A stretch of DNA of 64,000 nt, taken from contig NZ_JAGSYB010000001.1 of assembly GCF_025685415.1 (NCBI RefSeq), positions 620,001 to 684,000 on the forward strand, in the 5' to 3' direction. The stretch is from Terriglobus aquaticus. GTDB taxonomy: Bacteria > Acidobacteriota > Terriglobia > Terriglobales > Acidobacteriaceae. Positions 1-64,000 of this stretch are shown piece after piece (within the stretch, counting starts at the first letter, position 1; every line of letters starts with the position of its first letter). The notes beneath the pieces were generated by a model, which was not told the origin of the DNA, searched no databases, and saw nothing but the letters and a program-made list of their open reading frames with translations. Position numbers and translations under genes: made by a program.

Positions 1-411
1 CATAAGTACTAAGCCCGTAGGTGCGGAAGTTGCGTAATGGCTAGGGCGCCTGCGGATCGGTTGAGCCATCCCCGATCTTTGAAGGAGATCCCAGGTCTTG
101 TGGAGGATTTTGTGTTTGAAGAGTTCATGAACTTCTCTGTCAGCAGAGTGCGCGCGAAGATAAAACGCAGGAGGAAGGGGGCGCCGAATGAAATCTTCAA
201 CAAGACTATGTAAGCGTTCCTTCTCTTGCTCCGATGGGTAGAGCGTCTTTCCAACCAGATCGAACGCTTCTCTCTCCTGGTCGGGACCGTCTTCGATGCG
301 ATATCCCGGCCACGGTACGATTGTGTGAATCTCGTCCCAAAGTAGGAGCGACGACTTTAGCATCGATTCATTGCGAATCTTCGTATGTGGGTAGTAGAGG
401 GCGCTGTACAT
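1..411 (-). CDS. Hypothetical protein, 5' part only (runs off left edge)
   Basis: This frame stays open for 137 codons from an ATG at 411 down to base 1, so only the N-terminal part is in the window. An in-frame TAA lies 12 bases upstream of the ATG, which fixes the start close by. The protein begins MYSALYYPHT and continues with a hydrophobic stretch holding LLLWDEI and VPWPGY, then a charged, apparently helical region. Amino-acid composition looks like real protein, unlike the frame-shifted alternatives over the same bases. The opening faintly recalls DUF6236-type proteins of unknown role, but this is only an impression. No catalytic motif can be read. No good ribosome site is visible. Confidence 0.55.
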   Translation of the reverse strand, partial: MYSALYYPHTKIRNESMLKSSLLLWDEIHTIVPWPGYRIEDGPDQEREAFDLVGKTLYPSEQEKERLHSLVEDFIRRPLPPAFYLRAHSADREVHELFKHKILHKTWDLLQRSGMAQPIRRRPSHYATSAPTGLVLM

Positions 412-834
412 GGTGTTCCCACTTTAGCCGAACCGCGAATTTTTGGTGCAAGGCTTCATGTTCTGCATCCATTCGGCTGGTCACCTGCCAACGACATGAC
501 TGCTCGAACTGGATGCAGGTGCTGCAGAGACTCAAATGGACTATCCGATGCGACCCCGCCCTTTCGGAGTTCAAGTCCTAATTAAACGCGGTTTTCGGAA
601 ATCATCGCGTCCATGCTTACCGTTGTGCCGCATCACTGACGACACGTCTACTTATCGGTATCGCGTATCGAGACTAGATGGTGACTTGGCGATTATGGAC
701 CCACTTAGAACGCTGGGTCTAATCTCCGCAGAGACGATCACGCGGAATCGATCCGACTGTTCCATTCGCCATAGGATCTGCGTACACTCCTAGCGAAATT
801 GGTTAGCAAGCAGGGTCTATGTCATGCTTGCCGA
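412..834. other. Non-coding or decayed stretch with repeat copy A
   Basis: No convincing gene is visible between the leftward unknown gene and the PLD nuclease. A leftward frame at about 368-574 has a protein-like tail (MDAEHEALHQKF) and two CxxC-like cysteines, but it overlaps the next gene's start and may be a remnant. Bases 591-720 are a diverged copy of sequence at 2472-2600. Confidence 0.4.
591..720 (+). repeat. Diverged direct repeat, copy A
   Basis: The core 606-643 matches 2488-2524 almost base for base (cgcgtccatgct, then tgccgcatcac, then gacgac) apart from one inserted base and a few substitutions. Weaker similarity runs on to about 720, for example ttggcgatt in both copies. The one-base difference shifts the reading frame, so if the ancestor was coding at least one copy is dead. 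The two copies bracket the PLD nuclease gene. Confidence 0.5.
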
Positions 835-1884
835 ATGGAATTTCTGACAGACGGAATTGGGGACTGCTTACTCAACACTCTGCGTAAGGCAACCCGGGTT
901 CGCATCGCGAGCGCGTTCTTCTGCCCTGGTAGCGGGACTCTTGAACTGCTGAACGCCGTAAAACATTTAACGCTAGTTGTCTCGGAAGAGTTCACGATCA
1001 ACGATCCGCACAAGCTGGAAACGTTGACGGCAGCGATAAAGCTATCGGTCCCACCAGATAGCGACGACGGCAAACTGCACGCAAAGGTGTTCATCGCGGA
1101 TATGCCAAACGGCGATGCCTGGGTTCTCATCGGTTCTGCCAATCTGACAGAACAGGGACTGTTCTACAACCAGGAGGCATGCATCGCCTTGGACTCGGCC
1201 AGGCCCGAAGATCGCAGGCACATCACGGACGCGCAACATTGGTTTGAGCTTCTTGAGAAGCGCGCCAGGCCAATCAACATGATCCAGGCAAAGGCAATCT
1301 GGAAAACGCGCAGCCAGCAGCGTCTGAGCACCGTAGCCAAGTCAAACCAACCGGCCCCCTCATATTGGGCCATCAAGACGACGGAGGGCGGTAACACCCA
1401 CTCGATTGAGCATTGGGATATGTTCGAACGCGAAAGCGTCATCGCTCTTGGATGGGAAGCGGTGGCGGTTGATCCGTCTGCCGTAGACGACGAGACACTC
1501 CAACAGGCTGTAGCTCAAGCCTTCCCGGACATGAAGCCGCGTTCCAGGAGCTTCGCTGCGCGAACACTTCGCAATTTCACTGCAATGCCCGTTGGATCAC
1601 TCGTGATGATCTGCCATGGGTATTCGTCGACCGCGAAGGATCACAATCTTGTGAAGGTTTACGCTTTTGCGCGCGTCGCCGACGATCTCAAAGCCGTTCC
1701 CTTTGTCGCTGGGGAATGGCGGTTCAGGCGCCCCGTGATAATGCAGATTGTACACAAGACCTTGACCGTGGGGATGATGCGCAAGCTACTCGAGCTTGGC
1801 AGCTTTATGACGACGCTGCACGAGCTGGATCGTAGCGGCGTCGAAGCCGTGGCGCAGGAACTAGGGATACAGATTGGAGTGTAG
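835..1884 (+). CDS. PLD-type nuclease fused to an EVE/PUA-like domain (putative defence nuclease)
   Basis: The N-terminal half is a phospholipase-D fold. It has one HKD signature: LHAKVFIAD with His at about residue 82, followed by IGSANLTEQG near residue 102. Enzymes with a single HKD motif, such as Nuc and BfiI, act as dimers. The C-terminal half, from about residue 177 (YWAIKTTEGG), contains VIALGWEAV, a spaced run of acidic residues and then GSLVMICHGY. That pattern resembles the EVE/PUA-like domains that read modified bases in some restriction enzymes. By inference this is a modification-dependent DNA nuclease acting alone. I chose the ATG at 835; a TTG at 799 would add 12 residues. No partner gene adjoins it and both flanks are decayed. 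The PLD call is firm and the EVE call moderate. Confidence 0.7.
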   Translation: MEFLTDGIGDCLLNTLRKATRVRIASAFFCPGSGTLELLNAVKHLTLVVSEEFTINDPHKLETLTAAIKLSVPPDSDDGKLHAKVFIADMPNGDAWVLIGSANLTEQGLFYNQEACIALDSARPEDRRHITDAQHWFELLEKRARPINMIQAKAIWKTRSQQRLSTVAKSNQPAPSYWAIKTTEGGNTHSIEHWDMFERESVIALGWEAVAVDPSAVDDETLQQAVAQAFPDMKPRSRSFAARTLRNFTAMPVGSLVMICHGYSSTAKDHNLVKVYAFARVADDLKAVPFVAGEWRFRRPVIMQIVHKTLTVGMMRKLLELGSFMTTLHELDRSGVEAVAQELGIQIGV

Positions 1885-2062
1885 AAGACGAATGGGCGTT
1901 TAATCCGGTCGAGGTAGCGGGATGCCGCCAGTGACACTATGGAAAAGACTATCGACCAGATCGTCGAGTCGGCGGTCGGCCAAAGCTTCCTTGGCAGCTC
2001 ATTGTTCTAAACGCTCTTTGCGCGAACTGCAATCGCTGGTCCCGGCTTCAGTGCAGGCTAGG

Positions 2063-2330
2063 CATCCTTGAAAACGTTCCCGTCCGATCTAGCAGCGTTC
2101 GCCACTGCTGATAGTTCTTTGCTGACGCTGCTTTTTTTGAGCTACCAACGGAAGAAGACCGTGTGAATGTCTTCTGCGTTGAATCGGGCGTTCTTCGGCA
2201 CGTCATCCAACTTCTTGAAAGTTTTCTCACTGACGAGAAAGGTTCTCGGATGCTCTTCTGATTGTGTTCGGTCCTCTGCGACCATATCAACGTATTCAGT
2301 TTGACCAAGCTTGCGAAACCAGATGTGCAT
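2063..2330 (-). pseudogene. Small unknown gene interrupted by an in-frame amber codon
   Basis: From an ATG at 2330 a 62-codon frame reads a plausible hydrophilic protein (MHIWFRKLGQ, then KTFKKLDDVPKNARF, ending VFFRW). It meets TAG at 2142-2144. The same frame then continues for 27 more protein-like codons (LKKSSVSKELSAVAN) to the next stop at 2063. Either a 62-residue protein ends naturally or a roughly 90-residue gene has gained a nonsense mutation. No family is recognised and no clear ribosome site precedes the ATG. Confidence 0.3.
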
Positions 2331-2471
2331 AGAAATGATGTCACAGGTCGTCTAATCGAAGCATTGTCCGAGTGCTGGCACTCTATTCTTTTTGTGTATT
2401 CGCTGCCTGACTCTAGGCTGACCGAGTCCGTTCATCCAACCGCACCCATCGAGTGAATAGTAAGAAACGCC

Positions 2472-2600
2472 GTTCGCGGAAGTGTTCGCGTCCATGCTAC
2501 CGCAGTGCCGCATCACCGACGACAAGCCGACGTGTCAGGAGCAGTTCGAGTCAATGAGTGCATTGGCGATTTGGCACTCATGCAGATCACAACTGACGAA
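2472..2600 (+). repeat. Diverged direct repeat, copy B
   Basis: This is the partner of 591-720, with the best match at 2488-2524. In this copy one frame reads MLPQCRITDDKPTCQEQFES, which looks like genuine protein, so copy B preserves the ancestral frame better than copy A. The parent family is not recognised. Confidence 0.5.
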
Positions 2601-2803
2601 AGGGCGTTTTCGGTACTAACCACTTCGCGCAAATGCTTTTCGCGCAAGTGCTTGATGAGCCCATCGGCCTGTTCGCGAATCAAGCCCGACGTACCTCGTC
2701 ATCTTTCTCGTTAAACAGCTTTCGCAAATTGCGAACCCGAAGACCTATCACAACATCTCGCCATCGGCCGTGATGTCAGAGGCTCCTCTTGAATACGCAG
2801 GTT

Positions 2804-3643
2804 CTAGGCACTTTCCCTGGGGAAGTCTGTGGAGATGCTCAGTTCTTTCCACTCTTTCGCCGCTTCGATCTTTGCCAGGTCGTTCTTTTCGATGGCGTTG
2901 TAGGCATCGCTTCCGATGATGAGGCGGAAGGGCGGGTTCTGTTCAGACGCGATCCTTAAGAGAGCTGCGGCGGCGCGCTTAGGATCGCCGGGTTGCTTGC
3001 CATTGAAATCGCGTTGGAAGCGAGCCGTCTTGCCGACGGTTTCGTCGTACTCAGGTCGCCCTTCTTGAAGACTTGTGGAGGCACCAGCAAAATCTGTGCG
3101 GAATCCGCCGGGCTCAACAAGGGTCACCTTTACACCAAACGGCGCAACTTCCTTCGCCAGCGTCTCAGAGAATCCCTCCACGCCCCACTTCGCAGCAGCG
3201 TAGGGAGCACGACCGATTGGTCCGATGCGTCCAGCGATCGAGGTCACTTGGATAAAATGCCCGCCCTTCTGTTCGCGGAAATGCGGAAGTGCAGCCTTTG
3301 TCAAAATGATCGTCCCAAACAGATTTGTCTCAATCTGCTCCCGAAACTCGGCCAAGCTCGTGTCCTCGACAGGCGCGACATTGCCGTAACCTGCGTTGTT
3401 GACCAAGACATCAAGGCGACCGAATGCGGCGATCGTGCTCCGTACGGCTTCGTTTGCTTGTTCCTCGTTGGTCACGTCCAAGGCAATCGGGAGCACATCC
3501 TCGCCGTATGTCTTCTGCAGGTCTGCGAGATCACTGATCTTTCGAGCAGTAGCCGCCACCTTGTGACCTGCCTCAAGAGCAGCGATTGCAAATTCTCGTC
3601 CGAGACCTCGGGAACTTCCCGTAATAAGCCATACCAGTGACAT
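2804..3643 (-). CDS. SDR family oxidoreductase
   Basis: A classical short-chain dehydrogenase/reductase of about 279 residues that uses NAD(P)(H) for carbonyl or alcohol redox. The Rossmann motif TGSSRGLG lies near the N-terminus, NNAG is present, and the catalytic pair reads YAAAK. The start at 3643 (MSLVWLITG) is preferred because an AAGGGG ribosome site lies just upstream; a longer start at 3691 is also open. It is the last gene of a leftward cluster of MDR, VOC and SDR genes that follows an AraC regulator. The substrate cannot be read; many relatives are annotated only as oxidoreductases. Confidence 0.88.
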   Translation of the reverse strand: MSLVWLITGSSRGLGREFAIAALEAGHKVAATARKISDLADLQKTYGEDVLPIALDVTNEEQANEAVRSTIAAFGRLDVLVNNAGYGNVAPVEDTSLAEFREQIETNLFGTIILTKAALPHFREQKGGHFIQVTSIAGRIGPIGRAPYAAAKWGVEGFSETLAKEVAPFGVKVTLVEPGGFRTDFAGASTSLQEGRPEYDETVGKTARFQRDFNGKQPGDPKRAAAALLRIASEQNPPFRLIIGSDAYNAIEKNDLAKIEAAKEWKELSISTDFPRESA

Positions 3644-3853
3644 ACCGTTTGTGCCCCTTTTATCTGTAGCTCTTACACCAGCCGCTGACACCGTGATCGC
3701 CTGGATTCACCTTCGAACGCGATCTGCGCGAGAGCCGAGCGATCATTCTGTGCGGCGTCCGTTCTCTCGGCAGTCATGTTCACTCCCGACGTCCTATTGC
3801 TTAGACTGAGGCTTGGACTCCAAGGCCTCGACAGGCATGCGGGCTTGCGTTTG

Positions 3854-4933
3854 TTACGCCTGGTTGCTGGAAGTCACCACAGTCAATTCCAAGCTGCCCG
3901 CCTTGCCCGCGTACTCCATTGCGGGTTCCAGGTCCGGCAACGAGAAGACTTTCGGTTGGATCGGCTTCAGATCCAGTTGGCCGGATCGAACCAACGACAG
4001 AAGGGGCAGGTACGCCCCTCGGGGGTGCATGAAGTTCCCGATGATCTCCCAGTTGTTGAACATCAATTGAAGATAGTTGATTGGAATCGGAACGGCGCTG
4101 CTGCCCATGAGGACGATGCGCCCCCAGCGATAGAGTGAACCAAGGGCCGCTAACGTGGAATGTGGGTCCTTCGCGTTTCCAACTTGATCGAAAGCTAAAT
4201 GGGCGCCGCCGTTGGCAGCGCTTCGCAGAGCCTCCGTGTCCTTCGTCACATCGCCAGTAAGGACGACGGGAATCACTCGATCGCCGCCAGCCTTAGCAAG
4301 CTTATCGAGCGTTTCCCTGCTGCGCCCAGCCGCGACCACGCGACTCGCCCCCATTGCAACGGCGACGAGAGTTGCGGCGCTCCCGTAAGCCCCACTGGCA
4401 CCGTTGACCACCACCGTCTCTCCCGCTTGGAGTCTTCCCCGTGCCAATCCTCCAAACGGAACGATGCAGCGGGTGATGGCGGCCAGTTGCGGGGAGTCAT
4501 AGTGATCAAGCCCGTCGATCGGCGTGACGACCTGAGCGGGTAGAAGAACGTACTCCGCAAGAGTGCCGTCCTTCCAAGAGCTTTGAAGGGCCTCTCCGAT
4601 ACCTCCCGGGGAAGTTACACCGATCAGAATCTGTCCTGGCTCCGGTACGTTCTCCCGTGCGACCAGGTGACTCGACGTTACGACTCGCTGGCCCTTCTTG
4701 AGGTGCCAGACATCAGCACCGACGGCCTCGACTGTTCCGATCGCATTGCCGCCGGGAGTGAAGTCTTCTGGGGCACGATAGGCGGGCAGCTTCCCCTCCA
4801 CATAGGGCTTCAGATAAGACATCAGAGCTTGCGACTGGACACGAACCAGCACACTTCCGGGGCGAACATCCGGCATAGGAACGTCAACGAAAGTGAGTTT
4901 GCCGCCCAAGCGGTCAATCTTCCATGACTTCAT
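3854..4933 (-). CDS. MDR-family (quinone oxidoreductase-like) alcohol dehydrogenase
   Basis: A medium-chain dehydrogenase/reductase of 359 residues. The N-terminal GroES-like domain holds FTPGGNAIGTVEAVG, and the nucleotide-binding part has NGASGAYGSAAT, the AxxGxxG form found in zinc-free quinone-oxidoreductase relatives. The catalytic zinc Cys/His set is not apparent, so NADPH-dependent reduction of a quinone or enone is a fair inference. The ATG at 4933 overlaps the stop of the upstream VOC gene (TGATG), which implies translational coupling. The substrate is unknown. Confidence 0.85.
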   Translation of the reverse strand: MKSWKIDRLGGKLTFVDVPMPDVRPGSVLVRVQSQALMSYLKPYVEGKLPAYRAPEDFTPGGNAIGTVEAVGADVWHLKKGQRVVTSSHLVARENVPEPGQILIGVTSPGGIGEALQSSWKDGTLAEYVLLPAQVVTPIDGLDHYDSPQLAAITRCIVPFGGLARGRLQAGETVVVNGASGAYGSAATLVAVAMGASRVVAAGRSRETLDKLAKAGGDRVIPVVLTGDVTKDTEALRSAANGGAHLAFDQVGNAKDPHSTLAALGSLYRWGRIVLMGSSAVPIPINYLQLMFNNWEIIGNFMHPRGAYLPLLSLVRSGQLDLKPIQPKVFSLPDLEPAMEYAGKAGSLELTVVTSSNQA

Positions 4934-5310
4934 CACGCGTTCTCCTTCTTCTTGGCAGGTTCGAAGTACTCGACTATCAGCCCATCGGGGTGACGAGCGG
5001 TGAGGTTTCTTCCGCCGGTGACAGTCTGCGGTCCGTGCAGGATCTCCGCCCCGTTGGTCTTGAGGCAGCTATAGCTTTCGTCGAGCGAGTCGACATAATA
5101 GACGGCGGTTACAAGGCGAAGCGTATCGAGAGTCTCTTGATCGGCACCGAGAAGGAGAACGCCCCCAACCTTTGCTGCGTCTACGTTCGTCTCGTCGATG
5201 TGAACCCGTCGTTCGCACGGAACTCCCTGAAGCGTTTCATAAAACTGGATCGCTGTTTCCCATTGGCTTCGCTCGGTGTAGATACGTATGGCTTGCTGCA
5301 GAACCCGCAT
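4933..5310 (-). CDS. VOC (glyoxalase/dioxygenase fold) protein
   Basis: A 125-residue protein with the beta-alpha-beta-beta-beta layout of the vicinal oxygen chelate superfamily. It has a first module around ERSQWETAIQFYETL and a second ending in ARHPDGLIVEYFEP, where the HPDG and the final Glu are typical metal-side elements. VOC proteins act as glyoxalases, extradiol dioxygenases, epimerases or drug-binding proteins, and the exact role cannot be told. A strong GAGGAG site precedes the ATG. It sits 24 bases after the SDR gene and overlaps the MDR gene, so all three are probably co-transcribed. Confidence 0.8.
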   Translation of the reverse strand: MRVLQQAIRIYTERSQWETAIQFYETLQGVPCERRVHIDETNVDAAKVGGVLLLGADQETLDTLRLVTAVYYVDSLDESYSCLKTNGAEILHGPQTVTGGRNLTARHPDGLIVEYFEPAKKKENA

Positions 5311-5334
5311 GACGTGCTCCTCTCGAACGTTTCT

Positions 5335-6084
5335 CTAGACCAGGGATAATCCGCCATCGACGACGAGATTCTCTGCATTAACGAAGCTGCTCTCGTCGGA
5401 TGCCAGAAACAAGACGGCTTTGGCGATCTCTTCCGGCTGCCCTGTACGCCCCGCAGGCGTCTTCGCAGAAGACTGCTTGGCATACTCTTTGATTTGTTCG
5501 TCGTTCATGCCCAGTCCGCTGTAGCCGGGGGTGATCACAACCCCGGGGCTGACCGCGTTGACGCGTATCTTTCGGGGCTTGAGGTCGCTAGCCCATCCAC
5601 GAGCGAGATTCCGCACAGCGGCCTTCGATGCGGAATACATGCTGAAAGCTTCCATACCCTGGCTCTCGGTGATGGATGAGTTCAGGACGATCGAACCGCC
5701 GTCGTTCATGACCGGCAACAGCTTTTGAACTGTGAAGACAACTCCCTTCACGTTTGTGTCGAAGATCTGGTAGTAGTGCTCTTCCGTTACATCCGCGATG
5801 GGAAGAACAGTTCCCGCACCCGCATTTGCAAAGAGAATGTCCAGCTTCACCTTCTCTGCCGTCAGTTCAGCCGCCAGGCGGGTGAGATCGCCGATCTTAG
5901 ATACGTCTCCCTGAATTCCTACCCCTAGAGGACCGATCTCCTTGAGAGCATCAGTTAGGGCTCCTTGCCGGCGTCCCGTAATGAAGACCTTTGCACCCTC
6001 TTGCGCCATCAGTTTGGCCGTTGCAAGCCCAATCCCGCTATTACCGCCTGTGATCAAAGCCGTTTTGCCACTCAGTCGTCCCAT
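5335..6084 (-). CDS. SDR family oxidoreductase
   Basis: A 249-residue classical SDR with the cofactor motif TGGNSGIG at the N-terminus, NAGAG in the middle, a catalytic Ser in LNSSI and YSASK as the Tyr/Lys pair. The C-terminal region carries the usual VNAVSPG and a conserved VDGG tail. An AAGGAAC ribosome site lies ahead of the ATG. It is the first enzyme gene after the AraC regulator, 41 bases downstream, and shares its strand with the VOC and MDR genes. It may reduce or oxidise a small carbonyl compound; the true substrate is unknown. Confidence 0.9.
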   Translation of the reverse strand: MGRLSGKTALITGGNSGIGLATAKLMAQEGAKVFITGRRQGALTDALKEIGPLGVGIQGDVSKIGDLTRLAAELTAEKVKLDILFANAGAGTVLPIADVTEEHYYQIFDTNVKGVVFTVQKLLPVMNDGGSIVLNSSITESQGMEAFSMYSASKAAVRNLARGWASDLKPRKIRVNAVSPGVVITPGYSGLGMNDEQIKEYAKQSSAKTPAGRTGQPEEIAKAVLFLASDESSFVNAENLVVDGGLSLV

Positions 6085-6125
6085 GTTCGTTCCTTTCGAT
6101 CGTCCGAAATCCTAACCTTGCCTCT

Positions 6126-6875
6126 CTATGGATGAATGGCGCTTCCCGGCAGCGTGTCCAAACTTCCGCTTTTCAGCGGCCCGCTTCCAGCAGGCGTTCG
6201 ATCGTCCTGGGAAAGGATGTGGCGGCGATCAAGCAGGGTAGGAGCCGCCGAAGCATAGTCAGACCGCTGGCGCTGACGCCGGTACTCCGTAGGAGTAACG
6301 CGCGTGAGCCGTCTGAAGATTCTGGCGAAGTGTTGCTGCGTCCGAAATCCGCATTCGGCAGCGATATCGATGATCGGAGATTCGGATTCTTCGAGGAGGG
6401 TTTTTGCCTTACATATTCGGAGCCGCAACAAATACTGGTGAGGTGACGTACCCGTGGAGCACTTGAATCGCTGCGAGAAGTAGGCAGCGCTCAGGCCAGC
6501 CTCACGGGCCAAGTCGGAGAGCTTCAAATTGCGGCTAAGGCGATCGGCGATAAACGCCAGTACACGGCGAAATTGCGAAGGAGAGAGGCCGTTCTCAGCT
6601 AGTTGAGCAGGAGGGACGCAAACTGGAGTAAGTGCAGCGTCTTCACGAGTCCCTTCAGTGACGAATGATCCGGCGCCGGGGTTGATAAGGAGAATGCGTA
6701 CACGCTTGCCATCCTGCTCGATCCAGGCCGGTCCCGGAAGAAGAGCATTCGCACCGGCTCGGTGCACCATCGCAAGCGACGACGGCTTCCGCGACGCGTC
6801 CTGTATGAGGAAGAGCTTTCTCTTTTGGGTTGGTGCAGTGGAATTGGCGGCCTGGTGATGTGTGCATTCGCGCAT
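6126..6875 (-). CDS. AraC-family transcriptional regulator
   Basis: The two helix-turn-helix units of the AraC/XylS fold occupy about residues 105-205. The first reads LSDLAREAGLSAAYFSQRF and the second covers IIDIAAECGFRTQQHFARIF, followed by the usual TPTEYR end. The N-terminal portion is short and has no recognisable cupin sensor, and the C-terminus extends about 45 residues beyond the HTH. The ATG at 6875 has a GAGGT site at good spacing; a TTG at 6917 would lengthen it by 14 residues. Being upstream on the same strand, it probably controls the oxidoreductase genes that follow. Confidence 0.9.
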   Translation of the reverse strand: MRECTHHQAANSTAPTQKRKLFLIQDASRKPSSLAMVHRAGANALLPGPAWIEQDGKRVRILLINPGAGSFVTEGTREDAALTPVCVPPAQLAENGLSPSQFRRVLAFIADRLSRNLKLSDLAREAGLSAAYFSQRFKCSTGTSPHQYLLRLRICKAKTLLEESESPIIDIAAECGFRTQQHFARIFRRLTRVTPTEYRRQRQRSDYASAAPTLLDRRHILSQDDRTPAGSGPLKSGSLDTLPGSAIHP

Positions 6876-7007
6876 GCCTACCTCACTTCTGAGCTCACCG
6901 TTCCCTGCGGGAATCAATGGCTCTTATGTGAAGGTAGACTTCGCGCGGTTTGTCTAAAACCACACAAACTTCAGGTATCCCCTATAGATTTCTCTAGGTT
7001 TGAGCAG

Positions 7008-10000
7008 TCAGTGTCGCTCTCCGCGGATGAGGCGAGCGATACGGACCCAAATCGAAGGTCGTGCGTTCTCCAAAAGACGGGAATGGGGCACGCGGAGCAG
7101 CACTTCTGTGCCTTCTCCGGGCGAGCCCGTGAATGTCAGAACAGCACCGAGGAAGCGCGCTCGCTCTCGCATCCCGGCCAAACCATAGTGCCCGAGACGC
7201 CCCTCTTTGACCAACTCGGACGCGATACCGATGCCGTCATCCTTTACTTGGAGTTCAAATGCTTCTCCGTATGTCAGAAGGACGTCGAGGCGTGTCCCCT
7301 CAGAATGTAAGCAAGCGTTTGTGATCGCTTCGTACGCGATGCGATAGACTTCCTCTCGCACACATACCGACATCGCAGTAGGTTCACCAGCTACGTCCAG
7401 CGCGGTAATGATCTTGCTCGACAACGCACAGTCGTCCAGCGCATCTTCGATGAGACTCGCAAGCGATTGCTGCTCGATAACGGGAGTGCGGAGAGACCGC
7501 AGTGCAGTCCTGCCCTCTTCCATGGCATTTCCGAGCCAGGTCGATAACAGCTGCACGCGGGGTTTCGCTTGATCGTGCTCGGACATCTGCACCAGCGCCG
7601 TGTCCGCAAGCATCTTGCTCCCTTGGATGGTTTGAAGGAGCGTGTCATGGATATCCCGCGCGATCCTCGTCCGTTCAGCCAGCCGCTCATCGTAACGCGC
7701 CTGCGCTTCCCGGCGGATCTGACGAATTCTGAGTCGATACGCGAGGACGATGACAAGCGAACCCAAGGCAGCACAAAGCGCAAGGAATGTTTTGGTCTGA
7801 TACCAGGCAGGAAGGATGGTGAAAGAAAACTGGGCCTCCTTGCGGCTCCAGTTGCCGTCTGCATCTCCGCTCACCACACGGAAGGTGTAGCGTCCGGGGC
7901 GCAGATCCGTATAGAACGCATCTCGCAACGTCGTCGAGTCCTGCCACTCCTTATCGTGACCGTCGAGTCGATAACGAAATCTCACTCGCTCCGGTATCGC
8001 CAAAGCTGGAGCCGTGTACTTCAGGTCGACGTCACGCGTAAGGGCAGGCAGGTTCACTCCGGAAACTGCCGCCTGTTCCACATGGCGAGCCACAAGAGCG
8101 TCGATCTCTGCGTTCGGTACTGCTGCCGCATGCTGTGCGTGGCTGGGGTCAATCTCCTGGACATCTGTCCCGTTGGCGAACCAGAGCCGCCCGTCAGTCG
8201 ACCGCGTAAGACGGGGAGCAAAATCCGCCCCATTCGGAAGGGCACCGTCGAAGATATCGAAGAGATGCGATCTGACGCTGTATCGCGAATCAGTTTTGAA
8301 TTTCGAGAGCTCCGAGTTCGAAATGGATATCACGCCGCACTCGGAATACACCCAGAGATTGTCTAACTTATCGAAGACGACCGAGAAAACGTGGTTGCAT
8401 GGCAAACCGTGTGACTTGTCGAGAAACCGGGACTCCTGACGGTTGAAGAGTTCAACGCCATGGAATGTACTGGCCCATCTGGACCCATCTTTCGCAAAAG
8501 CGAAGGAGGTTCTTTGAATCACCGTCTTGGGTGTCCACGTCTCAGTCGATCCGCGCTGAAAGTGAACGAGAGGTGTTCCATGCTTCCCACCATCGATGAA
8601 GATCCCGCCGGCCGGGTCAGCAACGATGGCGTCCGGGTCAAATCCGAGAGGCTGAACTTCGAGCGCACGCGATGCGGATGAAAGGCGAAAGAGCGCGTAG
8701 GGTCTTCTGCTAGCCAGCACCCACACGTTCTGTTCAGTATCCTCTTCGATCGATACGACAGCGCCGGTCGCATGGCCTTCACTGTCAAGAACACGCGTGA
8801 ACCGGCCCTTCTCAAGAACATACAGGTCGGCATCAACTCCAACCCAGAGACGCCCCGCGTGATCTTCGAGAAGCGCCGTGACTCGCTGTCCGGGTAGACC
8901 AGTCTTAGGGGAGTAGTTGATGGCCTTACCGTCGCGCAACAGGCTCAAGCTGCCCTTGTTCCCGACCCAGACCCCACCTTGCAACGAGGCTGCAACCGAA
9001 TGGACCGAGTCGCTCCCCAGACCCTCGGTTGTCGAAAATGTCGTTACGGCGAGGTTCCGAAATCGATCCAAGCCCTTCTTTGTTCCTACCCAGACATCCC
9101 CTTCGTCATCCTCGAACAGGCTGGAGACGGCATTGCCACTCAGCCCGTCGCTCTCTCCGAAGCGGTCGATCCCGTCTTGCCTGATCCGGAACAGTCCCTT
9201 GTCGGACGTGCCGACCCAAACCGTTCCGTCGCGGTCAACGAGTGTGGAGGTTACGCTCCAATCGCTGCTCGATATGGGATCACTGTAGGCGTCATGCCAA
9301 ATGCCGTCTTTGAGGCTTTGCAAGCCGAGCCCCGCCCCGGCTCTTGTAATGCCCACGAGCATGCTGCCGTCCGCACGAGGTGTGAGCGATTCGATTCCAT
9401 TCGAGGTTTCCGCAGCGCTCAGTTCTGGATGAGGAAACTCTCGAAAAATTCCCGAGTGGTCACGGAGGAGACGACTCCCGCTTGCCACCCACAGATCCCC
9501 CTTCGCGTCAGCTGCGAGGGCCTCGGCGTAAGGTAGCGTCACGCCATCAGCAGCAGTGAGGCAATGAAACTTACTTCCCACAACTTCGCAGAGCGGGCCA
9601 GAAGTGGACCGCGACCGCGTGAACCAGATTGTTCCATGCACATCCTGACGAATGCTGTTGACGTGCACATCGGGGCCTTGAAGCTTCTCAACCTGACCAC
9701 TACGCAGGTGGAACAGAGATTGTCCCGTTCCGAACCAAAGACTTCCGTCCTGAGCGGCTTGGAGCGCAAGGATGGTTCCACTCCCGACCTGCGTGAAACG
9801 AACACCGTCGTACTTGAGAAGACCGTTATCGGTCGCTATCCAGAGAAAGCCATCGGCTGTTTGCGTCACGCCGTTCACGGCACCCTTGAAGGCGCCGTCG
9901 CGGATACGCCATGCTGTATGCCCCAATTGCGAAAGCTGTGCGTCAGACTCGAGGGCCTTGCTCGAAACACCACCCGCGAGCAGGATTGCCACCGCAATGC

Positions 10001-10019
10001 ATTGGAGACTCTTCTTCAC
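7008..10019 (-). CDS. Beta-propeller sensor histidine kinase
   Basis: A 1003-residue membrane sensor. After a signal peptide (about 1-22), the periplasmic part is built of two-component-regulator propeller repeats, such as DGFLWIATDNGL and DGTVWVGTSDKGLF, up to about residue 640. A Y_Y_Y-type domain then precedes one membrane span (about 750-770). The cytoplasmic end has a HisKA_3 dimerisation segment with the phospho-acceptor in RIARDIHDTLLQ, then an HATPase domain with DDGIGI and GLAGMRERA. The start codon is GTG. It lies 5 bases after the response regulator gene, so the two form one operon and a cognate pair. Ligand unknown; related sensors often respond to glycans. Confidence 0.93.
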   Translation of the reverse strand: MKKSLQCIAVAILLAGGVSSKALESDAQLSQLGHTAWRIRDGAFKGAVNGVTQTADGFLWIATDNGLLKYDGVRFTQVGSGTILALQAAQDGSLWFGTGQSLFHLRSGQVEKLQGPDVHVNSIRQDVHGTIWFTRSRSTSGPLCEVVGSKFHCLTAADGVTLPYAEALAADAKGDLWVASGSRLLRDHSGIFREFPHPELSAAETSNGIESLTPRADGSMLVGITRAGAGLGLQSLKDGIWHDAYSDPISSSDWSVTSTLVDRDGTVWVGTSDKGLFRIRQDGIDRFGESDGLSGNAVSSLFEDDEGDVWVGTKKGLDRFRNLAVTTFSTTEGLGSDSVHSVAASLQGGVWVGNKGSLSLLRDGKAINYSPKTGLPGQRVTALLEDHAGRLWVGVDADLYVLEKGRFTRVLDSEGHATGAVVSIEEDTEQNVWVLASRRPYALFRLSSASRALEVQPLGFDPDAIVADPAGGIFIDGGKHGTPLVHFQRGSTETWTPKTVIQRTSFAFAKDGSRWASTFHGVELFNRQESRFLDKSHGLPCNHVFSVVFDKLDNLWVYSECGVISISNSELSKFKTDSRYSVRSHLFDIFDGALPNGADFAPRLTRSTDGRLWFANGTDVQEIDPSHAQHAAAVPNAEIDALVARHVEQAAVSGVNLPALTRDVDLKYTAPALAIPERVRFRYRLDGHDKEWQDSTTLRDAFYTDLRPGRYTFRVVSGDADGNWSRKEAQFSFTILPAWYQTKTFLALCAALGSLVIVLAYRLRIRQIRREAQARYDERLAERTRIARDIHDTLLQTIQGSKMLADTALVQMSEHDQAKPRVQLLSTWLGNAMEEGRTALRSLRTPVIEQQSLASLIEDALDDCALSSKIITALDVAGEPTAMSVCVREEVYRIAYEAITNACLHSEGTRLDVLLTYGEAFELQVKDDGIGIASELVKEGRLGHYGLAGMRERARFLGAVLTFTGSPGEGTEVLLRVPHSRLLENARPSIWVRIARLIRGERH

Positions 10020-10024
10020 CAGCT

Positions 10025-10654
10025 TCAGATCTCCAATAGGCCACGCCGAAGCGCGATCATCACCGCGTGCGTACGATCGTTCGCCTGTAATTTCTGCGAG
10101 ATGTTCTTGATGTGAAAATTCACGGTTGCTTCGGCGATTCTCAGGTCAGAAGCTATCTGTTTGTTTCGGCGGCCATCGCGTATGAGCTTCAGCACCTCTA
10201 GCTCCCGGTCTGTGAGCCTTTCCTCTCCAAACCGCTCGGCCATTCGTGCTGCGAACTCAGGCGGCACGTGTTTCGTTCCGCTGTAGACCGAACGAATCGT
10301 AACGACGAGCTGTTGCATGGGGAGACTCTTCAAAACATAAGCAGAGGCGCCCCCGCGCATCGCTCGACGTACGTCCGCATCGTCCTCAGAAGTCGTCAGG
10401 ATGATGACGCGCGCATCTGGGTTCAACTTCCGAATTTCCGCCAAAGTCGCGAATCCGTCAGTTCCAGGGAGCCTCAGGTCCAAGAGGGTGATGTCCGGGG
10501 CATGGCGTCTGTACTGCTCTAACGCCTCAACGGCGTTTGAAGCCACTGCGGCGAGCTCCATGTCTGGCTGAAGGCTGAGCACCGCACGGAGACCTTCGCG
10601 GAAGACCGGATGATCTTCTACGCTGAGGATCCGAATTCGGGGCGTCTCGTCCAT
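10025..10654 (-). CDS. NarL/LuxR-type response regulator
   Basis: A 209-residue two-domain regulator. The receiver domain has the acidic pair in SVEDH, the phospho-acceptor Asp in ITLLDLRLPG, Thr in ILTTSED and Lys in YVLKS. The C-terminal LuxR-type HTH reads LTDRELEVLKLIRDG and then NKQIASDLRIAEATVNFH. It is the first gene of the operon with the propeller kinase, which is its probable phosphodonor. The 290-base gap upstream separates it from a rightward gene and should hold promoters for both. Confidence 0.95.
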   Translation of the reverse strand: MDETPRIRILSVEDHPVFREGLRAVLSLQPDMELAAVASNAVEALEQYRRHAPDITLLDLRLPGTDGFATLAEIRKLNPDARVIILTTSEDDADVRRAMRGGASAYVLKSLPMQQLVVTIRSVYSGTKHVPPEFAARMAERFGEERLTDRELEVLKLIRDGRRNKQIASDLRIAEATVNFHIKNISQKLQANDRTHAVMIALRRGLLEI

Positions 10655-10945
10655 GGCAAGGTTTTATGCAGCGCTGCTTGCGTTGCAGTGCCAGTTTATC
10701 GCTCGTCGAAAGATGCTGTCGTGTCACGCGTGGACATTCAAAGCTCTAGCAAAATCCGTTCGGATGCCTTCCAGAGGCGACGTGTCTGAAATGTCTAGCT
10801 TGTGTCCAAAACTACCGCGAAGTGTGCACACGATTCCTTGAAGGCCTCTTATACGACTAAGCCGTGTTAGCGTAGCGCAAGCTACGAGCAGAGCGCCAAA
10901 GGATTGCAAGAGGTCCTTGCGCTGGAGCCACATGCCGAGTCCTGA
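10655..10945. promoter_or_regulatory. Divergent intergenic region with a small GNRA-type hairpin
   Basis: About 290 bases lie between the leftward response regulator and the rightward ABM protein, so promoters in both directions are expected. A 6-bp stem with a GCAA tetraloop sits at 10871-10886 (cgtagc-gcaa-gctacg). I could not identify convincing -35/-10 boxes by eye. Confidence 0.4.
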
Positions 10946-11362
10946 ATGTTCCGTTCATTCAAAGACACCCTGCCGAGCCGGCGAGAGATCATCGTCGGCG
11001 CCGTCGCTGCAGTGGTCGGACTTCGTTACACGAAAGGCGATTCCCCGGTGAAAAACAAACTCACTCTCGTTGTACGTTTCCGCATTCCCGAGCTTCAACA
11101 AGCAGAGTTCTTCGCCAAAATCCGCGAGGTCTTCACTCACATCGTTCAAGAGAACACTTTCATCGAAGCCTCTCTAGTGCAGGACATGCGGGACCCTGAA
11201 AGCATCCTGAATTACGAGGTCTGGGACGAGACGCCTGATTCCTTCATGAAGGATCAGATGAAAAAGGACTATCGCGCAGCATTCGAGAAGATGATCGTCG
11301 ATCTCAAGATCGAGCGGACTCCCGCTTGGTATTCAACGATTGACGACTGGAAGCGTGAGTAG
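10946..11362 (+). CDS. Tat-exported ABM-fold (antibiotic biosynthesis monooxygenase-like) protein
   Basis: 138 residues. The N-terminus carries SRREIIVGAVAAVVG, a twin-arginine motif followed by a hydrophobic stretch, which is the form of a Tat signal peptide. The remaining part, roughly residues 37-130, fits the dimeric alpha-beta barrel (ABM) fold: a beta strand LTLVVRFRI, a helix, then FIEASLVQD, and NYEVWDE, the usual fourth strand. ABM proteins act as cofactor-free monooxygenases or heme-degrading enzymes. Export is unusual for the family. The gene precedes the cupin group but is 240 bases from it. Confidence 0.72.
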   Translation: MFRSFKDTLPSRREIIVGAVAAVVGLRYTKGDSPVKNKLTLVVRFRIPELQQAEFFAKIREVFTHIVQENTFIEASLVQDMRDPESILNYEVWDETPDSFMKDQMKKDYRAAFEKMIVDLKIERTPAWYSTIDDWKRE

Positions 11363-11603
11363 GCTGCGGGGTTCTCATGAGCACAGAACTCGAGTGATGT
11401 GGAACGGAGAGTCCGGGCTCTTTCGTTGAGGAGCAGGTCGAGGCGATAGCCGTGGCAAGCTGAGCTTGGATAAGGTCGGCCGTTCGTGAGGTGAACAGCA
11501 GATCGAGCGATCCCTTCGAACCGAAACCGAGCTTCTGGACACGTTCGATGAAACAGATCCCATTAGAACAAGAGAGGTCGCAGCTGGCGGCCCTGGGGAT
11601 CCA

Positions 11604-12134
11604 ATGCAAACTATTCTCAACAGCCTTCCTGCACAGGAAGGCGTTCGTTTGATCAAGCCCGGTGAAGGAAAGCCCTTCGATCTGGGCCCCGTCCACTTCC
11701 AGTGGAAGGTTCGCGGAGAGGATAGCGCTCACGCTTACACGATGTTCGAGCTCCATCTGGCTCCCGGGGGCGGGGTTGATCTGCACAGTCATGCTTCTCC
11801 CGAAAGCTTCTATGTGCTGGAAGGTCAAATGACCTTCTTCCGCGTGACGAATGGGACGCAGGAAGCCTTCGTATGCGGTCCCGGGTCGACGATCGTCATC
11901 CCTCCGAATGCTCTTCACGCCCTCTTCAACAAGAGCGCTGCCGGTTGCCGGTTACTGGACGTTTCGACGGTTTCTCACCAGCACTTCTTCGATGCCGTAC
12001 AGGCGGCCGATCGAAACGAGAGCTTTGCGTCCCTCGAAGCGAAAGCAGCGGGAGCTCGCTTGTCAGAGATCGCTCGCAAGAACGAGATGTATCTCGCTCC
12101 ATATGACGTCCACACGCAGAAGGAGACCGAGTAA
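11604..12134 (+). CDS. Cupin-domain protein (cupin 1 of 4)
   Basis: A 176-residue single-cupin protein. The metal motif 1 is LHSHASPESFYVLEG, with His, His and Glu in the usual spacing, and motif 2 is in PPNALHALF. Quercetinase-like dioxygenases, isomerases and storage proteins share this fold. It ends directly before the next cupin gene (stop TAA, then ATG with no gap), so the two are translationally linked. Its sequence differs from cupins 2 and 3, so it is not a simple recent tandem copy. Confidence 0.88.
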   Translation: MQTILNSLPAQEGVRLIKPGEGKPFDLGPVHFQWKVRGEDSAHAYTMFELHLAPGGGVDLHSHASPESFYVLEGQMTFFRVTNGTQEAFVCGPGSTIVIPPNALHALFNKSAAGCRLLDVSTVSHQHFFDAVQAADRNESFASLEAKAAGARLSEIARKNEMYLAPYDVHTQKETE

Positions 12135-12701
12135 ATGAAGGCGCTTGAACACACCGCGAGAGTATTTGAACGGACTGTCACCCTTGATTCGACGGTCGCC
12201 TATATGGGCAGCATGATGACGTTTCTTGCGAAGGCCTCTGAGACCGATGGCCGCTTTGCTCTGATGGAGTACTACACCAAGCCTGGCAACGAGCCTCCAC
12301 CACACATCCATGACCGAGAACACGAGATGTACTTCGTGCTGGAGGGCTCCATGCGCTTCTATTGCGAGGACAAGACGATGGACATTAGCGCGGGGGACGT
12401 AGTCTTTCTGCCTCAGGGGAAGGCGCACGCCTTCAACTGCCTTTCTCCTCAGGTACGCACCTTGATCCTTGTAGCAGCTTCAGGGGAGGGCTCGGTAGGA
12501 CTCGACACTTATTTTCTGACGGTGGGTGAACCGACTCGGAGCATGTCACTCCCAGGTCACGCGGTGACATACGTAGAAGAAACCCCGGAGCGGGCGATCA
12601 GGGCCTGTAACGACAACGGAATTTATCTGATGTCTGCAGAAGAGACAAGGAAGGCGTTGCCCCAGTATCCGGGCTTCGGCGTCCGGCGCGATGAGGGATG
12701 A
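12135..12701 (+). CDS. Cupin-domain protein (cupin 2 of 4)
   Basis: A 188-residue cupin with metal motif PPHIHDREHEMYFVLEG and second motif FLPQGKAHAFNC. It closely resembles the protein at 13245-13811 along its whole length (YMGSMMTFLAKASETDGRF here, YMGQVITTLAKATETNGRF there), so the two are paralogues from a local duplication. The C-terminus ends near PQYPGFG in both. Quercetin 2,3-dioxygenase-like activity is possible, but no substrate can be inferred. It overlaps the NTF2-like gene by 4 bases. Confidence 0.9.
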   Translation: MKALEHTARVFERTVTLDSTVAYMGSMMTFLAKASETDGRFALMEYYTKPGNEPPPHIHDREHEMYFVLEGSMRFYCEDKTMDISAGDVVFLPQGKAHAFNCLSPQVRTLILVAASGEGSVGLDTYFLTVGEPTRSMSLPGHAVTYVEETPERAIRACNDNGIYLMSAEETRKALPQYPGFGVRRDEG

Positions 12702-13093
12702 AGATGACAGATCAGCAGAACATATTTGAGATTGAACGCTTAGAGGACCTGCGCTATACGGCGATGCTAAGCCAGGACGTGGAAGCGCTCGATGTGCTGT
12801 TGCACAACCGCCTGCTGCACGTGCACTCCACGGGCAATCAGCATACGAAGGGCGCATATCTCAACGGATTGAAGAATCGCGAATGGGTGTACCAGCAGAT
12901 CGACCGCTTTGACCAAAACATCGTTCTGCAGTCTGATACCGCACTCGTCTTCAATCACCTCCTTCTACGCCTGGAGTTGAAGGGACAGCGGATGCAACTC
13001 CACAACCAAGCACTATCGGTGTGGATTCGAGAGAAAGGCGCATGGCAACTCATCGCAATGCACTCAGGCTTAGAGCCGTCAGAACCGAGATGA
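12698..13093 (+). CDS. NTF2-like (DUF4440) protein
   Basis: A 131-residue protein with the cone-shaped SnoaL/NTF2-like pattern: an N-terminal helix (IERLEDLRYTAMLSQDVEAL), LLHNRLLHVHSTG, and strands ending WIREKGAWQLIAMHSG. Members include ketosteroid isomerase-type enzymes and binding proteins. It overlaps the cupin 2 stop (ATGA), so it is co-translated with it. It lies between the paralogous cupins 2 and 3. Confidence 0.82.
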   Translation: MKMTDQQNIFEIERLEDLRYTAMLSQDVEALDVLLHNRLLHVHSTGNQHTKGAYLNGLKNREWVYQQIDRFDQNIVLQSDTALVFNHLLLRLELKGQRMQLHNQALSVWIREKGAWQLIAMHSGLEPSEPR

Positions 13094-13244
13094 CCTTCGA
13101 CAACCCGCGATAGATAGAGCCGTAAACGAGCTGACGAGCGGAGCACTCAAGACGAGTGCTTCGCAGTCGGAACCCAAGTAAGGACAGGACCCAGCGAAGA
13201 CGCTGGGGCTGCGCGGTTTGCCCGCGCGAGAAGGAGGCACCACC

Positions 13245-13811
13245 ATGCCAAATACAGAGAAGCAGCAAAGTCCCACTGCATACTCCCGCGAGGTAGGAGT
13301 CGATTCCACAATCAAGTACATGGGCCAGGTGATCACCACTTTGGCGAAAGCGACCGAAACCAATGGACGATTTTCTCTCATGGAAGTGAAAGTCCGACCG
13401 GGTTTAGAGCCGCCCGTGCATATCCATGAGCGTGAACATGAACTGTTCTTCGTGATTGAAGGTTCGGTTCGCTTTTACACGCCCGAGAAGACCTTTGATG
13501 TACATGCCGGTGGGGTCGGATTTCTTCCGCAGGGTAAAGCTCACACGTTTGCATGTCTTACCGACGAACTGCGTGCTCTCATTCTGGTGGGAGCAACCGG
13601 CCTAGAGACGGTCGGCATGGACGGCTATCTGCTGCAGATGGGTGAGCCGGCTCAAGACATGGATGTTCCTGACCCATCGACGATCGCACCGATCGAAAAT
13701 CCTACCGAGGTCATCAAGGCCGGGGCCTCCTGGGGCATCCGCTTCCTGTCCCCCGAAGAAACGAAGACCGCGCTGCCGGAATATCCAGGCTTTGGTACTC
13801 GCGTTTCTTAA
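13245..13811 (+). CDS. Cupin-domain protein (cupin 3 of 4)
   Basis: A 188-residue cupin, paralogue of the one at 12135-12701. Metal motif 1 is PPVHIHEREHELFFVIEG and motif 2 FLPQGKAHTFAC. The ATG at 13245 is chosen because a GAAGGAGG ribosome site lies 8 bases before it; a longer frame opens at 13218. The 150-base gap before this gene could hold its own promoter. Function probably matches cupin 2; substrate unknown. Confidence 0.9.
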   Translation: MPNTEKQQSPTAYSREVGVDSTIKYMGQVITTLAKATETNGRFSLMEVKVRPGLEPPVHIHEREHELFFVIEGSVRFYTPEKTFDVHAGGVGFLPQGKAHTFACLTDELRALILVGATGLETVGMDGYLLQMGEPAQDMDVPDPSTIAPIENPTEVIKAGASWGIRFLSPEETKTALPEYPGFGTRVS

Positions 13812-13832
13812 GCCCGGCACCAAGGAGTTGTT

Positions 13833-14279
13833 ATGACTGAACATAAGGAGTTTGTACTCGCTGGCGTGGTGATGAAGCAGCAGCTTTCCGGTGGGGACAC
13901 AAACGGAGCGTTTTCTCTCTTTGAGAATCGCAGCAGCGGGCAATCGAAGACGCCAATCCACGTGCATGCAGACGATGATGAAACCCTCTTCATCATCGAA
14001 GGGGAGATGAAAGCGATCATCGCGGGCGAGGAACAGACGATCAAGGCTGGTGAGTCAATCTTCCTGCCTCGTGGCATACCTCACCAGCTCATGAATACAA
14101 GCGGATACCCATCGCGCTACATGTTGCTTTGCACACCCAGCGGGTTTGAAGGGTTTCTATCGGAAGGTGGTCACCTGAAGGAGCCAGACGAAGTGGTGGG
14201 GCCACCCACGCCAGAAGATATCGAGCGCCTCAAGAAAGCGGCCCCGAAGTTTGGCATCACGCTTCTGCCAGGTTGGTAG
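13833..14279 (+). CDS. Cupin-domain protein (cupin 4 of 4)
   Basis: A 148-residue cupin with motif IHVHADDDETLFIIEG and second motif FLPRGIPHQLMN. It is more distant from cupins 2 and 3 than they are from each other. An AAGGAG site precedes the ATG. It closes the cupin group; beyond it comes the decayed type IV secretion locus. Confidence 0.88.
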   Translation: MTEHKEFVLAGVVMKQQLSGGDTNGAFSLFENRSSGQSKTPIHVHADDDETLFIIEGEMKAIIAGEEQTIKAGESIFLPRGIPHQLMNTSGYPSRYMLLCTPSGFEGFLSEGGHLKEPDEVVGPPTPEDIERLKKAAPKFGITLLPGW

Positions 14280-14453
14280 ATCAAGCAGTCGAAGTCGAGG
14301 CATTACCGCTTCGATGTCCAAAAGGTTCGTCTAGCAAACTTGACATTGTTCCTCCTCACCAAGAAGCGATAATCGCTTCTGCCTCGTAACGCGTGGACCA
14401 AGTTGCGAAATGGCTCCGTTATCCTCGGGAGACTACCTCGACTGAGCCGTCGA

Positions 14454-15098
14454 TCACCTCGATGGTGGTCTGATCATCGATGGCGTAGACCGGCGCAGAT
14501 AAACCACGATGCTGACGAAGTCCGCAAGCTGGCGAGTGAACGCTTCGACTCGCTGCTCCAGTCGGGCGAGCGATGCTTCAATCTGAGACCGCAACAGTGT
14601 CTTCGTGCGGTCCTGGCTGAACTGCGATGCAAGCTCGCCCATAGTCCCCGACGGGTCGGAAAGCAGCATTGCGAGCGCGGAGGCGAAGCCCCGCTTCGAC
14701 CGTGTGCCTTCGAGCAGCAAGACGTAGAAGATCTCGATCTGATACAGGGAATCCTGCCTCCGCGCAAAGAGTTCGCGGCGCTGGTCAATAGCGGTTGCGA
14801 CGACTGGGTTGTCGTGGTGCTCGAAGGGGACATCGGGGCGATTCCGCTTCATCAGGTACTGGTAGACATGGAAGCCCGGACCGAAGGCCTTCAGCGCAGC
14901 TTCCAGGCGCTTGACCGCATACTCCTGCTCGCCCGTGTCCAGGCTCTCGTAGTCCACGCCTTCGACCCTTAGGACCATACCGAGGTCGCCAGTCTTTGTT
15001 AGGAATGTTCGCTCATTCCAGAAGCCGTACAGGTTGATATGGTCGTTCAACGCCGCAGCTTCTCTCCACGGTTTCAGCACTCGATCAATACGGAACAT
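14454..15098 (-). pseudogene. virB4: Truncated virB4/trbE (conjugative ATPase), N-terminal fragment
   Basis: About 215 codons against some 800 for an intact VirB4. The fragment is the N-terminal CagE/TrbE/VirB domain: FRIDRVLKPWREAAALNDH, then GFWNERTFLTKTGDLGMVL, and ARLEQRVEAFTRQLADFVSI. It lacks the Walker A and B ATPase core. Family-like sequence stops near 14510. Past that point another frame reads a short unrelated piece (APVYAIDDQTTIEVIDG), so a deletion has joined virB4 to something else. Its start overlaps the true virB3 stop (TGATG), as in intact operons. Confidence 0.82.
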
Positions 15099-15399
15099 CA
15101 GCGCACCTCCACATGGGGAACAGCTTGTTTGTGGGCGTCGAAGCGCACCTTGTATTTCTCGGATCGAGCCAGGATCCGGAGGAATGCAGGATCAGCGTTG
15201 GCCACCCATGAGCCGAACGCGAATCCGCCAACAAAACGATGATCCCGGCGAGCAGCGAATTGAAGAGGTTGAACGCTCCCACTGCGGCCACGGCGATGAA
15301 AAAGAAGAGTGTGCGCTCCACACCCAAGTAGGTGAGCGGCTTATGCAGGCTCTTGTAGACGCGGTTACGTCTTGGCATCGGTTTCGATTGGTCCTGCAT
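15098..15399 (-). pseudogene. virB3: Frameshifted virB3
   Basis: The N-terminal part reads a normal VirB3: MPRRNRVYKSLHKPLTYLG, then a hydrophobic pair of membrane segments. At about 15238 the frame breaks. A one-base shift restores a proper VirB3 C-terminus (GFAFGSWVANADPAFLRIL, then HKQAVPHVEVR) ending exactly at the virB4 start. As sequenced, the protein carries a wrong tail and runs past into virB4. A GAAGGAGGG ribosome site precedes the ATG. Either a real mutation or a base-call error would explain it; with virB4 truncated next door, decay is more likely. Confidence 0.8.
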
Positions 15400-15444
15400 A
15401 AGCCCTCCTTCTTTGCGCGTGGAATGAAAGCGAAGCGATCTGCT

Positions 15445-15777
15445 TCAGGCTCCCCAGAGCCAGGACAGGACGTTCGTCGCGAGCACGGCGATTCCCGTGC
15501 CAGCGGCAACGCCGGCAAGGCTCTTCTTGGCTCCCGGTTCGCCGTGGGCGAACTGATAGCCGCCGATCACAATCGCGATCAGGCTTGCGACCTTCGCAAT
15601 CGTCCCGGTGAAGAGGGTCTGGATGGATGTGAGACCGGTATCAAAAGGCGAACCGGACTGCGCGTGTGCCGCCAGTGGAAGAGTGATGAAGAGGAGCAGC
15701 AGCGTGGATGCGACCTTGACGATCCGGGCTGTCGAGGCATGAGGACGTGTATGGCGGAATCGAATGCGGTAGGACAT
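15445..15777 (-). CDS. virB2: TrbC/VirB2-type pilin
   Basis: 110 residues with a long signal segment (STLLLLFITLPLAAHA, then QSGSPF) followed by two hydrophobic helices (VASLIAIVIGGYQFA and AAGTGIAVLATNVLSW). This is the layout of VirB2/TrbC major pilin precursors of type IV secretion. The ATG at 15777 has GGAG at 6 bases; the ATG at 15783 sits too close to it. It lies before virB3 and virB4 in the normal order. The gene itself looks intact, but with its partners broken it cannot form a working pilus. Confidence 0.82.
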   Translation of the reverse strand: MSYRIRFRHTRPHASTARIVKVASTLLLLFITLPLAAHAQSGSPFDTGLTSIQTLFTGTIAKVASLIAIVIGGYQFAHGEPGAKKSLAGVAAGTGIAVLATNVLSWLWGA

Positions 15778-15903
15778 CGGCATCTCCTTCGACTGGCTTC
15801 AGTCGGGTATGTGCCAACCTTAGGCGTGGTGCCAATGTCCGTCTAATACTTGTTATGAATGCCGCATTCGCTGACAGAGATGGTGAACTGCGACCGAGAG
15901 CGA

Positions 15904-16920
15904 TTAGCTCGCCTCAAATAGCGGAAGTCCTGCGGATGAGGGACTCCCTTTATGCCTCCGGTTATCCCGCCCGTACGGGGCTGGTGACGGTGGCTTCTTG
16001 AGGACGGGTGTGCAGTTGAATTGCCAGCTTCTTCTGCGGATTTCGCGCAACAGCAAAGCCAACGCGGGATGATGAGCAGAAGGTCGCGCGATGAGAGCCG
16101 TGTCTATCGTCCAATCTGCTCCATGGATAGGCCGCGTCGTGAGCCCCGACATGAGTGTGCGGCCACGGCGAACAAGAGCGTAGCACTCGCCCTCGTGAAC
16201 CATCCATTGAACGTGCTCACGATTCTGCGTGGGATGGCACACTTTAGGCGTCACATTGAACCGGCACAACATCTCGAGAAGGCGCGCGTGCGCGCGGGGA
16301 TGAACCTGCGGATATTCGAACAGTCCTAGACGGCCGTTTAGCTCGTGTGCCGGTATGGTCTCCAGGTCTGCAAGTGGATCATCCGAACGCATGCAGACAA
16401 CGAGAGGCTCTTTGTCTACGACGTAGGTACTGAGTTCAGGCGAATCTTCGAGCGGGAGCGTGATGAGAGCGGTGTCGAGCTCTCCGCTCCTCACGCGCAG
16501 TTCGAGGTTCTCCAGATCGTCCACATCACACTTCACCTCACTCGTAGGCATGAGCGCGCGGATCAGATCGACCATCGCATGCAGCAGTTTCTTTTCGACG
16601 AGTGAGGAGAAGCCGATGCGCAGCGCAGGTGGTGTTCCCGTACCCAGTGCCAGCATGATGTGGATGGTTTCGTCGCGAAGGTGAAGGAGTTCCTTCGCGC
16701 CCGCCACGAGGACCTGACCGGCTGCGGTGAGCCTGGCGACTCCGTCCCGGCCGCGGATGAAGATTTGCACGTTGAAGTATTCCTCCAACTGCTTGATCTG
16801 CGTGCTGAGCGAAGACTGCGATGTGTGTAAGTGGTTCGCTGCGGTGGTGAAGCGCTCTGCGTCTGCGATCGCCTCAACGTACTTAAGGTGGCGAAACTCG
16901 AGGAAGTCGAATGTACTCAT
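15904..16920 (-). CDS. LysR-family transcriptional regulator
   Basis: 338 residues. The N-terminal winged HTH reads FRHLKYVEAIADAERFTTAANHLHTSQSSLSTQIKQLE across residues 8-45 in the LysR pattern, followed by a periplasmic-binding-type effector domain from about 95 (LRIGFSS) to 300. It is read divergently from the excisionase-like gene, with 224 bases between them. Targets are unclear; LysR regulators often control the gene divergent to them. No close partner enzyme is present. Confidence 0.93.
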   Translation of the reverse strand: MSTFDFLEFRHLKYVEAIADAERFTTAANHLHTSQSSLSTQIKQLEEYFNVQIFIRGRDGVARLTAAGQVLVAGAKELLHLRDETIHIMLALGTGTPPALRIGFSSLVEKKLLHAMVDLIRALMPTSEVKCDVDDLENLELRVRSGELDTALITLPLEDSPELSTYVVDKEPLVVCMRSDDPLADLETIPAHELNGRLGLFEYPQVHPRAHARLLEMLCRFNVTPKVCHPTQNREHVQWMVHEGECYALVRRGRTLMSGLTTRPIHGADWTIDTALIARPSAHHPALALLLREIRRRSWQFNCTPVLKKPPSPAPYGRDNRRHKGSPSSAGLPLFEAS

Positions 16921-17144
16921 TGGGGGCTCCCATACTCAGTGATTGGGTGCTCGCGCCAAGGCCCGAAGACATTCAGTAAGTCAAGGACGACATGCCTCAT
17001 TTTCCACAGGGGTATCTTTGTCGTCAACCATCTACGCGGACGATCTTCCATCTATGTCAACGATCCGGGCATCGTTATCAGGTATTAGACAAGACGAGTA
17101 AGTGCGAGCAACCTCTGATTACCAAGAGTTCCGGAGGTTTCTCG

Positions 17145-17402
17145 ATGTTCCCAAAATGGAACGATAGCTCTCAAAACACCAGCCCAGACGCCCTCGGTAT
17201 GCCGAAGAAGCCGCCATCGAGTGTCTTCGTGCCTGAGCCGCTGATCGACAGCGAGCAGGCGGCAGCCATCATTGGAATCCACCCAAAGACTCTGCAAAAG
17301 ATGGCAAGAGCCGGACAGATCAAGGCTGTACACGTCGGCAAGCTATGGCGTTTCCGCGCCTCGAACATCGAGGAATGGATCAACGGGCGTCTGGCGAGCT
17401 GA
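17145..17402 (+). CDS. Excisionase-family HTH DNA-binding protein
   Basis: 85 residues with a MerR/Xis-like winged HTH: SEQAAAIIGIHPKTLQKM, then KAVHVGKLWRFRASNIEEW. This is the helix_turn_helix type 17 / excisionase pattern. The ATG at 17145 follows a strong CCGGAGG site; an open frame extends upstream but lacks such a site. It lies 93 bases before the integrase and is probably its recombination directionality factor or a regulator. Confidence 0.88.
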   Translation: MFPKWNDSSQNTSPDALGMPKKPPSSVFVPEPLIDSEQAAAIIGIHPKTLQKMARAGQIKAVHVGKLWRFRASNIEEWINGRLAS

Positions 17403-17495
17403 TCGATACAGCCGCTTTATTCAGAGCTTCGGGCGTCTTTGGCTGCAATTATTCTGTAGTCAGTCAACCGTGCCCGCCACCCGAAAGGAGTAGAT

Positions 17496-18707
17496 ATGAG
17501 GCGAGCACGATATCAGCAAGGAAGTTTGCAGCGCGAGAAGCGGCAACGTTCAGGGGAAACTGTCTGGGTCTTCCGTTGGCGGGAAGTCCAGATGGACGGA
17601 ACCAAGAAGTACCGCAAGGCAGTGATTGGAACCGTCTCGGAATACAAGACGGAGTCCGAAGCGCAGAAGGCGGCCGACGCGCTGCGGCTGGAAGTGAATG
17701 AACAAACACCTCGGCAGATGCTCAAAGCAATCAGCTTCGAAACGCTGGTTGAGCACTACAGGCAACACGAACTACCGGACATACTGAATGGGACCAGGCC
17801 GCTTGGTAGCGAAGCTGGGGATGACGAGCTCCGAAAGTCGTACTCCACTCAGGTCACCTATCAGGGCTACTTGAACAAGTGGATTCTTCCACGGTGGCGA
17901 TCGTATCGGTTGACTGACGTGAAGCCGGTTCAGGTGGAGCAATGGTTGAAGTCTCTGCCGTTGTCCAAGGGATCGAAGGCGAAGGTCAGGAACATCATGA
18001 GCGCTCTTTACAGTCACGGGCAACGATGGGAATGGGTTTCTTCCAATCCGATTCGCCACGTCCGTCAGAGTGCGAAACGTTCCCGAATTCCGACGGTGCT
18101 TTCTCCGGAGCAGATCAAACTGTTCCTGGAAAAGCTCGTTGATCTTCCGAAGACGGCTGTTCTCCTCGGAGCTTCTACCGGCCTTCGGGTCGGTGAGATT
18201 CTCGGGCTGAAGTGGGAGGACGTGGATTTCGAGACTCTCGAACTCCGCGTGACCCGCGATGTCGTCAAGCAGCGGATCGAGCGTTGCAAGACCGAAGCGT
18301 CGCGGAAGCCGGTTCCTATCGGTGCAGAAGTTGCCGAGATCCTGTTCGCGTGGCGTTCGCGCTGCGCATACAACCAGCCGGCGGACTGGGTATTTGCCAG
18401 TCCTGCGAAGAAGGGGAAACAGCCGTACTGGCCGAGCTCGATCTACCGGGTGTATCTGAAGCCCGTGCTTGAGGACGATCTCAAGATCACGGACCCGGTC
18501 GGCTGGCACACGCTACGGCACAGCCTTGGAACCCTGATGAAGGCCAACGGTGAAGATGTGAAGACGATTCAGGAGACTCTTCGCCACGCCAACTTCAAGG
18601 TCACCATGGATGTGTACACGCAGGCTGTGACCGAGGTGAAACGCAGTGCCCACAATCGTGTCGTGAGACAGATTATGGGAGGCGGGACGCATGGGGAAGA
18701 AGAGTAG
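17496..18707 (+). CDS. Tyrosine-type site-specific integrase
   Basis: 403 residues. After an N-terminal AP2-like arm-binding region (FRWREVQMDG) and a SAM-like core-binding domain at about 115-185, the catalytic domain holds Arg in TGLRVGEILGLKW, the HxxR pair in WHTLRHSLGTLM and the nucleophile Tyr in MDVYTQ. A strong AAAGGAG site precedes the ATG. It ends 89 bases before the 3' end of tRNA-Glu, the usual position for an element integrated at a tRNA. I take it as the integrase of the island that fills the left part of the window. Confidence 0.95.
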   Translation: MRRARYQQGSLQREKRQRSGETVWVFRWREVQMDGTKKYRKAVIGTVSEYKTESEAQKAADALRLEVNEQTPRQMLKAISFETLVEHYRQHELPDILNGTRPLGSEAGDDELRKSYSTQVTYQGYLNKWILPRWRSYRLTDVKPVQVEQWLKSLPLSKGSKAKVRNIMSALYSHGQRWEWVSSNPIRHVRQSAKRSRIPTVLSPEQIKLFLEKLVDLPKTAVLLGASTGLRVGEILGLKWEDVDFETLELRVTRDVVKQRIERCKTEASRKPVPIGAEVAEILFAWRSRCAYNQPADWVFASPAKKGKQPYWPSSIYRVYLKPVLEDDLKITDPVGWHTLRHSLGTLMKANGEDVKTIQETLRHANFKVTMDVYTQAVTEVKRSAHNRVVRQIMGGGTHGEEE

Positions 18708-18796
18708 TTCAAGAGGCTCCGGAACCCGGAAATCCTTATTGGACCTTTTTGAACCCATGTTTTTGGGGAGCGAAGCTCGTAAGTGCTTTATTTTGT

Positions 18797-18872
18797 TGGC
18801 GTCCCCGACGGGATTCGAACCCGTGTTACCGCCGTGAAAGGGCGGTGTCCTGGGCCACTGGACGACGGGGAC
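18797..18872 (-). tRNA. tRNA-Glu (anticodon TTC)
   Basis: 76 bases on the minus strand with a 7-bp acceptor stem (GTCCCCG/CGGGGAC), anticodon loop CTTTCAC, T-loop GGTTCGAATCC and an encoded CCA. Its 3' end faces the integrase, so the attachment site is probably in its T-arm/acceptor portion. I did not find the matching second copy by reading the left part of the window. Confidence 0.95.
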
Positions 18873-19014
18873 GCACGCCAGGCACAAAGCCACTTCGTCT
18901 AAGCTACCTGCCTTCAGACTCTCTGTCAAAGGCAATGGTTTTGCTGGCAGGAAAGTGCCAGGCACGGAATCGGTGGGTTGCAGCAGCAAAGAGAGCGTGC
19001 CACACTGGAGAGGC

Positions 19015-19103
19015 GCCGGGATGGCGGAACTGGCAGACGCAGCGGACTCAAAATCCGCCGACCCTTGCGGTCGTGGGGGTTCGACCCCCCCTCCCGGCAC
19101 CAA
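19015..19103 (+). tRNA. tRNA-Leu (anticodon CAA)
   Basis: Acceptor GCCGGGA/TCCCGGC, anticodon loop CTCAAAA, a long variable arm typical of class II tRNAs, T-loop GGTTCGACC, and an encoded CCA. Read opposite to tRNA-Glu, 142 bases away. Confidence 0.95.
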
Positions 19104-19157
19104 CAGCACTAAATCCAACGTCCTCTTATTAATCACGGAATCGTGGCAAGGCAAGAG

Positions 19158-19273
19158 CCCCAGGCTCCCTATCTGTCGGCAACCCAGCCGACACGTCTCC
19201 CGTGCTGAAGTGATCGATTCCCCCTGTAGTCATCAGACCTCTTCAGCACGGGATGACCAAGGCCTGGGAGCCG
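19158..19273 (+). ncRNA. Candidate structured RNA (nested inverted repeats)
   Basis: Three stems can be drawn. A 6-bp hairpin (gtcggc, loop aaccca, gccgac) lies at 19175-19192. A 12-bp perfect stem (cccgtgctgaag at 19199-19210 with cttcagcacggg at 19241-19252) has a 30-base loop. An outer stem can form in two mutually exclusive ways: ggctccc (19163-19169) with gggagcc (19266-19272), or cccaggc (19159-19165) with gcctggg (19262-19268). Together they make a three-way junction. It sits just after tRNA-Leu. No known family is matched by eye, and the strand is uncertain because the stems are symmetric. Confidence 0.45.
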
Positions 19274-19337
19274 AGGGTCTACGTGCGAGAGGGAGTATAG
19301 GCGAGCCAAGCTGAAGCTCAGCTTAAGAGTGAAAGAC

Positions 19338-19384
19338 TACAGCATTCGCATCAGATCCATTCGCATCAGATCGGAAATGCTGTA
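19338..19384. repeat. Inverted repeat enclosing a 15-base tandem duplication
   Basis: The arms tacagcatt (19338-19346) and aatgctgta (19376-19384) are perfect complements. Between and partly within them the unit attcgcatcagatc occurs twice at a 15-base period (19344-19357, 19359-19372). It could be an operator, a transcribed hairpin or a slippage product. Confidence 0.5.
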
Positions 19385-19911
19385 CCGGAAGTCGCCCACA
19401 GATTTCGTGAGGACAGGGAACTGCAGATCCTACGCGGGTCTTTGTCGTGTGGTGTGGTCCTCATCCGTCTGCGGGCCTCTTCGGTGTCTTCTCTACTCGG
19501 GAGAAAGCTCTAGAAGCTGTAGAGGCTGTTCGCGGGCGGCCATGGACCGGCGTCCCGCACGACATGGATTCGCCTATTACGAAGAGGCGACGCTCGATCT
19601 CTAGCGACGACTGGCAGTCCTGATCCGTGTGCCGTTTTCTGCATATCTACACCTCTGTAGGAAGAGGGACCGCCGGATGCCTCGAGATCTGGCCGCCCTT
19701 GTGCAGCGGGAGTTCATTTGCAGGTTTGCTGCGTGTAACGCAAGCACGCTAAATACATTGTGAAGAGCTCCAGCGAGAGCGGGACAAACATCATTTTGCG
19801 CGTGTTGCGGTTCGCTGTGGAGTTGCACTGCATTTGCGCTCCACATTGACTCCTGCCCTCCTGTGGTCAGTTCTTTACATCGCCGCCTGCGTTGTGAAAC
19901 GCGCGATTACT
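19385..19911. other. Intergenic stretch with no gene seen
   Basis: About 530 bases between the repeat structures and the lyase promoter. Short open frames exist in both directions but none has protein-like content or a ribosome site. Confidence 0.5.
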
Positions 19912-19940
19912 TTGACCTTCCGAAGCAATCTACCTATGGT
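19912..19940 (+). promoter_or_regulatory. Sigma-70-like promoter for the lyase gene
   Basis: TTGACC at 19912-19917 and TATGGT at 19935-19940 are separated by 17 bases, the optimal spacing. The chosen ATG follows 33 bases later, with GAGG as its ribosome site. Confidence 0.5.
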
Positions 19941-19973
19941 TCAAGAGCAAACGAATCCTCTTTGAGGTTAGCG

Positions 19974-22034
19974 ATGCACCGCTTCCGACTGCTTCCTTTT
20001 GCTTTGATGGTTCTCTGCGGCGCGCTCGCAAGCAGGGCACAGTCAACGCAGAACCTTGCACCACATCTGCTACTCACGGTCCAGGATTTTGCCCGTGTGC
20101 AGGTGCTGGCGAAGCGGCAGCCGTGGGCTGCAGAGCAACGCGACCTGATCCTGAAGCAGGCGGCGGAGTATCCCGCTGCATACGAGCAGGAGTTCGGCCT
20201 GACCACACCTGAGATTCCGCCAGAGGGTGGGCAGTGGCTGCACTACTATGCTTGCCCGCAGACAGGGACGAAGCTGGTGTTCCATCCACCGGCGGACCAT
20301 GTTTGCCCGGATGATGGCAAGGTATTTCAGGGCTACCCGTATGACCAGGTGGTGTACATGCTGCGGGCAGATGCGCTGGGCCGTGCGGCGCTGTCGAGTG
20401 GGCTGGCGTACCGACTGGCTGGAGACCGGGTAGCGGCCAAGCATGCGGCAGAGATTCTGCTGGGCTATGCCGACCGGTATGCGACGTATCCGTTGCACGA
20501 TAACAATGGAAAGCAGAGCGATTTTGGTGCGCGGGTCTACTCCCAGACGCTAGACGAATCGATCTGGTTGATCGACATAACGTGGGCGTATGACCTGGTG
20601 CGCGGTGCCGGGGTGATGAACGCGGAAGAGCGGCAGCATGTTGAGAACGATCTGCTGCGTGCCTCCGCGGCGGTGGTGGGCCGGGCGAACGGTCCGACGG
20701 ACAATATCAATTCGTGGATCAATGCGGCGGTGGCGGCGGTTGGATTTGAACTGAACGACCATGCGCTGATTCAGCAGGCTATCGACGGGCCGCGTGGCTT
20801 CCGTTTCCAGATGAAAGCATTTGTGGTGGACGGGTTCTGGGACGAGGGCGCGTGGGGGTACCAGTTCTATGCAATGCGCGCGCTGACCCGGACGGCACAG
20901 ATGGCAAAGCAAGCCGGCATCGACTTGTGGAAGCAGGAGCCCGCGCTAGTGGCTCTGTATGGATCTCCGCTCGGCGTAAGCTTTCCAGACGGCGAGTTGC
21001 CCGCCTTCAACGACACAACCCAGAACAGCGTGTACGCCTATTCCAATCTGTACGAAGTGGCGTTTTCAGCAACGGGAGATCCGGTATTTGCGGCGGTTGC
21101 GGCCAAAGGCGAGAGGAAAAGCCGAGAGGCCCTGTTGTTTGGCGCGGAAACTCTGCCCACAGCCAAGCTGCCTGCGGCGAAGAGCCAGGTGTTTCCGGAC
21201 GCGGGCTACGCCACGTTGCGAGCGCCCGGCATCACGGACGTGATGAAGTTCGGACCGCATGGCGGAGGCCACGGCCACTTCGACAAACTAAATCAGATAC
21301 TGTTTGCGGACGGTGCGATCCAAGGCGTAGACCCCGGCACGCAATTGTATGGTGTGCCGACGCACAAGACCTGGGACAAGCAAACGGTAGCGCACAATAC
21401 GCTGGTGGTGGATGGGCGTTCGCAAAGGCAGGCGACTGGCAAGCTGCTGCAGTGGCAGAGCACGCCCCAGTTTACAGTTGCAGTGGCGGATGCGGGCGCG
21501 GCTTACAAGCAAGCCAAGCTAACGCGTGCGCTGTTGATGACGCCCGAGTACCTGCTTGACATGGAGGACGCACGCGCGCAGGACGGGGCAGTTCACACTT
21601 TCGATTCGGTGGTGCATAACTTCGGCACAGAGCGGCTAAGCGTCCCCACGGCGCCGGGGAACGCTCCCGGCACCCAGGACGGGTATGAGCTGCTGACTCA
21701 GAACCTGGAGGCGCATCCGAGCGGCCCCTTCACTGCAACGTTTACACGCGAGGATGGAACGTCGTTGCGGGTGTTGGTTCCGGCCCTGCCGGCCCTCCAG
21801 GCCGTCTACACGGGGATGGCTCCAGGGCCCGACCTTCGCAAGCCGCAACCCTATTTGCTGATGCGACAGCAGGGGAGTGCGGCGAGGTTTGCGGCGTTGT
21901 ATGCGCCCTCATCTACAGGAGCGGCCATCGATACGGTTGTGGTGAATGGTGACACCATCACCGTGCACAGCCCTACGTGGACGGACACGATCCGCTGGAG
22001 CGACCGCGTTACCTACGAGCGCAAGGCGCGGTGA
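19974..22034 (+). CDS. Heparinase II/III-like (alginate-lyase-type) secreted polysaccharide lyase
   Basis: 686 residues. A signal peptide (FRLLPFALMVLCGALASRAQ) leads to an alpha-toroid of paired helices at about 40-360, with DNINSWINAA and FWDEGAWGYQFYAMRAL typical of alginate-lyase and heparinase-like folds. A beta-sandwich C-terminal domain starts with GYATLRAPG and continues with GPHGGGHGHFDKLN, whose His-rich signature is the lyase active-site and metal region of heparinase II/III proteins. It probably cleaves uronic-acid-containing polysaccharides by beta-elimination. The ATG at 19974 has GAGG upstream and a promoter fits; an earlier frame start at 19863 lacks a signal peptide at the right place. 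Confidence 0.87.
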   Translation: MHRFRLLPFALMVLCGALASRAQSTQNLAPHLLLTVQDFARVQVLAKRQPWAAEQRDLILKQAAEYPAAYEQEFGLTTPEIPPEGGQWLHYYACPQTGTKLVFHPPADHVCPDDGKVFQGYPYDQVVYMLRADALGRAALSSGLAYRLAGDRVAAKHAAEILLGYADRYATYPLHDNNGKQSDFGARVYSQTLDESIWLIDITWAYDLVRGAGVMNAEERQHVENDLLRASAAVVGRANGPTDNINSWINAAVAAVGFELNDHALIQQAIDGPRGFRFQMKAFVVDGFWDEGAWGYQFYAMRALTRTAQMAKQAGIDLWKQEPALVALYGSPLGVSFPDGELPAFNDTTQNSVYAYSNLYEVAFSATGDPVFAAVAAKGERKSREALLFGAETLPTAKLPAAKSQVFPDAGYATLRAPGITDVMKFGPHGGGHGHFDKLNQILFADGAIQGVDPGTQLYGVPTHKTWDKQTVAHNTLVVDGRSQRQATGKLLQWQSTPQFTVAVADAGAAYKQAKLTRALLMTPEYLLDMEDARAQDGAVHTFDSVVHNFGTERLSVPTAPGNAPGTQDGYELLTQNLEAHPSGPFTATFTREDGTSLRVLVPALPALQAVYTGMAPGPDLRKPQPYLLMRQQGSAARFAALYAPSSTGAAIDTVVVNGDTITVHSPTWTDTIRWSDRVTYERKAR

Positions 22035-22042
22035 AGTGACCG

Positions 22043-23410
22043 CTAGCCTTTGATTGCCCGGACGGCAATGCAGTCGATGGACACCGCCGACCCTGCCACC
22101 GAATGGGCATGCAGCAAAGCCTCAAAGGCCTTGGGCAGAATGCCTCCGTTGACTGCCTTCAGGCGCTGCTCCAGTTCGGCTCTGCGGTCGGCGTCGCCCA
22201 GGAAGCGGATGGCGGCGTCGGTGCCTTCGAGGCGAATGCCTTGGACGATCATGACGGAACCAGGCGCAGCGGTATTGGGCAGAAGGCTGATGGTCGCGTA
22301 GTCCTCTCCGGACTCACCTGTTACTTCCATGACGGTATAAGCCTTCTGCTCTCCCGGCAGAGGTGCGCGATTAGCTACGTAGCGGGTGCTGCCCGGCACC
22401 TGGACGAGCGGGAAATTGAGGCGGCTGTCGTAGAGTTCCACCCACGGGTTTGAGGTTCTGGAACCGATAAAAATAACGTCGTCGCGCGAGAGCATGCTGG
22501 AAGTCAGATCCTTCGCGGAACGGAAGGCGAGATTGCGCCAGGACGGACCCGCGAGCCCGGCGAGCACCGCGGCGGCGTGGGCGTCGGCCATGGAAGTGAT
22601 TTGCGCAGACTCGAGATAGCGCAGCAGAGGCGCGTCCCGGCTGTCTGCCTTTGCAACCAGTTGGTGCATGCGGTCGCGGTGGATGTAATCCTCGAGTGTG
22701 AAGTCTCCGTTCCAGAGCATGCGCATGGAGTAGCTGGCGTCCGCGAGCACCACGGTCGTCTGCTTGTCCGCATGGATCACCTGGCTTAGCGGCCAAGGCG
22801 CGTTGGCCTCCGGGGATGACCCATGCAGGGCGCGGTACCATCCAGCGATTCCGACCAGACAGGCGAATGCAAGAAGCGCCCAGGGAAGCACGCTCTTCCA
22901 GCGTGGCTCGGCAGGGGTGTGCGAACGTTCTGGAGGAAGTACAGCGGCCGCCGAAGGCGCAGGCTGCTCCGGCGCTGGTGCAGCATGGAACGTGAGCGCG
23001 TAACCGCCTTTGGGCACTTCGACCACAATGGGCTCGTCTCGCCCGGTGGACTGGTAAAACTCGTGGAGACGCAGCCGCAACTGACGCATGTAGACGCGGA
23101 CGGAACTGTCGTCTGCGGGAGTGAAGTCTTCGGTTTTCGCGAAGACGCTGCGGCCGATGGCGTGCTCGGTTAGCGCTGCTTTGTCATTGTTGAGGCTGTG
23201 CCTGGCCAGGTAGCGGATGAGCGGAGGGAGCCTGCTGGATTTTTGGAAGGGTTCGCTTGTGGCGATGCGTTCCACAAGTTGGAGACGTGGGTCGTCGTCC
23301 AGGATCCGATGCTGCCCGTTTCCATGTGGGTTCCGGCTGCGCTCGGACGGGCTGCTGGACTCAGGATGCTCCGACTTGTCCACCGTCAAGGCCTGGTCTC
23401 TACTCGCCAT
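22043..23410 (-). CDS. Membrane-anchored winged-helix regulator (CadC/OmpR-like)
   Basis: 455 residues. The N-terminal region carries a winged-helix-like unit, LPPLIRYLARHSL to VRVYMRQLRLRLHEF and then EVPKGGYALTFH, the closing strand pair seen in OmpR-type wings. A single membrane span (LLAFACLVGIAGWYRAL) follows, then a roughly 250-residue extracytoplasmic part without a recognised domain. Such one-component regulators are common in acidobacteria. The ATG at 23410 is preferred over 23503 because the extra N-terminal residues look non-coding. It is convergent with the lyase and divergent from the TonB receptor, so it may control either. Confidence 0.75.
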   Translation of the reverse strand: MASRDQALTVDKSEHPESSSPSERSRNPHGNGQHRILDDDPRLQLVERIATSEPFQKSSRLPPLIRYLARHSLNNDKAALTEHAIGRSVFAKTEDFTPADDSSVRVYMRQLRLRLHEFYQSTGRDEPIVVEVPKGGYALTFHAAPAPEQPAPSAAAVLPPERSHTPAEPRWKSVLPWALLAFACLVGIAGWYRALHGSSPEANAPWPLSQVIHADKQTTVVLADASYSMRMLWNGDFTLEDYIHRDRMHQLVAKADSRDAPLLRYLESAQITSMADAHAAAVLAGLAGPSWRNLAFRSAKDLTSSMLSRDDVIFIGSRTSNPWVELYDSRLNFPLVQVPGSTRYVANRAPLPGEQKAYTVMEVTGESGEDYATISLLPNTAAPGSVMIVQGIRLEGTDAAIRFLGDADRRAELEQRLKAVNGGILPKAFEALLHAHSVAGSAVSIDCIAVRAIKG

Positions 23411-23667
23411 CGCACTCCACGTTCCTAAGTTGCTGACGTTACAGCATCGCAAGAACGGCTGACAAGCCGGGCGGCGGAGCCAGCCGATGTGCCTGCGCAA
23501 CATTCGCGAAATCTGCTGATAACAGGCCTTTCACAAAGATTTATCGGGCTAATCACTTGTCAGCAGTTGTGCCAGTTGGCGACGGTTGGCGGGCTTCGAA
23601 ACAGACGGTGAGGGCACCCTAGAGTGCCAACCGGAAGAAGCCCAAGCTCTTCAGGAGACAACCCCCG

Positions 23668-26600
23668 ATGTTCTCAAATCGCCGCCTCGCAAGCGCCGCC
23701 GTGCTGTTGGCCGCCCCGGCCGCCCTGTTTGCCCAGGACACTACGGCCCGCCTCTCTGGGACCGTGACTGACTCGACTGGGGCAGCGGTGCCGAACGCCA
23801 CGGTTTCGCTGTTCAATCCGCAAACCAGAGCTGTGATCTCGCATGTGACGAGCGACGACCAGGGCCGGTATACGGCGCTGCAACTGCCGCCGGGAACCTA
23901 CCGCCTTGTTGTGGAAGCGGCGGGCTTCCAGAAAACAGAGACCACGGTGGAGCTAAGCGTGGCCGCGCGCGTCGAAATGCCGATTGCGTTGCAGGTCGGC
24001 AGCGCTGGCGAGACCGTAATCGTTACAGCTAAAGCTGAGGAACTGAACCGTTCCGACGCTACGGTTAGCACGCTGATCAGTCCCAGTGATGTGGAAAATC
24101 TTCCGCTCCCTAACCGCGAGATCACCAACCTGCTGGCGCTGGCTCCCGGCGTGGTTTTCGGTCGGACGGCGGGTACGGACGTCGTCAACTCGGCGCAGCT
24201 CTCGATCAACGGCAGTCGCACCCTGAACACCGAAACCCTGCTGGACGGCAACTCTGTTGTGGAAGGCGTAACAGGCCAGATTAGCCGGCTGCCTTCACCG
24301 GACATGCTGGGGGAATTCCGCATCATCACCGCAGACGCTCCTGCCGAGTACGGTCGTACTTCCGGCGGTGTCATCACCCTGATCACTCGCAGCGGCACCA
24401 GCAAGTTCCACGGCGGCATCTACGAGCTGTTTCGTAACGCCGTCCTGAACGCGAACACCCTGGCAGACAAGCTGCAGACGCCGGTGGTGAAGCGCCCTGC
24501 GAACAACTACAACCAGTTTGGCGCAATTTTGAGCGGTCCCATCTACATCCCAAGGTTGTACGACGGTAAGGAACGGACATTTTTCTATCTCAACTACGAC
24601 CAGACGTTACAGCGGGTCGCTTCGTTCCAGACGCAGAGTGTACCGTCCGCAAGCTTCAGGTCTGGCGACTTCAGCACGTCACCAGTCATCGTTTACGATC
24701 CGCTGACGAACAGACCCTTCCCGAACAATCAAATCCCTCAGAACCGGATCGATGCCGCGGCGGCGCGTTTCATGAGCATCATGCCGCTGCCCAACACGCT
24801 TGGAACCTTCGACAACGTCAGCAACCGGTACACAAACAACTACGTTTTTCAGAATTCAGTGCCTTACGTTGCGCCTCGCTACTCCGGTCGCGTCGATCAC
24901 TCGGTGGGCGAGAAGCTGCGGCTGTACGGCAGCGTGAACCGCTGGATTGCGAACAGCTTCGCGGCTCTTGCCTTCAACAATCCCATTCTTGCTACGTCTC
25001 CCGGCTGCAGTTGCGACCAAGGGTGGGAGGCCTCCACGGGCGGCACGTACACTGTCACGCCGACGACCGTGGTCGACATCCGCTTCGGCTTCAATCGATG
25101 GGTCGAAGAGCGTGGTGCGCCTAGCCTCGGAACGGACCCGTCGCAGACTGTCGCCATTCAGCGCTACTCGTACCATGAGACCCCCAACATCAACATCAGC
25201 AGCTACAGCACCTTTGGCGCAACGAACGGTTCGACCAGCCAAACCTATAGCAACACCTATACGCCCTACGGCTCAGTCACCAAGGTGTTGGGCCAGCACA
25301 CGATCAAAGCGGGTGCTCTGCTGCGCAAAGACGAAGTCAACGTCTTCAACACCGGATCGTCGTTCCAGGGTTCCTACAGCTTCACGGGCGCCATTACCGA
25401 CATCACAGGCTCCGGCGGAAAGGCGACAAACGGTCTGGCGGACTTCCTCCTGGGCGCGGTCAAGACTTCGAGCTACGCCATACCGCAACCGCTGCTCGGA
25501 CGCCGCAACTTCAACGTGGGTGTGTACGGGCAGGACGATTGGCGCATCACTCCCACGCTCACCGCAAACCTGGGCGTGCGCTATGACTACGAGTCGCCGA
25601 TGTATATCGCGACCGATCGCTACAGCCGCTTTGACAACGCGACAGGTCAATTACTGGTGGCGAACAAGAACGCCTCACGCACCTTGAACATTACGAGCGC
25701 CAAATTGAACTTCGCACCGCGCATCGGTCTGTCCTGGTCGGCACACCCGTCTACCGTCGTTCGTGCAGGCTATGGCACGTTCTACGGTCAAATCATGTCG
25801 AACCTGGGCGGCCAGGTTTCCTTCCCCGGTTATGATGTCCCGGTCTCCTTCAACAACCTGGGCACGCGTGTGGCGCAACCGTTCACTCTTAGTCAAGGCA
25901 TGCCACTCACGGGTGTGCAGGATCTGAACAATCCCCAGGTAGCGCTCGCAAGCGCTTCGAATTCCAACCCCTTCAATGCGGGGGCGGTTTCGTATCAGAG
26001 CATCAATCCGCTGAGCCTGAATCAACAGTGGAACGCGAGCGTGCAGCAGTCGTTTTCGGGCACAGTCGTTGAGATCGGGTATGTGGGCAGCCACGCTGTC
26101 CATCTGCCGCTCTACCTGAACGCGAATCTACCGGCATTCAATCAAGCCACTGCCGTTGCTTACGCGAACACTACCGTCGCCACCCAGAACGCGCGGCCCT
26201 TCCCGACGCTCGGCACCCTAACGGGTTCGTACAACGTGGGCGATTCCAGCTACAACAGCTTGCAAGTCACTGCACGCCGCCGCTTCGGGCAGGCCTTCTC
26301 GCTTCAGAGCTCCTACACGTGGTCGCACACCATTGACGACGGTTCGGGCATCTTCAACTTCTCGCAGGTGAATGGCTTGAACGCCGGTCAGTACCCGTCC
26401 GATCCGGTTCTTCGCAAGACACAGGATCGCAGTAACTCGGCATATGACGTGCGGCATAGCTACACATTGGCCGCTCAGTACCGCACACGCGGACCATGGT
26501 TCACGCGCAACATCGAGATCAGTCCCATCTTTTCGGCGCGCACGGGCTTTCCACTGACCATCACGCAGACGAATGAGTTTCCGGGTGTGAATAGCCAACG

Positions 26601-27036
26601 GCCAAACGGCGACAGCTCACAGCTGAAGATCAGCCCGTATCGCAACGGCTCGGGCATCCAATACTTCCGACCGACGAGCGATCCGAGCTTTCCGTTATCA
26701 CCAAGCGGGCCGGTTTTCATCGGCACCGGCGCAGCTCGGAAGCAGGTCGTCGCGACGGGTCTGGGCAACGTGCCGCGTTACAGCGTGCGAGCGCCGGGAG
26801 AGATCAACTTCGACCTATCCGCCTCGCGAAGCTTTCCTCTGTACAAGGAGTTCGCCTTTGTCTTCCGCGTAGACGCCTTCAATGTGCTGAACCACAACAA
26901 TCTGGCGAACCCTGGAACCTCGCTGGGGCTGACGACGGATGCGACGCACGCCTTCTTCAACGCGCCGAGCTTTGGCCTGATCACGGGATCTACCTCGAAT
27001 CGCTTCCTGCAGATCGTGACTCGCCTGAACTTCTAA
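23668..27036 (+). CDS. TonB-dependent receptor, Oar-like, with carboxypeptidase regulatory-like domain
   Basis: 1122 residues. A signal peptide ends at ALFAQD. A CarboxypepD_reg-like domain follows at about 27-105 (ARLSGTVTDSTGAAVPNATV, then YTALQLPPGTYRLVVEAAGF). The plug domain covers about 120-240 (PLPNREITNLLALAPGV) and the rest is an outer-membrane barrel with many aromatic strands, ending NRFLQIVTRLNF, a proper C-terminal beta signal. These receptors import oligosaccharides or other large ligands in acidobacteria. It is placed between a lyase and a GH2 enzyme, so glycan uptake is the natural inference. No TonB box could be fixed by eye. Confidence 0.93.
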   Translation: MFSNRRLASAAVLLAAPAALFAQDTTARLSGTVTDSTGAAVPNATVSLFNPQTRAVISHVTSDDQGRYTALQLPPGTYRLVVEAAGFQKTETTVELSVAARVEMPIALQVGSAGETVIVTAKAEELNRSDATVSTLISPSDVENLPLPNREITNLLALAPGVVFGRTAGTDVVNSAQLSINGSRTLNTETLLDGNSVVEGVTGQISRLPSPDMLGEFRIITADAPAEYGRTSGGVITLITRSGTSKFHGGIYELFRNAVLNANTLADKLQTPVVKRPANNYNQFGAILSGPIYIPRLYDGKERTFFYLNYDQTLQRVASFQTQSVPSASFRSGDFSTSPVIVYDPLTNRPFPNNQIPQNRIDAAAARFMSIMPLPNTLGTFDNVSNRYTNNYVFQNSVPYVAPRYSGRVDHSVGEKLRLYGSVNRWIANSFAALAFNNPILATSPGCSCDQGWEASTGGTYTVTPTTVVDIRFGFNRWVEERGAPSLGTDPSQTVAIQRYSYHETPNINISSYSTFGATNGSTSQTYSNTYTPYGSVTKVLGQHTIKAGALLRKDEVNVFNTGSSFQGSYSFTGAITDITGSGGKATNGLADFLLGAVKTSSYAIPQPLLGRRNFNVGVYGQDDWRITPTLTANLGVRYDYESPMYIATDRYSRFDNATGQLLVANKNASRTLNITSAKLNFAPRIGLSWSAHPSTVVRAGYGTFYGQIMSNLGGQVSFPGYDVPVSFNNLGTRVAQPFTLSQGMPLTGVQDLNNPQVALASASNSNPFNAGAVSYQSINPLSLNQQWNASVQQSFSGTVVEIGYVGSHAVHLPLYLNANLPAFNQATAVAYANTTVATQNARPFPTLGTLTGSYNVGDSSYNSLQVTARRRFGQAFSLQSSYTWSHTIDDGSGIFNFSQVNGLNAGQYPSDPVLRKTQDRSNSAYDVRHSYTLAAQYRTRGPWFTRNIEISPIFSARTGFPLTITQTNEFPGVNSQRPNGDSSQLKISPYRNGSGIQYFRPTSDPSFPLSPSGPVFIGTGAARKQVVATGLGNVPRYSVRAPGEINFDLSASRSFPLYKEFAFVFRVDAFNVLNHNNLANPGTSLGLTTDATHAFFNAPSFGLITGSTSNRFLQIVTRLNF

Positions 27037-27046
27037 CTTCCTCCAG

Positions 27047-27080
27047 GCTGCGGCATCTCATTGCCGCAGCTCTTTTTCTT
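27047..27080 (+). terminator. Rho-independent terminator after the TonB receptor
   Basis: A 9-bp stem (gctgcggca/tgccgcagc) with a 6-base loop is followed by tctttttctt. It lies 10 bases after the receptor stop and suggests that the downstream GH2 gene has its own promoter or is reached by read-through. Confidence 0.85.
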
Positions 27081-27155
27081 ACTGGAACACACGCAAGGCT
27101 TGGAGTGTCGCTCGCGTTACCGTGTTCCGCTTTCACCCTTGGTTTTGGGAGTTCC

Positions 27156-29798
27156 ATGAAGCTGCGTTTTTCTGTACTGCTTGCCGCTCTGTTGCCACTG
27201 TGCGCACTTGCGCAAATCCACGTGCAGAACGTGGAGGGCTGGGCAATGCAGGACGCTTCAAAGGTCGCCGCGCAAGGCGCGGAGATCAGCCGTCCGAAGT
27301 ACCAAACCGCCGGATGGTACAGGGCCACTGTGCCGGGCACCGTGCTGACTACATTGGTCGATAATCACGTTTACCCGGAGCCGCTGTACGGCGAGAACAT
27401 GCGTACTATTCCGGAGAGCCTGAACAAGGCTACGTACTGGTATCGCACAACGATCACCGTGCCCCCGAGCTACAAGGGGCGCCGCGTGTGGCTGCATTTT
27501 GGCGGACTCAACTATGCTGCGCAGATCTGGCTCGACGGGAAGCAGATTGGCGCTCTGAAAGGGGCGTTCCTTCGTGGGGACTTCGACATTACGGATGCGG
27601 TGAAGCCGGGCAAGGTCTCTGGTTTGGCAGTCCAGGTCTCTCCGCAGCCGCACCCCGGCACGCCGCACGAGCATACGGTGGCCAACGGCACCGGGCACAA
27701 CGGCGGGGAGACCGCAATCGACGGACCTACCTTTCTTTCCACCATCGGCTGGGACTGGCTGATGGCTGTGCGAGATCGAGCGACGGGCATCTGGCAGCCG
27801 GTGACGATCTCGGACAGCGGCCCTGTTACGGTCGAGACGCCGCAGGTGGTGAGCCATCTGTCGTCGGCGCTGGACAGCGCGGATGTGGACGTTTCCGCGA
27901 AGCTGGTCAATCACACAGGCAGTTCAGTCACGGGCGTGCTGGTCGGGACGATTGAAGGGGAGCCGTATAGCATCGTGTTCCGCAAACAGGTGCAGGTGGA
28001 CGCGAACGGCCACCAGGACATTTCGCTGAATTCTGCTACCTCGCCGGCGCTGCACATGGATCATCCGAAGCTGTGGTGGCCGAACGGGTATGGCGAGCCG
28101 AATCTGCACCACCTGCTGCTGCGATTCGAGACCGGGAAGAGTATTTCGGACGAAGCAGACGTGCAATTCGGCATTCGCAAGGTGGAGTACCAGGTGCCCG
28201 GTTCCGATGTGTTGACCCTTGTGGTCAACAACGTGAAGGTGATGGTGCGCGGAGGCAACTGGGGCCTGGATGAGGCCATGAAGCGCATTCCAAGCGATCG
28301 GCTAGAAGCGCAGGTGCGCATGCACGCGCTCGCCAATTTGAACCTGATCCGCAACTGGGTGGGCCAGAGTACCAGCCCCGACTTATACAAGTACGCGGAC
28401 AAGTACGGCATTATGCTGTGGGACGAGTTCTTTCAGCCGAATCCCGGCGACGGCCCGAACGTCACGGACTACGACACGTATTTGGCGAACGTGACGGACA
28501 AGGTTCTGCGCTATCGCAATCACCCGTCCATCGTGGTTTGGTGCGCGCGGAACGAGGGGCACCCGCCGGCCGCCCTGGATGCGCAGCTTGCAGCGATGAT
28601 GAAGCGGCTGGATCCAGAGCGGCTGTACCAGAGCAGTTCCACCGACGGTCGCGGAGTGTCGTCGCATGGTCCGTACTACTGGCGCGCGCCGCACTTCTTC
28701 TACCAGATCAACGAGGCCTTCAAAACGGAGACCGGCTCTGTGTCGGTGCCAACATTGGAGTCCATCCAAGGCATGATGCCGCAAAAGGATTGGGAGACAA
28801 TCAACGACGACTGGGCACAGCACGACATGGCCGCAGGCGCGCAGCGCGGCAATGAATACCCCGCAACGCTGGCGCATCGCTACGGCGCGATTCGCAACTT
28901 AGCGGACTTCGCGCGCAAAGCACAGATGGCGAACTACGAGGCCTTCCGCGCTATGTACGAGTCGCGTAACGCGACGATGTTCCAGAACACTACGGGTGTG
29001 ATCACGTGGATGAGCCATCCCGCCCAGCCGAGCTTTGTGTGGCAGTTGTATCACTACGACCTGGAGCCGAATGCGTCGCTGTTTGCGGTCCGCAAAGCCG
29101 CGGAGCCGGTACACGTGCAGATGAATGAGGCGCTGCGCACCGTGCAGGTGGTGAACAACGAACCGGTGAACCTGGCCGGCCTGCGGCTGACCCAGACTGT
29201 GTACCGTCTGGACGGTTCAGTCAGTCACCGATCGACCCGGCCGCTGGATATCGTGCCTGCAAGTAGCACAGTGACAGTAAATACACTGTGGGTCGATCCG
29301 CATATCTCCGAGGTCTACTTTCTAAAGCTTGATCTGGAGAACGCCGATAGGAAGCTGCTCTCGACAAACTTTTACTGGAAGAACGTTGCCCAGGACGATT
29401 TCACCCTGCTCGATCAGGTTCCGCCTGCGAATCTTACCGTGATCGCAACTGCTAGGCAGGTGAATCAGAACACCGTGCTTGACGTCACTATTACCAACCC
29501 GGGGGCCAGCGTTGCCTTGCTGGCGCATCTGCAATTGCATCGCAAATCCGATAACGCGCGTGTGCTGCCCGTGTTCTACAGCGACAACTACCTCTGTCTT
29601 GCTCCTGGTGAGTCGCGGCAACTGACCATCGAAGCGAATACGCGGAACCTTGCCGGTGGTCCGTTGCTGCTGCTGGACGGGTACAACGTTGGCCTGAAGG
29701 CCTCGCAGGGACCCGTAGATGGTCGATTAAACGCTAATGCGCAGCCGAGCAGTTGGCCAGCATCACAGATCGTTCCGGTCAACCAAAAACGCAGGTGA
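27156..29798 (+). CDS. Glycoside hydrolase family 2 (exo-beta-glucosaminidase / beta-mannosidase-like), secreted
   Basis: 880 residues. A signal peptide (MKLRFSVLLAALLPLCALAQ) precedes the GH2 sugar-binding domain (YWYRTTITVPPSYKGRRVWL), an Ig-like domain at about 215-330 and the TIM barrel from about 345. The acid/base Glu lies in VVWCARNEGHP, and the nucleophile is probably the Glu of KTETGSVSVP, as in exo-beta-D-glucosaminidases. Further C-terminal beta domains end the protein. It should act on beta-mannosides or glucosaminides outside the cytoplasm and work with the TonB receptor and lyase next to it. The ATG at 27156 starts the signal peptide. Confidence 0.9.
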   Translation: MKLRFSVLLAALLPLCALAQIHVQNVEGWAMQDASKVAAQGAEISRPKYQTAGWYRATVPGTVLTTLVDNHVYPEPLYGENMRTIPESLNKATYWYRTTITVPPSYKGRRVWLHFGGLNYAAQIWLDGKQIGALKGAFLRGDFDITDAVKPGKVSGLAVQVSPQPHPGTPHEHTVANGTGHNGGETAIDGPTFLSTIGWDWLMAVRDRATGIWQPVTISDSGPVTVETPQVVSHLSSALDSADVDVSAKLVNHTGSSVTGVLVGTIEGEPYSIVFRKQVQVDANGHQDISLNSATSPALHMDHPKLWWPNGYGEPNLHHLLLRFETGKSISDEADVQFGIRKVEYQVPGSDVLTLVVNNVKVMVRGGNWGLDEAMKRIPSDRLEAQVRMHALANLNLIRNWVGQSTSPDLYKYADKYGIMLWDEFFQPNPGDGPNVTDYDTYLANVTDKVLRYRNHPSIVVWCARNEGHPPAALDAQLAAMMKRLDPERLYQSSSTDGRGVSSHGPYYWRAPHFFYQINEAFKTETGSVSVPTLESIQGMMPQKDWETINDDWAQHDMAAGAQRGNEYPATLAHRYGAIRNLADFARKAQMANYEAFRAMYESRNATMFQNTTGVITWMSHPAQPSFVWQLYHYDLEPNASLFAVRKAAEPVHVQMNEALRTVQVVNNEPVNLAGLRLTQTVYRLDGSVSHRSTRPLDIVPASSTVTVNTLWVDPHISEVYFLKLDLENADRKLLSTNFYWKNVAQDDFTLLDQVPPANLTVIATARQVNQNTVLDVTITNPGASVALLAHLQLHRKSDNARVLPVFYSDNYLCLAPGESRQLTIEANTRNLAGGPLLLLDGYNVGLKASQGPVDGRLNANAQPSSWPASQIVPVNQKRR

Positions 29799-30019
29799 GG
29801 AGACTTCATAACGCCGCAACTCTGGTCTCAGAGTGCAATTACACGGGCGCACATGGCGGATGTGGAGACCTGGTGCTACCGCGCGCTAGACTTGCAGCAG
29901 ACAGGCCCGCGCCCGTTTCCGATCATAGAATCGCGTCCAAGCGGAAGGGAACAGCAACGTTGTTGCAATAACCTTGAGGTCTACAACGCCGACGGACTAC
30001 AACCCGCGAGTTGTGCCCA

Positions 30020-30050
30020 AAAGCACCAAAACCCCAAGCGTGTGGGGTTT
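30020..30050 (-). terminator. Terminator for the initiator tRNA
   Basis: An 8-bp stem (aaacccca at 30029-30036 with tggggttt at 30043-30050) is followed, on the minus strand, by a T-rich tract. It lies 23 bases past the tRNA 3' end. Confidence 0.75.
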
Positions 30051-30069
30051 GTGGGATCGGCAATCTTGT

Positions 30070-30149
<80 letters not shown>

Positions 30150-30202
30150 TTCCCAATATATGGTGCTTGCTCAGATCTGTCAACCAAGGGGCCCCTGGCG
30201 CC

Positions 30203-31018
30203 TCAGCGCAGAAAGACACTAAGTTCGTTTGCTGCCGCGCGTAAGTGGGGAAGAAACTGCGTCTGCATGTCCAGCAGTGGCATACGTTGTGCATTGCCGC
30301 TCAGATTTACCGTGGCGATTACTTTGCCGCTTGGCGCGTATACAGGGACGGCAATGGACCGCAAACCTATCTCGAACTCCTGATCGCACATGGCATATCC
30401 ATTGCGGCGGACGTTGCGCAACATGGACCGTAGTTTGTCCACGCTGCTGACTGTCTTGCTTGTAAATGGCTTCAGCTCCACACGCGATAGATAGCGCTCA
30501 ACTTCATCCGGGGGCTGCGATGCGATCAGCACACGGCCCATTGATGTGCAATAGGCGGGCAGACGGCTACCCACATGTAAGTCAACGCTCATCAGCCGAC
30601 TTACCTGAGAGCGAGCGATATACACGATCTCATCGCCGTCCAGGGTAGCTACGCTGAAGCTCTCCTTCAACTGATCGCTCATCCGTTCCAGTATCGGTTG
30701 CGCCGCGCTGGAGAGCGTATTACTCACGGTGTAGGTATGGCTCAAGGTCAGCATCTTCGGACGCAGTGCGTACCTCTGACCATCTTCGGCGCCTGCATAC
30801 CCGAGCCGAGACAGGGTATATAAACAACGGCGCACTGCCGCACGGCTCAGGCCCGTCTTGCTGCTCAACTGCGAGATGGTCATCTGTGGCGACTCCTGAG
30901 CAAACGCCTCCAGCACACAGAGTCCGCGAGCGAGCGAAGTCATGAAGTTGGGGTCGCCTGCGTACTGGTTCAGGTGTGCCGCCGTTTCCGTCTTACTGTT
31001 GACCAGAGTTTCTGCCAC
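30203..31018 (-). CDS. IclR-family transcriptional regulator
   Basis: 271 residues. The N-terminal winged HTH reads ISQLSSKTGLSRAAVRRCL at about 44-62. The IclR effector domain follows from about 100, with VATLDGDEIVYIAR, YCTSMGRVLIA and VPVYAPSGKVIATVNLSG, the standard ligand-domain motifs. The GTG start has a GGAGG site upstream. Relatives of the PcaR/PobR type control aromatic catabolism, but no such genes are close by, so the target is unknown. Confidence 0.93.
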   Translation of the reverse strand: MAETLVNSKTETAAHLNQYAGDPNFMTSLARGLCVLEAFAQESPQMTISQLSSKTGLSRAAVRRCLYTLSRLGYAGAEDGQRYALRPKMLTLSHTYTVSNTLSSAAQPILERMSDQLKESFSVATLDGDEIVYIARSQVSRLMSVDLHVGSRLPAYCTSMGRVLIASQPPDEVERYLSRVELKPFTSKTVSSVDKLRSMLRNVRRNGYAMCDQEFEIGLRSIAVPVYAPSGKVIATVNLSGNAQRMPLLDMQTQFLPHLRAAANELSVFLR

Positions 31019-31139
31019 CTTACTGCCTCCCGGCCATCCGTTCCTACGCGCGAAAACCGCCCAGGCAACTCGATAACCGCACCATCAGTATACGCGTGAG
31101 AGACCGCTGCTTGCACGCGTGCTTTTCATGGGAACGTAC

Positions 31140-31832
31140 TTACAGGAGCGCCAAAACGTCCCGCGGTTCCGGGCGCACGCGGTGGTCGGCGTAGCCCTCC
31201 GCGAATCGAATCTGTCCCTCACCAGCTACCAGGAATGTAGCGGGTAGAGGCAGCCTGCCGGCATCGCCGGCGGCCGTGTCCATCACGTTTCGGCCGCTGT
31301 TGATGAAGGGCAAGCTAACCAGGATGGAACGATAGTAGCGATCCATTTCGGCCGTAACCCCATACGCGATCCCCAGCTGTTCCGCCACACCGCAGTGCTC
31401 GTCTCTCAGCAGCGGGAAGGGCAGTTCATGCTGCTGTACTGCGAAGTCACCCTGGCGCAGAGTTTGCGGAGACACGGCGATCAGCAAGGCACGGCGGCGC
31501 CGTACCTCGGGGTACAGATCCCGCCACATCTCCAGTTCGGTAACACAGTAGGGGTCCCATCGACCCCGAAAGAAACTGATGATCAGGGGGCCAAGCGAGA
31601 GCAGATCTTCCGAGTGGACCTCGCGACCCGTGCTGGAATCTGGCAGTGCAAACCTCGGCAACATCGACCCGACCGGCAAGATCCGCTGCTCAATTCCGCT
31701 ATGGAATAGGTCAGAGATCAACCGCTCTGCAGCTAAAAGCCGTTCTGGTTGAACGAGCCGCCGCGTGTTCTGTGTAATCTCGTCGAGTCGTGGCTGCAGC
31801 AATGGGATTGGATCTAAAGGTTCCCCGCTCAC
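31140..31832 (-). CDS. AhpC/TSA-type redoxin with altered active site
   Basis: 230 residues. The thioredoxin-like fold is clear: an N-terminal helical segment, then LPRFALPDSSTG, IISFFRGRWDPYC, RRRALLIAVSPQ and FPLLRDEHCGVAEQLGIAYGV. In the usual family motif WCPYC the first Cys is peroxidatic; here it is Asp (WDPYC), so only the second Cys remains. Either the chemistry moves to that Cys or the protein is no longer a typical peroxidase. The GTG start directly follows the ffh stop, so the two are co-transcribed. Confidence 0.82.
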   Translation of the reverse strand: MSGEPLDPIPLLQPRLDEITQNTRRLVQPERLLAAERLISDLFHSGIEQRILPVGSMLPRFALPDSSTGREVHSEDLLSLGPLIISFFRGRWDPYCVTELEMWRDLYPEVRRRRALLIAVSPQTLRQGDFAVQQHELPFPLLRDEHCGVAEQLGIAYGVTAEMDRYYRSILVSLPFINSGRNVMDTAAGDAGRLPLPATFLVAGEGQIRFAEGYADHRVRPEPRDVLALL

Positions 31833-33224
31833 CTAGCGGCCAAACCTTCCCATGTTGCCCATATTGCCCATCTGTGCCATCAGCCGGCGCTGCATCTTTC
31901 CGCCACCAGAGCCGAGGCCCTTGAACATCTTGCGCATCTGCGCATACTGCTTCAGCAGTTGGTTCACTTCCTGAACGCTGGTGCCGCTGCCAGCGGCGAT
32001 CCGGCGTCGCCTCGATCCCGAGATGATCTCGTGATTCAGGCGCTCTTTCTTCGTCATGGAGTTGATCATTGCCTCGACCCGGGCAAATTGACCCTCGTCC
32101 ACATGCTCAGCGGCCTGCTGCAGACCCTGGAACGGACCAACGCTCGGCAGCATCTTGAGGATCGACTGCATGGATCCCAGCTTCTTGATCTGCCGCATCT
32201 GATCGCGAAAATCTTCCAGCGAGAACCCATCGCCGGTCAGTGCTTTCTTGGCAAACTCTTCAGCCTTGCCCCGGTCCAGCTTCTCTTCTGCGCGTTCCAG
32301 CAGGGTAGCGATGTCGCCCATGCCCATGATGCGCGACACAATCCGGTCGGGGTGGAACGCCTCGAAGGCGTCCGGCTTCTCGCCTGTGCCCAGAAACTTC
32401 ACCGGCGCGCCCGTCACATTTCGGATCGAAAGCGCGGCTCCGCCTCGTGCGTCACCGTCCATCTTGGTCAGCACAACGCCGGTCAGTCCTAGCTCCCTGT
32501 GGAACGCATCGGCAGAGTTCACCGCGTCCTGCCCCGTCATCGCGTCGGCGACAAACAGGATTTCGGAAGGGTTCAGAAGCGCTTTCAGCTTGCGCATCTC
32601 GTCCATTAATGGTTCGTCGATGCCAAGCCGCCCAGCCGTATCCACAATTAGAACGTCATTTCCGAAGTTCGTGGCCTCGCGCTTGGCCTCGCGCGCCAGC
32701 CGTTCCACCAGCGGTGTGCCGGCTTCTTCGTCGCTCACCTTACCGGTGTAGATCTGCGCGCCGACGCTTTTCGCCACGATGGCCAACTGCTCGCGTGCCG
32801 CAGGCCGATACACGTCGACCGACACCAGCATCGGCCGGTGCCCGCCCTTCTTCAACCAACTCGCCAGCTTGCCGCTGGTCGTGGTCTTGCCCGACCCCTG
32901 CAGACCTGCCATCAGGATGACGGTGGGCGGCTGCGAGGAGAACTTGAAGCGAGCATTGTCCCGCCCAAGCACCTCAATCAGCTCGTCATGGACGATCTTG
33001 ATGACCTGTTCTGTTGGCGAAAGCGCAGTTGCAACCTGTGTTCCGATCGCGCGTTCACGGACACGCTCGATCAGGCTCTTCACCACGTTCAGATTTACGT
33101 CGCTCTCCAGCAACGCAAGCCGGATCTCGCGAAGAGCCTCGCCAATGTTTTCGTCCGTAATCGTGCCCTGACCGCGGAGGTTCTTGAAGGCGCGCTGCAG
33201 TTTTTCCTGAAGGTTTTCGAACAT
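31833..33224 (-). CDS. ffh: Signal recognition particle protein Ffh
   Basis: 463 residues. Ffh binds 4.5S RNA and signal peptides and delivers ribosomes to FtsY. The N domain (MFENLQEKLQRAFKNLRG) is followed by the G domain with P-loop GLQGSGKTT, DTAGR, and TKMDGDARGG. The C-terminal M domain is methionine-rich (MRQIKKLGSMQSILKMLP) and holds GSRRRRIAAGSG, the RNA-binding helix-turn. The start at MFENLQ (33224) is the conserved one; a further upstream ATG adds non-family residues. Confidence 0.98.
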   Translation of the reverse strand: MFENLQEKLQRAFKNLRGQGTITDENIGEALREIRLALLESDVNLNVVKSLIERVRERAIGTQVATALSPTEQVIKIVHDELIEVLGRDNARFKFSSQPPTVILMAGLQGSGKTTTSGKLASWLKKGGHRPMLVSVDVYRPAAREQLAIVAKSVGAQIYTGKVSDEEAGTPLVERLAREAKREATNFGNDVLIVDTAGRLGIDEPLMDEMRKLKALLNPSEILFVADAMTGQDAVNSADAFHRELGLTGVVLTKMDGDARGGAALSIRNVTGAPVKFLGTGEKPDAFEAFHPDRIVSRIMGMGDIATLLERAEEKLDRGKAEEFAKKALTGDGFSLEDFRDQMRQIKKLGSMQSILKMLPSVGPFQGLQQAAEHVDEGQFARVEAMINSMTKKERLNHEIISGSRRRRIAAGSGTSVQEVNQLLKQYAQMRKMFKGLGSGGGKMQRRLMAQMGNMGNMGRFGR

Positions 33225-33270
33225 AGCCACTTCAAAGTTTACAGGCACTCCGGTATGGCAGCATGAAGCC

Positions 33271-33795
33271 ATGCCACAGAAAGAAAACTCCGTAGAACCG
33301 TGGCTGCGTGGCGGCCGCCAGCAGGTTCATGCAGTGCCTCGCGCAGTGCTGCACGCGCTGGATCTTGCCCGCGAGGACTTCGAGCGGTGGGTTTGGCCCT
33401 TACCGCCGGGCCTTCTGGAGGAGCAACCGTACGGGCTGCCATCCGTCGGCTTTCAGGCGCGCCATATCGCCCGCAGCCTTGACCGCCTACTCACCTACGC
33501 CGAAGGCAGCCCACTCTCACCGCAGCAGCGGGACGCCCTTGCAGGGGAACACTCGCCCGCTACGGCGATCGAGAGCCGGGAAGAGTTCGAGACGTCGCTC
33601 CGCTTAGCGGACCAGCGGATCCAAGCGCTTCCACTGGAACAGCTTGAGCAGACAAGGTATGTCGGCGCTGCCCGGCTGCCCGTTCCGCTCGCCGCGTTGC
33701 TGGTTCATCTGGCCGACCATACACAGCGACATGCCGGTCAGGCAGTTACCACCGCGAAGGTGCTGCGCGCGCTGCACACCGCAGAGCAGAGCTGA
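33271..33795 (+). CDS. DinB-family protein
   Basis: 174 residues with the four-helix bundle pattern of the DinB/YfiT metal-binding superfamily. The His residues expected at the metal site are seen in GFQARHIARSLDRLL and VHLADHTQRHAGQ. These proteins include bacillithiol or mycothiol-dependent transferases and many of unknown activity. Divergent from ffh across 46 bases, so the two share a promoter region. A second DinB protein is encoded at 44590-45081. Confidence 0.85.
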   Translation: MPQKENSVEPWLRGGRQQVHAVPRAVLHALDLAREDFERWVWPLPPGLLEEQPYGLPSVGFQARHIARSLDRLLTYAEGSPLSPQQRDALAGEHSPATAIESREEFETSLRLADQRIQALPLEQLEQTRYVGAARLPVPLAALLVHLADHTQRHAGQAVTTAKVLRALHTAEQS

Positions 33796-33889
33796 GTACG
33801 GCGAATTTACGCGCACTCTGATTCAACATCGAGCGTCCTTACGATTGTGCGCAGGAGTCTGCTTCAGTAGCGATTGCTACCATAGGCGC

Positions 33890-34732
33890 ATGGCGCATCT
33901 TGCTCCGGAAGAGCTACAGGCCAAAGCCGACGCCGCGGAGGCATTCGCGGAGGCCGCCGCGATTATGGCACACCTGCGTGCCCCTGGCGGGTGTCCCTGG
34001 GACCGCGAACAGACCCTCGACAGCATCAAGCCTCACACGCTGGAAGAGGTGTACGAGGTCTTTGACGCGATCGATCGGCGTGATTGGACCGGTCTCCAGG
34101 ACGAGCTCGGAGACCTTCTGCTGCAAGTCCTCTTCTATGCACAGATCGCCGAGGATGAAGGCCGCTTCACCATCGCACAGGTCATTCGGAACCTGAGCGC
34201 GAAGCTCCTGCGGCGTCACCCACATGTTTTCGGCAACGAAAGCGCGGCCACCGCGGACGAGGTGATTGCCACCTGGGATGGCGTGAAGCGGCAGGAGCGC
34301 TCGTCCGCGGTCAACGGACTGGCCTCCGCGTCCGGCCTGCTCGCCGGCATCTCCTCCGCCATGCCTGCCTTTACAGAGGCTCGCAAGCTCGGAAAGGCCG
34401 CAGCAGCTATCGGCTTCGATTGGCCGGATAGCAGCGGTTTGTTCGACAAAGTCGCGGAAGAAGTTCAGGAGCTTCGTGACGAAGTGATCGCGGACGGTCC
34501 AACGCAGCCGGCTCGCATGGAGGAGGAGTTCGGGGACCTCCTTTTCGTCTTGGCAAATCTCGCGCGTCACCTGAAGCTTGACCCTGAGCAGGCGCTCCGC
34601 AAGGCCAACGCGAAGTTTCGCCGTCGTTTCGAGCGCATGGAGACGTTTGCGGGTGCCACGCCGCTGTCCGCTCATTCGGCGGAACAGATGGAAGCTTTCT
34701 GGGACCGTGCCAAGCAGGAGGAGCGTGCGTGA
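33890..34732 (+). CDS. mazG: Nucleoside triphosphate pyrophosphohydrolase MazG
   Basis: 280 residues with two MazG modules. The first has CPWDREQTLDSIKPHTLEE and EVFDAIDRRDWTGLQDELGD; the second has VAEEVQELRDEV and EEEFGDLLFVLANLARHL. ExxE and ExxD metal ligands are present in both. The enzyme hydrolyses NTPs to NMP and PPi and limits aberrant nucleotides and ppGpp signalling. The ATG at 33890 begins the family N-terminus. The stop overlaps the GTG of the next gene. Confidence 0.96.
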   Translation: MAHLAPEELQAKADAAEAFAEAAAIMAHLRAPGGCPWDREQTLDSIKPHTLEEVYEVFDAIDRRDWTGLQDELGDLLLQVLFYAQIAEDEGRFTIAQVIRNLSAKLLRRHPHVFGNESAATADEVIATWDGVKRQERSSAVNGLASASGLLAGISSAMPAFTEARKLGKAAAAIGFDWPDSSGLFDKVAEEVQELRDEVIADGPTQPARMEEEFGDLLFVLANLARHLKLDPEQALRKANAKFRRRFERMETFAGATPLSAHSAEQMEAFWDRAKQEERA

Positions 34733-35511
34733 GTGAAGTACGACCGAACGCTCTGCGCACGGAACGGCTGCGAACTCTAGACCAGTTCGATCACTGCGTT
34801 GAAATCCAGCGCACAACCTGGGGCTACTCCCCGGATGAGCTCTTTCCGCGCCGCGCATTTCTGTTGGCGGAGAAACTTGGTGGCCATGTGCTTGGCGCCA
34901 TGCACGGCGACACAATCGTCGCGTTCAATCTTGCTTTTCCCGGCTACCGGGACGGGCACGCGTACCTCCACTCGCAGATGCTGGCGGTGTTGCCTGCCTA
35001 CCGCAACAGCGGTGTCGGCCGCACGTTAAAGCTGGCGCAGCGGGACATTGCGCTCGCGGACGGGTTCGATCTGATCGAGTGGACCTACGATCCGTTGGAG
35101 ATTAAGAACGCTTTCTTCAATCTGCATCGCCTGGGTGCAATCAGTCGGCGCTACGTGCGTGATTTCTACGGTCCATCCTCGTCGCCGCTGCAGGGTGGCC
35201 TGCCAACGGATCGTCTCTATGCCGAGTGGTGGATCCGCACCGCACACGTGGAACGCGCTCTCACCGCGGAACACGGGACCGAGGCAGAAGGCACAGTGGA
35301 GGTTCCCGCGGAAATTTACGCGTGGAAGGCCGATCGTGACGCTCGCGCCTCAGCAACGCAGATCCGGATTCGCCAGCAACTTGAGCATGCGTTTGCGAAG
35401 GGTCTGGCCGCAATCGATTACCTCCGCGGAGCGGACGGCCAAGGCTCGTTCCTGCTCGGCCGCGCGCCGGCGGAGACTGCCTTCTTGAAACCAACAGGGG
35501 TTCAGCTATGA
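34729..35511 (+). CDS. GNAT-family acetyltransferase-like protein
   Basis: 260 residues. The acetyl-CoA-binding portion is readable: AYLHSQMLAVLPAYRNSGVG, then RTLKLAQRD, and LIEWTYDPLEIKNAFFNLHRLG. It is of the type often annotated as a putative GNAT protein next to menC-like enolase genes. Starts at GTG overlapping the mazG stop and ends overlapping the next ATG, so mazG, this gene and the enolase gene form a coupled operon. The genetic link suggests N-acyl amino acid or menaquinone-related chemistry. Confidence 0.85.
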   Translation: MSEVRPNALRTERLRTLDQFDHCVEIQRTTWGYSPDELFPRRAFLLAEKLGGHVLGAMHGDTIVAFNLAFPGYRDGHAYLHSQMLAVLPAYRNSGVGRTLKLAQRDIALADGFDLIEWTYDPLEIKNAFFNLHRLGAISRRYVRDFYGPSSSPLQGGLPTDRLYAEWWIRTAHVERALTAEHGTEAEGTVEVPAEIYAWKADRDARASATQIRIRQQLEHAFAKGLAAIDYLRGADGQGSFLLGRAPAETAFLKPTGVQL

Positions 35512-36617
35512 AGCTTCAACAGATCACCTTGCGCGAAATCCAGATGCCGCTTGCGCACCCGTTCGTCACCAGCTTCGGTCGGACAAACACGCGTCGCATT
35601 CTGCTGGTCCAGATCGAGAGTGACGGCGTCAGCGCATGGGGCGAGTGCGTCGCCGGGGAACACCCATACTTCTCCGACGAGATGATCGACACCGCGTGGC
35701 TCATCACGGAATCCGAGCTCGTACCGCGGCTCCTCGGCAAGACATTGGAGAAGGGAAGCGACATCCCCGCTCTACTCGAGCAGGTTCGCGGCCATCGGAT
35801 GGCCAAGGCTGCGGTGGAGAACGCCGTCTGGGACATGGAGGCGCAGGTCAAGGGCGTCTCGCTCGCCCGGCTGCTGGGCGGCACGCGAGATCGCATCGCA
35901 TGCGGCGTCTCGATCGGCATGCAGGACACCATGGACGAGCAACTCGCCAAGGTCGAGCAGGAGGTCGCCGCGGGCTACCAGCGCATCAAGCTCAAGTGCA
36001 AGCCCGGTTGGGACACGGAAATGTTTGCAGCGGTTCGCAAGCGCTGGCCCGACATTCTTCTCAGCTGCGATGCGAACTCCGCATACCGCCTCTCCGATGC
36101 CGACCACATTGCTACCTGGGATGAGTTCAACCTGCTCATGATCGAGCAGCCCCTGTGGTACGACGACTTCTTCTTCCATGCTGAGCTCCAACGCCGAATC
36201 AAGACCGACATCTGCCTCGACGAATGCATTCGCAATCGGCGCGACGCCGATGCCGCACTGCGCCTGGGCAGCGGCCGCATCCTCAACATCAAGGTGGGTC
36301 GCGTTGGCGGCTTCAGCGAAGCGATCGCGATCCATGACATCGCCCAGCAGCATGGCGTGCCGGTTTGGTGTGGCGGCATGCTGGAGAGCGGCATCGGACG
36401 CGCTCAGAACATTGCGCTCTCGTCCCTGCCCAACTTCACGTTACCCGGCGATGTCTCCGCCTCCAAGCGCTACTGGGCACAGGACATCATCCATCCTGAG
36501 GTGACTGTTAGCCCGGAAGGTGAAATCGCTGTTCCGGCCTCACCGGGTCGTGGCTTTGAAGTAGACCAGGACCGAGTCGATGCGCTCACGGTGCGCCGTG
36601 CCCACTTCAATGGCTAG
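35508..36617 (+). CDS. menC: o-Succinylbenzoate synthase / N-acylamino acid racemase
   Basis: 369 residues of the enolase superfamily (MLE subgroup). The catalytic KxK reads IKLKCKPGW, the metal ligands are in SCDANSAYR, LLMIEQPLW and CLDECI, and the second general base in ILNIKVGRVGGF. This length and motif set fit MenC type 2 and the N-acylamino acid racemases, which cannot be separated by sequence reading. MenC makes o-succinylbenzoate in menaquinone synthesis. The GNAT gene upstream is a common partner for racemase activity. Other men genes are not in the window. Confidence 0.9.
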   Translation: MKLQQITLREIQMPLAHPFVTSFGRTNTRRILLVQIESDGVSAWGECVAGEHPYFSDEMIDTAWLITESELVPRLLGKTLEKGSDIPALLEQVRGHRMAKAAVENAVWDMEAQVKGVSLARLLGGTRDRIACGVSIGMQDTMDEQLAKVEQEVAAGYQRIKLKCKPGWDTEMFAAVRKRWPDILLSCDANSAYRLSDADHIATWDEFNLLMIEQPLWYDDFFFHAELQRRIKTDICLDECIRNRRDADAALRLGSGRILNIKVGRVGGFSEAIAIHDIAQQHGVPVWCGGMLESGIGRAQNIALSSLPNFTLPGDVSASKRYWAQDIIHPEVTVSPEGEIAVPASPGRGFEVDQDRVDALTVRRAHFNG

Positions 36618-36631
36618 TTCAGCGCGTAGTC

Positions 36632-37513
36632 TCAGCGCGTAGGCACCGTTTCAGACAGCAGCATGCGAATGGCATCGTCTCCGCTAGGAGAACTCGCCAG
36701 GCGCTGGAAGTCGGTCGCTCTCGTATCCGTGTCCATCTGCACGGTCTTCAGCATCAATTCGCGAACGCGCAGGTGCATGACGATGTGCGTGAAGGTCGAG
36801 ATGTCCTGAACCCGCCGCTGCTCATACAGAATGCTTCCGCCCGCGTACACCTTAGCGAGCAGGCCCCACGCCAGGTTTACATCGGAGCTATTTCGCAACT
36901 CCATCCGCAGCAGCCGGTGATCGTTCAGATCGATCCAGGCGCGCCCATGCAGCGCGGGCAGAATCTGCTGCGCCATGTTGGCTGGGTGAAAGGCCGGGTT
37001 CGGGTCGAAGTTCACCACGATCTGCCGATCCGGCACATCCGGCACGGGGGTCTGCTCCGGTGCCGCCGCAAACTGCATCGCGTCCGGCATCACTTCCAGC
37101 AACTCAGTGCCGTAAGTCCGGTTATGTGCCTCTTCGCGCTCACGCTGCTGCAGCTTGTTGGTCCCCAGCAGCGCTTTCAGCCGTTGCTGTTCTCCGGCAT
37201 TCTCCTCAACCGTCAGCGTCTGCCCGTTGTGTTGCAGCAGTCGCGCGACGCCGCCATCATGGCTCTCAATCTGGTCGCGCACCGTTGTTCCATGTCGGTC
37301 CTCGCGGTGCACCTGGTAGCGCAAACGCGAGTCATGCCGCTGCAGCACCTGGATCTCTTCATGGCAAACGTCCCGCATCAGCGCGCGGATATCCACCGCC
37401 GGCTCCGAACTCTGCTTCGCGCCGGAGCATGCCACCGGAGCCAGAAAACTCAACAGCACAGCGGGATAAAGCAGCGTTCTCACGTAAGGGTTGGATGCAC
37501 CAGGCGCTTCCAC
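36632..37513 (-). CDS. Predicted lipoprotein of unknown function
   Basis: 293 residues. A hydrophobic leader ends in APVACSGAKQ, a likely lipobox with the lipidated Cys. The mature part is soluble, with HVxM-like helices, FDPNPAFHPANMAQQIL and a late LRVRELMLKTVQM. No catalytic motif is seen and no family is recognised, though proteins of this kind recur in acidobacteria. The first start is GTG and the leader could begin at a later GTG (37483). Convergent with menC, divergent from bactofilin. Confidence 0.7.
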   Translation of the reverse strand: MEAPGASNPYVRTLLYPAVLLSFLAPVACSGAKQSSEPAVDIRALMRDVCHEEIQVLQRHDSRLRYQVHREDRHGTTVRDQIESHDGGVARLLQHNGQTLTVEENAGEQQRLKALLGTNKLQQREREEAHNRTYGTELLEVMPDAMQFAAAPEQTPVPDVPDRQIVVNFDPNPAFHPANMAQQILPALHGRAWIDLNDHRLLRMELRNSSDVNLAWGLLAKVYAGGSILYEQRRVQDISTFTHIVMHLRVRELMLKTVQMDTDTRATDFQRLASSPSGDDAIRMLLSETVPTR

Positions 37514-37596
37514 GTTAGCAGAACTGCACCTCCCGTTGTGCCGGTCCTTGTCCTTCGGTACACTCGCCGGGAGACGCTAGCCGCTCAGGAGCAAAC

Positions 37597-37941
37597 GTGA
37601 AACCATCGGAAGGCAGCACAGTCATCGGAAAGTCCGTGCAACTCAAGGGCGACATCACCGGCACGGAAGAACTCTATGTCGACGGCAAGATCGACGGCAC
37701 GATTCGCCTCTCCGGCAGTCGGCTCATCATCGGACCGAACGCTGAGGTCAATGCGGAGCTCTATGTGCAGGATCTGGTCGTACTGGGCCGCCAGCATGGC
37801 CCCGTAGAGGCAACCGGCCGGGTCGAGATTCGCCAAAACGGCGAGCTGATCGGCGACATCGTTGCTGCCCGTTTCTCTGTCGAGGAGAGCGCGTCAGTCC
37901 GTGGCCGTATCAGCCTTACTGGCCAGGATGGCCGCGGTTAG
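37597..37941 (+). CDS. Bactofilin-family cytoskeletal protein
   Basis: 114 residues of repeated beta-strand turns: STVIGKSVQLKGDITGTEEL, VDGKIDGTI, IIGPNAEVNAELYVQDLVV and GRVEIRQNGELIGDIVAAR, the right-handed beta-helix of the DUF583/bactofilin fold. Bactofilins polymerise without nucleotide and organise cell shape or envelope sites. A CAGGAG site precedes the GTG start. Followed 40 bases later by the methyltransferase gene. Confidence 0.92.
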   Translation: MKPSEGSTVIGKSVQLKGDITGTEELYVDGKIDGTIRLSGSRLIIGPNAEVNAELYVQDLVVLGRQHGPVEATGRVEIRQNGELIGDIVAARFSVEESASVRGRISLTGQDGRG

Positions 37942-37981
37942 ACCGGCCATCCACCCTGGCCATACTTACTTCTAAGGACCT

Positions 37982-38602
37982 ATGCGATTCTTCGGCGGGG
38001 GAGAGGCAAGAAACTCCGATCCATCCAGGCAGCGTATCCCACGTCATTCCAGCGGCTGGGCCACGCTGCGCACCTTCCTCAACGAGCAGGAAAGTCTCCG
38101 GGTCTTGGACATCGGACCCACATCGTCCACCAATATCAACCTGCTGACCAGTTGGGGACACAGCATCTACATGGCTGACCTCGCGGGTGAGGCACAGAGC
38201 TCGAATTGGATCCGTTCCGATGCAGAGCCGGGCGAGGAGTTCGACAGCGCAGCTTTCCTGGACGCGAACTTGCCCGTTGCGGGTCGCCTCTTTGACGTGG
38301 TGCTGCTTTGGGATGTGGCCGACTACTTACCCAAGAGCTTGGTGGGTCCTCTCTTCGAAAGGCTTCATGCCGTGATGGCGCCCGGTGGTCGCTTGCTTGT
38401 CTTCGGCCACGTGAAGCCGGAAACGGGATTCCATCGCTACCACCTGCGTGAGGACGAGCAGGTCGATGTTCAACCAGTCAGTGGCCTTGCCGTCCAGAAC
38501 ATCTACACCAACCGTCAGATGGAAACATTGCTGCATGAGTACTCGACGTATCGCTTCTTCCTGGCGAAAGACAACCTCCGTGAAATTTTGGTGAACCGAT
38601 GA
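37982..38602 (+). CDS. SAM-dependent methyltransferase-like protein
   Basis: 206 residues. Motif I appears as VLDIGPTSS, motif II-like acidic residue in IYMADLAG, and the post-I strand FDVVLLWDVADYL, with LHAVMAPGGRLLVFGHV as motif III. Class I methyltransferase, substrate unknown. AAGGA site before the ATG. Probably co-transcribed with the bactofilin; a terminator follows directly. Confidence 0.82.
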   Translation: MRFFGGGEARNSDPSRQRIPRHSSGWATLRTFLNEQESLRVLDIGPTSSTNINLLTSWGHSIYMADLAGEAQSSNWIRSDAEPGEEFDSAAFLDANLPVAGRLFDVVLLWDVADYLPKSLVGPLFERLHAVMAPGGRLLVFGHVKPETGFHRYHLREDEQVDVQPVSGLAVQNIYTNRQMETLLHEYSTYRFFLAKDNLREILVNR

Positions 38603-38604
38603 AA

Positions 38605-38640
38605 GTACAAGGCCGCCCACTGTTCGGGCGGCCTTTGTAC
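38605..38640. terminator. Bidirectional terminator
   Basis: A near-perfect inverted repeat, gtacaaggccgccc against gggcggcctttgtac, lies between the convergent methyltransferase and Lys/Arg-rich protein genes. T-rich ends on both sides let it serve either direction. Confidence 0.85.
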
Positions 38641-38658
38641 TTCCAAAACTGTCCAGCG

Positions 38659-38907
38659 CTAGTTCTCTTTGCGCCGTTCGGCCCAACGCCGCTTCTGCGC
38701 TTCGGCGATCCGCTTGCGGGCATCCGCACTCAAGTTGCGCTTCTTCTTCACTCCGCTCTTGGCTGCTGCCGGAGCTGCTGGTCCGGCGTTCTTGCGGGGC
38801 CCCTTGCGCCCAGTGTTGGTGGTGCTCGTGCCTTGCAACAGAGCCTTTGCCTGCTCCAACTTACTGATCTGTGCGTCGATCTCCGCGATGATACGGCTGA
38901 CTTCCAA
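38659..38907 (-). CDS. Small basic protein with a Lys/Arg-rich tail
   Basis: 82 residues from a TTG at 38907 that has GGGGGAG at 7 bases; an ATG at 38946 gives 95 residues but lacks such a site. An N-terminal amphipathic helix (IIAEIDAQISKLEQAKALLQ) is followed by a Gly/Pro/Lys-rich linker and the tail LSADARKRIAEAQKRRWAER. Similar tails are found in small acidobacterial proteins of unknown function. The charge suggests DNA or RNA binding. The helix may form a coiled coil. Confidence 0.7.
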   Translation of the reverse strand: MEVSRIIAEIDAQISKLEQAKALLQGTSTTNTGRKGPRKNAGPAAPAAAKSGVKKKRNLSADARKRIAEAQKRRWAERRKEN

Positions 38908-39001
38908 GGCTACACTCCCCCTACCGGGTTGATTGACCGCAAGCATGTTGATGCTATGCGGATTGATTGAACTGCTTCAGCTTACTACGTGAGCGGTCCT
39001 C

Positions 39002-41377
39002 TTAGTTTCGAGTTTCTGCCAGGGAATACCCGGGAGATTCTTCCTGGTCATCCTCTTCAAACCGAGAAGGTAAGCCAAGACCGCGACGTTCTTTCTCGTG
39101 CAGAATGTTCTCTTCTAACTCTCGCAGGGTGCCTGCACGATCGGCGGCGAAGTCACTTGCCAACCGGGTAAGTGCGTATGACACCACGTCCGAGTGATGC
39201 AGGTGCTCCATATTTGCGTCACGGCGAAAGTTCAGCCACAGCCGGTGGACCAGTTGCACGTCGCTCGCCGGAATACTCGGAGCGTGCGGACCGATGTGGA
39301 AGCTTTCCGCGTCACCCGCAGGCGGGATCACATAGAAGGTAAATTGGCGCTTAGGTTCCGGCAGGCTTTCCCACGCCTGTCCCACATAAAACGCCTGCTC
39401 CTGCGCGGTCAGTTTGGTGGAAAGCCCCGAGACCACTGCCGCCGCATCCAGTGAGTTTGCAGTCCGCACAATCGCAGCGAAGATATCTCCCGCAGGAACT
39501 ACCAATAGGGAAATGTGCTTCCCGAAACTCTCCGCAACCGACACTGCCTTGGTAAACAGCATCTGTTCGTGTTCGCTGAACAACTGCTCTGAAGCATCCA
39601 CATACTCAGGACCACCGGCTCCCATCATGCGGGCGGCCAGAACCACCAGATCCTGCTCGTCTGTATCTGTCCTCGCCAAGGCCCACTTCAGCGCATGCGG
39701 GGTGGTCGCGTCGCGCATCGTCACCAGCACACCGCCAGAGCGGATCGCCAAGTCGGCGCGGCCGACTTCTTCTGCATGACCGAGCTGGAAGTGCTCCTTC
39801 ATCTGTCGTTCCGTGACCTTGGAGCGCCGCTTGTTATGCCGCTCGGACAACGAAAAGATAACGAAGAACGCAATCGCGAAAACGATGCCGCTTACCGTCG
39901 CAACCTGCTTCGTGAACAGGTTCACGATGGCGGTCGTCAGCAGCACAAGGAATACCGCCATCAGGCCGATCGGTATCTCCTGATTTCCGATACGCAGGTT
40001 GAGCGGTACCTTGAACCCACGTTCCCCTTTGTACTTCCAGCGCAGCACCAACATCGCCAAGGCGTTGAAGGTGAAGCTCCAGATCACGCCAAAGGCGTAG
40101 GCCTCGCCAATCAGCAGCACATCGCCATGCGTGATCAGGATCACGAAGATTTGCATCAACGCGACCAGGTTCACGATGCGATAGCTTGTGCCAAATCGCT
40201 TGTGTGGCTTCCGGAACCAGTCGGTGAGTACACCGTCCTCAGCCACGCGCATCAGCACGCCAGTTGAACCAACGATGGCCGTGTTGACAGCGCCACCCAG
40301 GATCAGGAACCCGACGATCACGACGAAGATGCGGAAGGCGATTCGCAGGCCCAGCGGGCCAACCATATACATCGCCATGCCAGCGATCAGGTTATCGCCA
40401 TACTGACTCACTCGCACCGAATCCGGGATGATCATCACGGCCAGCAGGGAACCTAGGCCGGTGAACACTGTGCTGTACACCGCAATGATGAACGCGGCCC
40501 GCTTCAGGTTTTTCAGCTTTGGGTGCTGAATCTCGCGGTTCACCTGGGCCAGCGATTCTTCGCCGCTCATGGCCAGCACGGAGTGCCCGAAAGCCATCAG
40601 GATGCCGAACAGTCCGAGCGTGTGCGCAAACTTGGTGTGCTTCAGAAAGCCGAGAGCTTCGTTCGAGAACCTCAGGTTTGCCGGCGTCGGCAAGGGCGGC
40701 AGGTGAGCTCCAATATGCAGCACCGTGTATCCGCCCCAAAGCAGTAGCACCACAACCATCACGGTCGTGATCTTCATGATCGTCAGAGCCTTCTCGCTCG
40801 ACTCTTCGATACCCTTGGTGTTCTGCCACCAGAAATAGACCGTTATCACTAGGGCGATGAAGGCTGACGTCACATTGACGTTGAATTGTCGCGGCTGTCC
40901 GGCCGCGTTCAGCAACAGGTGATTGAAGCGTGGCGAGCTTGCCATCTGCGCCAGCAACCCGTTCAGCAATCCCACGATGTACTGGCCCGCCGACACACCT
41001 GAGATGGGGCCGGTCAATACATAGTCAAACATCAGTGCAGAAACGCTGAGTTTGGCAAAGGTGCCGCCCAGGGCTTCTTTCACAATGCGATACACGCCGC
41101 CGCGCGTAAACATGGAACAACTTTCCACGTACACGGCGCGCACCGAATACGCGAACAGCATCACGCCAAGAATGAACCACGGAGCGGCTTTGCCTACGGC
41201 AGCTTCTGCGATACCGCCTGCGTAGAAAGCGGACGAGCCCAGATCATTCAGAACAATCGCCGCGGCGCGCCAGAACGAAATGAACGTCAGCATCACGGAG
41301 GACGCGACGACCAACCGAACTCGCTTTGGCTCTGCTGGAAGGGAGGAAGGAACAGCGTGGTTGCGTTTAAACGCCAT
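39002..41377 (-). CDS. APC-family amino acid permease with C-terminal soluble domain
   Basis: 791 residues. About 12 membrane helices span residues 20-510, with the APC-type first helix FISFWRAAAIVLNDLGSSAFY and GPISGVSAGQYIVGLLNG. The remaining roughly 280 residues are cytoplasmic and resemble universal-stress-type folds (GGVLVTMRDATTPHALKWAL, then EQDLVVLAARMMG and ISLLVVPAGD). This APC plus USP-like layout is known for bacterial transporters. The substrate is probably an amino acid or polyamine. A 38-residue basic tail ends the protein. Confidence 0.9.
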   Translation of the reverse strand: MAFKRNHAVPSSLPAEPKRVRLVVASSVMLTFISFWRAAAIVLNDLGSSAFYAGGIAEAAVGKAAPWFILGVMLFAYSVRAVYVESCSMFTRGGVYRIVKEALGGTFAKLSVSALMFDYVLTGPISGVSAGQYIVGLLNGLLAQMASSPRFNHLLLNAAGQPRQFNVNVTSAFIALVITVYFWWQNTKGIEESSEKALTIMKITTVMVVVLLLWGGYTVLHIGAHLPPLPTPANLRFSNEALGFLKHTKFAHTLGLFGILMAFGHSVLAMSGEESLAQVNREIQHPKLKNLKRAAFIIAVYSTVFTGLGSLLAVMIIPDSVRVSQYGDNLIAGMAMYMVGPLGLRIAFRIFVVIVGFLILGGAVNTAIVGSTGVLMRVAEDGVLTDWFRKPHKRFGTSYRIVNLVALMQIFVILITHGDVLLIGEAYAFGVIWSFTFNALAMLVLRWKYKGERGFKVPLNLRIGNQEIPIGLMAVFLVLLTTAIVNLFTKQVATVSGIVFAIAFFVIFSLSERHNKRRSKVTERQMKEHFQLGHAEEVGRADLAIRSGGVLVTMRDATTPHALKWALARTDTDEQDLVVLAARMMGAGGPEYVDASEQLFSEHEQMLFTKAVSVAESFGKHISLLVVPAGDIFAAIVRTANSLDAAAVVSGLSTKLTAQEQAFYVGQAWESLPEPKRQFTFYVIPPAGDAESFHIGPHAPSIPASDVQLVHRLWLNFRRDANMEHLHHSDVVSYALTRLASDFAADRAGTLRELEENILHEKERRGLGLPSRFEEDDQEESPGYSLAETRN

Positions 41378-41484
41378 TGTTTTGGTTGTGCGTCAGCGCC
41401 CACTCTGTTCGTGGATCAAACCAACACCCAAAGAGAAGAATAGCGTCCATGCTTCTGCTCAGTCAACCGAAGCGGCTCCGCGAC

Positions 41485-41646
41485 TCAGCCTCGGGGGTCA
41501 GTCGCCGTGCCGGGCTCGTCCTCAGCCGCAAAGTCGATCACATCATGCACGAACGTGATGGCGACCACCACCGTCGATCCGACCATGCCGACGATGAAGA
41601 GCGGTACCAGAATGCTCCGCAGCAGCGCCATCACCATCTCAAGCAT
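41485..41646 (-). CDS. Small single-span membrane protein
   Basis: 53 residues starting MLEMVMALLRSILV. One hydrophobic helix (LVPLFIVGMVGSTVVVAI) is followed by a short acidic tail (VHDVIDFAAEDEPG). The start at 41646 removes a non-family upstream extension. Function unknown; it is divergent from lnt, with about 65 bases between. Confidence 0.6.
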   Translation of the reverse strand: MLEMVMALLRSILVPLFIVGMVGSTVVVAITFVHDVIDFAAEDEPGTATDPRG

Positions 41647-41710
41647 GTAATCAGTGTATCGCCACGCAATCGGCAGTGTCACGGCATCTCCCGGTGATAG
41701 ACTCCCGGCG

Positions 41711-43345
41711 ATGCGACGCCATTTGCCATTCGCGGCCTTCGTTCTGTTGTCGGCAGCCATGCAGACGGCCATCTTTCCCATTGCAGGACCGCTGCCCGTC
41801 GCCCGCGCGCAACTTGCCTGGATCGCATGCCTCCCGTGGTTCTACTTGCTGTGCGTCCTCTCGCGTACAGCACCTCGCCAGCTTCTTCGGGCGACCCTAT
41901 GGTCCTATCTCTGCGGGGTTCTCTGGTACCTGGGCCACTGTTACTGGATCTTCCAGACGATGCACCGCTACGGCAACCTGTCCGCGCCCATGGCGGCCAT
42001 CGTGCTCGTGCTCTTTTGCCTGTACCTCGGTCTGTACCACGCACTGTTCGGTGCTCTTGCCGTCCTGCAGCTACGGCGCTTCACCGTCCGTCTGCACCCT
42101 CTGCTTCTCTCGTTCTCTCTCGCGGCTACCTGGGTTGCCGTCGAACTCGCCCGCGCTCGCGTCACCAGCTTTCCTTGGGATCTACTCGGATATTCCCAGG
42201 TAGACAATGCCGCCCTCACTGGCCTGGCGCCATTCGCAGGCATTTACAGCATCAGCTTCCTCATCGCCTGGATCAATGCTGCCTTCGCGCTCGCGCTTGT
42301 TTCGTTCGCCTCAGGCTCCGAAACATCAGCGACACGAGATCAGCCCCATCCGCGCCCACGCGACAACAAACCAGGGCTCGCTCTGGCAGTGGCATCCCTT
42401 GTGGCCCTCGTCAGCATCGTGGCTGGCTGGATTCACCACGCGCCGCGACCCCAGGCCGACCAACAGGCCATCGCCGTGCAGCCGAACCTGGATCCCTCAC
42501 CGCAGCCGAATCTTTCCGCCGTGCCGTTAGAACGGCAGCTCGCCAGTCTCACTACGGACGCTCTGCGCTCCTCCGCAACTCCCAGCGCTGCCGTAATCCT
42601 CTGGCCAGAGGCGCCAACACCGTGGGAAGTGCACGAGCCCCTGCTGCAGACGACCCTGACAGGCCTGGCCCGGAGCAGCGGCGCCCCGGTGATCGCGGAC
42701 AGCAACGCAGTGGATCGGGACCCGGCAAATCCCCGGCGCTTGCGGATGTACAACTCCGCCGGCCTGTTTACCGCGCAGGGCCTCCAAACCCGTTACGACA
42801 AGATTCACCTGGTGCCTTTCGGCGAGTTCGTTCCATACGCAGACCTGTTTCAGTTTGCCGGCGGCCTCACCGAACAGGTAGGTACATTTGACCGCGGCAC
42901 CCGGCGCATTCCACTCCGCGCGGCAGGCCACACCTATGGCGTCTTCATCTGTTACGAGTCCATTTTTCCTGACGAAGTTCGCCAGCTCGTAGCCAAGGGA
43001 GCCGACGTCTTGGTGAACCTGTCCGACGATGGCTGGTACGGAGATACCAGCGCGCCGTTTCAGCACAGCAACATGGCGCGAATGCGAGCCATCGAGAATC
43101 GGCGCTGGATGTTACGCGACACGAACACCGGCATCACCGAGTCGATCGATCCCTATGGAAACATCCGCGCCACCGCTCCGCGTCATCAGCGCCTGGCGGC
43201 TATGCTCCCGTTCGCCTTCACCAACGAGTCCACGTTTTACACGCGGCATGGCGATCTCTTCGCTTGGCTCTGTGTTGCACTCACGGCTGCCGCTCTTGCG
43301 GTATGCGCGGCGGGAGCTCATCGAGGCCCGTTCCGGGATCACTGA
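41711..43345 (+). CDS. lnt: Apolipoprotein N-acyltransferase
   Basis: 544 residues. Lnt transfers the third acyl chain to lipoproteins at the inner membrane. Several membrane helices lead into the nitrilase domain, which holds the triad: Glu in ILWPEAPTPW, Lys in YDKIHLVPFGEF and Cys in VFICYESIFPDE. A final membrane helix (LFAWLCVALTAAALAVCAAG) closes it. The ATG at 41711 starts the first helix. The gene is followed by prfB on the same strand. Confidence 0.96.
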   Translation: MRRHLPFAAFVLLSAAMQTAIFPIAGPLPVARAQLAWIACLPWFYLLCVLSRTAPRQLLRATLWSYLCGVLWYLGHCYWIFQTMHRYGNLSAPMAAIVLVLFCLYLGLYHALFGALAVLQLRRFTVRLHPLLLSFSLAATWVAVELARARVTSFPWDLLGYSQVDNAALTGLAPFAGIYSISFLIAWINAAFALALVSFASGSETSATRDQPHPRPRDNKPGLALAVASLVALVSIVAGWIHHAPRPQADQQAIAVQPNLDPSPQPNLSAVPLERQLASLTTDALRSSATPSAAVILWPEAPTPWEVHEPLLQTTLTGLARSSGAPVIADSNAVDRDPANPRRLRMYNSAGLFTAQGLQTRYDKIHLVPFGEFVPYADLFQFAGGLTEQVGTFDRGTRRIPLRAAGHTYGVFICYESIFPDEVRQLVAKGADVLVNLSDDGWYGDTSAPFQHSNMARMRAIENRRWMLRDTNTGITESIDPYGNIRATAPRHQRLAAMLPFAFTNESTFYTRHGDLFAWLCVALTAAALAVCAAGAHRGPFRDH

Positions 43346-43389
43346 CTCTGACTTGCTGACTCGCGGCCGCGCTGCTCTACTAACAACAG

Positions 43390-44518
43390 ATGATTACGGA
43401 TTTGGAGTACGCCTACTCCCCGGTTCGCGACCGCGTTCGCGAACTGCGGGAGTATCTTTGACCGTCCCCGCCTTGAGAAAGAACTAGCTTCCGTAGAGCA
43501 GCAGATTGCCGACCCCGCAGTCTGGGCAGACGCAGCGCGTTCGCAGCCACTCATGCGCGAACGCAAGCGGCTTGAGTCTCTCCTCAGTGAAGACAGGGAA
43601 CTCGAGCGCCGCGCCGCCGACGTCGAAGCCTACTTCGACCTGGCTCGCGAGGGCGAAAACGTCGAAGCCGAACTGGAATCCGAAATCCACAACACCGAGG
43701 CCTTCGCCGAGTCCCTCGAAACCCGCACCCTGCTCTCCGGCGAGAGCGACGCTCTCAACGCCATCGTCACCGTCCACCCGGGCGCGGGCGGTACCGAATC
43801 GCAGGACTGGGCAGAGATGCTCATGCGGATGTATCTGCGCTGGGCCGAGCGCGAGGGCTTTAAAACGGAGATCAACGAGATCCAGGATGGCGACGAAGCC
43901 GGCATCAAATCTGCCACCTTCACCATCTCTGGCGAAAACGCATTCGGCATGCTCAGCGGAGAAACCGGCGTACATCGCCTGGTCCGTATCTCGCCCTTCG
44001 ACTCTGCCAAGCGTCGGCACACCTCGTTCTCTTCAGTCTTTGTCTCGCCAGAAATCGATGACTCCATCGTCATCGACATCAAGCCCGATGAGCTCCGTAC
44101 CGACACCTACCGTTCCGGCGGCAAGGGCGGCCAGCACGTCAACACCACAGACTCCGCGGTCCGCATTACCCACCTACCGACTGGCATCGTGGCCGCCTGC
44201 CAGAACGAGCGCTCGCAGCACAAGAACCGCGAAAAGGCCATGAAGATGCTCCGCTCGCGCCTCTACGAGTACGAGCTCGCAAAGAAGCAGGCAGCCTCCA
44301 AGAAGCTGGAAGACTCCAAGCTCGACATCAACTTCGGCTCACAGATCCGCTCCTACGTGCTGCAGCCTTATCGCATGGTGAAAGACCTCAGAACCAGAGT
44401 GGAGTCGGGCGACGTCGATAAGGTCCTCGACGGCGGGCTCGCGCCGTTCATTCGCGGCTACCTCAAGATGCGTCGCGAAGGAAACATCCCCGCGCCGATC
44501 GACGATACCGAGGATTAG
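43390..44518 (+). CDS. prfB: Peptide chain release factor 2, with programmed +1 frameshift
   Basis: RF2 recognises UGA and UAA. The gene opens at ATG 43390, reads 23 codons and meets CTT TGA at 43456-43461. Skipping T43459 gives CTT GAC and continues in frame to 44518, for 375 residues in total. A Shine-Dalgarno-like CGGGAG sits just upstream of the slip site, as in the autoregulatory RF2 frameshift of E. coli. Downstream the GGQ motif reads SGGKGGQHVNTTDSAV, and SPF (ISPFDSAKR) marks the stop-codon-reading loop. It follows lnt by 44 bases. Confidence 0.96.
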
Positions 44519-44589
44519 CAGGGCGTAGGCGGGCTAACCTTCTGGGTCTCTGCCGGATAGGCCCGCCGCCGGGGCGCATCCAAGTGGGT

Positions 44590-45081
44590 ATGAGCGAACA
44601 TCCGCTGCGCGTCGCCCTCCTTGAACAGATCACCGCCCTGCTGGATGGCGGTCAGGCCCACGTCTCCTTCGACGACGCCGTCACGGATTTGCCCTTCGCA
44701 AAGCAGGGCATCGTCCCGCCCGGGCTGCCGTACTCCGCCTGGCAATTGCTGGAACACCTCCGCATCGCGCAGCGTGACATTCTTGATTTCAGCGACAACG
44801 CCGCGAACACCTACAAGCCCATGGCGTGGCCCGACGATTACTGGCCGAAGCTTCCCACCCCACCCCATGAGTCCGCGTGGCAAGAAGCGGTCGACCAGAT
44901 TCGAACCGACCGCGAGCGCTTTGAAGCTTTGCTGCAAGCCGGCGACCTCACCACGCCATTCCCATGGGGGCAGGGACAAACTTTGCTTCGCGAGGCCTTG
45001 CTCATCGCCGACCACAACGCCTACCATCTGGGCGAAATCGTCACGGTGCGCCGGTTGCTAGGAGAGTGGAAGTCTGCATGA
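44590..45081 (+). CDS. DinB-family protein
   Basis: 163 residues. The helical-bundle His ligands show in LPYSAWQLLEHLRIAQRDIL and LLIADHNAYHLGEIV, typical of DinB/YfiT proteins. The ATG at 44590 is preferred; a GTG lies 6 bases before it. It overlaps the CoA-binding gene by 4 bases (ATGA), so both are translated together. Confidence 0.86.
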   Translation: MSEHPLRVALLEQITALLDGGQAHVSFDDAVTDLPFAKQGIVPPGLPYSAWQLLEHLRIAQRDILDFSDNAANTYKPMAWPDDYWPKLPTPPHESAWQEAVDQIRTDRERFEALLQAGDLTTPFPWGQGQTLLREALLIADHNAYHLGEIVTVRRLLGEWKSA

Positions 45082-45479
45082 ACGAACCGGACACAATCCG
45101 TCGCATGCTGGCAGCCCGCACCATCGCGGTCATCGGTCTCTCCGACGATCCCGCCAAACCCAGCCACTACGTTTCCCGCTACATGCAGTCGGCCGGCTGT
45201 CGCATCCTGCCGGTCAATCCTTCTCTCGACCATGTGCTCGGGGAGCGGGCCTATCCTTCACTCACGGCACTGCCTGAAACGCCCGAGCTCGTCAACGTCT
45301 TCCGCCTGCCCCGCTACATCCCGGCCATCGTGGACGAGATGATCGCGCTGGGTCTCACACAACTCTGGGTCCAGCAGGGCATCCTTCATCGTGAGGCAGC
45401 GCAGCACGCCGAGGCTCACGGGATCTCGGTCGTCATGGACCGCTGCATCATGGTCGAGCATCGGATGCAGCGTTTCTAG
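45078..45479 (+). CDS. CoA-binding domain protein (YccU-like)
   Basis: 133 residues with a Rossmann CoA_binding_2 fold: TIAVIGLSDDPAKPSHYVSRYM, then RILPVNPS, NVFRLPRYIPAIVDEMIALG and LWVQQGI. Family members bind CoA or act with succinyl-CoA-ligase folds; the true role is not known. Starts within the end of the DinB gene. Confidence 0.92.
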   Translation: MNEPDTIRRMLAARTIAVIGLSDDPAKPSHYVSRYMQSAGCRILPVNPSLDHVLGERAYPSLTALPETPELVNVFRLPRYIPAIVDEMIALGLTQLWVQQGILHREAAQHAEAHGISVVMDRCIMVEHRMQRF

Positions 45480-45529
45480 CCTCTTCCAGGTCGCCCGCAC
45501 CATCCGGCACCTTCTATCATCTAAAAATC

Positions 45530-47737
45530 ATGCCTTTTCGCGCCGCCGGCAAATACATCGTCACGCTCTTGCTGCTCCTCGTGCTGAGTGTGGCGTGTTC
45601 GGCCCGCGCCCAAAAGGCGGTTTACGGCAACGGCGGCCCAGGCCCCATCAAAGCTGACCACCTCACGGTGGAACTGGTCAGCGCCGGGCCCGACATCGCT
45701 GCGGGCGGAACGCAGACGCTCGGTTTCGTCTTCACGCTGGAAGACAAGTGGCACATCTACTGGAAGAACGCTGGTTTCGCCGGCTTTCCACCTTCCGTCG
45801 ACTGGTCTCTGCCAAAGGGCATCACGGCCGATGATCTCCAGTTTCCCCAGCCCACGCGTCTGCCATTCCAAGGTGCCGTCGATTACGGGTACGAGGACAA
45901 CGTCACGTACCCCTTCGTTGTTCATGCCGCGCCCAACGCCAAGCCCGGCAAAGACGGCACCATCCACCTCTCCGGTCACCTGAAGTGGCTTGTCTGCCGT
46001 GAACAGTGCGTTCCCGGCACTGCGGACCTCGGCATCGACCTCCACCTGGTGCCCGCCGGCACCGCTGTCGCGCAGCAGGGAACTCAGGTTGGTCCGATTG
46101 CGAACGCGCTAAAGCACATTCCTGAGCAGCCTCGACAGGGCTTCTCCGCGCACGCCGTCTCCGACGGCAAGCACATCGCGCTGACGTTCCTCACCGGCAC
46201 CCACGAAACCGACGCGGAGTTCTACCCGCTCGACGAACAGCTCCTGCAGGACAACGCAGATCAGCCCATTGACTCACTGCCCGACGGTGCGCGCATCTAT
46301 CTCACGCTTCTGCCCAACACACCGGCACCGAAGCAGATCCACGGCGTGGTGGAGCTGAACGAGGACGAAAGCTACCAGATCACGGCAGACGTGGCTCCGG
46401 GCGCCGTCGCAATGCCTGCTGCTACAGACAGCGCTGCGCACCCGCAAGGCGCTTCTGCTTCGAGTGGCGCCGGCGAGGTCACCGCGCTCACCGCGATGGC
46501 TCTAGCCTTCGCGGGCGGCATCATCCTGAACCTCATGCCGTGCGTCTTTCCAGTGCTGTTCCTCAAAGCGCTGTCTCTGGTTCAGTCCAGCGGCGAAGAT
46601 CGGCAGCGCTCCCGCGCCCACGGCCTGGTGTACACGGCCGGCATCGTCGCTTCCTTCTGGGCCATCGTCGCGGTCTTGCTGGCGCTGCGCAGCGGCGGGG
46701 CACGCTTCGGCTGGGGTTTCCAGCTCCAGTCGCCCGGCTTCGTCGGCGTTCTCGCGCTGTTGCTGTTCTTCTTTGCTCTCTCGCTGAGTGGTGTCTTCGA
46801 ACTCGGACTGTCCCTCACCTCCGCGGGTGATTCGCTCACCCGCAAGCAGGGCTATGCCGGCTCGTTCTTCACGGGAGTTCTTGCCACGGTCGTGGCTACC
46901 CCGTGCGTTGGCCCGTTCATGGGCGTCGCCATCGGGTACGCCCTCTCGCAGCCTGCGATCGTGACGCTGCTGGTCTTCACCGCGCTCGCGCTCGGGCTCG
47001 CACTGCCGTATCTCGCTCTCACCTTCTTTCCATCTCTCATGCGCTGGCTGCCTAAGCCCGGGGCGTGGATGGAGACCCTGAAGCAGATCACCGCAATTCC
47101 GCTGTACTTCACAGTCATCTGGCTGGTCTACCTGTACGGCCGGCTGTTCGGGTCGGGCGACCCGTTCAGCAGTGTGGATCAGGCAGCCATGCTGCTGGTC
47201 GCCCTGCTCGTTCTGTCGATCGGCGCTTGGATCCTCGGTCGCTGGCCCCGGAGTCGAGCTGCCACCATCACAGCGGTGCTTTTCCTTGCCGGAGCCGTGG
47301 CTCTGCCTTTCGCGTTGCGTCCCACACCGCAGGAACTTGCACAGCACGGCCAGGCCGCGATGCAAATCGGCGGGGGCGCATCCAGCAAGTGGCAGCCCTT
47401 CACTCCAGCAGCACTCGACCAGGCGCGCGCTGGCGGCAAGTCCGTCTTCGTCGATTTCACCGCCGCCTGGTGCCTGAGCTGCCAGGTGAACGAAAAGCTC
47501 GTTCTGCACACCGACGAAGTGCAATCCGCTCTGCAGAAGAGCAACTTCGTCCTCATGCGTGCCGACTGGACGCAGTACGATCCGGGCATCACCAACGCAC
47601 TCTCAGCCATCGGCCGAAGCGGAGTTCCAACCTACGTTATTTACCCGGGCTCAACCAGTGCCAAGCCCGACGTGTTGCCGGAAGTGTTGACGAAGTCCGT
47701 CGTCCTCGCCGCGATCCAGAAAGACGCAGCGAAGTAG
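45530..47737 (+). CDS. dsbD: Protein-disulfide reductase, DsbD family
   Basis: 735 residues. DsbD-type proteins carry electrons from cytoplasmic thioredoxin across the membrane. A signal peptide is followed by a periplasmic domain with a Cys pair in WLVCREQCVPG, then eight membrane helices from about residue 320 (AFAGGIILNLMPCVFPVLFLK and VVATPCVGPFMGVAIGYAL, each with the transport Cys), and a C-terminal thioredoxin domain with TAAWCLSCQVNEK. The N-terminal region is larger than in E. coli. It follows a CoA-binding gene by 50 bases. Confidence 0.94.
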   Translation: MPFRAAGKYIVTLLLLLVLSVACSARAQKAVYGNGGPGPIKADHLTVELVSAGPDIAAGGTQTLGFVFTLEDKWHIYWKNAGFAGFPPSVDWSLPKGITADDLQFPQPTRLPFQGAVDYGYEDNVTYPFVVHAAPNAKPGKDGTIHLSGHLKWLVCREQCVPGTADLGIDLHLVPAGTAVAQQGTQVGPIANALKHIPEQPRQGFSAHAVSDGKHIALTFLTGTHETDAEFYPLDEQLLQDNADQPIDSLPDGARIYLTLLPNTPAPKQIHGVVELNEDESYQITADVAPGAVAMPAATDSAAHPQGASASSGAGEVTALTAMALAFAGGIILNLMPCVFPVLFLKALSLVQSSGEDRQRSRAHGLVYTAGIVASFWAIVAVLLALRSGGARFGWGFQLQSPGFVGVLALLLFFFALSLSGVFELGLSLTSAGDSLTRKQGYAGSFFTGVLATVVATPCVGPFMGVAIGYALSQPAIVTLLVFTALALGLALPYLALTFFPSLMRWLPKPGAWMETLKQITAIPLYFTVIWLVYLYGRLFGSGDPFSSVDQAAMLLVALLVLSIGAWILGRWPRSRAATITAVLFLAGAVALPFALRPTPQELAQHGQAAMQIGGGASSKWQPFTPAALDQARAGGKSVFVDFTAAWCLSCQVNEKLVLHTDEVQSALQKSNFVLMRADWTQYDPGITNALSAIGRSGVPTYVIYPGSTSAKPDVLPEVLTKSVVLAAIQKDAAK

Positions 47738-47748
47738 GTGCTGCTGGG

Positions 47749-49080
47749 CTACTCGCGACCCTGCAGACGTCGGACTTCGGCCAGCCGGGCCGCAAGCTGC
47801 CGCTCCCGGCCTTCCTCGGTCGGCACGTAGTACCGCCGGCCCTCCAGTGAGCCGGGCAGGCATTGCATCGCCGCAACCTTGCCCTCAACGTCGTGTGCGT
47901 ACTGGTAGTCCTTGCCGTAATCCAGCGCCTTCAACAGCTTTGTGGGTGCATTGCGCAGGTGCAGCGGAACCGGCTCTGCCGCAGTACTTTCCACATCCGC
48001 CGCTACATCGCTCCAGGCGCGATAGACCGCATTCGACTTGGGCGCCAGAGCCAAATAGACGGTCGCTTGCGCCAATGCCAACTCACCTTCCGGCGATCCC
48101 AGCAGATGCATTGCCTGCTGCGCGCTGAGGCACAGGTTCAACGCCTCCGGCGCCGCCAGCCCGATGTCTTCGACCGCCATCCGGATGAGCCGCCGCGCCA
48201 CATACATCGCGTCTTCACCGCCAGCCAGCATCCTTCGCAGCCAGTACAGCGCCGCGTCCGCATCGCTGTTGCGCACACTCTTGTGCAAGGCGCTGATCAG
48301 GTCGTAGTGCTGCTCGCCGCTCTTGTCATACAGCAGCACACGCTGCTGCAACGCCTCGGCCGCGATCTCTTTGGTTAGCCGAGTCTCACCTCTCCCACGC
48401 AGCAGCGCCGCGGCGCTCTCCAGCGCGTTCAACGCATACCGAGCATCGCCACTCGCAAACTCCGCGATGGTGCGCAACGCATCTTCGTCCGCTTTCACGC
48501 CCTGCGCGCCAAGCCCCCGCTCCGCATCACCAAGCGCGCGCTGCATCAGCCCCAGCAGGTCGTCCTCACTCAGCGGCTGCAGCACATACACGCGACAGCG
48601 GGACAGCAACGCCCCGTTCACCTCAAAGGATGGGTTCTCTGTTGTTGCGCCAATCAGACGCAGCGCACCTCGCTCCACATAGGGCAGAAACGCATCCTGC
48701 TGCGCGCGGTTGAAGCGGTGAATCTCGTCCACAAACAGGATCGTGCGCGCACCCATTGATGCCGCACGCTCCGCATCCGCCATCACCTGTTTGATCTCTT
48801 TGATCCCGCTCGTTACCGCGCTGAACTCGACGAAGCTGGCGTGCGCCGTCGTCGCGATCAGCTTGGCCAGGCTCGTCTTGCCCGTCCCCGGCGGCCCCCA
48901 GAAGATCATCGACCCCGGCTCATCACGCTCAATCTGCAACCGCAGCGGCTTGCCCACACCCACCAGGTGCGCCTGACCCACGTACTCTTCCAGCGACCGA
49001 GGCCGCATCCGCTCTGCAAGTGGAGCGTTCCTCCCGGGCCCACTTGCCGCTGCGCTCACCCCCGTGTCAAACAGCCCCAT
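47749..49080 (-). CDS. rarA: Replication-associated recombination protein RarA (MgsA)
   Basis: 443 residues of the AAA+ clamp-loader-like family. Walker A is GPPGTGKTSLAKL, Walker B is ILFVDEIHRFNRAQQDAFLP, and the sensor region is RLIGATTENPSFEVNGALLSRC. The C-terminal region ends YVPTEEGRERQLAARL. It acts at stalled replication forks. It is convergent with dsbD and its start overlaps the upstream rRNA methylase stop. Confidence 0.96.
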   Translation of the reverse strand: MGLFDTGVSAAASGPGRNAPLAERMRPRSLEEYVGQAHLVGVGKPLRLQIERDEPGSMIFWGPPGTGKTSLAKLIATTAHASFVEFSAVTSGIKEIKQVMADAERAASMGARTILFVDEIHRFNRAQQDAFLPYVERGALRLIGATTENPSFEVNGALLSRCRVYVLQPLSEDDLLGLMQRALGDAERGLGAQGVKADEDALRTIAEFASGDARYALNALESAAALLRGRGETRLTKEIAAEALQQRVLLYDKSGEQHYDLISALHKSVRNSDADAALYWLRRMLAGGEDAMYVARRLIRMAVEDIGLAAPEALNLCLSAQQAMHLLGSPEGELALAQATVYLALAPKSNAVYRAWSDVAADVESTAAEPVPLHLRNAPTKLLKALDYGKDYQYAHDVEGKVAAMQCLPGSLEGRRYYVPTEEGRERQLAARLAEVRRLQGRE

Positions 49081-49859
49081 CAGCGCGCTCCGGCTCTCCG
49101 CTGCCGAGCGGCCTCGTACAGCAGCACCGACCCCGCGACCGCTGCGTTCAGGCTTTCGGTCGGCCCAGCCATGGGCAAGGTGATGCGGCCATCCGCCACA
49201 GCCAGCAGCTCTGGCGAAACTCCCCGACCCTCATTCCCGATCACCAGCACACACCCGCCACCCAGGTTGGCATCCGTCGCCGCCAGCGCTCCGTCCTCAT
49301 CGGCCACCGCTGCCAGCATCCTCGTTCCCAGCTTCTGCACCGCAGCGCGGAGGGTCTCGCTCCACCGAACCACCGGCATCCGAAACGCCGCACCGGCTGA
49401 CGCCCTCAGCGCCTTGCCGTTCCAGACGTCGGCCGTTCCCTCCGTGGCCAGTACCGCCGCCGCGCCAAACGCCTCCGCCGAACGCACCAGCGTCCCCACA
49501 TTCCCAGGATCCTGTACCTTGTCGAGTAACAGCAACAACTGCCCGGGTCGCGGCAGGAATCGCATCGTCGGCCGCGTCACCAGGGCTGCCATACCTTGCG
49601 AATGTTCCGTTGCCGCCACACTCGCGAACACTTCTCGCGAGAGAACCACTTGCTCTATCTCCGCGGGCAGGTCCGCCAGCAACTCAGTCCGGTCTTCGCG
49701 AACAAAAACGGCCAGGACTTCAGCCTCGTGCGTCTGCAGGGCTTCGCGCACCAGGTGTGGACTTTCGACGCCGATCGCGCCATCCTCGCCGCGGCCGGCC
49801 AGGGCAGCTCGCAGCGCTCGAACCCTGCTGTTCTGTCGGCTGGTGATCACCGCTGGCAT
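49080..49859 (-). CDS. SpoU/TrmH-family RNA 2'-O-methyltransferase
   Basis: 259 residues. An N-terminal RNA-binding domain (ITSRQNSRVRALRAAL) leads into the SPOUT knot, with motif 1 in KVQDPGNVGTLVRSAEAFG, motif 2 in VLVIGNEGRGVSPELL and motif 3 in ITLPMAGPTESLNAAVAGSVLLYE. It probably methylates rRNA or tRNA ribose. The specific nucleotide cannot be read. Overlaps rarA at the stop, so the two form an operon. Confidence 0.93.
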   Translation of the reverse strand: MPAVITSRQNSRVRALRAALAGRGEDGAIGVESPHLVREALQTHEAEVLAVFVREDRTELLADLPAEIEQVVLSREVFASVAATEHSQGMAALVTRPTMRFLPRPGQLLLLLDKVQDPGNVGTLVRSAEAFGAAAVLATEGTADVWNGKALRASAGAAFRMPVVRWSETLRAAVQKLGTRMLAAVADEDGALAATDANLGGGCVLVIGNEGRGVSPELLAVADGRITLPMAGPTESLNAAVAGSVLLYEAARQRRAGAR

Positions 49860-49984
49860 CCCTCGGATTCTACTGCGCTCCGTTACAGCTTTCGGATTCG
49901 GCCCAACCTCCGCAGCCCGCCAAAGCCGGCACTGCTCCCCCGGCTGTGCTACGCTGCGGCTCTAAGGCAAGCTGGAGAACCCTG

Positions 49985-50629
49985 TTGAACGCTGAACTGT
50001 TGCGCATGCACCCCGACGAGCCGGAGGCCGATCTCGTCCGTTACGTCGCCGAGCATATCCGCTCCGGCCAGGTAGCAGCGCTCCCCACCGATACCTTCTA
50101 CGGTCTTGCCGTCGATCCAGTGAATCTCCGCGCCGTGGAACAGATCTACGAGATCAAGACCCGCGCACGCCACAAGCCGCTCAGCCTGCTTCTTGCTGAA
50201 ACGGCACAGGCCTACGAGGTGGCCCGCGACCTGGACGGCGCCTTTGACACGCTCGCCGAACAGTTCTGGCCCGGTCCGCTCACCATCGTCGTCAAGGCGG
50301 GCTCCCGTCTGCCGTTGCGCGTCACCGCTTACACCGGCAACGTCGCCATCCGCGTTCCCGAGGCGCCCATTCCGCGCGCCGTTGTGCAGGAACTCGGTCT
50401 GCCGATCACGGCTACGTCTGCAAACCTGCGCAACATGCCCGAGTGCACCTGGGCCGGCTGTGTTCGCGATCAGCTTGGCAACCAGATTCCTCTTATCGTG
50501 GACGGTGGTCCCACCGCTCATTCCGTGCCCACCACCATCGTTGACCTGAGCGGCGGCGGCAACTCCTGGATGATCCTCCGCCAGGGTGCCATCCCTACCC
50601 ACGCCATCGCTCTGGCGCTCCAGCGGTAG
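49985..50629 (+). CDS. tsaC: Threonylcarbamoyl-AMP synthase (TsaC/Sua5/YrdC)
   Basis: About 214 residues from a TTG with GGAG at 8 bases; an ATG at 49946 is also open. The YrdC fold motifs are GQVAALPTDTFYGLAVD, YEIKTRARHKPLSLLLAE and LPITATSANLRN. The enzyme makes the threonylcarbamoyl adenylate used for the t6A37 modification of ANN-decoding tRNAs. It ends 5 bases before the YdcF gene. Confidence 0.95.
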   Translation: MNAELLRMHPDEPEADLVRYVAEHIRSGQVAALPTDTFYGLAVDPVNLRAVEQIYEIKTRARHKPLSLLLAETAQAYEVARDLDGAFDTLAEQFWPGPLTIVVKAGSRLPLRVTAYTGNVAIRVPEAPIPRAVVQELGLPITATSANLRNMPECTWAGCVRDQLGNQIPLIVDGGPTAHSVPTTIVDLSGGGNSWMILRQGAIPTHAIALALQR

Positions 50630-50634
50630 CTCTC

Positions 50635-51303
50635 ATGAGAGGCGCACGCAGACCGGACCGCCGCAAGCGTCGCGTGTCGCTGCTGGGCACGCTGTTCCTG
50701 CTCGTGCTCTGCGCGGCTTTCGGATGGTTCGCCTGGTTGTACCACCAAATCGATCAGGTCGGCCGTGTGGACGACGCTCACCCCTCGGACGCGATTGCGG
50801 TCTTCGGCGCGGCGCAGTATGTGGGGCACCCGTCCCCGGTGTTCCACGCCCGGCTGGAACATGCCGTTTCGCTCTATGAGCGCCAGATCGCCCCGCTCGT
50901 CATCGTTCTGGGAGGCAGCGGCGATGAACACTCCACCCAAACCGAGGGAGCGGTGGGCCGGGACTACCTGCTCGCGCGCGGCATCCCGTACGACCACATC
51001 CTTGCGGAAACCGAATCCGTGGACACCGAGCAGCAGGCCGAGCGGCTGGCGGACATCGCTCGCGCTCGCGGACTTCGCTCCGTCGTGGTCGTCAGCGACC
51101 CCAGCCACCTCTTCCGCATCGCCGAGCTTTGCCGCGAACAAGGTTTGGATGTGCACACCTCGCCGCGTTCCACCTTCGGCACCATCTCCGCCACCGAGCG
51201 GCGCAAACGCGTCCTCCACGAAATGCTCAGCTACACCGCCCTACGGTTCCACTTGCAGGCCAGCTTCGTGCACCGCTGGCTCCAAGGCAGGGAAGACCTG
51301 TAA
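50635..51303 (+). CDS. YdcF/SanA-like (DUF218) membrane protein
   Basis: 222 residues. One N-terminal membrane helix (LLGTLFLLVLCAAFGWFAWLY) anchors a DUF218 Rossmann-like domain: DAIAVFGAAQYVG, PLVIVLGGSGDEHS, ILAETESVDTEQQAERL and VVVVSDPSHLFRIAELC. Relatives are linked to envelope integrity and cell-wall stress; the exact activity is not known. Follows tsaC by 5 bases, in one operon. Confidence 0.9.
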   Translation: MRGARRPDRRKRRVSLLGTLFLLVLCAAFGWFAWLYHQIDQVGRVDDAHPSDAIAVFGAAQYVGHPSPVFHARLEHAVSLYERQIAPLVIVLGGSGDEHSTQTEGAVGRDYLLARGIPYDHILAETESVDTEQQAERLADIARARGLRSVVVVSDPSHLFRIAELCREQGLDVHTSPRSTFGTISATERRKRVLHEMLSYTALRFHLQASFVHRWLQGREDL

Positions 51304-51432
51304 CGCGACTCCGCCTCACTTGGCCCACGCGCGGCGCGTTCCTCTTCACGACCCGCCACAAAGTCCGACTCTTATACAATCTTCCTGATACCTTTTCGTC
51401 CGCGAGCACGGTCTCACCGGCAGGAGCAGCAT

Positions 51433-52794
51433 TTGCAATTGGCAGTAAAGCAGAAAGCCGGTCGCTTGCCGGTTGTAGCGGCATGTGTCGCGTCCACTAT
51501 CGCCTTGGGCGGAGTCCTGGGCTGCGGAAACAGCTATCGTCCCGTCGTCAACGCCATCAATCCCGTTGGTCCGTCCTCGCAGCCTGAGAAGTACGCCCTG
51601 GCGCTGGCCGACCCCGGCAACGGGGGTCTCGGCGTAGCGACCCTCATCGACTTCTCCGGCGACACCGTGGTTGGCACCCTGAATACGGCGCCCGTTCCCA
51701 GCTTTCTCGGCCTCAGCACCGCCAATGAAGGCTACGTTCTGCACCAGAATACGGGTCTCGTCGAGGCGTTCACCGCGTCCCAGATCACGCCTGCGAACCC
51801 TACCTTCATCACGCGCAACGTAACCAGCACCACCCTCCCAGCCGGCTCCGCGCCGCTGACCGCTTTGGCCTTGCCGAACCCAGGCGCCCTGTACATCACC
51901 GAAACTGGAACCAGCCGAGTCGCCGCATTTACTTCCGGCGCTCCGCCGACCATCCGGCAGGAACTGCCCGTCGGCCAGAACCCCACCTATGTCGTTGGCT
52001 CGAACAACTCGCAGCGCGTATTTGTGCTGGCAGCGGGAACGAACCCGGGCGTGAGCGTTGGCACCGCCACCGGCATCGAGAACAATGCGTCGAACGCGGT
52101 CAGCAGCACCATCGCGGTTGGCCGCAATCCTGTGTACGGCGTGGTCAACGTGGATGGCCGGCGCGCGTTTGTCCTCAACAAGGCCGGTGACGCCGCCAGC
52201 GGAACCAGCGGCACGGTCTCAGTCATCAACGTGCAGGGCAATACGCTGGACACCATTCCGCGCATCGTCGTCGGTCCCAACCCGGTTTGGGCAGACGTGG
52301 CGACCAACATCAACGAACTCGCGGTAGTCAATGCCGGAGACGGCGTCAGCGCAGGTTCGCTCACCGTCGTCAACATACCGCTCTGCTCGGCCAGCACCGT
52401 TACGACGACCAACCCCGCCTGCGATGCCACCAATCCAGTCGACGCAGCCGGCTTCGGATCGGTCCTTGCCACCATCCCTGTCGGCATCAATCCCGTAATG
52501 GTCGCCATCCTTCAAGACGCGAACAAGGCCTACGTTGCCAACGCCGGCAACGGCCAGCCCGGAACCAGCACCGTCTCCGTCATCGATCTGCAGCGCCTGG
52601 TGAAAACGGCAGACATTCCCATCGGCGGAACCCTGAACTGGATCTCCGCCACCAGCGGTTCGCCAACTGGCAAGGTCTACGTCACTGCCAGCACCACCCA
52701 GATTGCAACGGTCATCCGCACCGATACCGACGAGGTCTCGGCAACCGTGCCGTTGCAGGGTTACGGCGTAGCCATCAAGGTCACCGCACCGTAA
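51433..52794 (+). CDS. YncE-like beta-propeller lipoprotein
   Basis: 453 residues. The N-terminal signal ends in IALGGVLGCGNSY, a likely lipobox. The remainder consists of repeating seven-bladed propeller units of the YncE/surface-layer type, such as NPVYGVVNVDGRRAFVLN, GTVSVINVQGNTLDTIP and KAYVANAGNGQPGTS. Starts at TTG with GGAG upstream. Function is unknown; such proteins often bind metals or other ligands outside the cell. A terminator follows. Confidence 0.88.
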   Translation: MQLAVKQKAGRLPVVAACVASTIALGGVLGCGNSYRPVVNAINPVGPSSQPEKYALALADPGNGGLGVATLIDFSGDTVVGTLNTAPVPSFLGLSTANEGYVLHQNTGLVEAFTASQITPANPTFITRNVTSTTLPAGSAPLTALALPNPGALYITETGTSRVAAFTSGAPPTIRQELPVGQNPTYVVGSNNSQRVFVLAAGTNPGVSVGTATGIENNASNAVSSTIAVGRNPVYGVVNVDGRRAFVLNKAGDAASGTSGTVSVINVQGNTLDTIPRIVVGPNPVWADVATNINELAVVNAGDGVSAGSLTVVNIPLCSASTVTTTNPACDATNPVDAAGFGSVLATIPVGINPVMVAILQDANKAYVANAGNGQPGTSTVSVIDLQRLVKTADIPIGGTLNWISATSGSPTGKVYVTASTTQIATVIRTDTDEVSATVPLQGYGVAIKVTAP

Positions 52795-52807
52795 GGACTC
52801 GTTAATA

Positions 52808-52848
52808 AGACAAGAAAGGGCTGCGCACCGCGCAGCCCTTTCTTGTCT
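52808..52848. terminator. Strong bidirectional terminator
   Basis: A 19-bp perfect stem (agacaagaaagggctgcgc with its exact complement) has a 3-base loop. It lies between the convergent propeller and anti-sigma genes. The ctttctt and aagaaag flanks give a T-rich end to each transcript. Confidence 0.92.
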
Positions 52849-52870
52849 GATTCGCAGCGCCGCTGGAGTC

Positions 52871-54301
52871 TTACGATTGCTGCCCGACCAGCAGGATCGG
52901 AAGGGTAGGCGTGCTTGACCCGCCGTCATCCTCGATCGTCACGCCAAAGTTCGCGGCCACCAGCCCCTTCGGCAAGGGCGGCAGAACCACGGTGGCATAG
53001 CCGTGCGCATCCGGTTTGAACAATCCTGCCGGCACAGGCTGCCGTCCCTGGCCGACCGGAATCAGCCACAGTTCGTAAGTCTTGTACGGCTGCAGCGTCT
53101 CCAGGTTGCTGCCCTGGAAAACGAGCGTCCCGCGCTCCGGCAGGTACGCCACACGGCCGTTCGGTGTTGGCGCCGCATCCGTCGCCGCAAGCTGAAAGTG
53201 CTGCGTGGAGGCGCTCTGCAGCGTCTGCAGCACCGTCTCGGACCTCGACGCACTCGCTTCTGCTGCCGAAAGGGCTGTCTGCTGTTGCGAAACCTGCTCC
53301 CGCAGGTTGAAGTCGTCTCGCAGGGCAAACACGGCGGCGACCGTCACCGCGGCTGCGAGCGACCAGCCCGCCCAGCCCATCCACCGCGCCACCCCACTCC
53401 CGCGTGGCTCGTCGGCCTCCCGGTCGCGGTATGCACTAAACCCGAAGTTATCCTCCCGGGCCGCCGCAGACGCCACAAATGTGTCCTGAACGCTCTCCAG
53501 CGCTTCCAGCGGATCGGGCCGGCGCGCGGTGTATGGCTCTGGATCGGGTGGCAAATCCGGTTGCACCTTGTGCTTGGTTCCATCTGCCGCAAAATGCTGC
53601 TCGAACATGGTCACCGAGTGCGCCGTGGAACTCGTCGCCATGGAACGAGCCTCGCGCGGGAAGACCTGCGGGTCGGGTGAAAACGTCTGCCGCTCCGCCC
53701 CGGAGAGGCTTGGGTCAGCCGCAAAGCTCGCACCCGATGCAGAGAAGCTGTCACCCGCATGGTCCGGTGAAGCTGCCTGCACCTCCCGCAATCTACGGGC
53801 AGCTGGAGGTTGCGTCTGTGGCTGACTGGGCGTTACAACTTGTTGCTGCCGCGGGAAGGTACGCGTAGGCAGCGGCTTGATCACCGGCCCGGGATACGGC
53901 GAAGGATCGTCGAGCGGATCCGGTGCCATGGTCTCCCTGCGTTGCGGAAGTGCCGGTGCTGGCGTCTTGCGGCTACTTTCTCGGTCGCCGTTTGGCGCAT
54001 CCCGATCCATGCGGAAGGTGTGTGGCTCCGGGATCACACGATCCTGCACCGGAACGTCGACCGGCACCGTACGCCGTTCCCGAGCGACCTGCTTCAGCAG
54101 CCGCTGCCGCGTCAGCGCGGGTGGTGTGTGCTGTTCCGCGCCCATGGCGAACAGCGCCAGGTCACCGCGAATATTCGCCAGCTCCTCGCGCGCGGCGGTG
54201 GACTTCCGCAGCATCGTTTCCACCTGGGTCTGTTCCTCGCCCTCCAGGAGACCCAGGGCGTACAGAACCAAATCTTCGGCTGTAATGGTTGGGTCGATCA
54301 T
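52871..54301 (-). CDS. RskA-type anti-sigma factor
   Basis: 476 residues. The N-terminal anti-sigma domain reads LVLYALGLLEGEEQTQVETM and TPPALTRQRLLKQV. A long, Pro/Gln-rich linker of about 200 residues follows, much longer than in typical RskA, then a membrane helix (WMGWAGWSLAAAVTVAAVFAL) and the RskA-like outer domain (RGTLVFQGSNLETLQPYKTYELWL). It overlaps the sigma gene by 4 bases, which couples their translation. By inference it sequesters the ECF factor at the membrane and releases it on an external signal. Confidence 0.9.
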   Translation of the reverse strand: MIDPTITAEDLVLYALGLLEGEEQTQVETMLRKSTAAREELANIRGDLALFAMGAEQHTPPALTRQRLLKQVARERRTVPVDVPVQDRVIPEPHTFRMDRDAPNGDRESSRKTPAPALPQRRETMAPDPLDDPSPYPGPVIKPLPTRTFPRQQQVVTPSQPQTQPPAARRLREVQAASPDHAGDSFSASGASFAADPSLSGAERQTFSPDPQVFPREARSMATSSTAHSVTMFEQHFAADGTKHKVQPDLPPDPEPYTARRPDPLEALESVQDTFVASAAAREDNFGFSAYRDREADEPRGSGVARWMGWAGWSLAAAVTVAAVFALRDDFNLREQVSQQQTALSAAEASASRSETVLQTLQSASTQHFQLAATDAAPTPNGRVAYLPERGTLVFQGSNLETLQPYKTYELWLIPVGQGRQPVPAGLFKPDAHGYATVVLPPLPKGLVAANFGVTIEDDGGSSTPTLPILLVGQQS

Positions 54302-54939
54302 GCGACCATCGCCTTTCTCAGGGAAAGCAACGCCGTTCGAATACGGGTTTTGACCGTGCCCAGCGGGTCACCCGTGGTGTCTGCAATCTCCGAATGGGTC
54401 AGGCCGTCAAAAAAGGCCATCTCCAGAGTCTTGCGCTGTTCCACCGGCATGCGCCCTATCAGGGCTCGCACGCGCTCCATCAAATAAGTGCGTTCGGCGT
54501 CCACCGCAACGTCCACGCCCGACGGCAACGCTACCTCCTCCACCGATTCAGAGGGCTTCTGCCTCCGCAACATATCGATGGAGCGGTTTCGCGCGACGAC
54601 CGCGAGCCACGCTCCAATCGCTCCCCGGTTCACCACAACCGCATCGGGTTTGCGCCACAGGTGCATAAACGCGTCCTGCAACACGTCTTCGGCAGCGCTG
54701 GGATCGCGCAGCACGCGCAGCGCCACGGAGTAGACCACGCGTGAATAGCGGTCGAACAAGGTAGCCATGGCATTCTCGTCACCCTGCCCAACCAGTGCCA
54801 GCAGCGTGCCGTCTTCCATGGCCGCCAGCGTCCCGGCCGGTGTTGCCTTCGGCGTCTCCACACCAGAGGAACGCACAGACTTGCCCGCTGGATGGGATCG
54901 CAGCGCGTTCCGGCGAAATGAGATGTCCGCTTCTTCCAT
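54298..54939 (-). CDS. ECF-type RNA polymerase sigma factor
   Basis: 213 residues. Region 2 is AMATLFDRYSRVVYSVALRV and AEDVLQDAFMHLWRKP; region 4 is RALIGRMPVEQRKTLEMAFFDG then LTHSEIADTTGDPLGTVKTRIRTAL. The pair with RskA fits SigK-type ECF signalling. Its regulon cannot be inferred; the divergent tlyA gene lies about 155 bases upstream. Confidence 0.95.
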   Translation of the reverse strand: MEEADISFRRNALRSHPAGKSVRSSGVETPKATPAGTLAAMEDGTLLALVGQGDENAMATLFDRYSRVVYSVALRVLRDPSAAEDVLQDAFMHLWRKPDAVVVNRGAIGAWLAVVARNRSIDMLRRQKPSESVEEVALPSGVDVAVDAERTYLMERVRALIGRMPVEQRKTLEMAFFDGLTHSEIADTTGDPLGTVKTRIRTALLSLRKAMVA

Positions 54940-55094
54940 ACCGTTCGATGCCGTGGAACACCCCCGATCAGACCGTAAACCGCCGGACCCGGCTTTCTCC
55001 TAGGTGACGCACCAAAGTGTAACGCGCCAGCTCCAACCTCCCGCAGCCCTTTCAACTCGGAAGGGTGAGCGCGAGGGGATGAGAGCATGGTTTC

Positions 55095-55928
55095 ATGCCT
55101 GCAACCGACGGCTTCGTGCGCCTGGATAAGCTGCTTGTCGATCGTGGCCTGGTCGCCTCACGCGAGCGTGCCTCGGCCATGGTCCTTGCCGGCCGCGTAC
55201 TCGTGAACGAGCAAAAGGTCACAAAGGCCGGTACTGCTATCGCTGTGGACAGCGCGCTCCGTCTGCTCGGCGACGACATCCCATTCGTCAGCCGGGGCGG
55301 CCTGAAGCTGCAAGGTGCCCTGGATCACTGGAAGCTGTCCCTCACAGGTCGGGGTGCTGTCGACATCGGTGCGTCCACCGGGGGCTTCACCGACTGCATG
55401 CTGCAGCGGGGTGCAGCAGCCGTGGTGGCGGTCGACACGGGATACGGCCAGATGGCCGTTCCGCTGCGAGACGACCCGCGCCTCCGCCTTTTGGAGCGCA
55501 CCAACGCTCGCACGCTCGCGCCCGCGTCGCTCCTGGCTGAGTACGCTCTACTGCGCGCGGGCATTCCCGTCGCTCCGCCCCAACCCGATTTCTTCGCGAT
55601 GGACGTCTCCTTTATCGGAGCATCGCTCGTTCTGCCCGCAGTCGTGAGCGCGCTCTCCGCTCCTGAGCGACCCTTCCAGGGCGAGGCTGTCATTCTCGTC
55701 AAACCCCAGTTCGAAGCCGGGCGCGAGTGGGTGGGCAAGGGCGGCATCGTGCGCGACCCGGAGGCACACAGAATCGCCATCGATCGCGTTCGGAGCACCG
55801 TTGTGGACCTCGGTGCGCAACACACCGACATCACGGAATCGCCGATCACCGGCACCGAGGGCAATCGCGAGTTTCTCCTCTACGCTCGCTTTCACGCCGG
55901 CACCAACGGTGAGCCTTCCGACCCGTAA
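55095..55928 (+). CDS. tlyA: TlyA-family rRNA 2'-O-methyltransferase
   Basis: 277 residues. An N-terminal S4 RNA-binding domain (VRLDKLLVDRGLVASRERA) leads to an FtsJ-type methyltransferase with motif I in GAVDIGASTGGFTDCML and the catalytic Lys in AVILVKPQFE. TlyA methylates C1409 of 16S and C1920 of 23S rRNA in bacteria that have it. The hemolysin name in the literature does not need to apply here. nadK follows 71 bases later. Confidence 0.94.
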   Translation: MPATDGFVRLDKLLVDRGLVASRERASAMVLAGRVLVNEQKVTKAGTAIAVDSALRLLGDDIPFVSRGGLKLQGALDHWKLSLTGRGAVDIGASTGGFTDCMLQRGAAAVVAVDTGYGQMAVPLRDDPRLRLLERTNARTLAPASLLAEYALLRAGIPVAPPQPDFFAMDVSFIGASLVLPAVVSALSAPERPFQGEAVILVKPQFEAGREWVGKGGIVRDPEAHRIAIDRVRSTVVDLGAQHTDITESPITGTEGNREFLLYARFHAGTNGEPSDP

Positions 55929-55999
55929 AAGTGACGACATGCTCCGGCTTTTGACCGGCGACTACTAGGGCTGCTGATCAGACACGTACACTGTCGGTA

Positions 56000-56854
56000 A
56001 TGCCGAGCATCGCCATTGTTTCCAAGCCCCAGAAGCCGGAGCTGCAGGGCATCCTGCGAGATTTGCTCCAGTGGCTCCAGCAGCGCAGCATGACGGCCGT
56101 GCTCGACGAGACCTCCGCCTGCTATGTGGACCAGCAGGGCATCCAGCGGGAAAGCCTTCCGGCCCACAAGCCTGACCTTGTGGTGGTGCTGGGTGGCGAC
56201 GGCACGCTGCTCTCGGTCGCCCGCGCCTTTGCGCAAACCTCCACCCCGCTGCTCAGCGTCAACCTGGGTTCACTCGGGTTTTTGACCGAAGTGCCCCTGG
56301 AGGAGCTCTACCGCACTCTGGAAGCCTGGTGTGAGGGCACCTCCGACGAAGACGAACGCGGCATGATGCGCGTGACCCTGACTCGCACCCAAGGCGAACC
56401 CCTGCAGTGGGACGTCCTGAACGATGTCGTTCTGACCAAGGGTGCCATCGCCCGCATCGGCGAGTACGTGGTCGAACTGGACGGGGAACTCGTCGCGAAG
56501 TTCCGCGCCGACGGCGTCATCGTTTCCACCCCAACCGGATCCACTGCTTACAACCTTGCAGCGAATGGCCCGATCGTCATGGCGAACGTGAACGCGACGG
56601 TGGTCACGCCCATCTGTCCGCACCTGCTTACGGTCCGGCCCATCGTTGTTCCCGGCGACGCAGAGATCCGGCTGCACGTTGAAGGCATTGCCGACCAAAC
56701 CTACCTGACCATCGACGGCCAGGAAGCAGTTGAGCTGAAACTCGGAGACCAAGTTCACTGCGTGCGTTCGCCGTACAGCGTCCACCTGGTTCGCCTCGGC
56801 CAGCACGGCCTGTTCAATGTTCTCCGCTCCAAACTCAAGTGGGGCCAGCGCTAG
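56000..56854 (+). CDS. nadK: NAD kinase
   Basis: 284 residues. The phosphate-binding GGDG motif reads LVVVLGGDGTLLSVARAF, and the NE/D motif is in LNDVVLTKGAIARI. The second conserved region, GVIVSTPTGSTAYNLAANGP, is diagnostic. It phosphorylates NAD to NADP. The next gene starts 22 bases after its stop. Confidence 0.97.
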   Translation: MPSIAIVSKPQKPELQGILRDLLQWLQQRSMTAVLDETSACYVDQQGIQRESLPAHKPDLVVVLGGDGTLLSVARAFAQTSTPLLSVNLGSLGFLTEVPLEELYRTLEAWCEGTSDEDERGMMRVTLTRTQGEPLQWDVLNDVVLTKGAIARIGEYVVELDGELVAKFRADGVIVSTPTGSTAYNLAANGPIVMANVNATVVTPICPHLLTVRPIVVPGDAEIRLHVEGIADQTYLTIDGQEAVELKLGDQVHCVRSPYSVHLVRLGQHGLFNVLRSKLKWGQR

Positions 56855-56876
56855 CCCATCGCGTTATCCTCAGACC

Positions 56877-57143
56877 ATGACCCAGCTCGACGCCACCTAC
56901 CATCTCGCCGCTCCGCCCCGCGAAGCTTCCGCCCTCGCGCTGAACAGCCTTCGCGAGGTGTACGGCATTCGGCGTGTCGACCTGAACGAGCGTGAGCGCA
57001 CGGTGCACATCGAGTACGACGCCACGCGCCTCACCGACCAGATCGTGCGCCAGCTCCTGCGCCGCGCCGGCCTGGAACTCGTAGATCCCGCAAACGCGCC
57101 CGTCCCAGACGAGCCGGAGAGCGTCGCGCAAACGACGGCGTAG
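56877..57143 (+). CDS. Small HMA-like protein lacking the CxxC
   Basis: 88 residues with the pattern of a ferredoxin-like HMA domain: LNSLREVYGIRRVDLNERERTVHIEYD and then DQIVRQLLRRAGLEL. The metal CxxC expected in the first loop is absent. The protein could be a degenerate or structural version. An acidic tail (DEPESVAQTTA) follows. No ribosome site of note. Placed directly after nadK and 48 bases before the regulator gene. Confidence 0.62.
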   Translation: MTQLDATYHLAAPPREASALALNSLREVYGIRRVDLNERERTVHIEYDATRLTDQIVRQLLRRAGLELVDPANAPVPDEPESVAQTTA

Positions 57144-57191
57144 CAAGGTTGCGTCACCGTAGATTCGAGGAGGCAGGCGTTCTGAGGCGTG

Positions 57192-59558
57192 ATGCTCTAT
57201 CGATTCGGAGATTTCGAACTCGACGAAGAAGGCTTTTCGCTCACTCTTCGGGGCAGGCGGGTTTCGCTGGAGCCGCGTGCTCTGTCGGTGCTCTTCATCC
57301 TGGCGGGCAATGCGGGCAAGCTGCTGGACAAGCAGACCCTGCTTGAGGCTGTCTGGAAAGACACGTTCGTCGAAGAAACTACCCTCACTCGCGCCATCGC
57401 CATCATCCGAAAGCAGCTTGGCGACGACGCACGAGCGCCCCACTTCATTGAGACCGTGCCAACCAGGGGCTACCGGTTCATCGCTCCGGTGGAGCGTTCA
57501 AGCGCGGGCGAAGCGATCCAGCCACCGGTTGAGCCGCAGCCTGCCGCTACAGAACAGGCGTCGTCTTCCGGGGTTGCTCTAGAACAGCCTGAGTTCGAAT
57601 CTGTTCCGCAGCCCCCAAACACGGAGCTGCCGAGCGCCACACCCGCCACCCCCGTTTGGAACAGACCGCGCCTCTTTACCTTCGCAGCTGTAGGCGGTGC
57701 TTTGCTCGCCGCGGCGGTGTCTTCCTTCCTTTTGTGGCGCAGCCATTCCCGGCAGCCACTCAGCACCAGAGACACCCTCGTGCTGGCCGACTTCGTCAAC
57801 ACCACAGGCGATGCGGCCTTCGACATAGCGCTCCGACAAGGGCTGCTGGTGCAACTCGATCAGTCGCCCGTCCTTCGCCTCGCCAGCGATACCCAGGTTC
57901 GTAAAACACTCAAGCGCATGGGGCAGAGGGAAGACGCGCCGCTGACCGGTCCTGTCGCTCGCGAGGTGTGCCAGCGCCTGGGCGGAAGCGTTGTGCTGGA
58001 CGGTTCCATCACCCGCCTGGGCGATACGTTCGTCATTGGCCTGCACGCTCGCAGGTGCAGCTCCGGCGAGGAGGTGGATGCAGAGCAGGTCCAGTTGCTC
58101 CACAAAGAGGACGCGCTGGAAGCGATCGGAAAGATCGCCACCCAGTTCCGCACCCGGCTCGGCGAAGCCACGCAAACCCTTCACGACTTCGATACGCCCC
58201 TGGCGGAGGCCACAACGCCATCGCTGGAGGCGCTGAGTGCTTTCAGCCGCGGCATGCAGGCGTTCAACACCAAAGGCAGCAGTGCCGCGATTCCGCTGTT
58301 TCGCTATGCGACGGAACTCGATCCGGAGTTCGCCTGGGCGCATGCCTGGCTCGGACGCATGTACGCCGATCTCGGACGCGAAGATCAGGCCATGGAGAGC
58401 ACCCGGCGCGCCCATGAGCTTCGCAACCGCGCCAGCGAACGCGAGCGGTTCACCATCGACGTGTCCTACGACCTGCTCGTCACCGGGAACTTAAAACACG
58501 CCAAAGATGCATGCGAAGCCTGGATCCAGATGTACCCGCGCGACGTGTACCCGCGAGCTTTCCTGTCGACGAGCATTTACCCCGCCTACGGGCAGTACGA
58601 GCGGATGCTCGAAGAATCCAGGGACATCATCGAGCTCGATCCCGACTTCGTTGTGGGCTATCGCAATGCCGCCGTTAGCCTCATTGCACTCAACCGCGCC
58701 GACGAAGCTGCGGAAGTTCTGCAACGGGCAACGCAGCGAAAACTCTTCCTTGCCAGCTTCGTCACGGACGAGTATCGGATCGCGTACCTGAAAGGCGACG
58801 AACACGGCATGGAGCAGGCGCTCCAAACCGCGCCTCGGAACCCATGGCTGCTGTATTACCACGCCGCCACGCTGGCCCGGGCCGGCCAGGTGAAACAAGC
58901 GGAGGAGTTCCGCAGCCGTGCGCTGGATCTGGCGCGGCAGTCTCTCCGGCAGGACATGGAGGCCGAGTTCATGGTCGGCTCAGCCTTCACCGACCTCTTC
59001 TACGGAGATCGGGGCAGGGCAGCGCAGACCCTGCGCGCGGCCCTGAAGCTACCGTCCGGACGCTACACCCAGGCCTCGGCGGCGCTCGCTATGGCGATCC
59101 TCGGCAACGCACCCGAAGCCACTTCGATGGCGCGCGAGCTTGGGAAGCGCTTTCCGGAAGACACCGCGCTCCAGAACAACTGCATCCCTGCCATCGACGC
59201 CGCGGTGGCCCTGCACCAGAACAAGCCTCAAGTTGCGCTCGATCTCCTCAACCGAACGTCGCAGTTCGGCCTGAGTCTGCCTCTGTACGCAACCTTCCTG
59301 CGCGGCCAGGCTCAGCTTGCATTGCGCCATGGGCCGGACGCAGCCGCATCGTTCCGCGCAATCGTGGATCACCCCGGCCTCGTGCTGAACGATCCTCTGG
59401 GAAGCGTCGCGCAGATGCACCTGGCGCAGGCCAATGCGCTGTCCGGGAGCCACACGAGCGACCTCGCCACCGCGGATCTTCCTCGTCAATCGCAGCCGGG
59501 GTCCCGACGTGACATCCCTCCGCCCTACATGGCAAGGGAACTGGCAGAAGTGCGCTGA
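57192..59558 (+). CDS. CadC-like winged-helix regulator with TPR domain
   Basis: 788 residues. The OmpR-type DNA-binding domain lies at about 1-95: YRFGDFELDEEGFSLTLRG, LLEAVWKDTFVEETTL and VPTRGYRFIAPV. A membrane helix (FTFAAVGGALLAAAVSSFLLW) follows, then an LGFP-like/AMIN-type segment and TPR repeats with PLFRYATELDPEFAWAHAWLG and PRNPWLLYYHAATLARAG. Acidobacteria carry many such regulators and few have known signals. The ATG at 57192 is used; a GTG lies one codon earlier. Confidence 0.88.
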   Translation: MLYRFGDFELDEEGFSLTLRGRRVSLEPRALSVLFILAGNAGKLLDKQTLLEAVWKDTFVEETTLTRAIAIIRKQLGDDARAPHFIETVPTRGYRFIAPVERSSAGEAIQPPVEPQPAATEQASSSGVALEQPEFESVPQPPNTELPSATPATPVWNRPRLFTFAAVGGALLAAAVSSFLLWRSHSRQPLSTRDTLVLADFVNTTGDAAFDIALRQGLLVQLDQSPVLRLASDTQVRKTLKRMGQREDAPLTGPVAREVCQRLGGSVVLDGSITRLGDTFVIGLHARRCSSGEEVDAEQVQLLHKEDALEAIGKIATQFRTRLGEATQTLHDFDTPLAEATTPSLEALSAFSRGMQAFNTKGSSAAIPLFRYATELDPEFAWAHAWLGRMYADLGREDQAMESTRRAHELRNRASERERFTIDVSYDLLVTGNLKHAKDACEAWIQMYPRDVYPRAFLSTSIYPAYGQYERMLEESRDIIELDPDFVVGYRNAAVSLIALNRADEAAEVLQRATQRKLFLASFVTDEYRIAYLKGDEHGMEQALQTAPRNPWLLYYHAATLARAGQVKQAEEFRSRALDLARQSLRQDMEAEFMVGSAFTDLFYGDRGRAAQTLRAALKLPSGRYTQASAALAMAILGNAPEATSMARELGKRFPEDTALQNNCIPAIDAAVALHQNKPQVALDLLNRTSQFGLSLPLYATFLRGQAQLALRHGPDAAASFRAIVDHPGLVLNDPLGSVAQMHLAQANALSGSHTSDLATADLPRQSQPGSRRDIPPPYMARELAEVR

Positions 59559-59804
59559 CCCTGCTGTTCGTGGCACGTAAGCGGAACGCCTCACCTAAGC
59601 ATCGTCGCGGAGTTGCCTCACAGATTGCCGCGGACCGTACCGACCTCTTCTTACATCGTCCGCATTTTCTATCACTTAGACTCTCTAAGACTTCCATCAC
59701 ACAGATTTCAGCAAATCCTAAGCACATCTCCTGACGGTCGCCTCGCATATTGGGTGCATCCCGGTCGTCGGTGTTTGGGCCGCGATTGGATCGTCCCCGG
59801 GATC

Positions 59805-59838
59805 GCAACCGAGGGGCGCTTACCCGCCCTTCGGTTGC
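59805..59838 (+). promoter_or_regulatory. Leader hairpin upstream of the di-heme oxidoreductase gene
   Basis: A 14-bp stem with one G:U pair (gcaaccgaggggcg / cgcccttcggttgc) and a 6-base loop ends 12 bases before the ATG, right next to the GGAG ribosome site. No T-run follows, so it is not a plain terminator. It could control translation or transcript stability. Confidence 0.5.
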
Positions 59839-59850
59839 AATGGAGATACG

Positions 59851-61392
59851 ATGAAGCACCTGCTCGTCTGTGTTCGCAAGCTTTTCTTCTTGTCCCTGGC
59901 TCTGCTCACTCTTCCCACCTACGCTCAGCAGCCCACGGCTTCCTCGGCAGCGCTACCCGCCTGGATGCGCGCGAACGACCCGGGTCCACGCCCGAATCCG
60001 AAGAGCCCGATCCCCAAAGCCGTTCCCGGCCTCAATGCGAACGAGATTGCTCTCTTCACAGAGAGCCTGCTCCGAGTCTCGGAGTTGGAAGGCACCTGCG
60101 ACACCTGTGTGCAACAACCGCAGGGTGTCCTGCCCATCGACCCGTCGCCCAACAATCCGTTCTCCCCGAAGAGCCTCATCAACTCCGCTGGCATGGGGCC
60201 CGTGTTCAACGCAGACCAGTGCTTCACCTGTCACTCGCAGCCGTCGATCGGTGGCAGCGCCACCCGCAGCAACGCCGCCTTCGAAGTCGCCAAACGCATG
60301 GGCGCCAACAACGTCGTACCTGACTTCGAAGAACGCGAAGGCCCCTTCCGCGAGGTACGCTTCAAGTTTAAGAAGAACGGCGAGCGCGATGGCGGTGTGC
60401 ACAGCCTGTTCACGGTTGCTGGTCGCTCAGACGTGCCTTCCAACTGCCGGCTGGAGCAGCCCAACTTCGAACACGAGATGCAGGAGAGGAATCTTGCGTT
60501 CCGCATCCCGCTCCAACTGTTCGGACTTGGCCTGATCGAGGCCATTCCAGACACCGCCATCCGCGCGAACATGCGCGCAAACCGTGAAGCCAAGCAGGCG
60601 CTCGGCATCGCGGGCCACCCCAACATCAACCCCAACACCGGTACCATCAGCCGCTTCGGCTGGAAGGCGCAGAACGCCTCCCTGACCATGTTTGCAGGCG
60701 AGGCCTACAACGTGGAGATGGGGATCAGCAATGACCTGTTCCCAACGTCACGCAGCGAAGACAGCAACTGCAACGTGGCCTACGAGCCGTTCGATGTTCC
60801 GCGCACCGACGAGATCTCTTACAACAACCCGCTCAAGATCATGCCGGCATGGCTCATGTTCACCGAGTTCATGCGCTTCGTCGACGCGCCGCCACTCGTG
60901 CCGATGACGGGCGCTGCCGACCGCGGCCGCAAGCTGTTCAGCGAAATCGGCTGTGCTCTCTGCCACACGCCTTCCTTCCAGACCCCCGGCAGTGCCAACC
61001 CGAACGGTCCCTGGGACGAGGTGGGTGCAAAGACACTGGCTCTGCGTGGACAGACCGTCAATCTCTACTCCGACCTGCTCGTGCACCACATGGGTGCTAC
61101 CCTCGCCGACAACGTGGTTCAGGGCGATGCAGGGCCTGACGAGTTCCGGACCACGCCGCTCTGGGGCCTGGGTCAGCGCATCTACTTTCTGCACGACGGC
61201 CGCACCAGCGACCTGATGGTGGCGATCCAGGATCACTTCTCGTTCCCTGGCTTCAACGGCGGTGACAACCCGTCCAGGGATCGCGATTCCCCCAAGTACG
61301 GCTTTTCTGAAGCGAACGGGACAGTGGCCACCTTCAATCGCCTGTCCGAAGCCGACAAGCAGGCCATTCTGACCTTCCTGCGCACGCTCTAG
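59851..61392 (+). CDS. Di-heme oxidoreductase (DHOR family)
   Basis: 513 residues. A signal peptide (FFLSLALLTLPTYAQQ) leads to a secreted cytochrome with two heme c sites, CFTCHSQPSIGG near residue 125 and CALCHTPSF near 370. A further pair, CDTCVQ near 85, lacks the His of a heme motif and may form a disulfide. The layout and length fit the di-haem oxidoreductase/putative peroxidase family (PF06537). It probably passes electrons in the periplasm or reduces peroxide; the in vivo partner is unknown. Next to it lies a small secreted protein. Confidence 0.88.
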   Translation: MKHLLVCVRKLFFLSLALLTLPTYAQQPTASSAALPAWMRANDPGPRPNPKSPIPKAVPGLNANEIALFTESLLRVSELEGTCDTCVQQPQGVLPIDPSPNNPFSPKSLINSAGMGPVFNADQCFTCHSQPSIGGSATRSNAAFEVAKRMGANNVVPDFEEREGPFREVRFKFKKNGERDGGVHSLFTVAGRSDVPSNCRLEQPNFEHEMQERNLAFRIPLQLFGLGLIEAIPDTAIRANMRANREAKQALGIAGHPNINPNTGTISRFGWKAQNASLTMFAGEAYNVEMGISNDLFPTSRSEDSNCNVAYEPFDVPRTDEISYNNPLKIMPAWLMFTEFMRFVDAPPLVPMTGAADRGRKLFSEIGCALCHTPSFQTPGSANPNGPWDEVGAKTLALRGQTVNLYSDLLVHHMGATLADNVVQGDAGPDEFRTTPLWGLGQRIYFLHDGRTSDLMVAIQDHFSFPGFNGGDNPSRDRDSPKYGFSEANGTVATFNRLSEADKQAILTFLRTL

Positions 61393-61408
61393 GCGCACGG
61401 TGCAATCG

Positions 61409-61948
61409 ATGAAACGAATCATGCTCATAGCGCTCGTGGCGATGTTTTCGGTCTCGGCTCTCCGTGCTTCCGAACCTGCCACAGACCCCTTCGTTGGCCG
61501 GTGGGTGCTCGATTCTCGAGCCTCCACCTACCCCGATCATCGCTGTCCGAAGCGGATGATGATCGAGATGTCGCCGGAACGGGGTGGCGTTCACTATCAC
61601 TCCGAAACGGAACCGGCAGTCGGGGAGACGTTCCACGTGGACTACGTTGCCGGCTACGATGGCAAGCCTGCCATCGTGACAGGAGATCGCGGCATTCTGC
61701 TTCCGGTCACGCTGCATCGCGATGCGCCGAACCATGTGCGAGCGACTTACACCAGCGCGCTGCAGGTAATGGCGACCAGCGATCGGACGCTGTCAGCCGA
61801 CGGCAATGTCATGAAGATCGTCACGGTATCGCATGACGCGTTCGGCCAGAGCCAGACCACCATCGGCATCTACCATCGCGACGCGGATCAGGTGGGCTGC
61901 GGATCCAACGTTCCATGCCTGGTGGCTCATCATCCCACTACCCGTTAG
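61409..61948 (+). CDS. Secreted protein of unknown function
   Basis: 179 residues from ATG 61409, with a signal peptide (KRIMLIALVAMFSVSALRAS). The mature part looks like a small beta-barrel of the lipocalin type (FVGRWVLDSRASTYP, then SADGNVMKIVTVSHDAFGQ). Two Cys residues near the C-terminus (GCGSNVPCL) may form a disulfide. A GTG at 61400 is an alternative start. Follows the di-heme gene by 16 bases, so probably the same operon. Confidence 0.72.
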   Translation: MKRIMLIALVAMFSVSALRASEPATDPFVGRWVLDSRASTYPDHRCPKRMMIEMSPERGGVHYHSETEPAVGETFHVDYVAGYDGKPAIVTGDRGILLPVTLHRDAPNHVRATYTSALQVMATSDRTLSADGNVMKIVTVSHDAFGQSQTTIGIYHRDADQVGCGSNVPCLVAHHPTTR

Positions 61949-62113
61949 CAGCGGTACCCGCCCTCATACAGGGCAGAGCGTCTCGCACAACCACGCAGTC
62001 TGCGGTTGCGCTCTCGGTGAAGTGTCTCGAGCCGCACGGCTTGTTGCTCCAAACGCAATCACTTGGTAGACTCAAAAAGTCGAAAGGGCGCTGCCCAGCG
62101 CCCCGCGAAGTGT

Positions 62114-62190
62114 GCACCCGTAGCTCAGCTGGATAGAGCAATTGGCTACGAACCAATAGGTCGGAGGTTCGAATCCTTCCGGGTGCACCA
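62114..62190 (+). tRNA. tRNA-Arg (anticodon ACG)
   Basis: Acceptor GCACCCG/CGGGTGC, D-loop AGCTGGAT, anticodon loop CTACGAA, T-loop GGTTCGAATCC, and an encoded CCA. 77 bases. Confidence 0.96.
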
Positions 62191-62209
62191 TTCATTACTA
62201 AGCTCGACC

Positions 62210-62241
62210 ATCGCCCGCCTTCGCTGCGGGCGATTTGTTTT
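62210..62241 (+). terminator. Terminator after tRNA-Arg
   Basis: A 9-bp stem (atcgcccgc/gcgggcgat) with loop cttcgct is followed by ttgtttt. Confidence 0.85.
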
Positions 62242-62273
62242 GCTGCAGGTGCAGCTTTGCCTCTTCGCCACAA

Positions 62274-62308
62274 ACACAAATGCCCGCATCCATTGCGGGC
62301 ATTTGTGT
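62274..62308 (-). terminator. ssrA: Terminator for ssrA
   Basis: A 15-bp perfect inverted repeat (acacaaatgcccgca/tgcgggcatttgtgt) lies just past the 3' end of the tmRNA gene on the minus strand. It may also stop transcription from the tRNA-Arg side. Confidence 0.85.
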
Positions 62309-62314
62309 CAGGAA

Positions 62315-62670
62315 TGGTGGAGGCGGTGGGAGTTGAACCCACGTCCGAAACAACTGTCAACAGAGAGCATTCATGCTTTTCCCGTTTCACTTTGTCTCGT
62401 ACTGCGCGCTAGGAAAGGGCAAAGAAACGCACAGCACCAGCTCGATTGGGTCTCGTCCTTGGCGCACGAGCAGAGCTCCGCGGACCAGCCTACTGTATGA
62501 CGTCCGCAACCAGCCCATAGGCGAAGCCGGAGGAAGACGGCTACTTAATTAATTAAGCAGCAAGCGCGTACTGAGGTTCGGCACTTATCGTTTTGTGAGC
62601 AGTTTGAGGGTGTTCACGCCCCTGCATGCCTCTCTGCCACAAGCTATCCCGTCGAAGCCGTGACGCCCCC
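62315..62670 (-). ncRNA. ssrA: Transfer-messenger RNA (tmRNA)
   Basis: The 5' end GGGGGCG pairs with CGCCTCC at the 3' end, which closes with an encoded CCA; the TPsiC arm (GGTTCAACTCCC) and the tmRNA 5' signature TCACGGCTTCGACGGG are both present. The tag frame starts at GCT 62598-62600 and reads AHKTISAEPQYALAA then TAA at 62553-62555. The ALAA end is the classic degron of ClpXP. 356 bases, one-piece. Confidence 0.97.
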
Positions 62671-62838
62671 AAACTTGTCGCCCGCATGTGGGGCTGTTTT
62701 GGAGCAGCTTCGCAGGGCCGCACTGGGCTCTGCCAAAGATCTATGTCCAGTATAGATGCCCAAGAAGCCAAAAGGTCGCCAGTCGCGGTACGCTGGTGAG
62801 CGTCGCCCGCTTCGGCTTTGGGGCCCAACAAGGACACC

Positions 62839-63939
62839 ATGATCTCTCGCGCTTTGCTGCTGACAGGACTTCTCGCCATGACCGCCAACGCCCAGGTTTC
62901 CAAGACTCCTTTCGGCACCACGCCTGCCGGTAAGGCTGTCGACATGTACACGATCAAAGATGCCGCCGTCACGGTGAAGGTGATCACCTATGGCGCGCGC
63001 CTGCAGAGTGTGATCGCGCCGGACAAGAACGGCAAGGAAGCCGATGTGGTGCTTGGCCACCCTGACCTGGCTGGCTACCTTGGCGACCGCGACACCTACT
63101 TCGGTGCGGTCGTGGGACGCTATGGCAATCGCATCGCGAAGGGCCAGTTCGTGATCAACGGCCAGACCTCGCACATTCCAATCAACAACAACGGGCAGAC
63201 GCTGCATGGCGGAACCGACGGCTTCGACAACCGCGTCTGGTCGGCCAAAGAGATTCCGATGGGCGTTGAGATGACGCTGGTCTCGCCGGACGGAGATCAG
63301 GGTTTTCCGGGCGAACTCACCGCGCATGTGCGCTACACGCTGCATGGGCACGACCTGCGCATCGAGTACAGCGCAACGACGACCAAGCCTACTGTGCTTA
63401 ACCTGACGAACCACGCATACTTCAACTTGGCGGGCGAGGGCAACGGCAACGTTCTGAACACTGAGGTGATGATCAATGCCGATCGCTACACGCCCGTGAG
63501 CGACGTGTTGATTCCGACGGGCGATCTGCCTCCTGTTGCTGGAACGCCGTTCGACTTCCGCACGCCGCACGCGATTGGCGAGCGCATCAACCAGAAGAAT
63601 GACCAGCTCAAGATCGCCGGCGGCTATGACCACAACTGGGTGCTGAACGGAGCGAACGGTGTGATGAAGCTGGCTGCGAAGGCTGTCGACCCGGCGAGCG
63701 GACGTACGCTGACCGTCAGCACCACCGAGCCGGGCGTGCAGTTCTACACGGGCAACTTCCTCAAGGAAGGTCTGATTACGGGAACCGGCGGGCAGAAGTA
63801 CAGCTATCGTGGCGGCTTCTGCTTTGAGACACAGCATTTTCCGGATTCGCCGAACCATCCCAAGTTTCCGACCACGGAACTTGATCCTGGCCACACCATG
63901 CGCTCGACGACTGTCTTCAGCTTCGGGGTGCAGAAGTAA
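62839..63939 (+). CDS. galM: Aldose 1-epimerase (mutarotase), secreted
   Basis: 366 residues. A signal peptide (ISRALLLTGLLAMTANAQ) is followed by the GalM beta-sandwich: FGAVVGRYGNRIAKGQF, GQTLHGGTDGFDNRVW with a catalytic His, LNLTNHAYFNLAGEG with the other His, and TTEPGVQFYTGNF with the catalytic Glu. It interconverts alpha and beta anomers of free aldoses. Export is less common than cytoplasmic location and fits periplasmic handling of sugars. An AAGGA site precedes the ATG; the gene is divergent from ssrA. Confidence 0.94.
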   Translation: MISRALLLTGLLAMTANAQVSKTPFGTTPAGKAVDMYTIKDAAVTVKVITYGARLQSVIAPDKNGKEADVVLGHPDLAGYLGDRDTYFGAVVGRYGNRIAKGQFVINGQTSHIPINNNGQTLHGGTDGFDNRVWSAKEIPMGVEMTLVSPDGDQGFPGELTAHVRYTLHGHDLRIEYSATTTKPTVLNLTNHAYFNLAGEGNGNVLNTEVMINADRYTPVSDVLIPTGDLPPVAGTPFDFRTPHAIGERINQKNDQLKIAGGYDHNWVLNGANGVMKLAAKAVDPASGRTLTVSTTEPGVQFYTGNFLKEGLITGTGGQKYSYRGGFCFETQHFPDSPNHPKFPTTELDPGHTMRSTTVFSFGVQK

Positions 63940-64000
63940 CCCCGCCCCCTCGCAAACGTCAAGTTCTTCTTTTCAGATGACTTAGCGTTTCAGGGGAGCT

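Follow-up and report, generated by a model that had tools for sequence, protein, structure and literature searches.

Three paralogous copies of a conserved structured element in Terriglobus aquaticus: a putative species-restricted small-RNA family

The genome of Terriglobus aquaticus harbours three copies of a short element which have a conservation pattern and a predicted fold in common and of which two are linked to an unclassified gene. One copy lies in the 64,000-nt stretch of DNA analysed here (the window; positions 620,001 to 684,000 of contig NZ_JAGSYB010000001.1), and the other two, referred to as L002 and L003, are found on the main contig. Based on sequence comparison, the element may tentatively be read as a putative species-restricted family of three paralogous small RNAs transcribed from the minus strand, a reading to which we lean at somewhat less than even confidence. 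Its parts are given below, with positions in the window unless stated otherwise.

19190-19328: block common to all three copies (blastn limits), comprising the unit and an upstream promoter-like stretch
19189-19289, minus strand: conserved structured unit, the proposed small RNA of about 97-101 nt, recognised by homology to the two paralogs
19281-19286, minus strand: 5' arm of the outer helix, GCACGT, invariant in three of three copies
19191-19196, minus strand: 3' arm of the outer helix, ACGTGT, invariant in three of three copies
19251-19272, minus strand: second hairpin with an invariant AGGCCT loop segment
19199-19252, minus strand: long hairpin with a perfect 12-bp stem and a variable tip at 19211-19240
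19294-19299, minus strand: TATACT, candidate -10 promoter element upstream of the unit, invariant in three of three copies
19329-19553: flank common to the window and L002 only
Main contig 2208089-2208225: paralog L002, 84% identical to the window copy
Main contig 2176973-2177109: paralog L003, 83% identical to the window copy

According to blastn, the three copies, including that of the window, are 83-84% alike; additional own-genome matches in the copy searches represent the opposite strand of the same places, so that the copy number stays at three. Outside the common block, the extent of shared sequence depends on the pair compared. To the left, L002 and L003 keep matching through a spacer and a gene, whereas the left flank of the window copy matches neither of theirs. 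To the right, the window and L002 match on to 19553 (71% over the whole match) while L003 does not; a small open frame at 19420-19620 on the plus strand overlaps this L002-shared flank, its counterpart in L002 holding a stop. The window copy has kept the unit without spacer or linked gene and stands alone beside a tRNA-Leu gene. The preliminary description of this region had named a match to a transposon end among the findings that would speak against it. A transposon end or MITE needs near-identical dispersed copies with defined ends, and copies that are 71-84% alike over unequal extents do not support such an origin. As a separate observation, 15 bp (CATTCGCATCAGATC) are perfectly duplicated in tandem at 19343-19372; the aligned L002 flank lacks this duplication.

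On the minus strand, the unit can be folded in silico into a three-way junction. Its outer helix consists of six pairs between 19281-19286 and 19191-19196, which are kept in three of three copies, and encloses the second hairpin and the long hairpin. The GGATC/GATCC stem of the second hairpin is intact in both paralogs, two of its pairs being broken in the window copy. In the long hairpin, all 24 columns of the 12-bp stem arms are invariant among the three copies, compared with only 11 of 30 in the tip; in the rest of the unit, 42 of 47 columns preceding the tip and 20 of 22 following it are invariant. Invariance extends into the stretch upstream of the unit on the minus strand (30 of 41 columns, TATACT included) and ends in the outermost upstream alignment columns (0 of 12). 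Length differences among the copies inside the unit amount to 1-3 nt, which argues against coding. Within the junction, two CCC runs compete for one GGG: in the minimum-energy folds of L002 and L003, the CCC run near the 5' end pairs with the GGG closing the long hairpin, whereas in that of the window copy the long hairpin retains its own CCC. This ambiguity is conserved among the copies, and the choice between the two CCC runs is the sole register alternative that copy comparison of the predicted folds supports.

Between L002 and L003, identity over aligned columns is 88% in the unit, 74% in the spacer, 65% in the gene and 40% in the right flank, with 68% in the upstream promoter-like stretch (36 of 53 columns, including ten gap columns; 34 of 41 in the three-copy alignment). 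Judged from these alignments, the unit is more strictly conserved than the sequence around it, the coding neighbour included. Together with the unchanged arms in the gene-less window copy, this points to a function that resides in the unit. Compensatory changes, which had been suggested as a check, do not rise above shuffles with only three sequences, a number that gives the test little power: two pairs show double changes, 56 of 500 shuffles score as high and the covariation term is unfavourable (+1.34). Of the same number of shuffles, 47 reached the real count of paired cells, 229 that of further pair types and 77 the covariation score, most pairs never varying among the three copies and therefore carrying no covariation signal. 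Paired cells make up 93.0% in the predicted structure, which was derived from these very sequences, versus 31.0-37.2% if the partners are slid. In the variable tip, pairing is weak on either strand, as the real value is reached by fractions of 0.069 (window), 0.080 (L002) and 0.227 (L003) of 1000 shuffles on the minus strand and by 0.453, 0.048 and 0.224, respectively, on the plus strand.

This anatomy differs from the one initially proposed for 19158-19273, namely a three-way junction on the plus-strand letters with a 12-bp and a 6-bp hairpin inside an outer stem able to pair in two exclusive registers. All eight arms quoted for it are present exactly where they were described:

19159-19165 and 19163-19169: outer-stem 5' arms cccaggc and ggctccc
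19262-19268 and 19266-19272: outer-stem 3' arms gcctggg and gggagcc
19174-19179 and 19188-19193: small-hairpin arms tgtcgg and ccgaca
19199-19210 and 19241-19252: 12-bp hairpin arms cccgtgctgaag and cttcagcacggg
19159-19169 and 19174-19193: outer-stem 5' half and small hairpin (7 bp), almost entirely left of the conserved block

The small hairpin thus exists, albeit with seven pairs by folding instead of the six claimed. The conserved block begins only at 19190 and leaves out both the outer stem's 5' half (19159-19169) and the small hairpin's 5' arm (19174-19179), which are situated further left. A complement to the outer stem as long as that of the real flank, whose longest is 7 nt, is common by chance: when the 50-nt flank adjoining the block was shuffled 2000 times, 7 nt or longer arose in 406 cases. 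Among natural 50-mers of the window, 56 of 1278 have one, and the longest such complements in the left flanks of the paralogs are 5 and 4 nt. The competing outer stems are accordingly lost on comparison, and the switch between the two named registers finds no support, since its 5' half is unconserved, the registers are missing in both paralogs and the conserved three-way junction uses other helices, with the outer helix GCACGU/ACGUGU and the second hairpin at 19251-19272, probably on the other (minus) strand. Conserved mutually exclusive structures, as would mark a riboswitch, were not found for these registers. Total fold energy with the real left flank is matched by only 8 of 600 shuffles, so the flank of the window copy is better paired than chance usually gives. 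More generally, flanking complementarity can mimic a 'switch', and paralog comparison removes it.

What does stand is a conserved and repeated structured element, not the architecture proposed in the preliminary description. Also borne out were that a tRNA precedes the region, that the region is devoid of a recognised gene (although mechanical ORFs cross it) and that it is unlike known RNAs, none of 4227 Rfam models reaching its threshold over 19158-19273; the sole sub-threshold match listed over the unit, up to E 5, is to the microRNA model mir-2114 on the minus strand with E 4.2. The 116 nt of 19158-19273 have fold z values of -6.9 (plus strand) and -6.3 (minus strand) versus dinucleotide shuffles, the lowest among the 1,103 sampled segments of this length in the window. 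This ranking sets a stretch placed by hand against a 58-base grid and so favours the former; the grid stretch that overlaps it, at 19141, reaches only -4.3 and -4.2. The second-lowest value in the sampled window (-6.9) belongs to 52781-52896. Convergent ORFs enclose this long hairpin, which is flanked by runs of A and of T and resembles an ordinary bidirectional terminator.

The strand of the unit is not settled by folding. Fold z values on the minus strand are -4.65 (window, 19190-19289), -4.85 (L002) and -4.16 (L003), compared with -2.94, -4.75 and -5.05 on the plus strand, so that in L002 and L003 the plus strand is on a par with the minus strand. The minus strand is favoured, on the one hand, because the common block extends well past the unit only on its minus-strand 5' side, where the invariant TATACT is located, and, on the other hand, because a gene follows on that strand in L002 as well as in L003. 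A consensus scan of 18700-19700 for sigma-70-type promoters found none, nor was a terminator-like site found at the unit. The 15-mer around TATACT, with at most three mismatches, occurs five times in the window versus 3.37 expected and is hence not rarer than chance.

In the neighbourhood of the window copy, two tRNA genes and an integrase gene are located:

19015-19102, plus strand: tRNA-Leu (ARAGORN)
18797-18872, minus strand: tRNA-Glu (ARAGORN)
17496-18707, plus strand: integrase of the tyrosine-recombinase type (Pfam Phage_integrase)

The integrase gene ends directly beside the 3' end of tRNA-Glu, and its region resembles one end of an integrated element that would extend to the left and would therefore not include the RNA unit. 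Left of the integrase, the gene at 14454-15098, which has no Pfam family, is reminiscent of a conjugation ATPase.

Both paralogs, in turn, are accompanied by an unclassified gene on the minus strand, about 160 nt downstream of the unit. The genes and their presumed starts are as follows:

L006:8474-8926, minus strand: linked gene
L005:8320-8814, minus strand: linked gene

They comprise about 150-165 codons, and their products are paralogs that are 54% identical in this genome. Over 149 codons with 79 identical residues, differences by codon position amount to 47, 43 and 78, and the excess at third positions identifies the gene as coding. Unit, spacer and gene form one block that is 72% identical between L002 and L003, and the spacer includes a 40-base stretch with 90% identity which is present in these two places only, apart from one weak 21-base match (E 0.59). 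Neither protein was assigned to a family by Pfam (E up to 1) or PADLOC, nor was the one of L006 by NCBIfam. Among 398 family genomes, two matched the linked protein, the own genome and one weak case with three internal stops, which was judged to be chance from the ORFs there; no match was found in viral contigs, plasmids or phages. By these searches, the orphan protein is as restricted in distribution as the unit. Near one of the linked genes, the small ORFs L005:6768-7133 (plus) and L005:8032-8310 (minus), the latter without match in Pfam and NCBIfam, have a common stretch 'DYDVSFLPWLGFD' near their ends, and one of the two adjoins a response-regulator gene. At L005:7607-8086 (plus), a response-regulator protein was identified by Pfam; it also gave a weak PADLOC match to SduA (E 1.3e-5), which probably arises through the receiver domain.

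Outside this genome, no conserved stems were recovered, although related genomes had been proposed as the place to look for them. RNA model R1 under strict filters found only the own copies in 398 family genomes (397 others), as did model R2 under strict filters in 396 phylum genomes (395 others) and under laxer filters in 40 relatives at E up to 1; R2, built from these same sequences, matches the own genome at 639189-639289 on the minus strand. In the searches of 398 and 396 genomes, 7 or 10 first-look candidates per genome were scored, among the matches listed, so diverged copies may be missed; the genome sets of these searches and of the DNA comparison that follows overlap, and records very close to this genome may be missing from the searches. 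Among 61 relatives compared at the DNA level (E up to 0.01), the own genome and one other (G023) matched; in the latter, about 31 bases (E 0.005) without such a hairpin around them were judged a chance match. The exact stem pattern occurs in none of the genome contigs and none of the viral contigs searched. When R1 was applied to 14 contigs that contain a shorter pattern, six matches had an E of 1 or lower; the strongest of them, which spans 22 positions at the pattern and reaches 18 bits (E 0.014), was taken as chance. Plasmids and phages gave no copies by blastn. Applied up to E 5 to 29 loci around tRNA-Glu/tRNA-Leu matches (28 from others of the same genus, one own), R1 found none. tRNA-Leu(caa) was detected by ARAGORN in 12 of these 29 loci. 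On comparison of twelve of the 29 with the window by blastn (E 1e-3), nothing 3' of tRNA-Leu matched, L027 and L028 having little or no sequence there. Among the genomes searched, the family therefore looks species-restricted, bearing in mind that diverged homologs may be lost to the filters.

According to the favoured small-RNA reading, window 19190-19328 would be one of three paralogous structured-RNA genes transcribed leftwards, on the minus strand, where we infer both transcription and strand. With the TATACT box just upstream, transcription would start close to the outer helix and yield a product of about 97 nt, in which GCACGU/ACGUGU would form the outer helix and enclose two hairpins, one of the GGAUC type with an AGGCCU loop, the other long, its 12-bp stem invariant and its tip variable. 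This product may be a multicopy small RNA that acts in trans, or the RNA partner of a protein, and the recognised part would be the invariant sequence of stem and second hairpin more than any particular tip. Two copies lie upstream of the unclassified gene and were duplicated together with it, the window copy standing alone beside tRNA-Leu. Several homologous copies in one genome, as expected for a paralogous family of trans-acting sRNAs, are indeed present (three).

The close association with the orphan gene also suggests a cis-acting 5' leader, i.e. an attenuator or regulatory UTR of the gene of about 150 codons, the window copy being an orphaned leader whose gene was lost. Position and strand of this coding gene in both paralogs, the continuous block with unit and spacer and the well-conserved, nearly confined spacer stretch all speak for it. 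However, a 5' UTR position is possible in L002 and L003 but not in the window copy, which keeps stem arms and outer helix invariant despite lacking spacer and gene, and the distance to the start codon is long, with a spacer that may carry a promoter of its own. We regard a leader as unlikely, if still worth consideration. Less probable again is a site acting at the DNA level, either as long inverted half-sites bound by a protein or as a hairpin extruded in single-stranded DNA during recombination, replication or at a transposition end. Perfectly identical arms without compensatory changes, folding on both strands and dispersal of the copies would fit such a site, but the surroundings of the paralogs showed no recognisable transposase, recombinase or relaxase (ten ORFs by Pfam, others as translations) and the integrase close to the window copy is probably part of the element beyond tRNA-Glu. 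Moreover, the copies are old and unequal in extent instead of precise insertions, and the element includes the invariant loop of the second hairpin as well as the promoter-like stretch. Readings as retron, integron attC or group II intron were dropped on general knowledge, no partner enzyme being recognised.

That the flanks are shared pairwise with different copies, and that covariation is not shown, would also be expected if an ancient segmental duplication, involving a promoter and its regulator site, had left this segment behind; the fold would then be a by-product and have no RNA function. Relaxed decay, though, would not leave 24 of 24 arm bases next to 11 of 30 tip columns, nor a unit more conserved than neighbouring coding sequence, which makes a mere remnant distinctly improbable. 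The most far-reaching idea, a lineage-restricted new RNA class in which the two invariant CCC runs and the one GGG would give a branch-migrating three-way junction and the invariant palindromic AGGCCU loops could pair with each other to form kissing homo- or heterodimers, working with or independently of the adjacent orphan protein, is highly speculative and is given very little credence.

Among known systems, the small-RNA reading is best compared with multicopy 'sibling' sRNAs. In Bacteroides thetaiotaomicron, the FopS family (PMC11697453) consists of 14 RNAs, each about 65-70 nt long, whose transcripts have been mapped and whose targets are known. Like FopS, the present family would comprise several short paralogous, mostly intergenic RNA genes per genome, the copies agreeing in one part of their sequence and diverging in another. 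In contrast to FopS with its 14 members, transcripts and targets, there are three copies here, known from sequence alone, and their conserved part is mainly paired instead of being an open seed. More than one related small RNA per genome is likewise described for the sibling sRNAs of a different organism, Neisseria (PMC5362039, PMC9973317). The element resembles Rfam families as a small structured intergenic RNA, while none of 4227 models reaches its threshold over the unit. In the open-access literature searched, no paralogous small-RNA family is apparent for this bacterial group; one catalogue comprises 104 candidate structured RNAs (PMC2864571).

If transcribed, the three copies would form a new family of paralogous small RNAs, two of which are linked to an orphan protein. 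As they appear confined to one species, the family would be small and tractable for the study of RNA genes that are either young or quickly lost.
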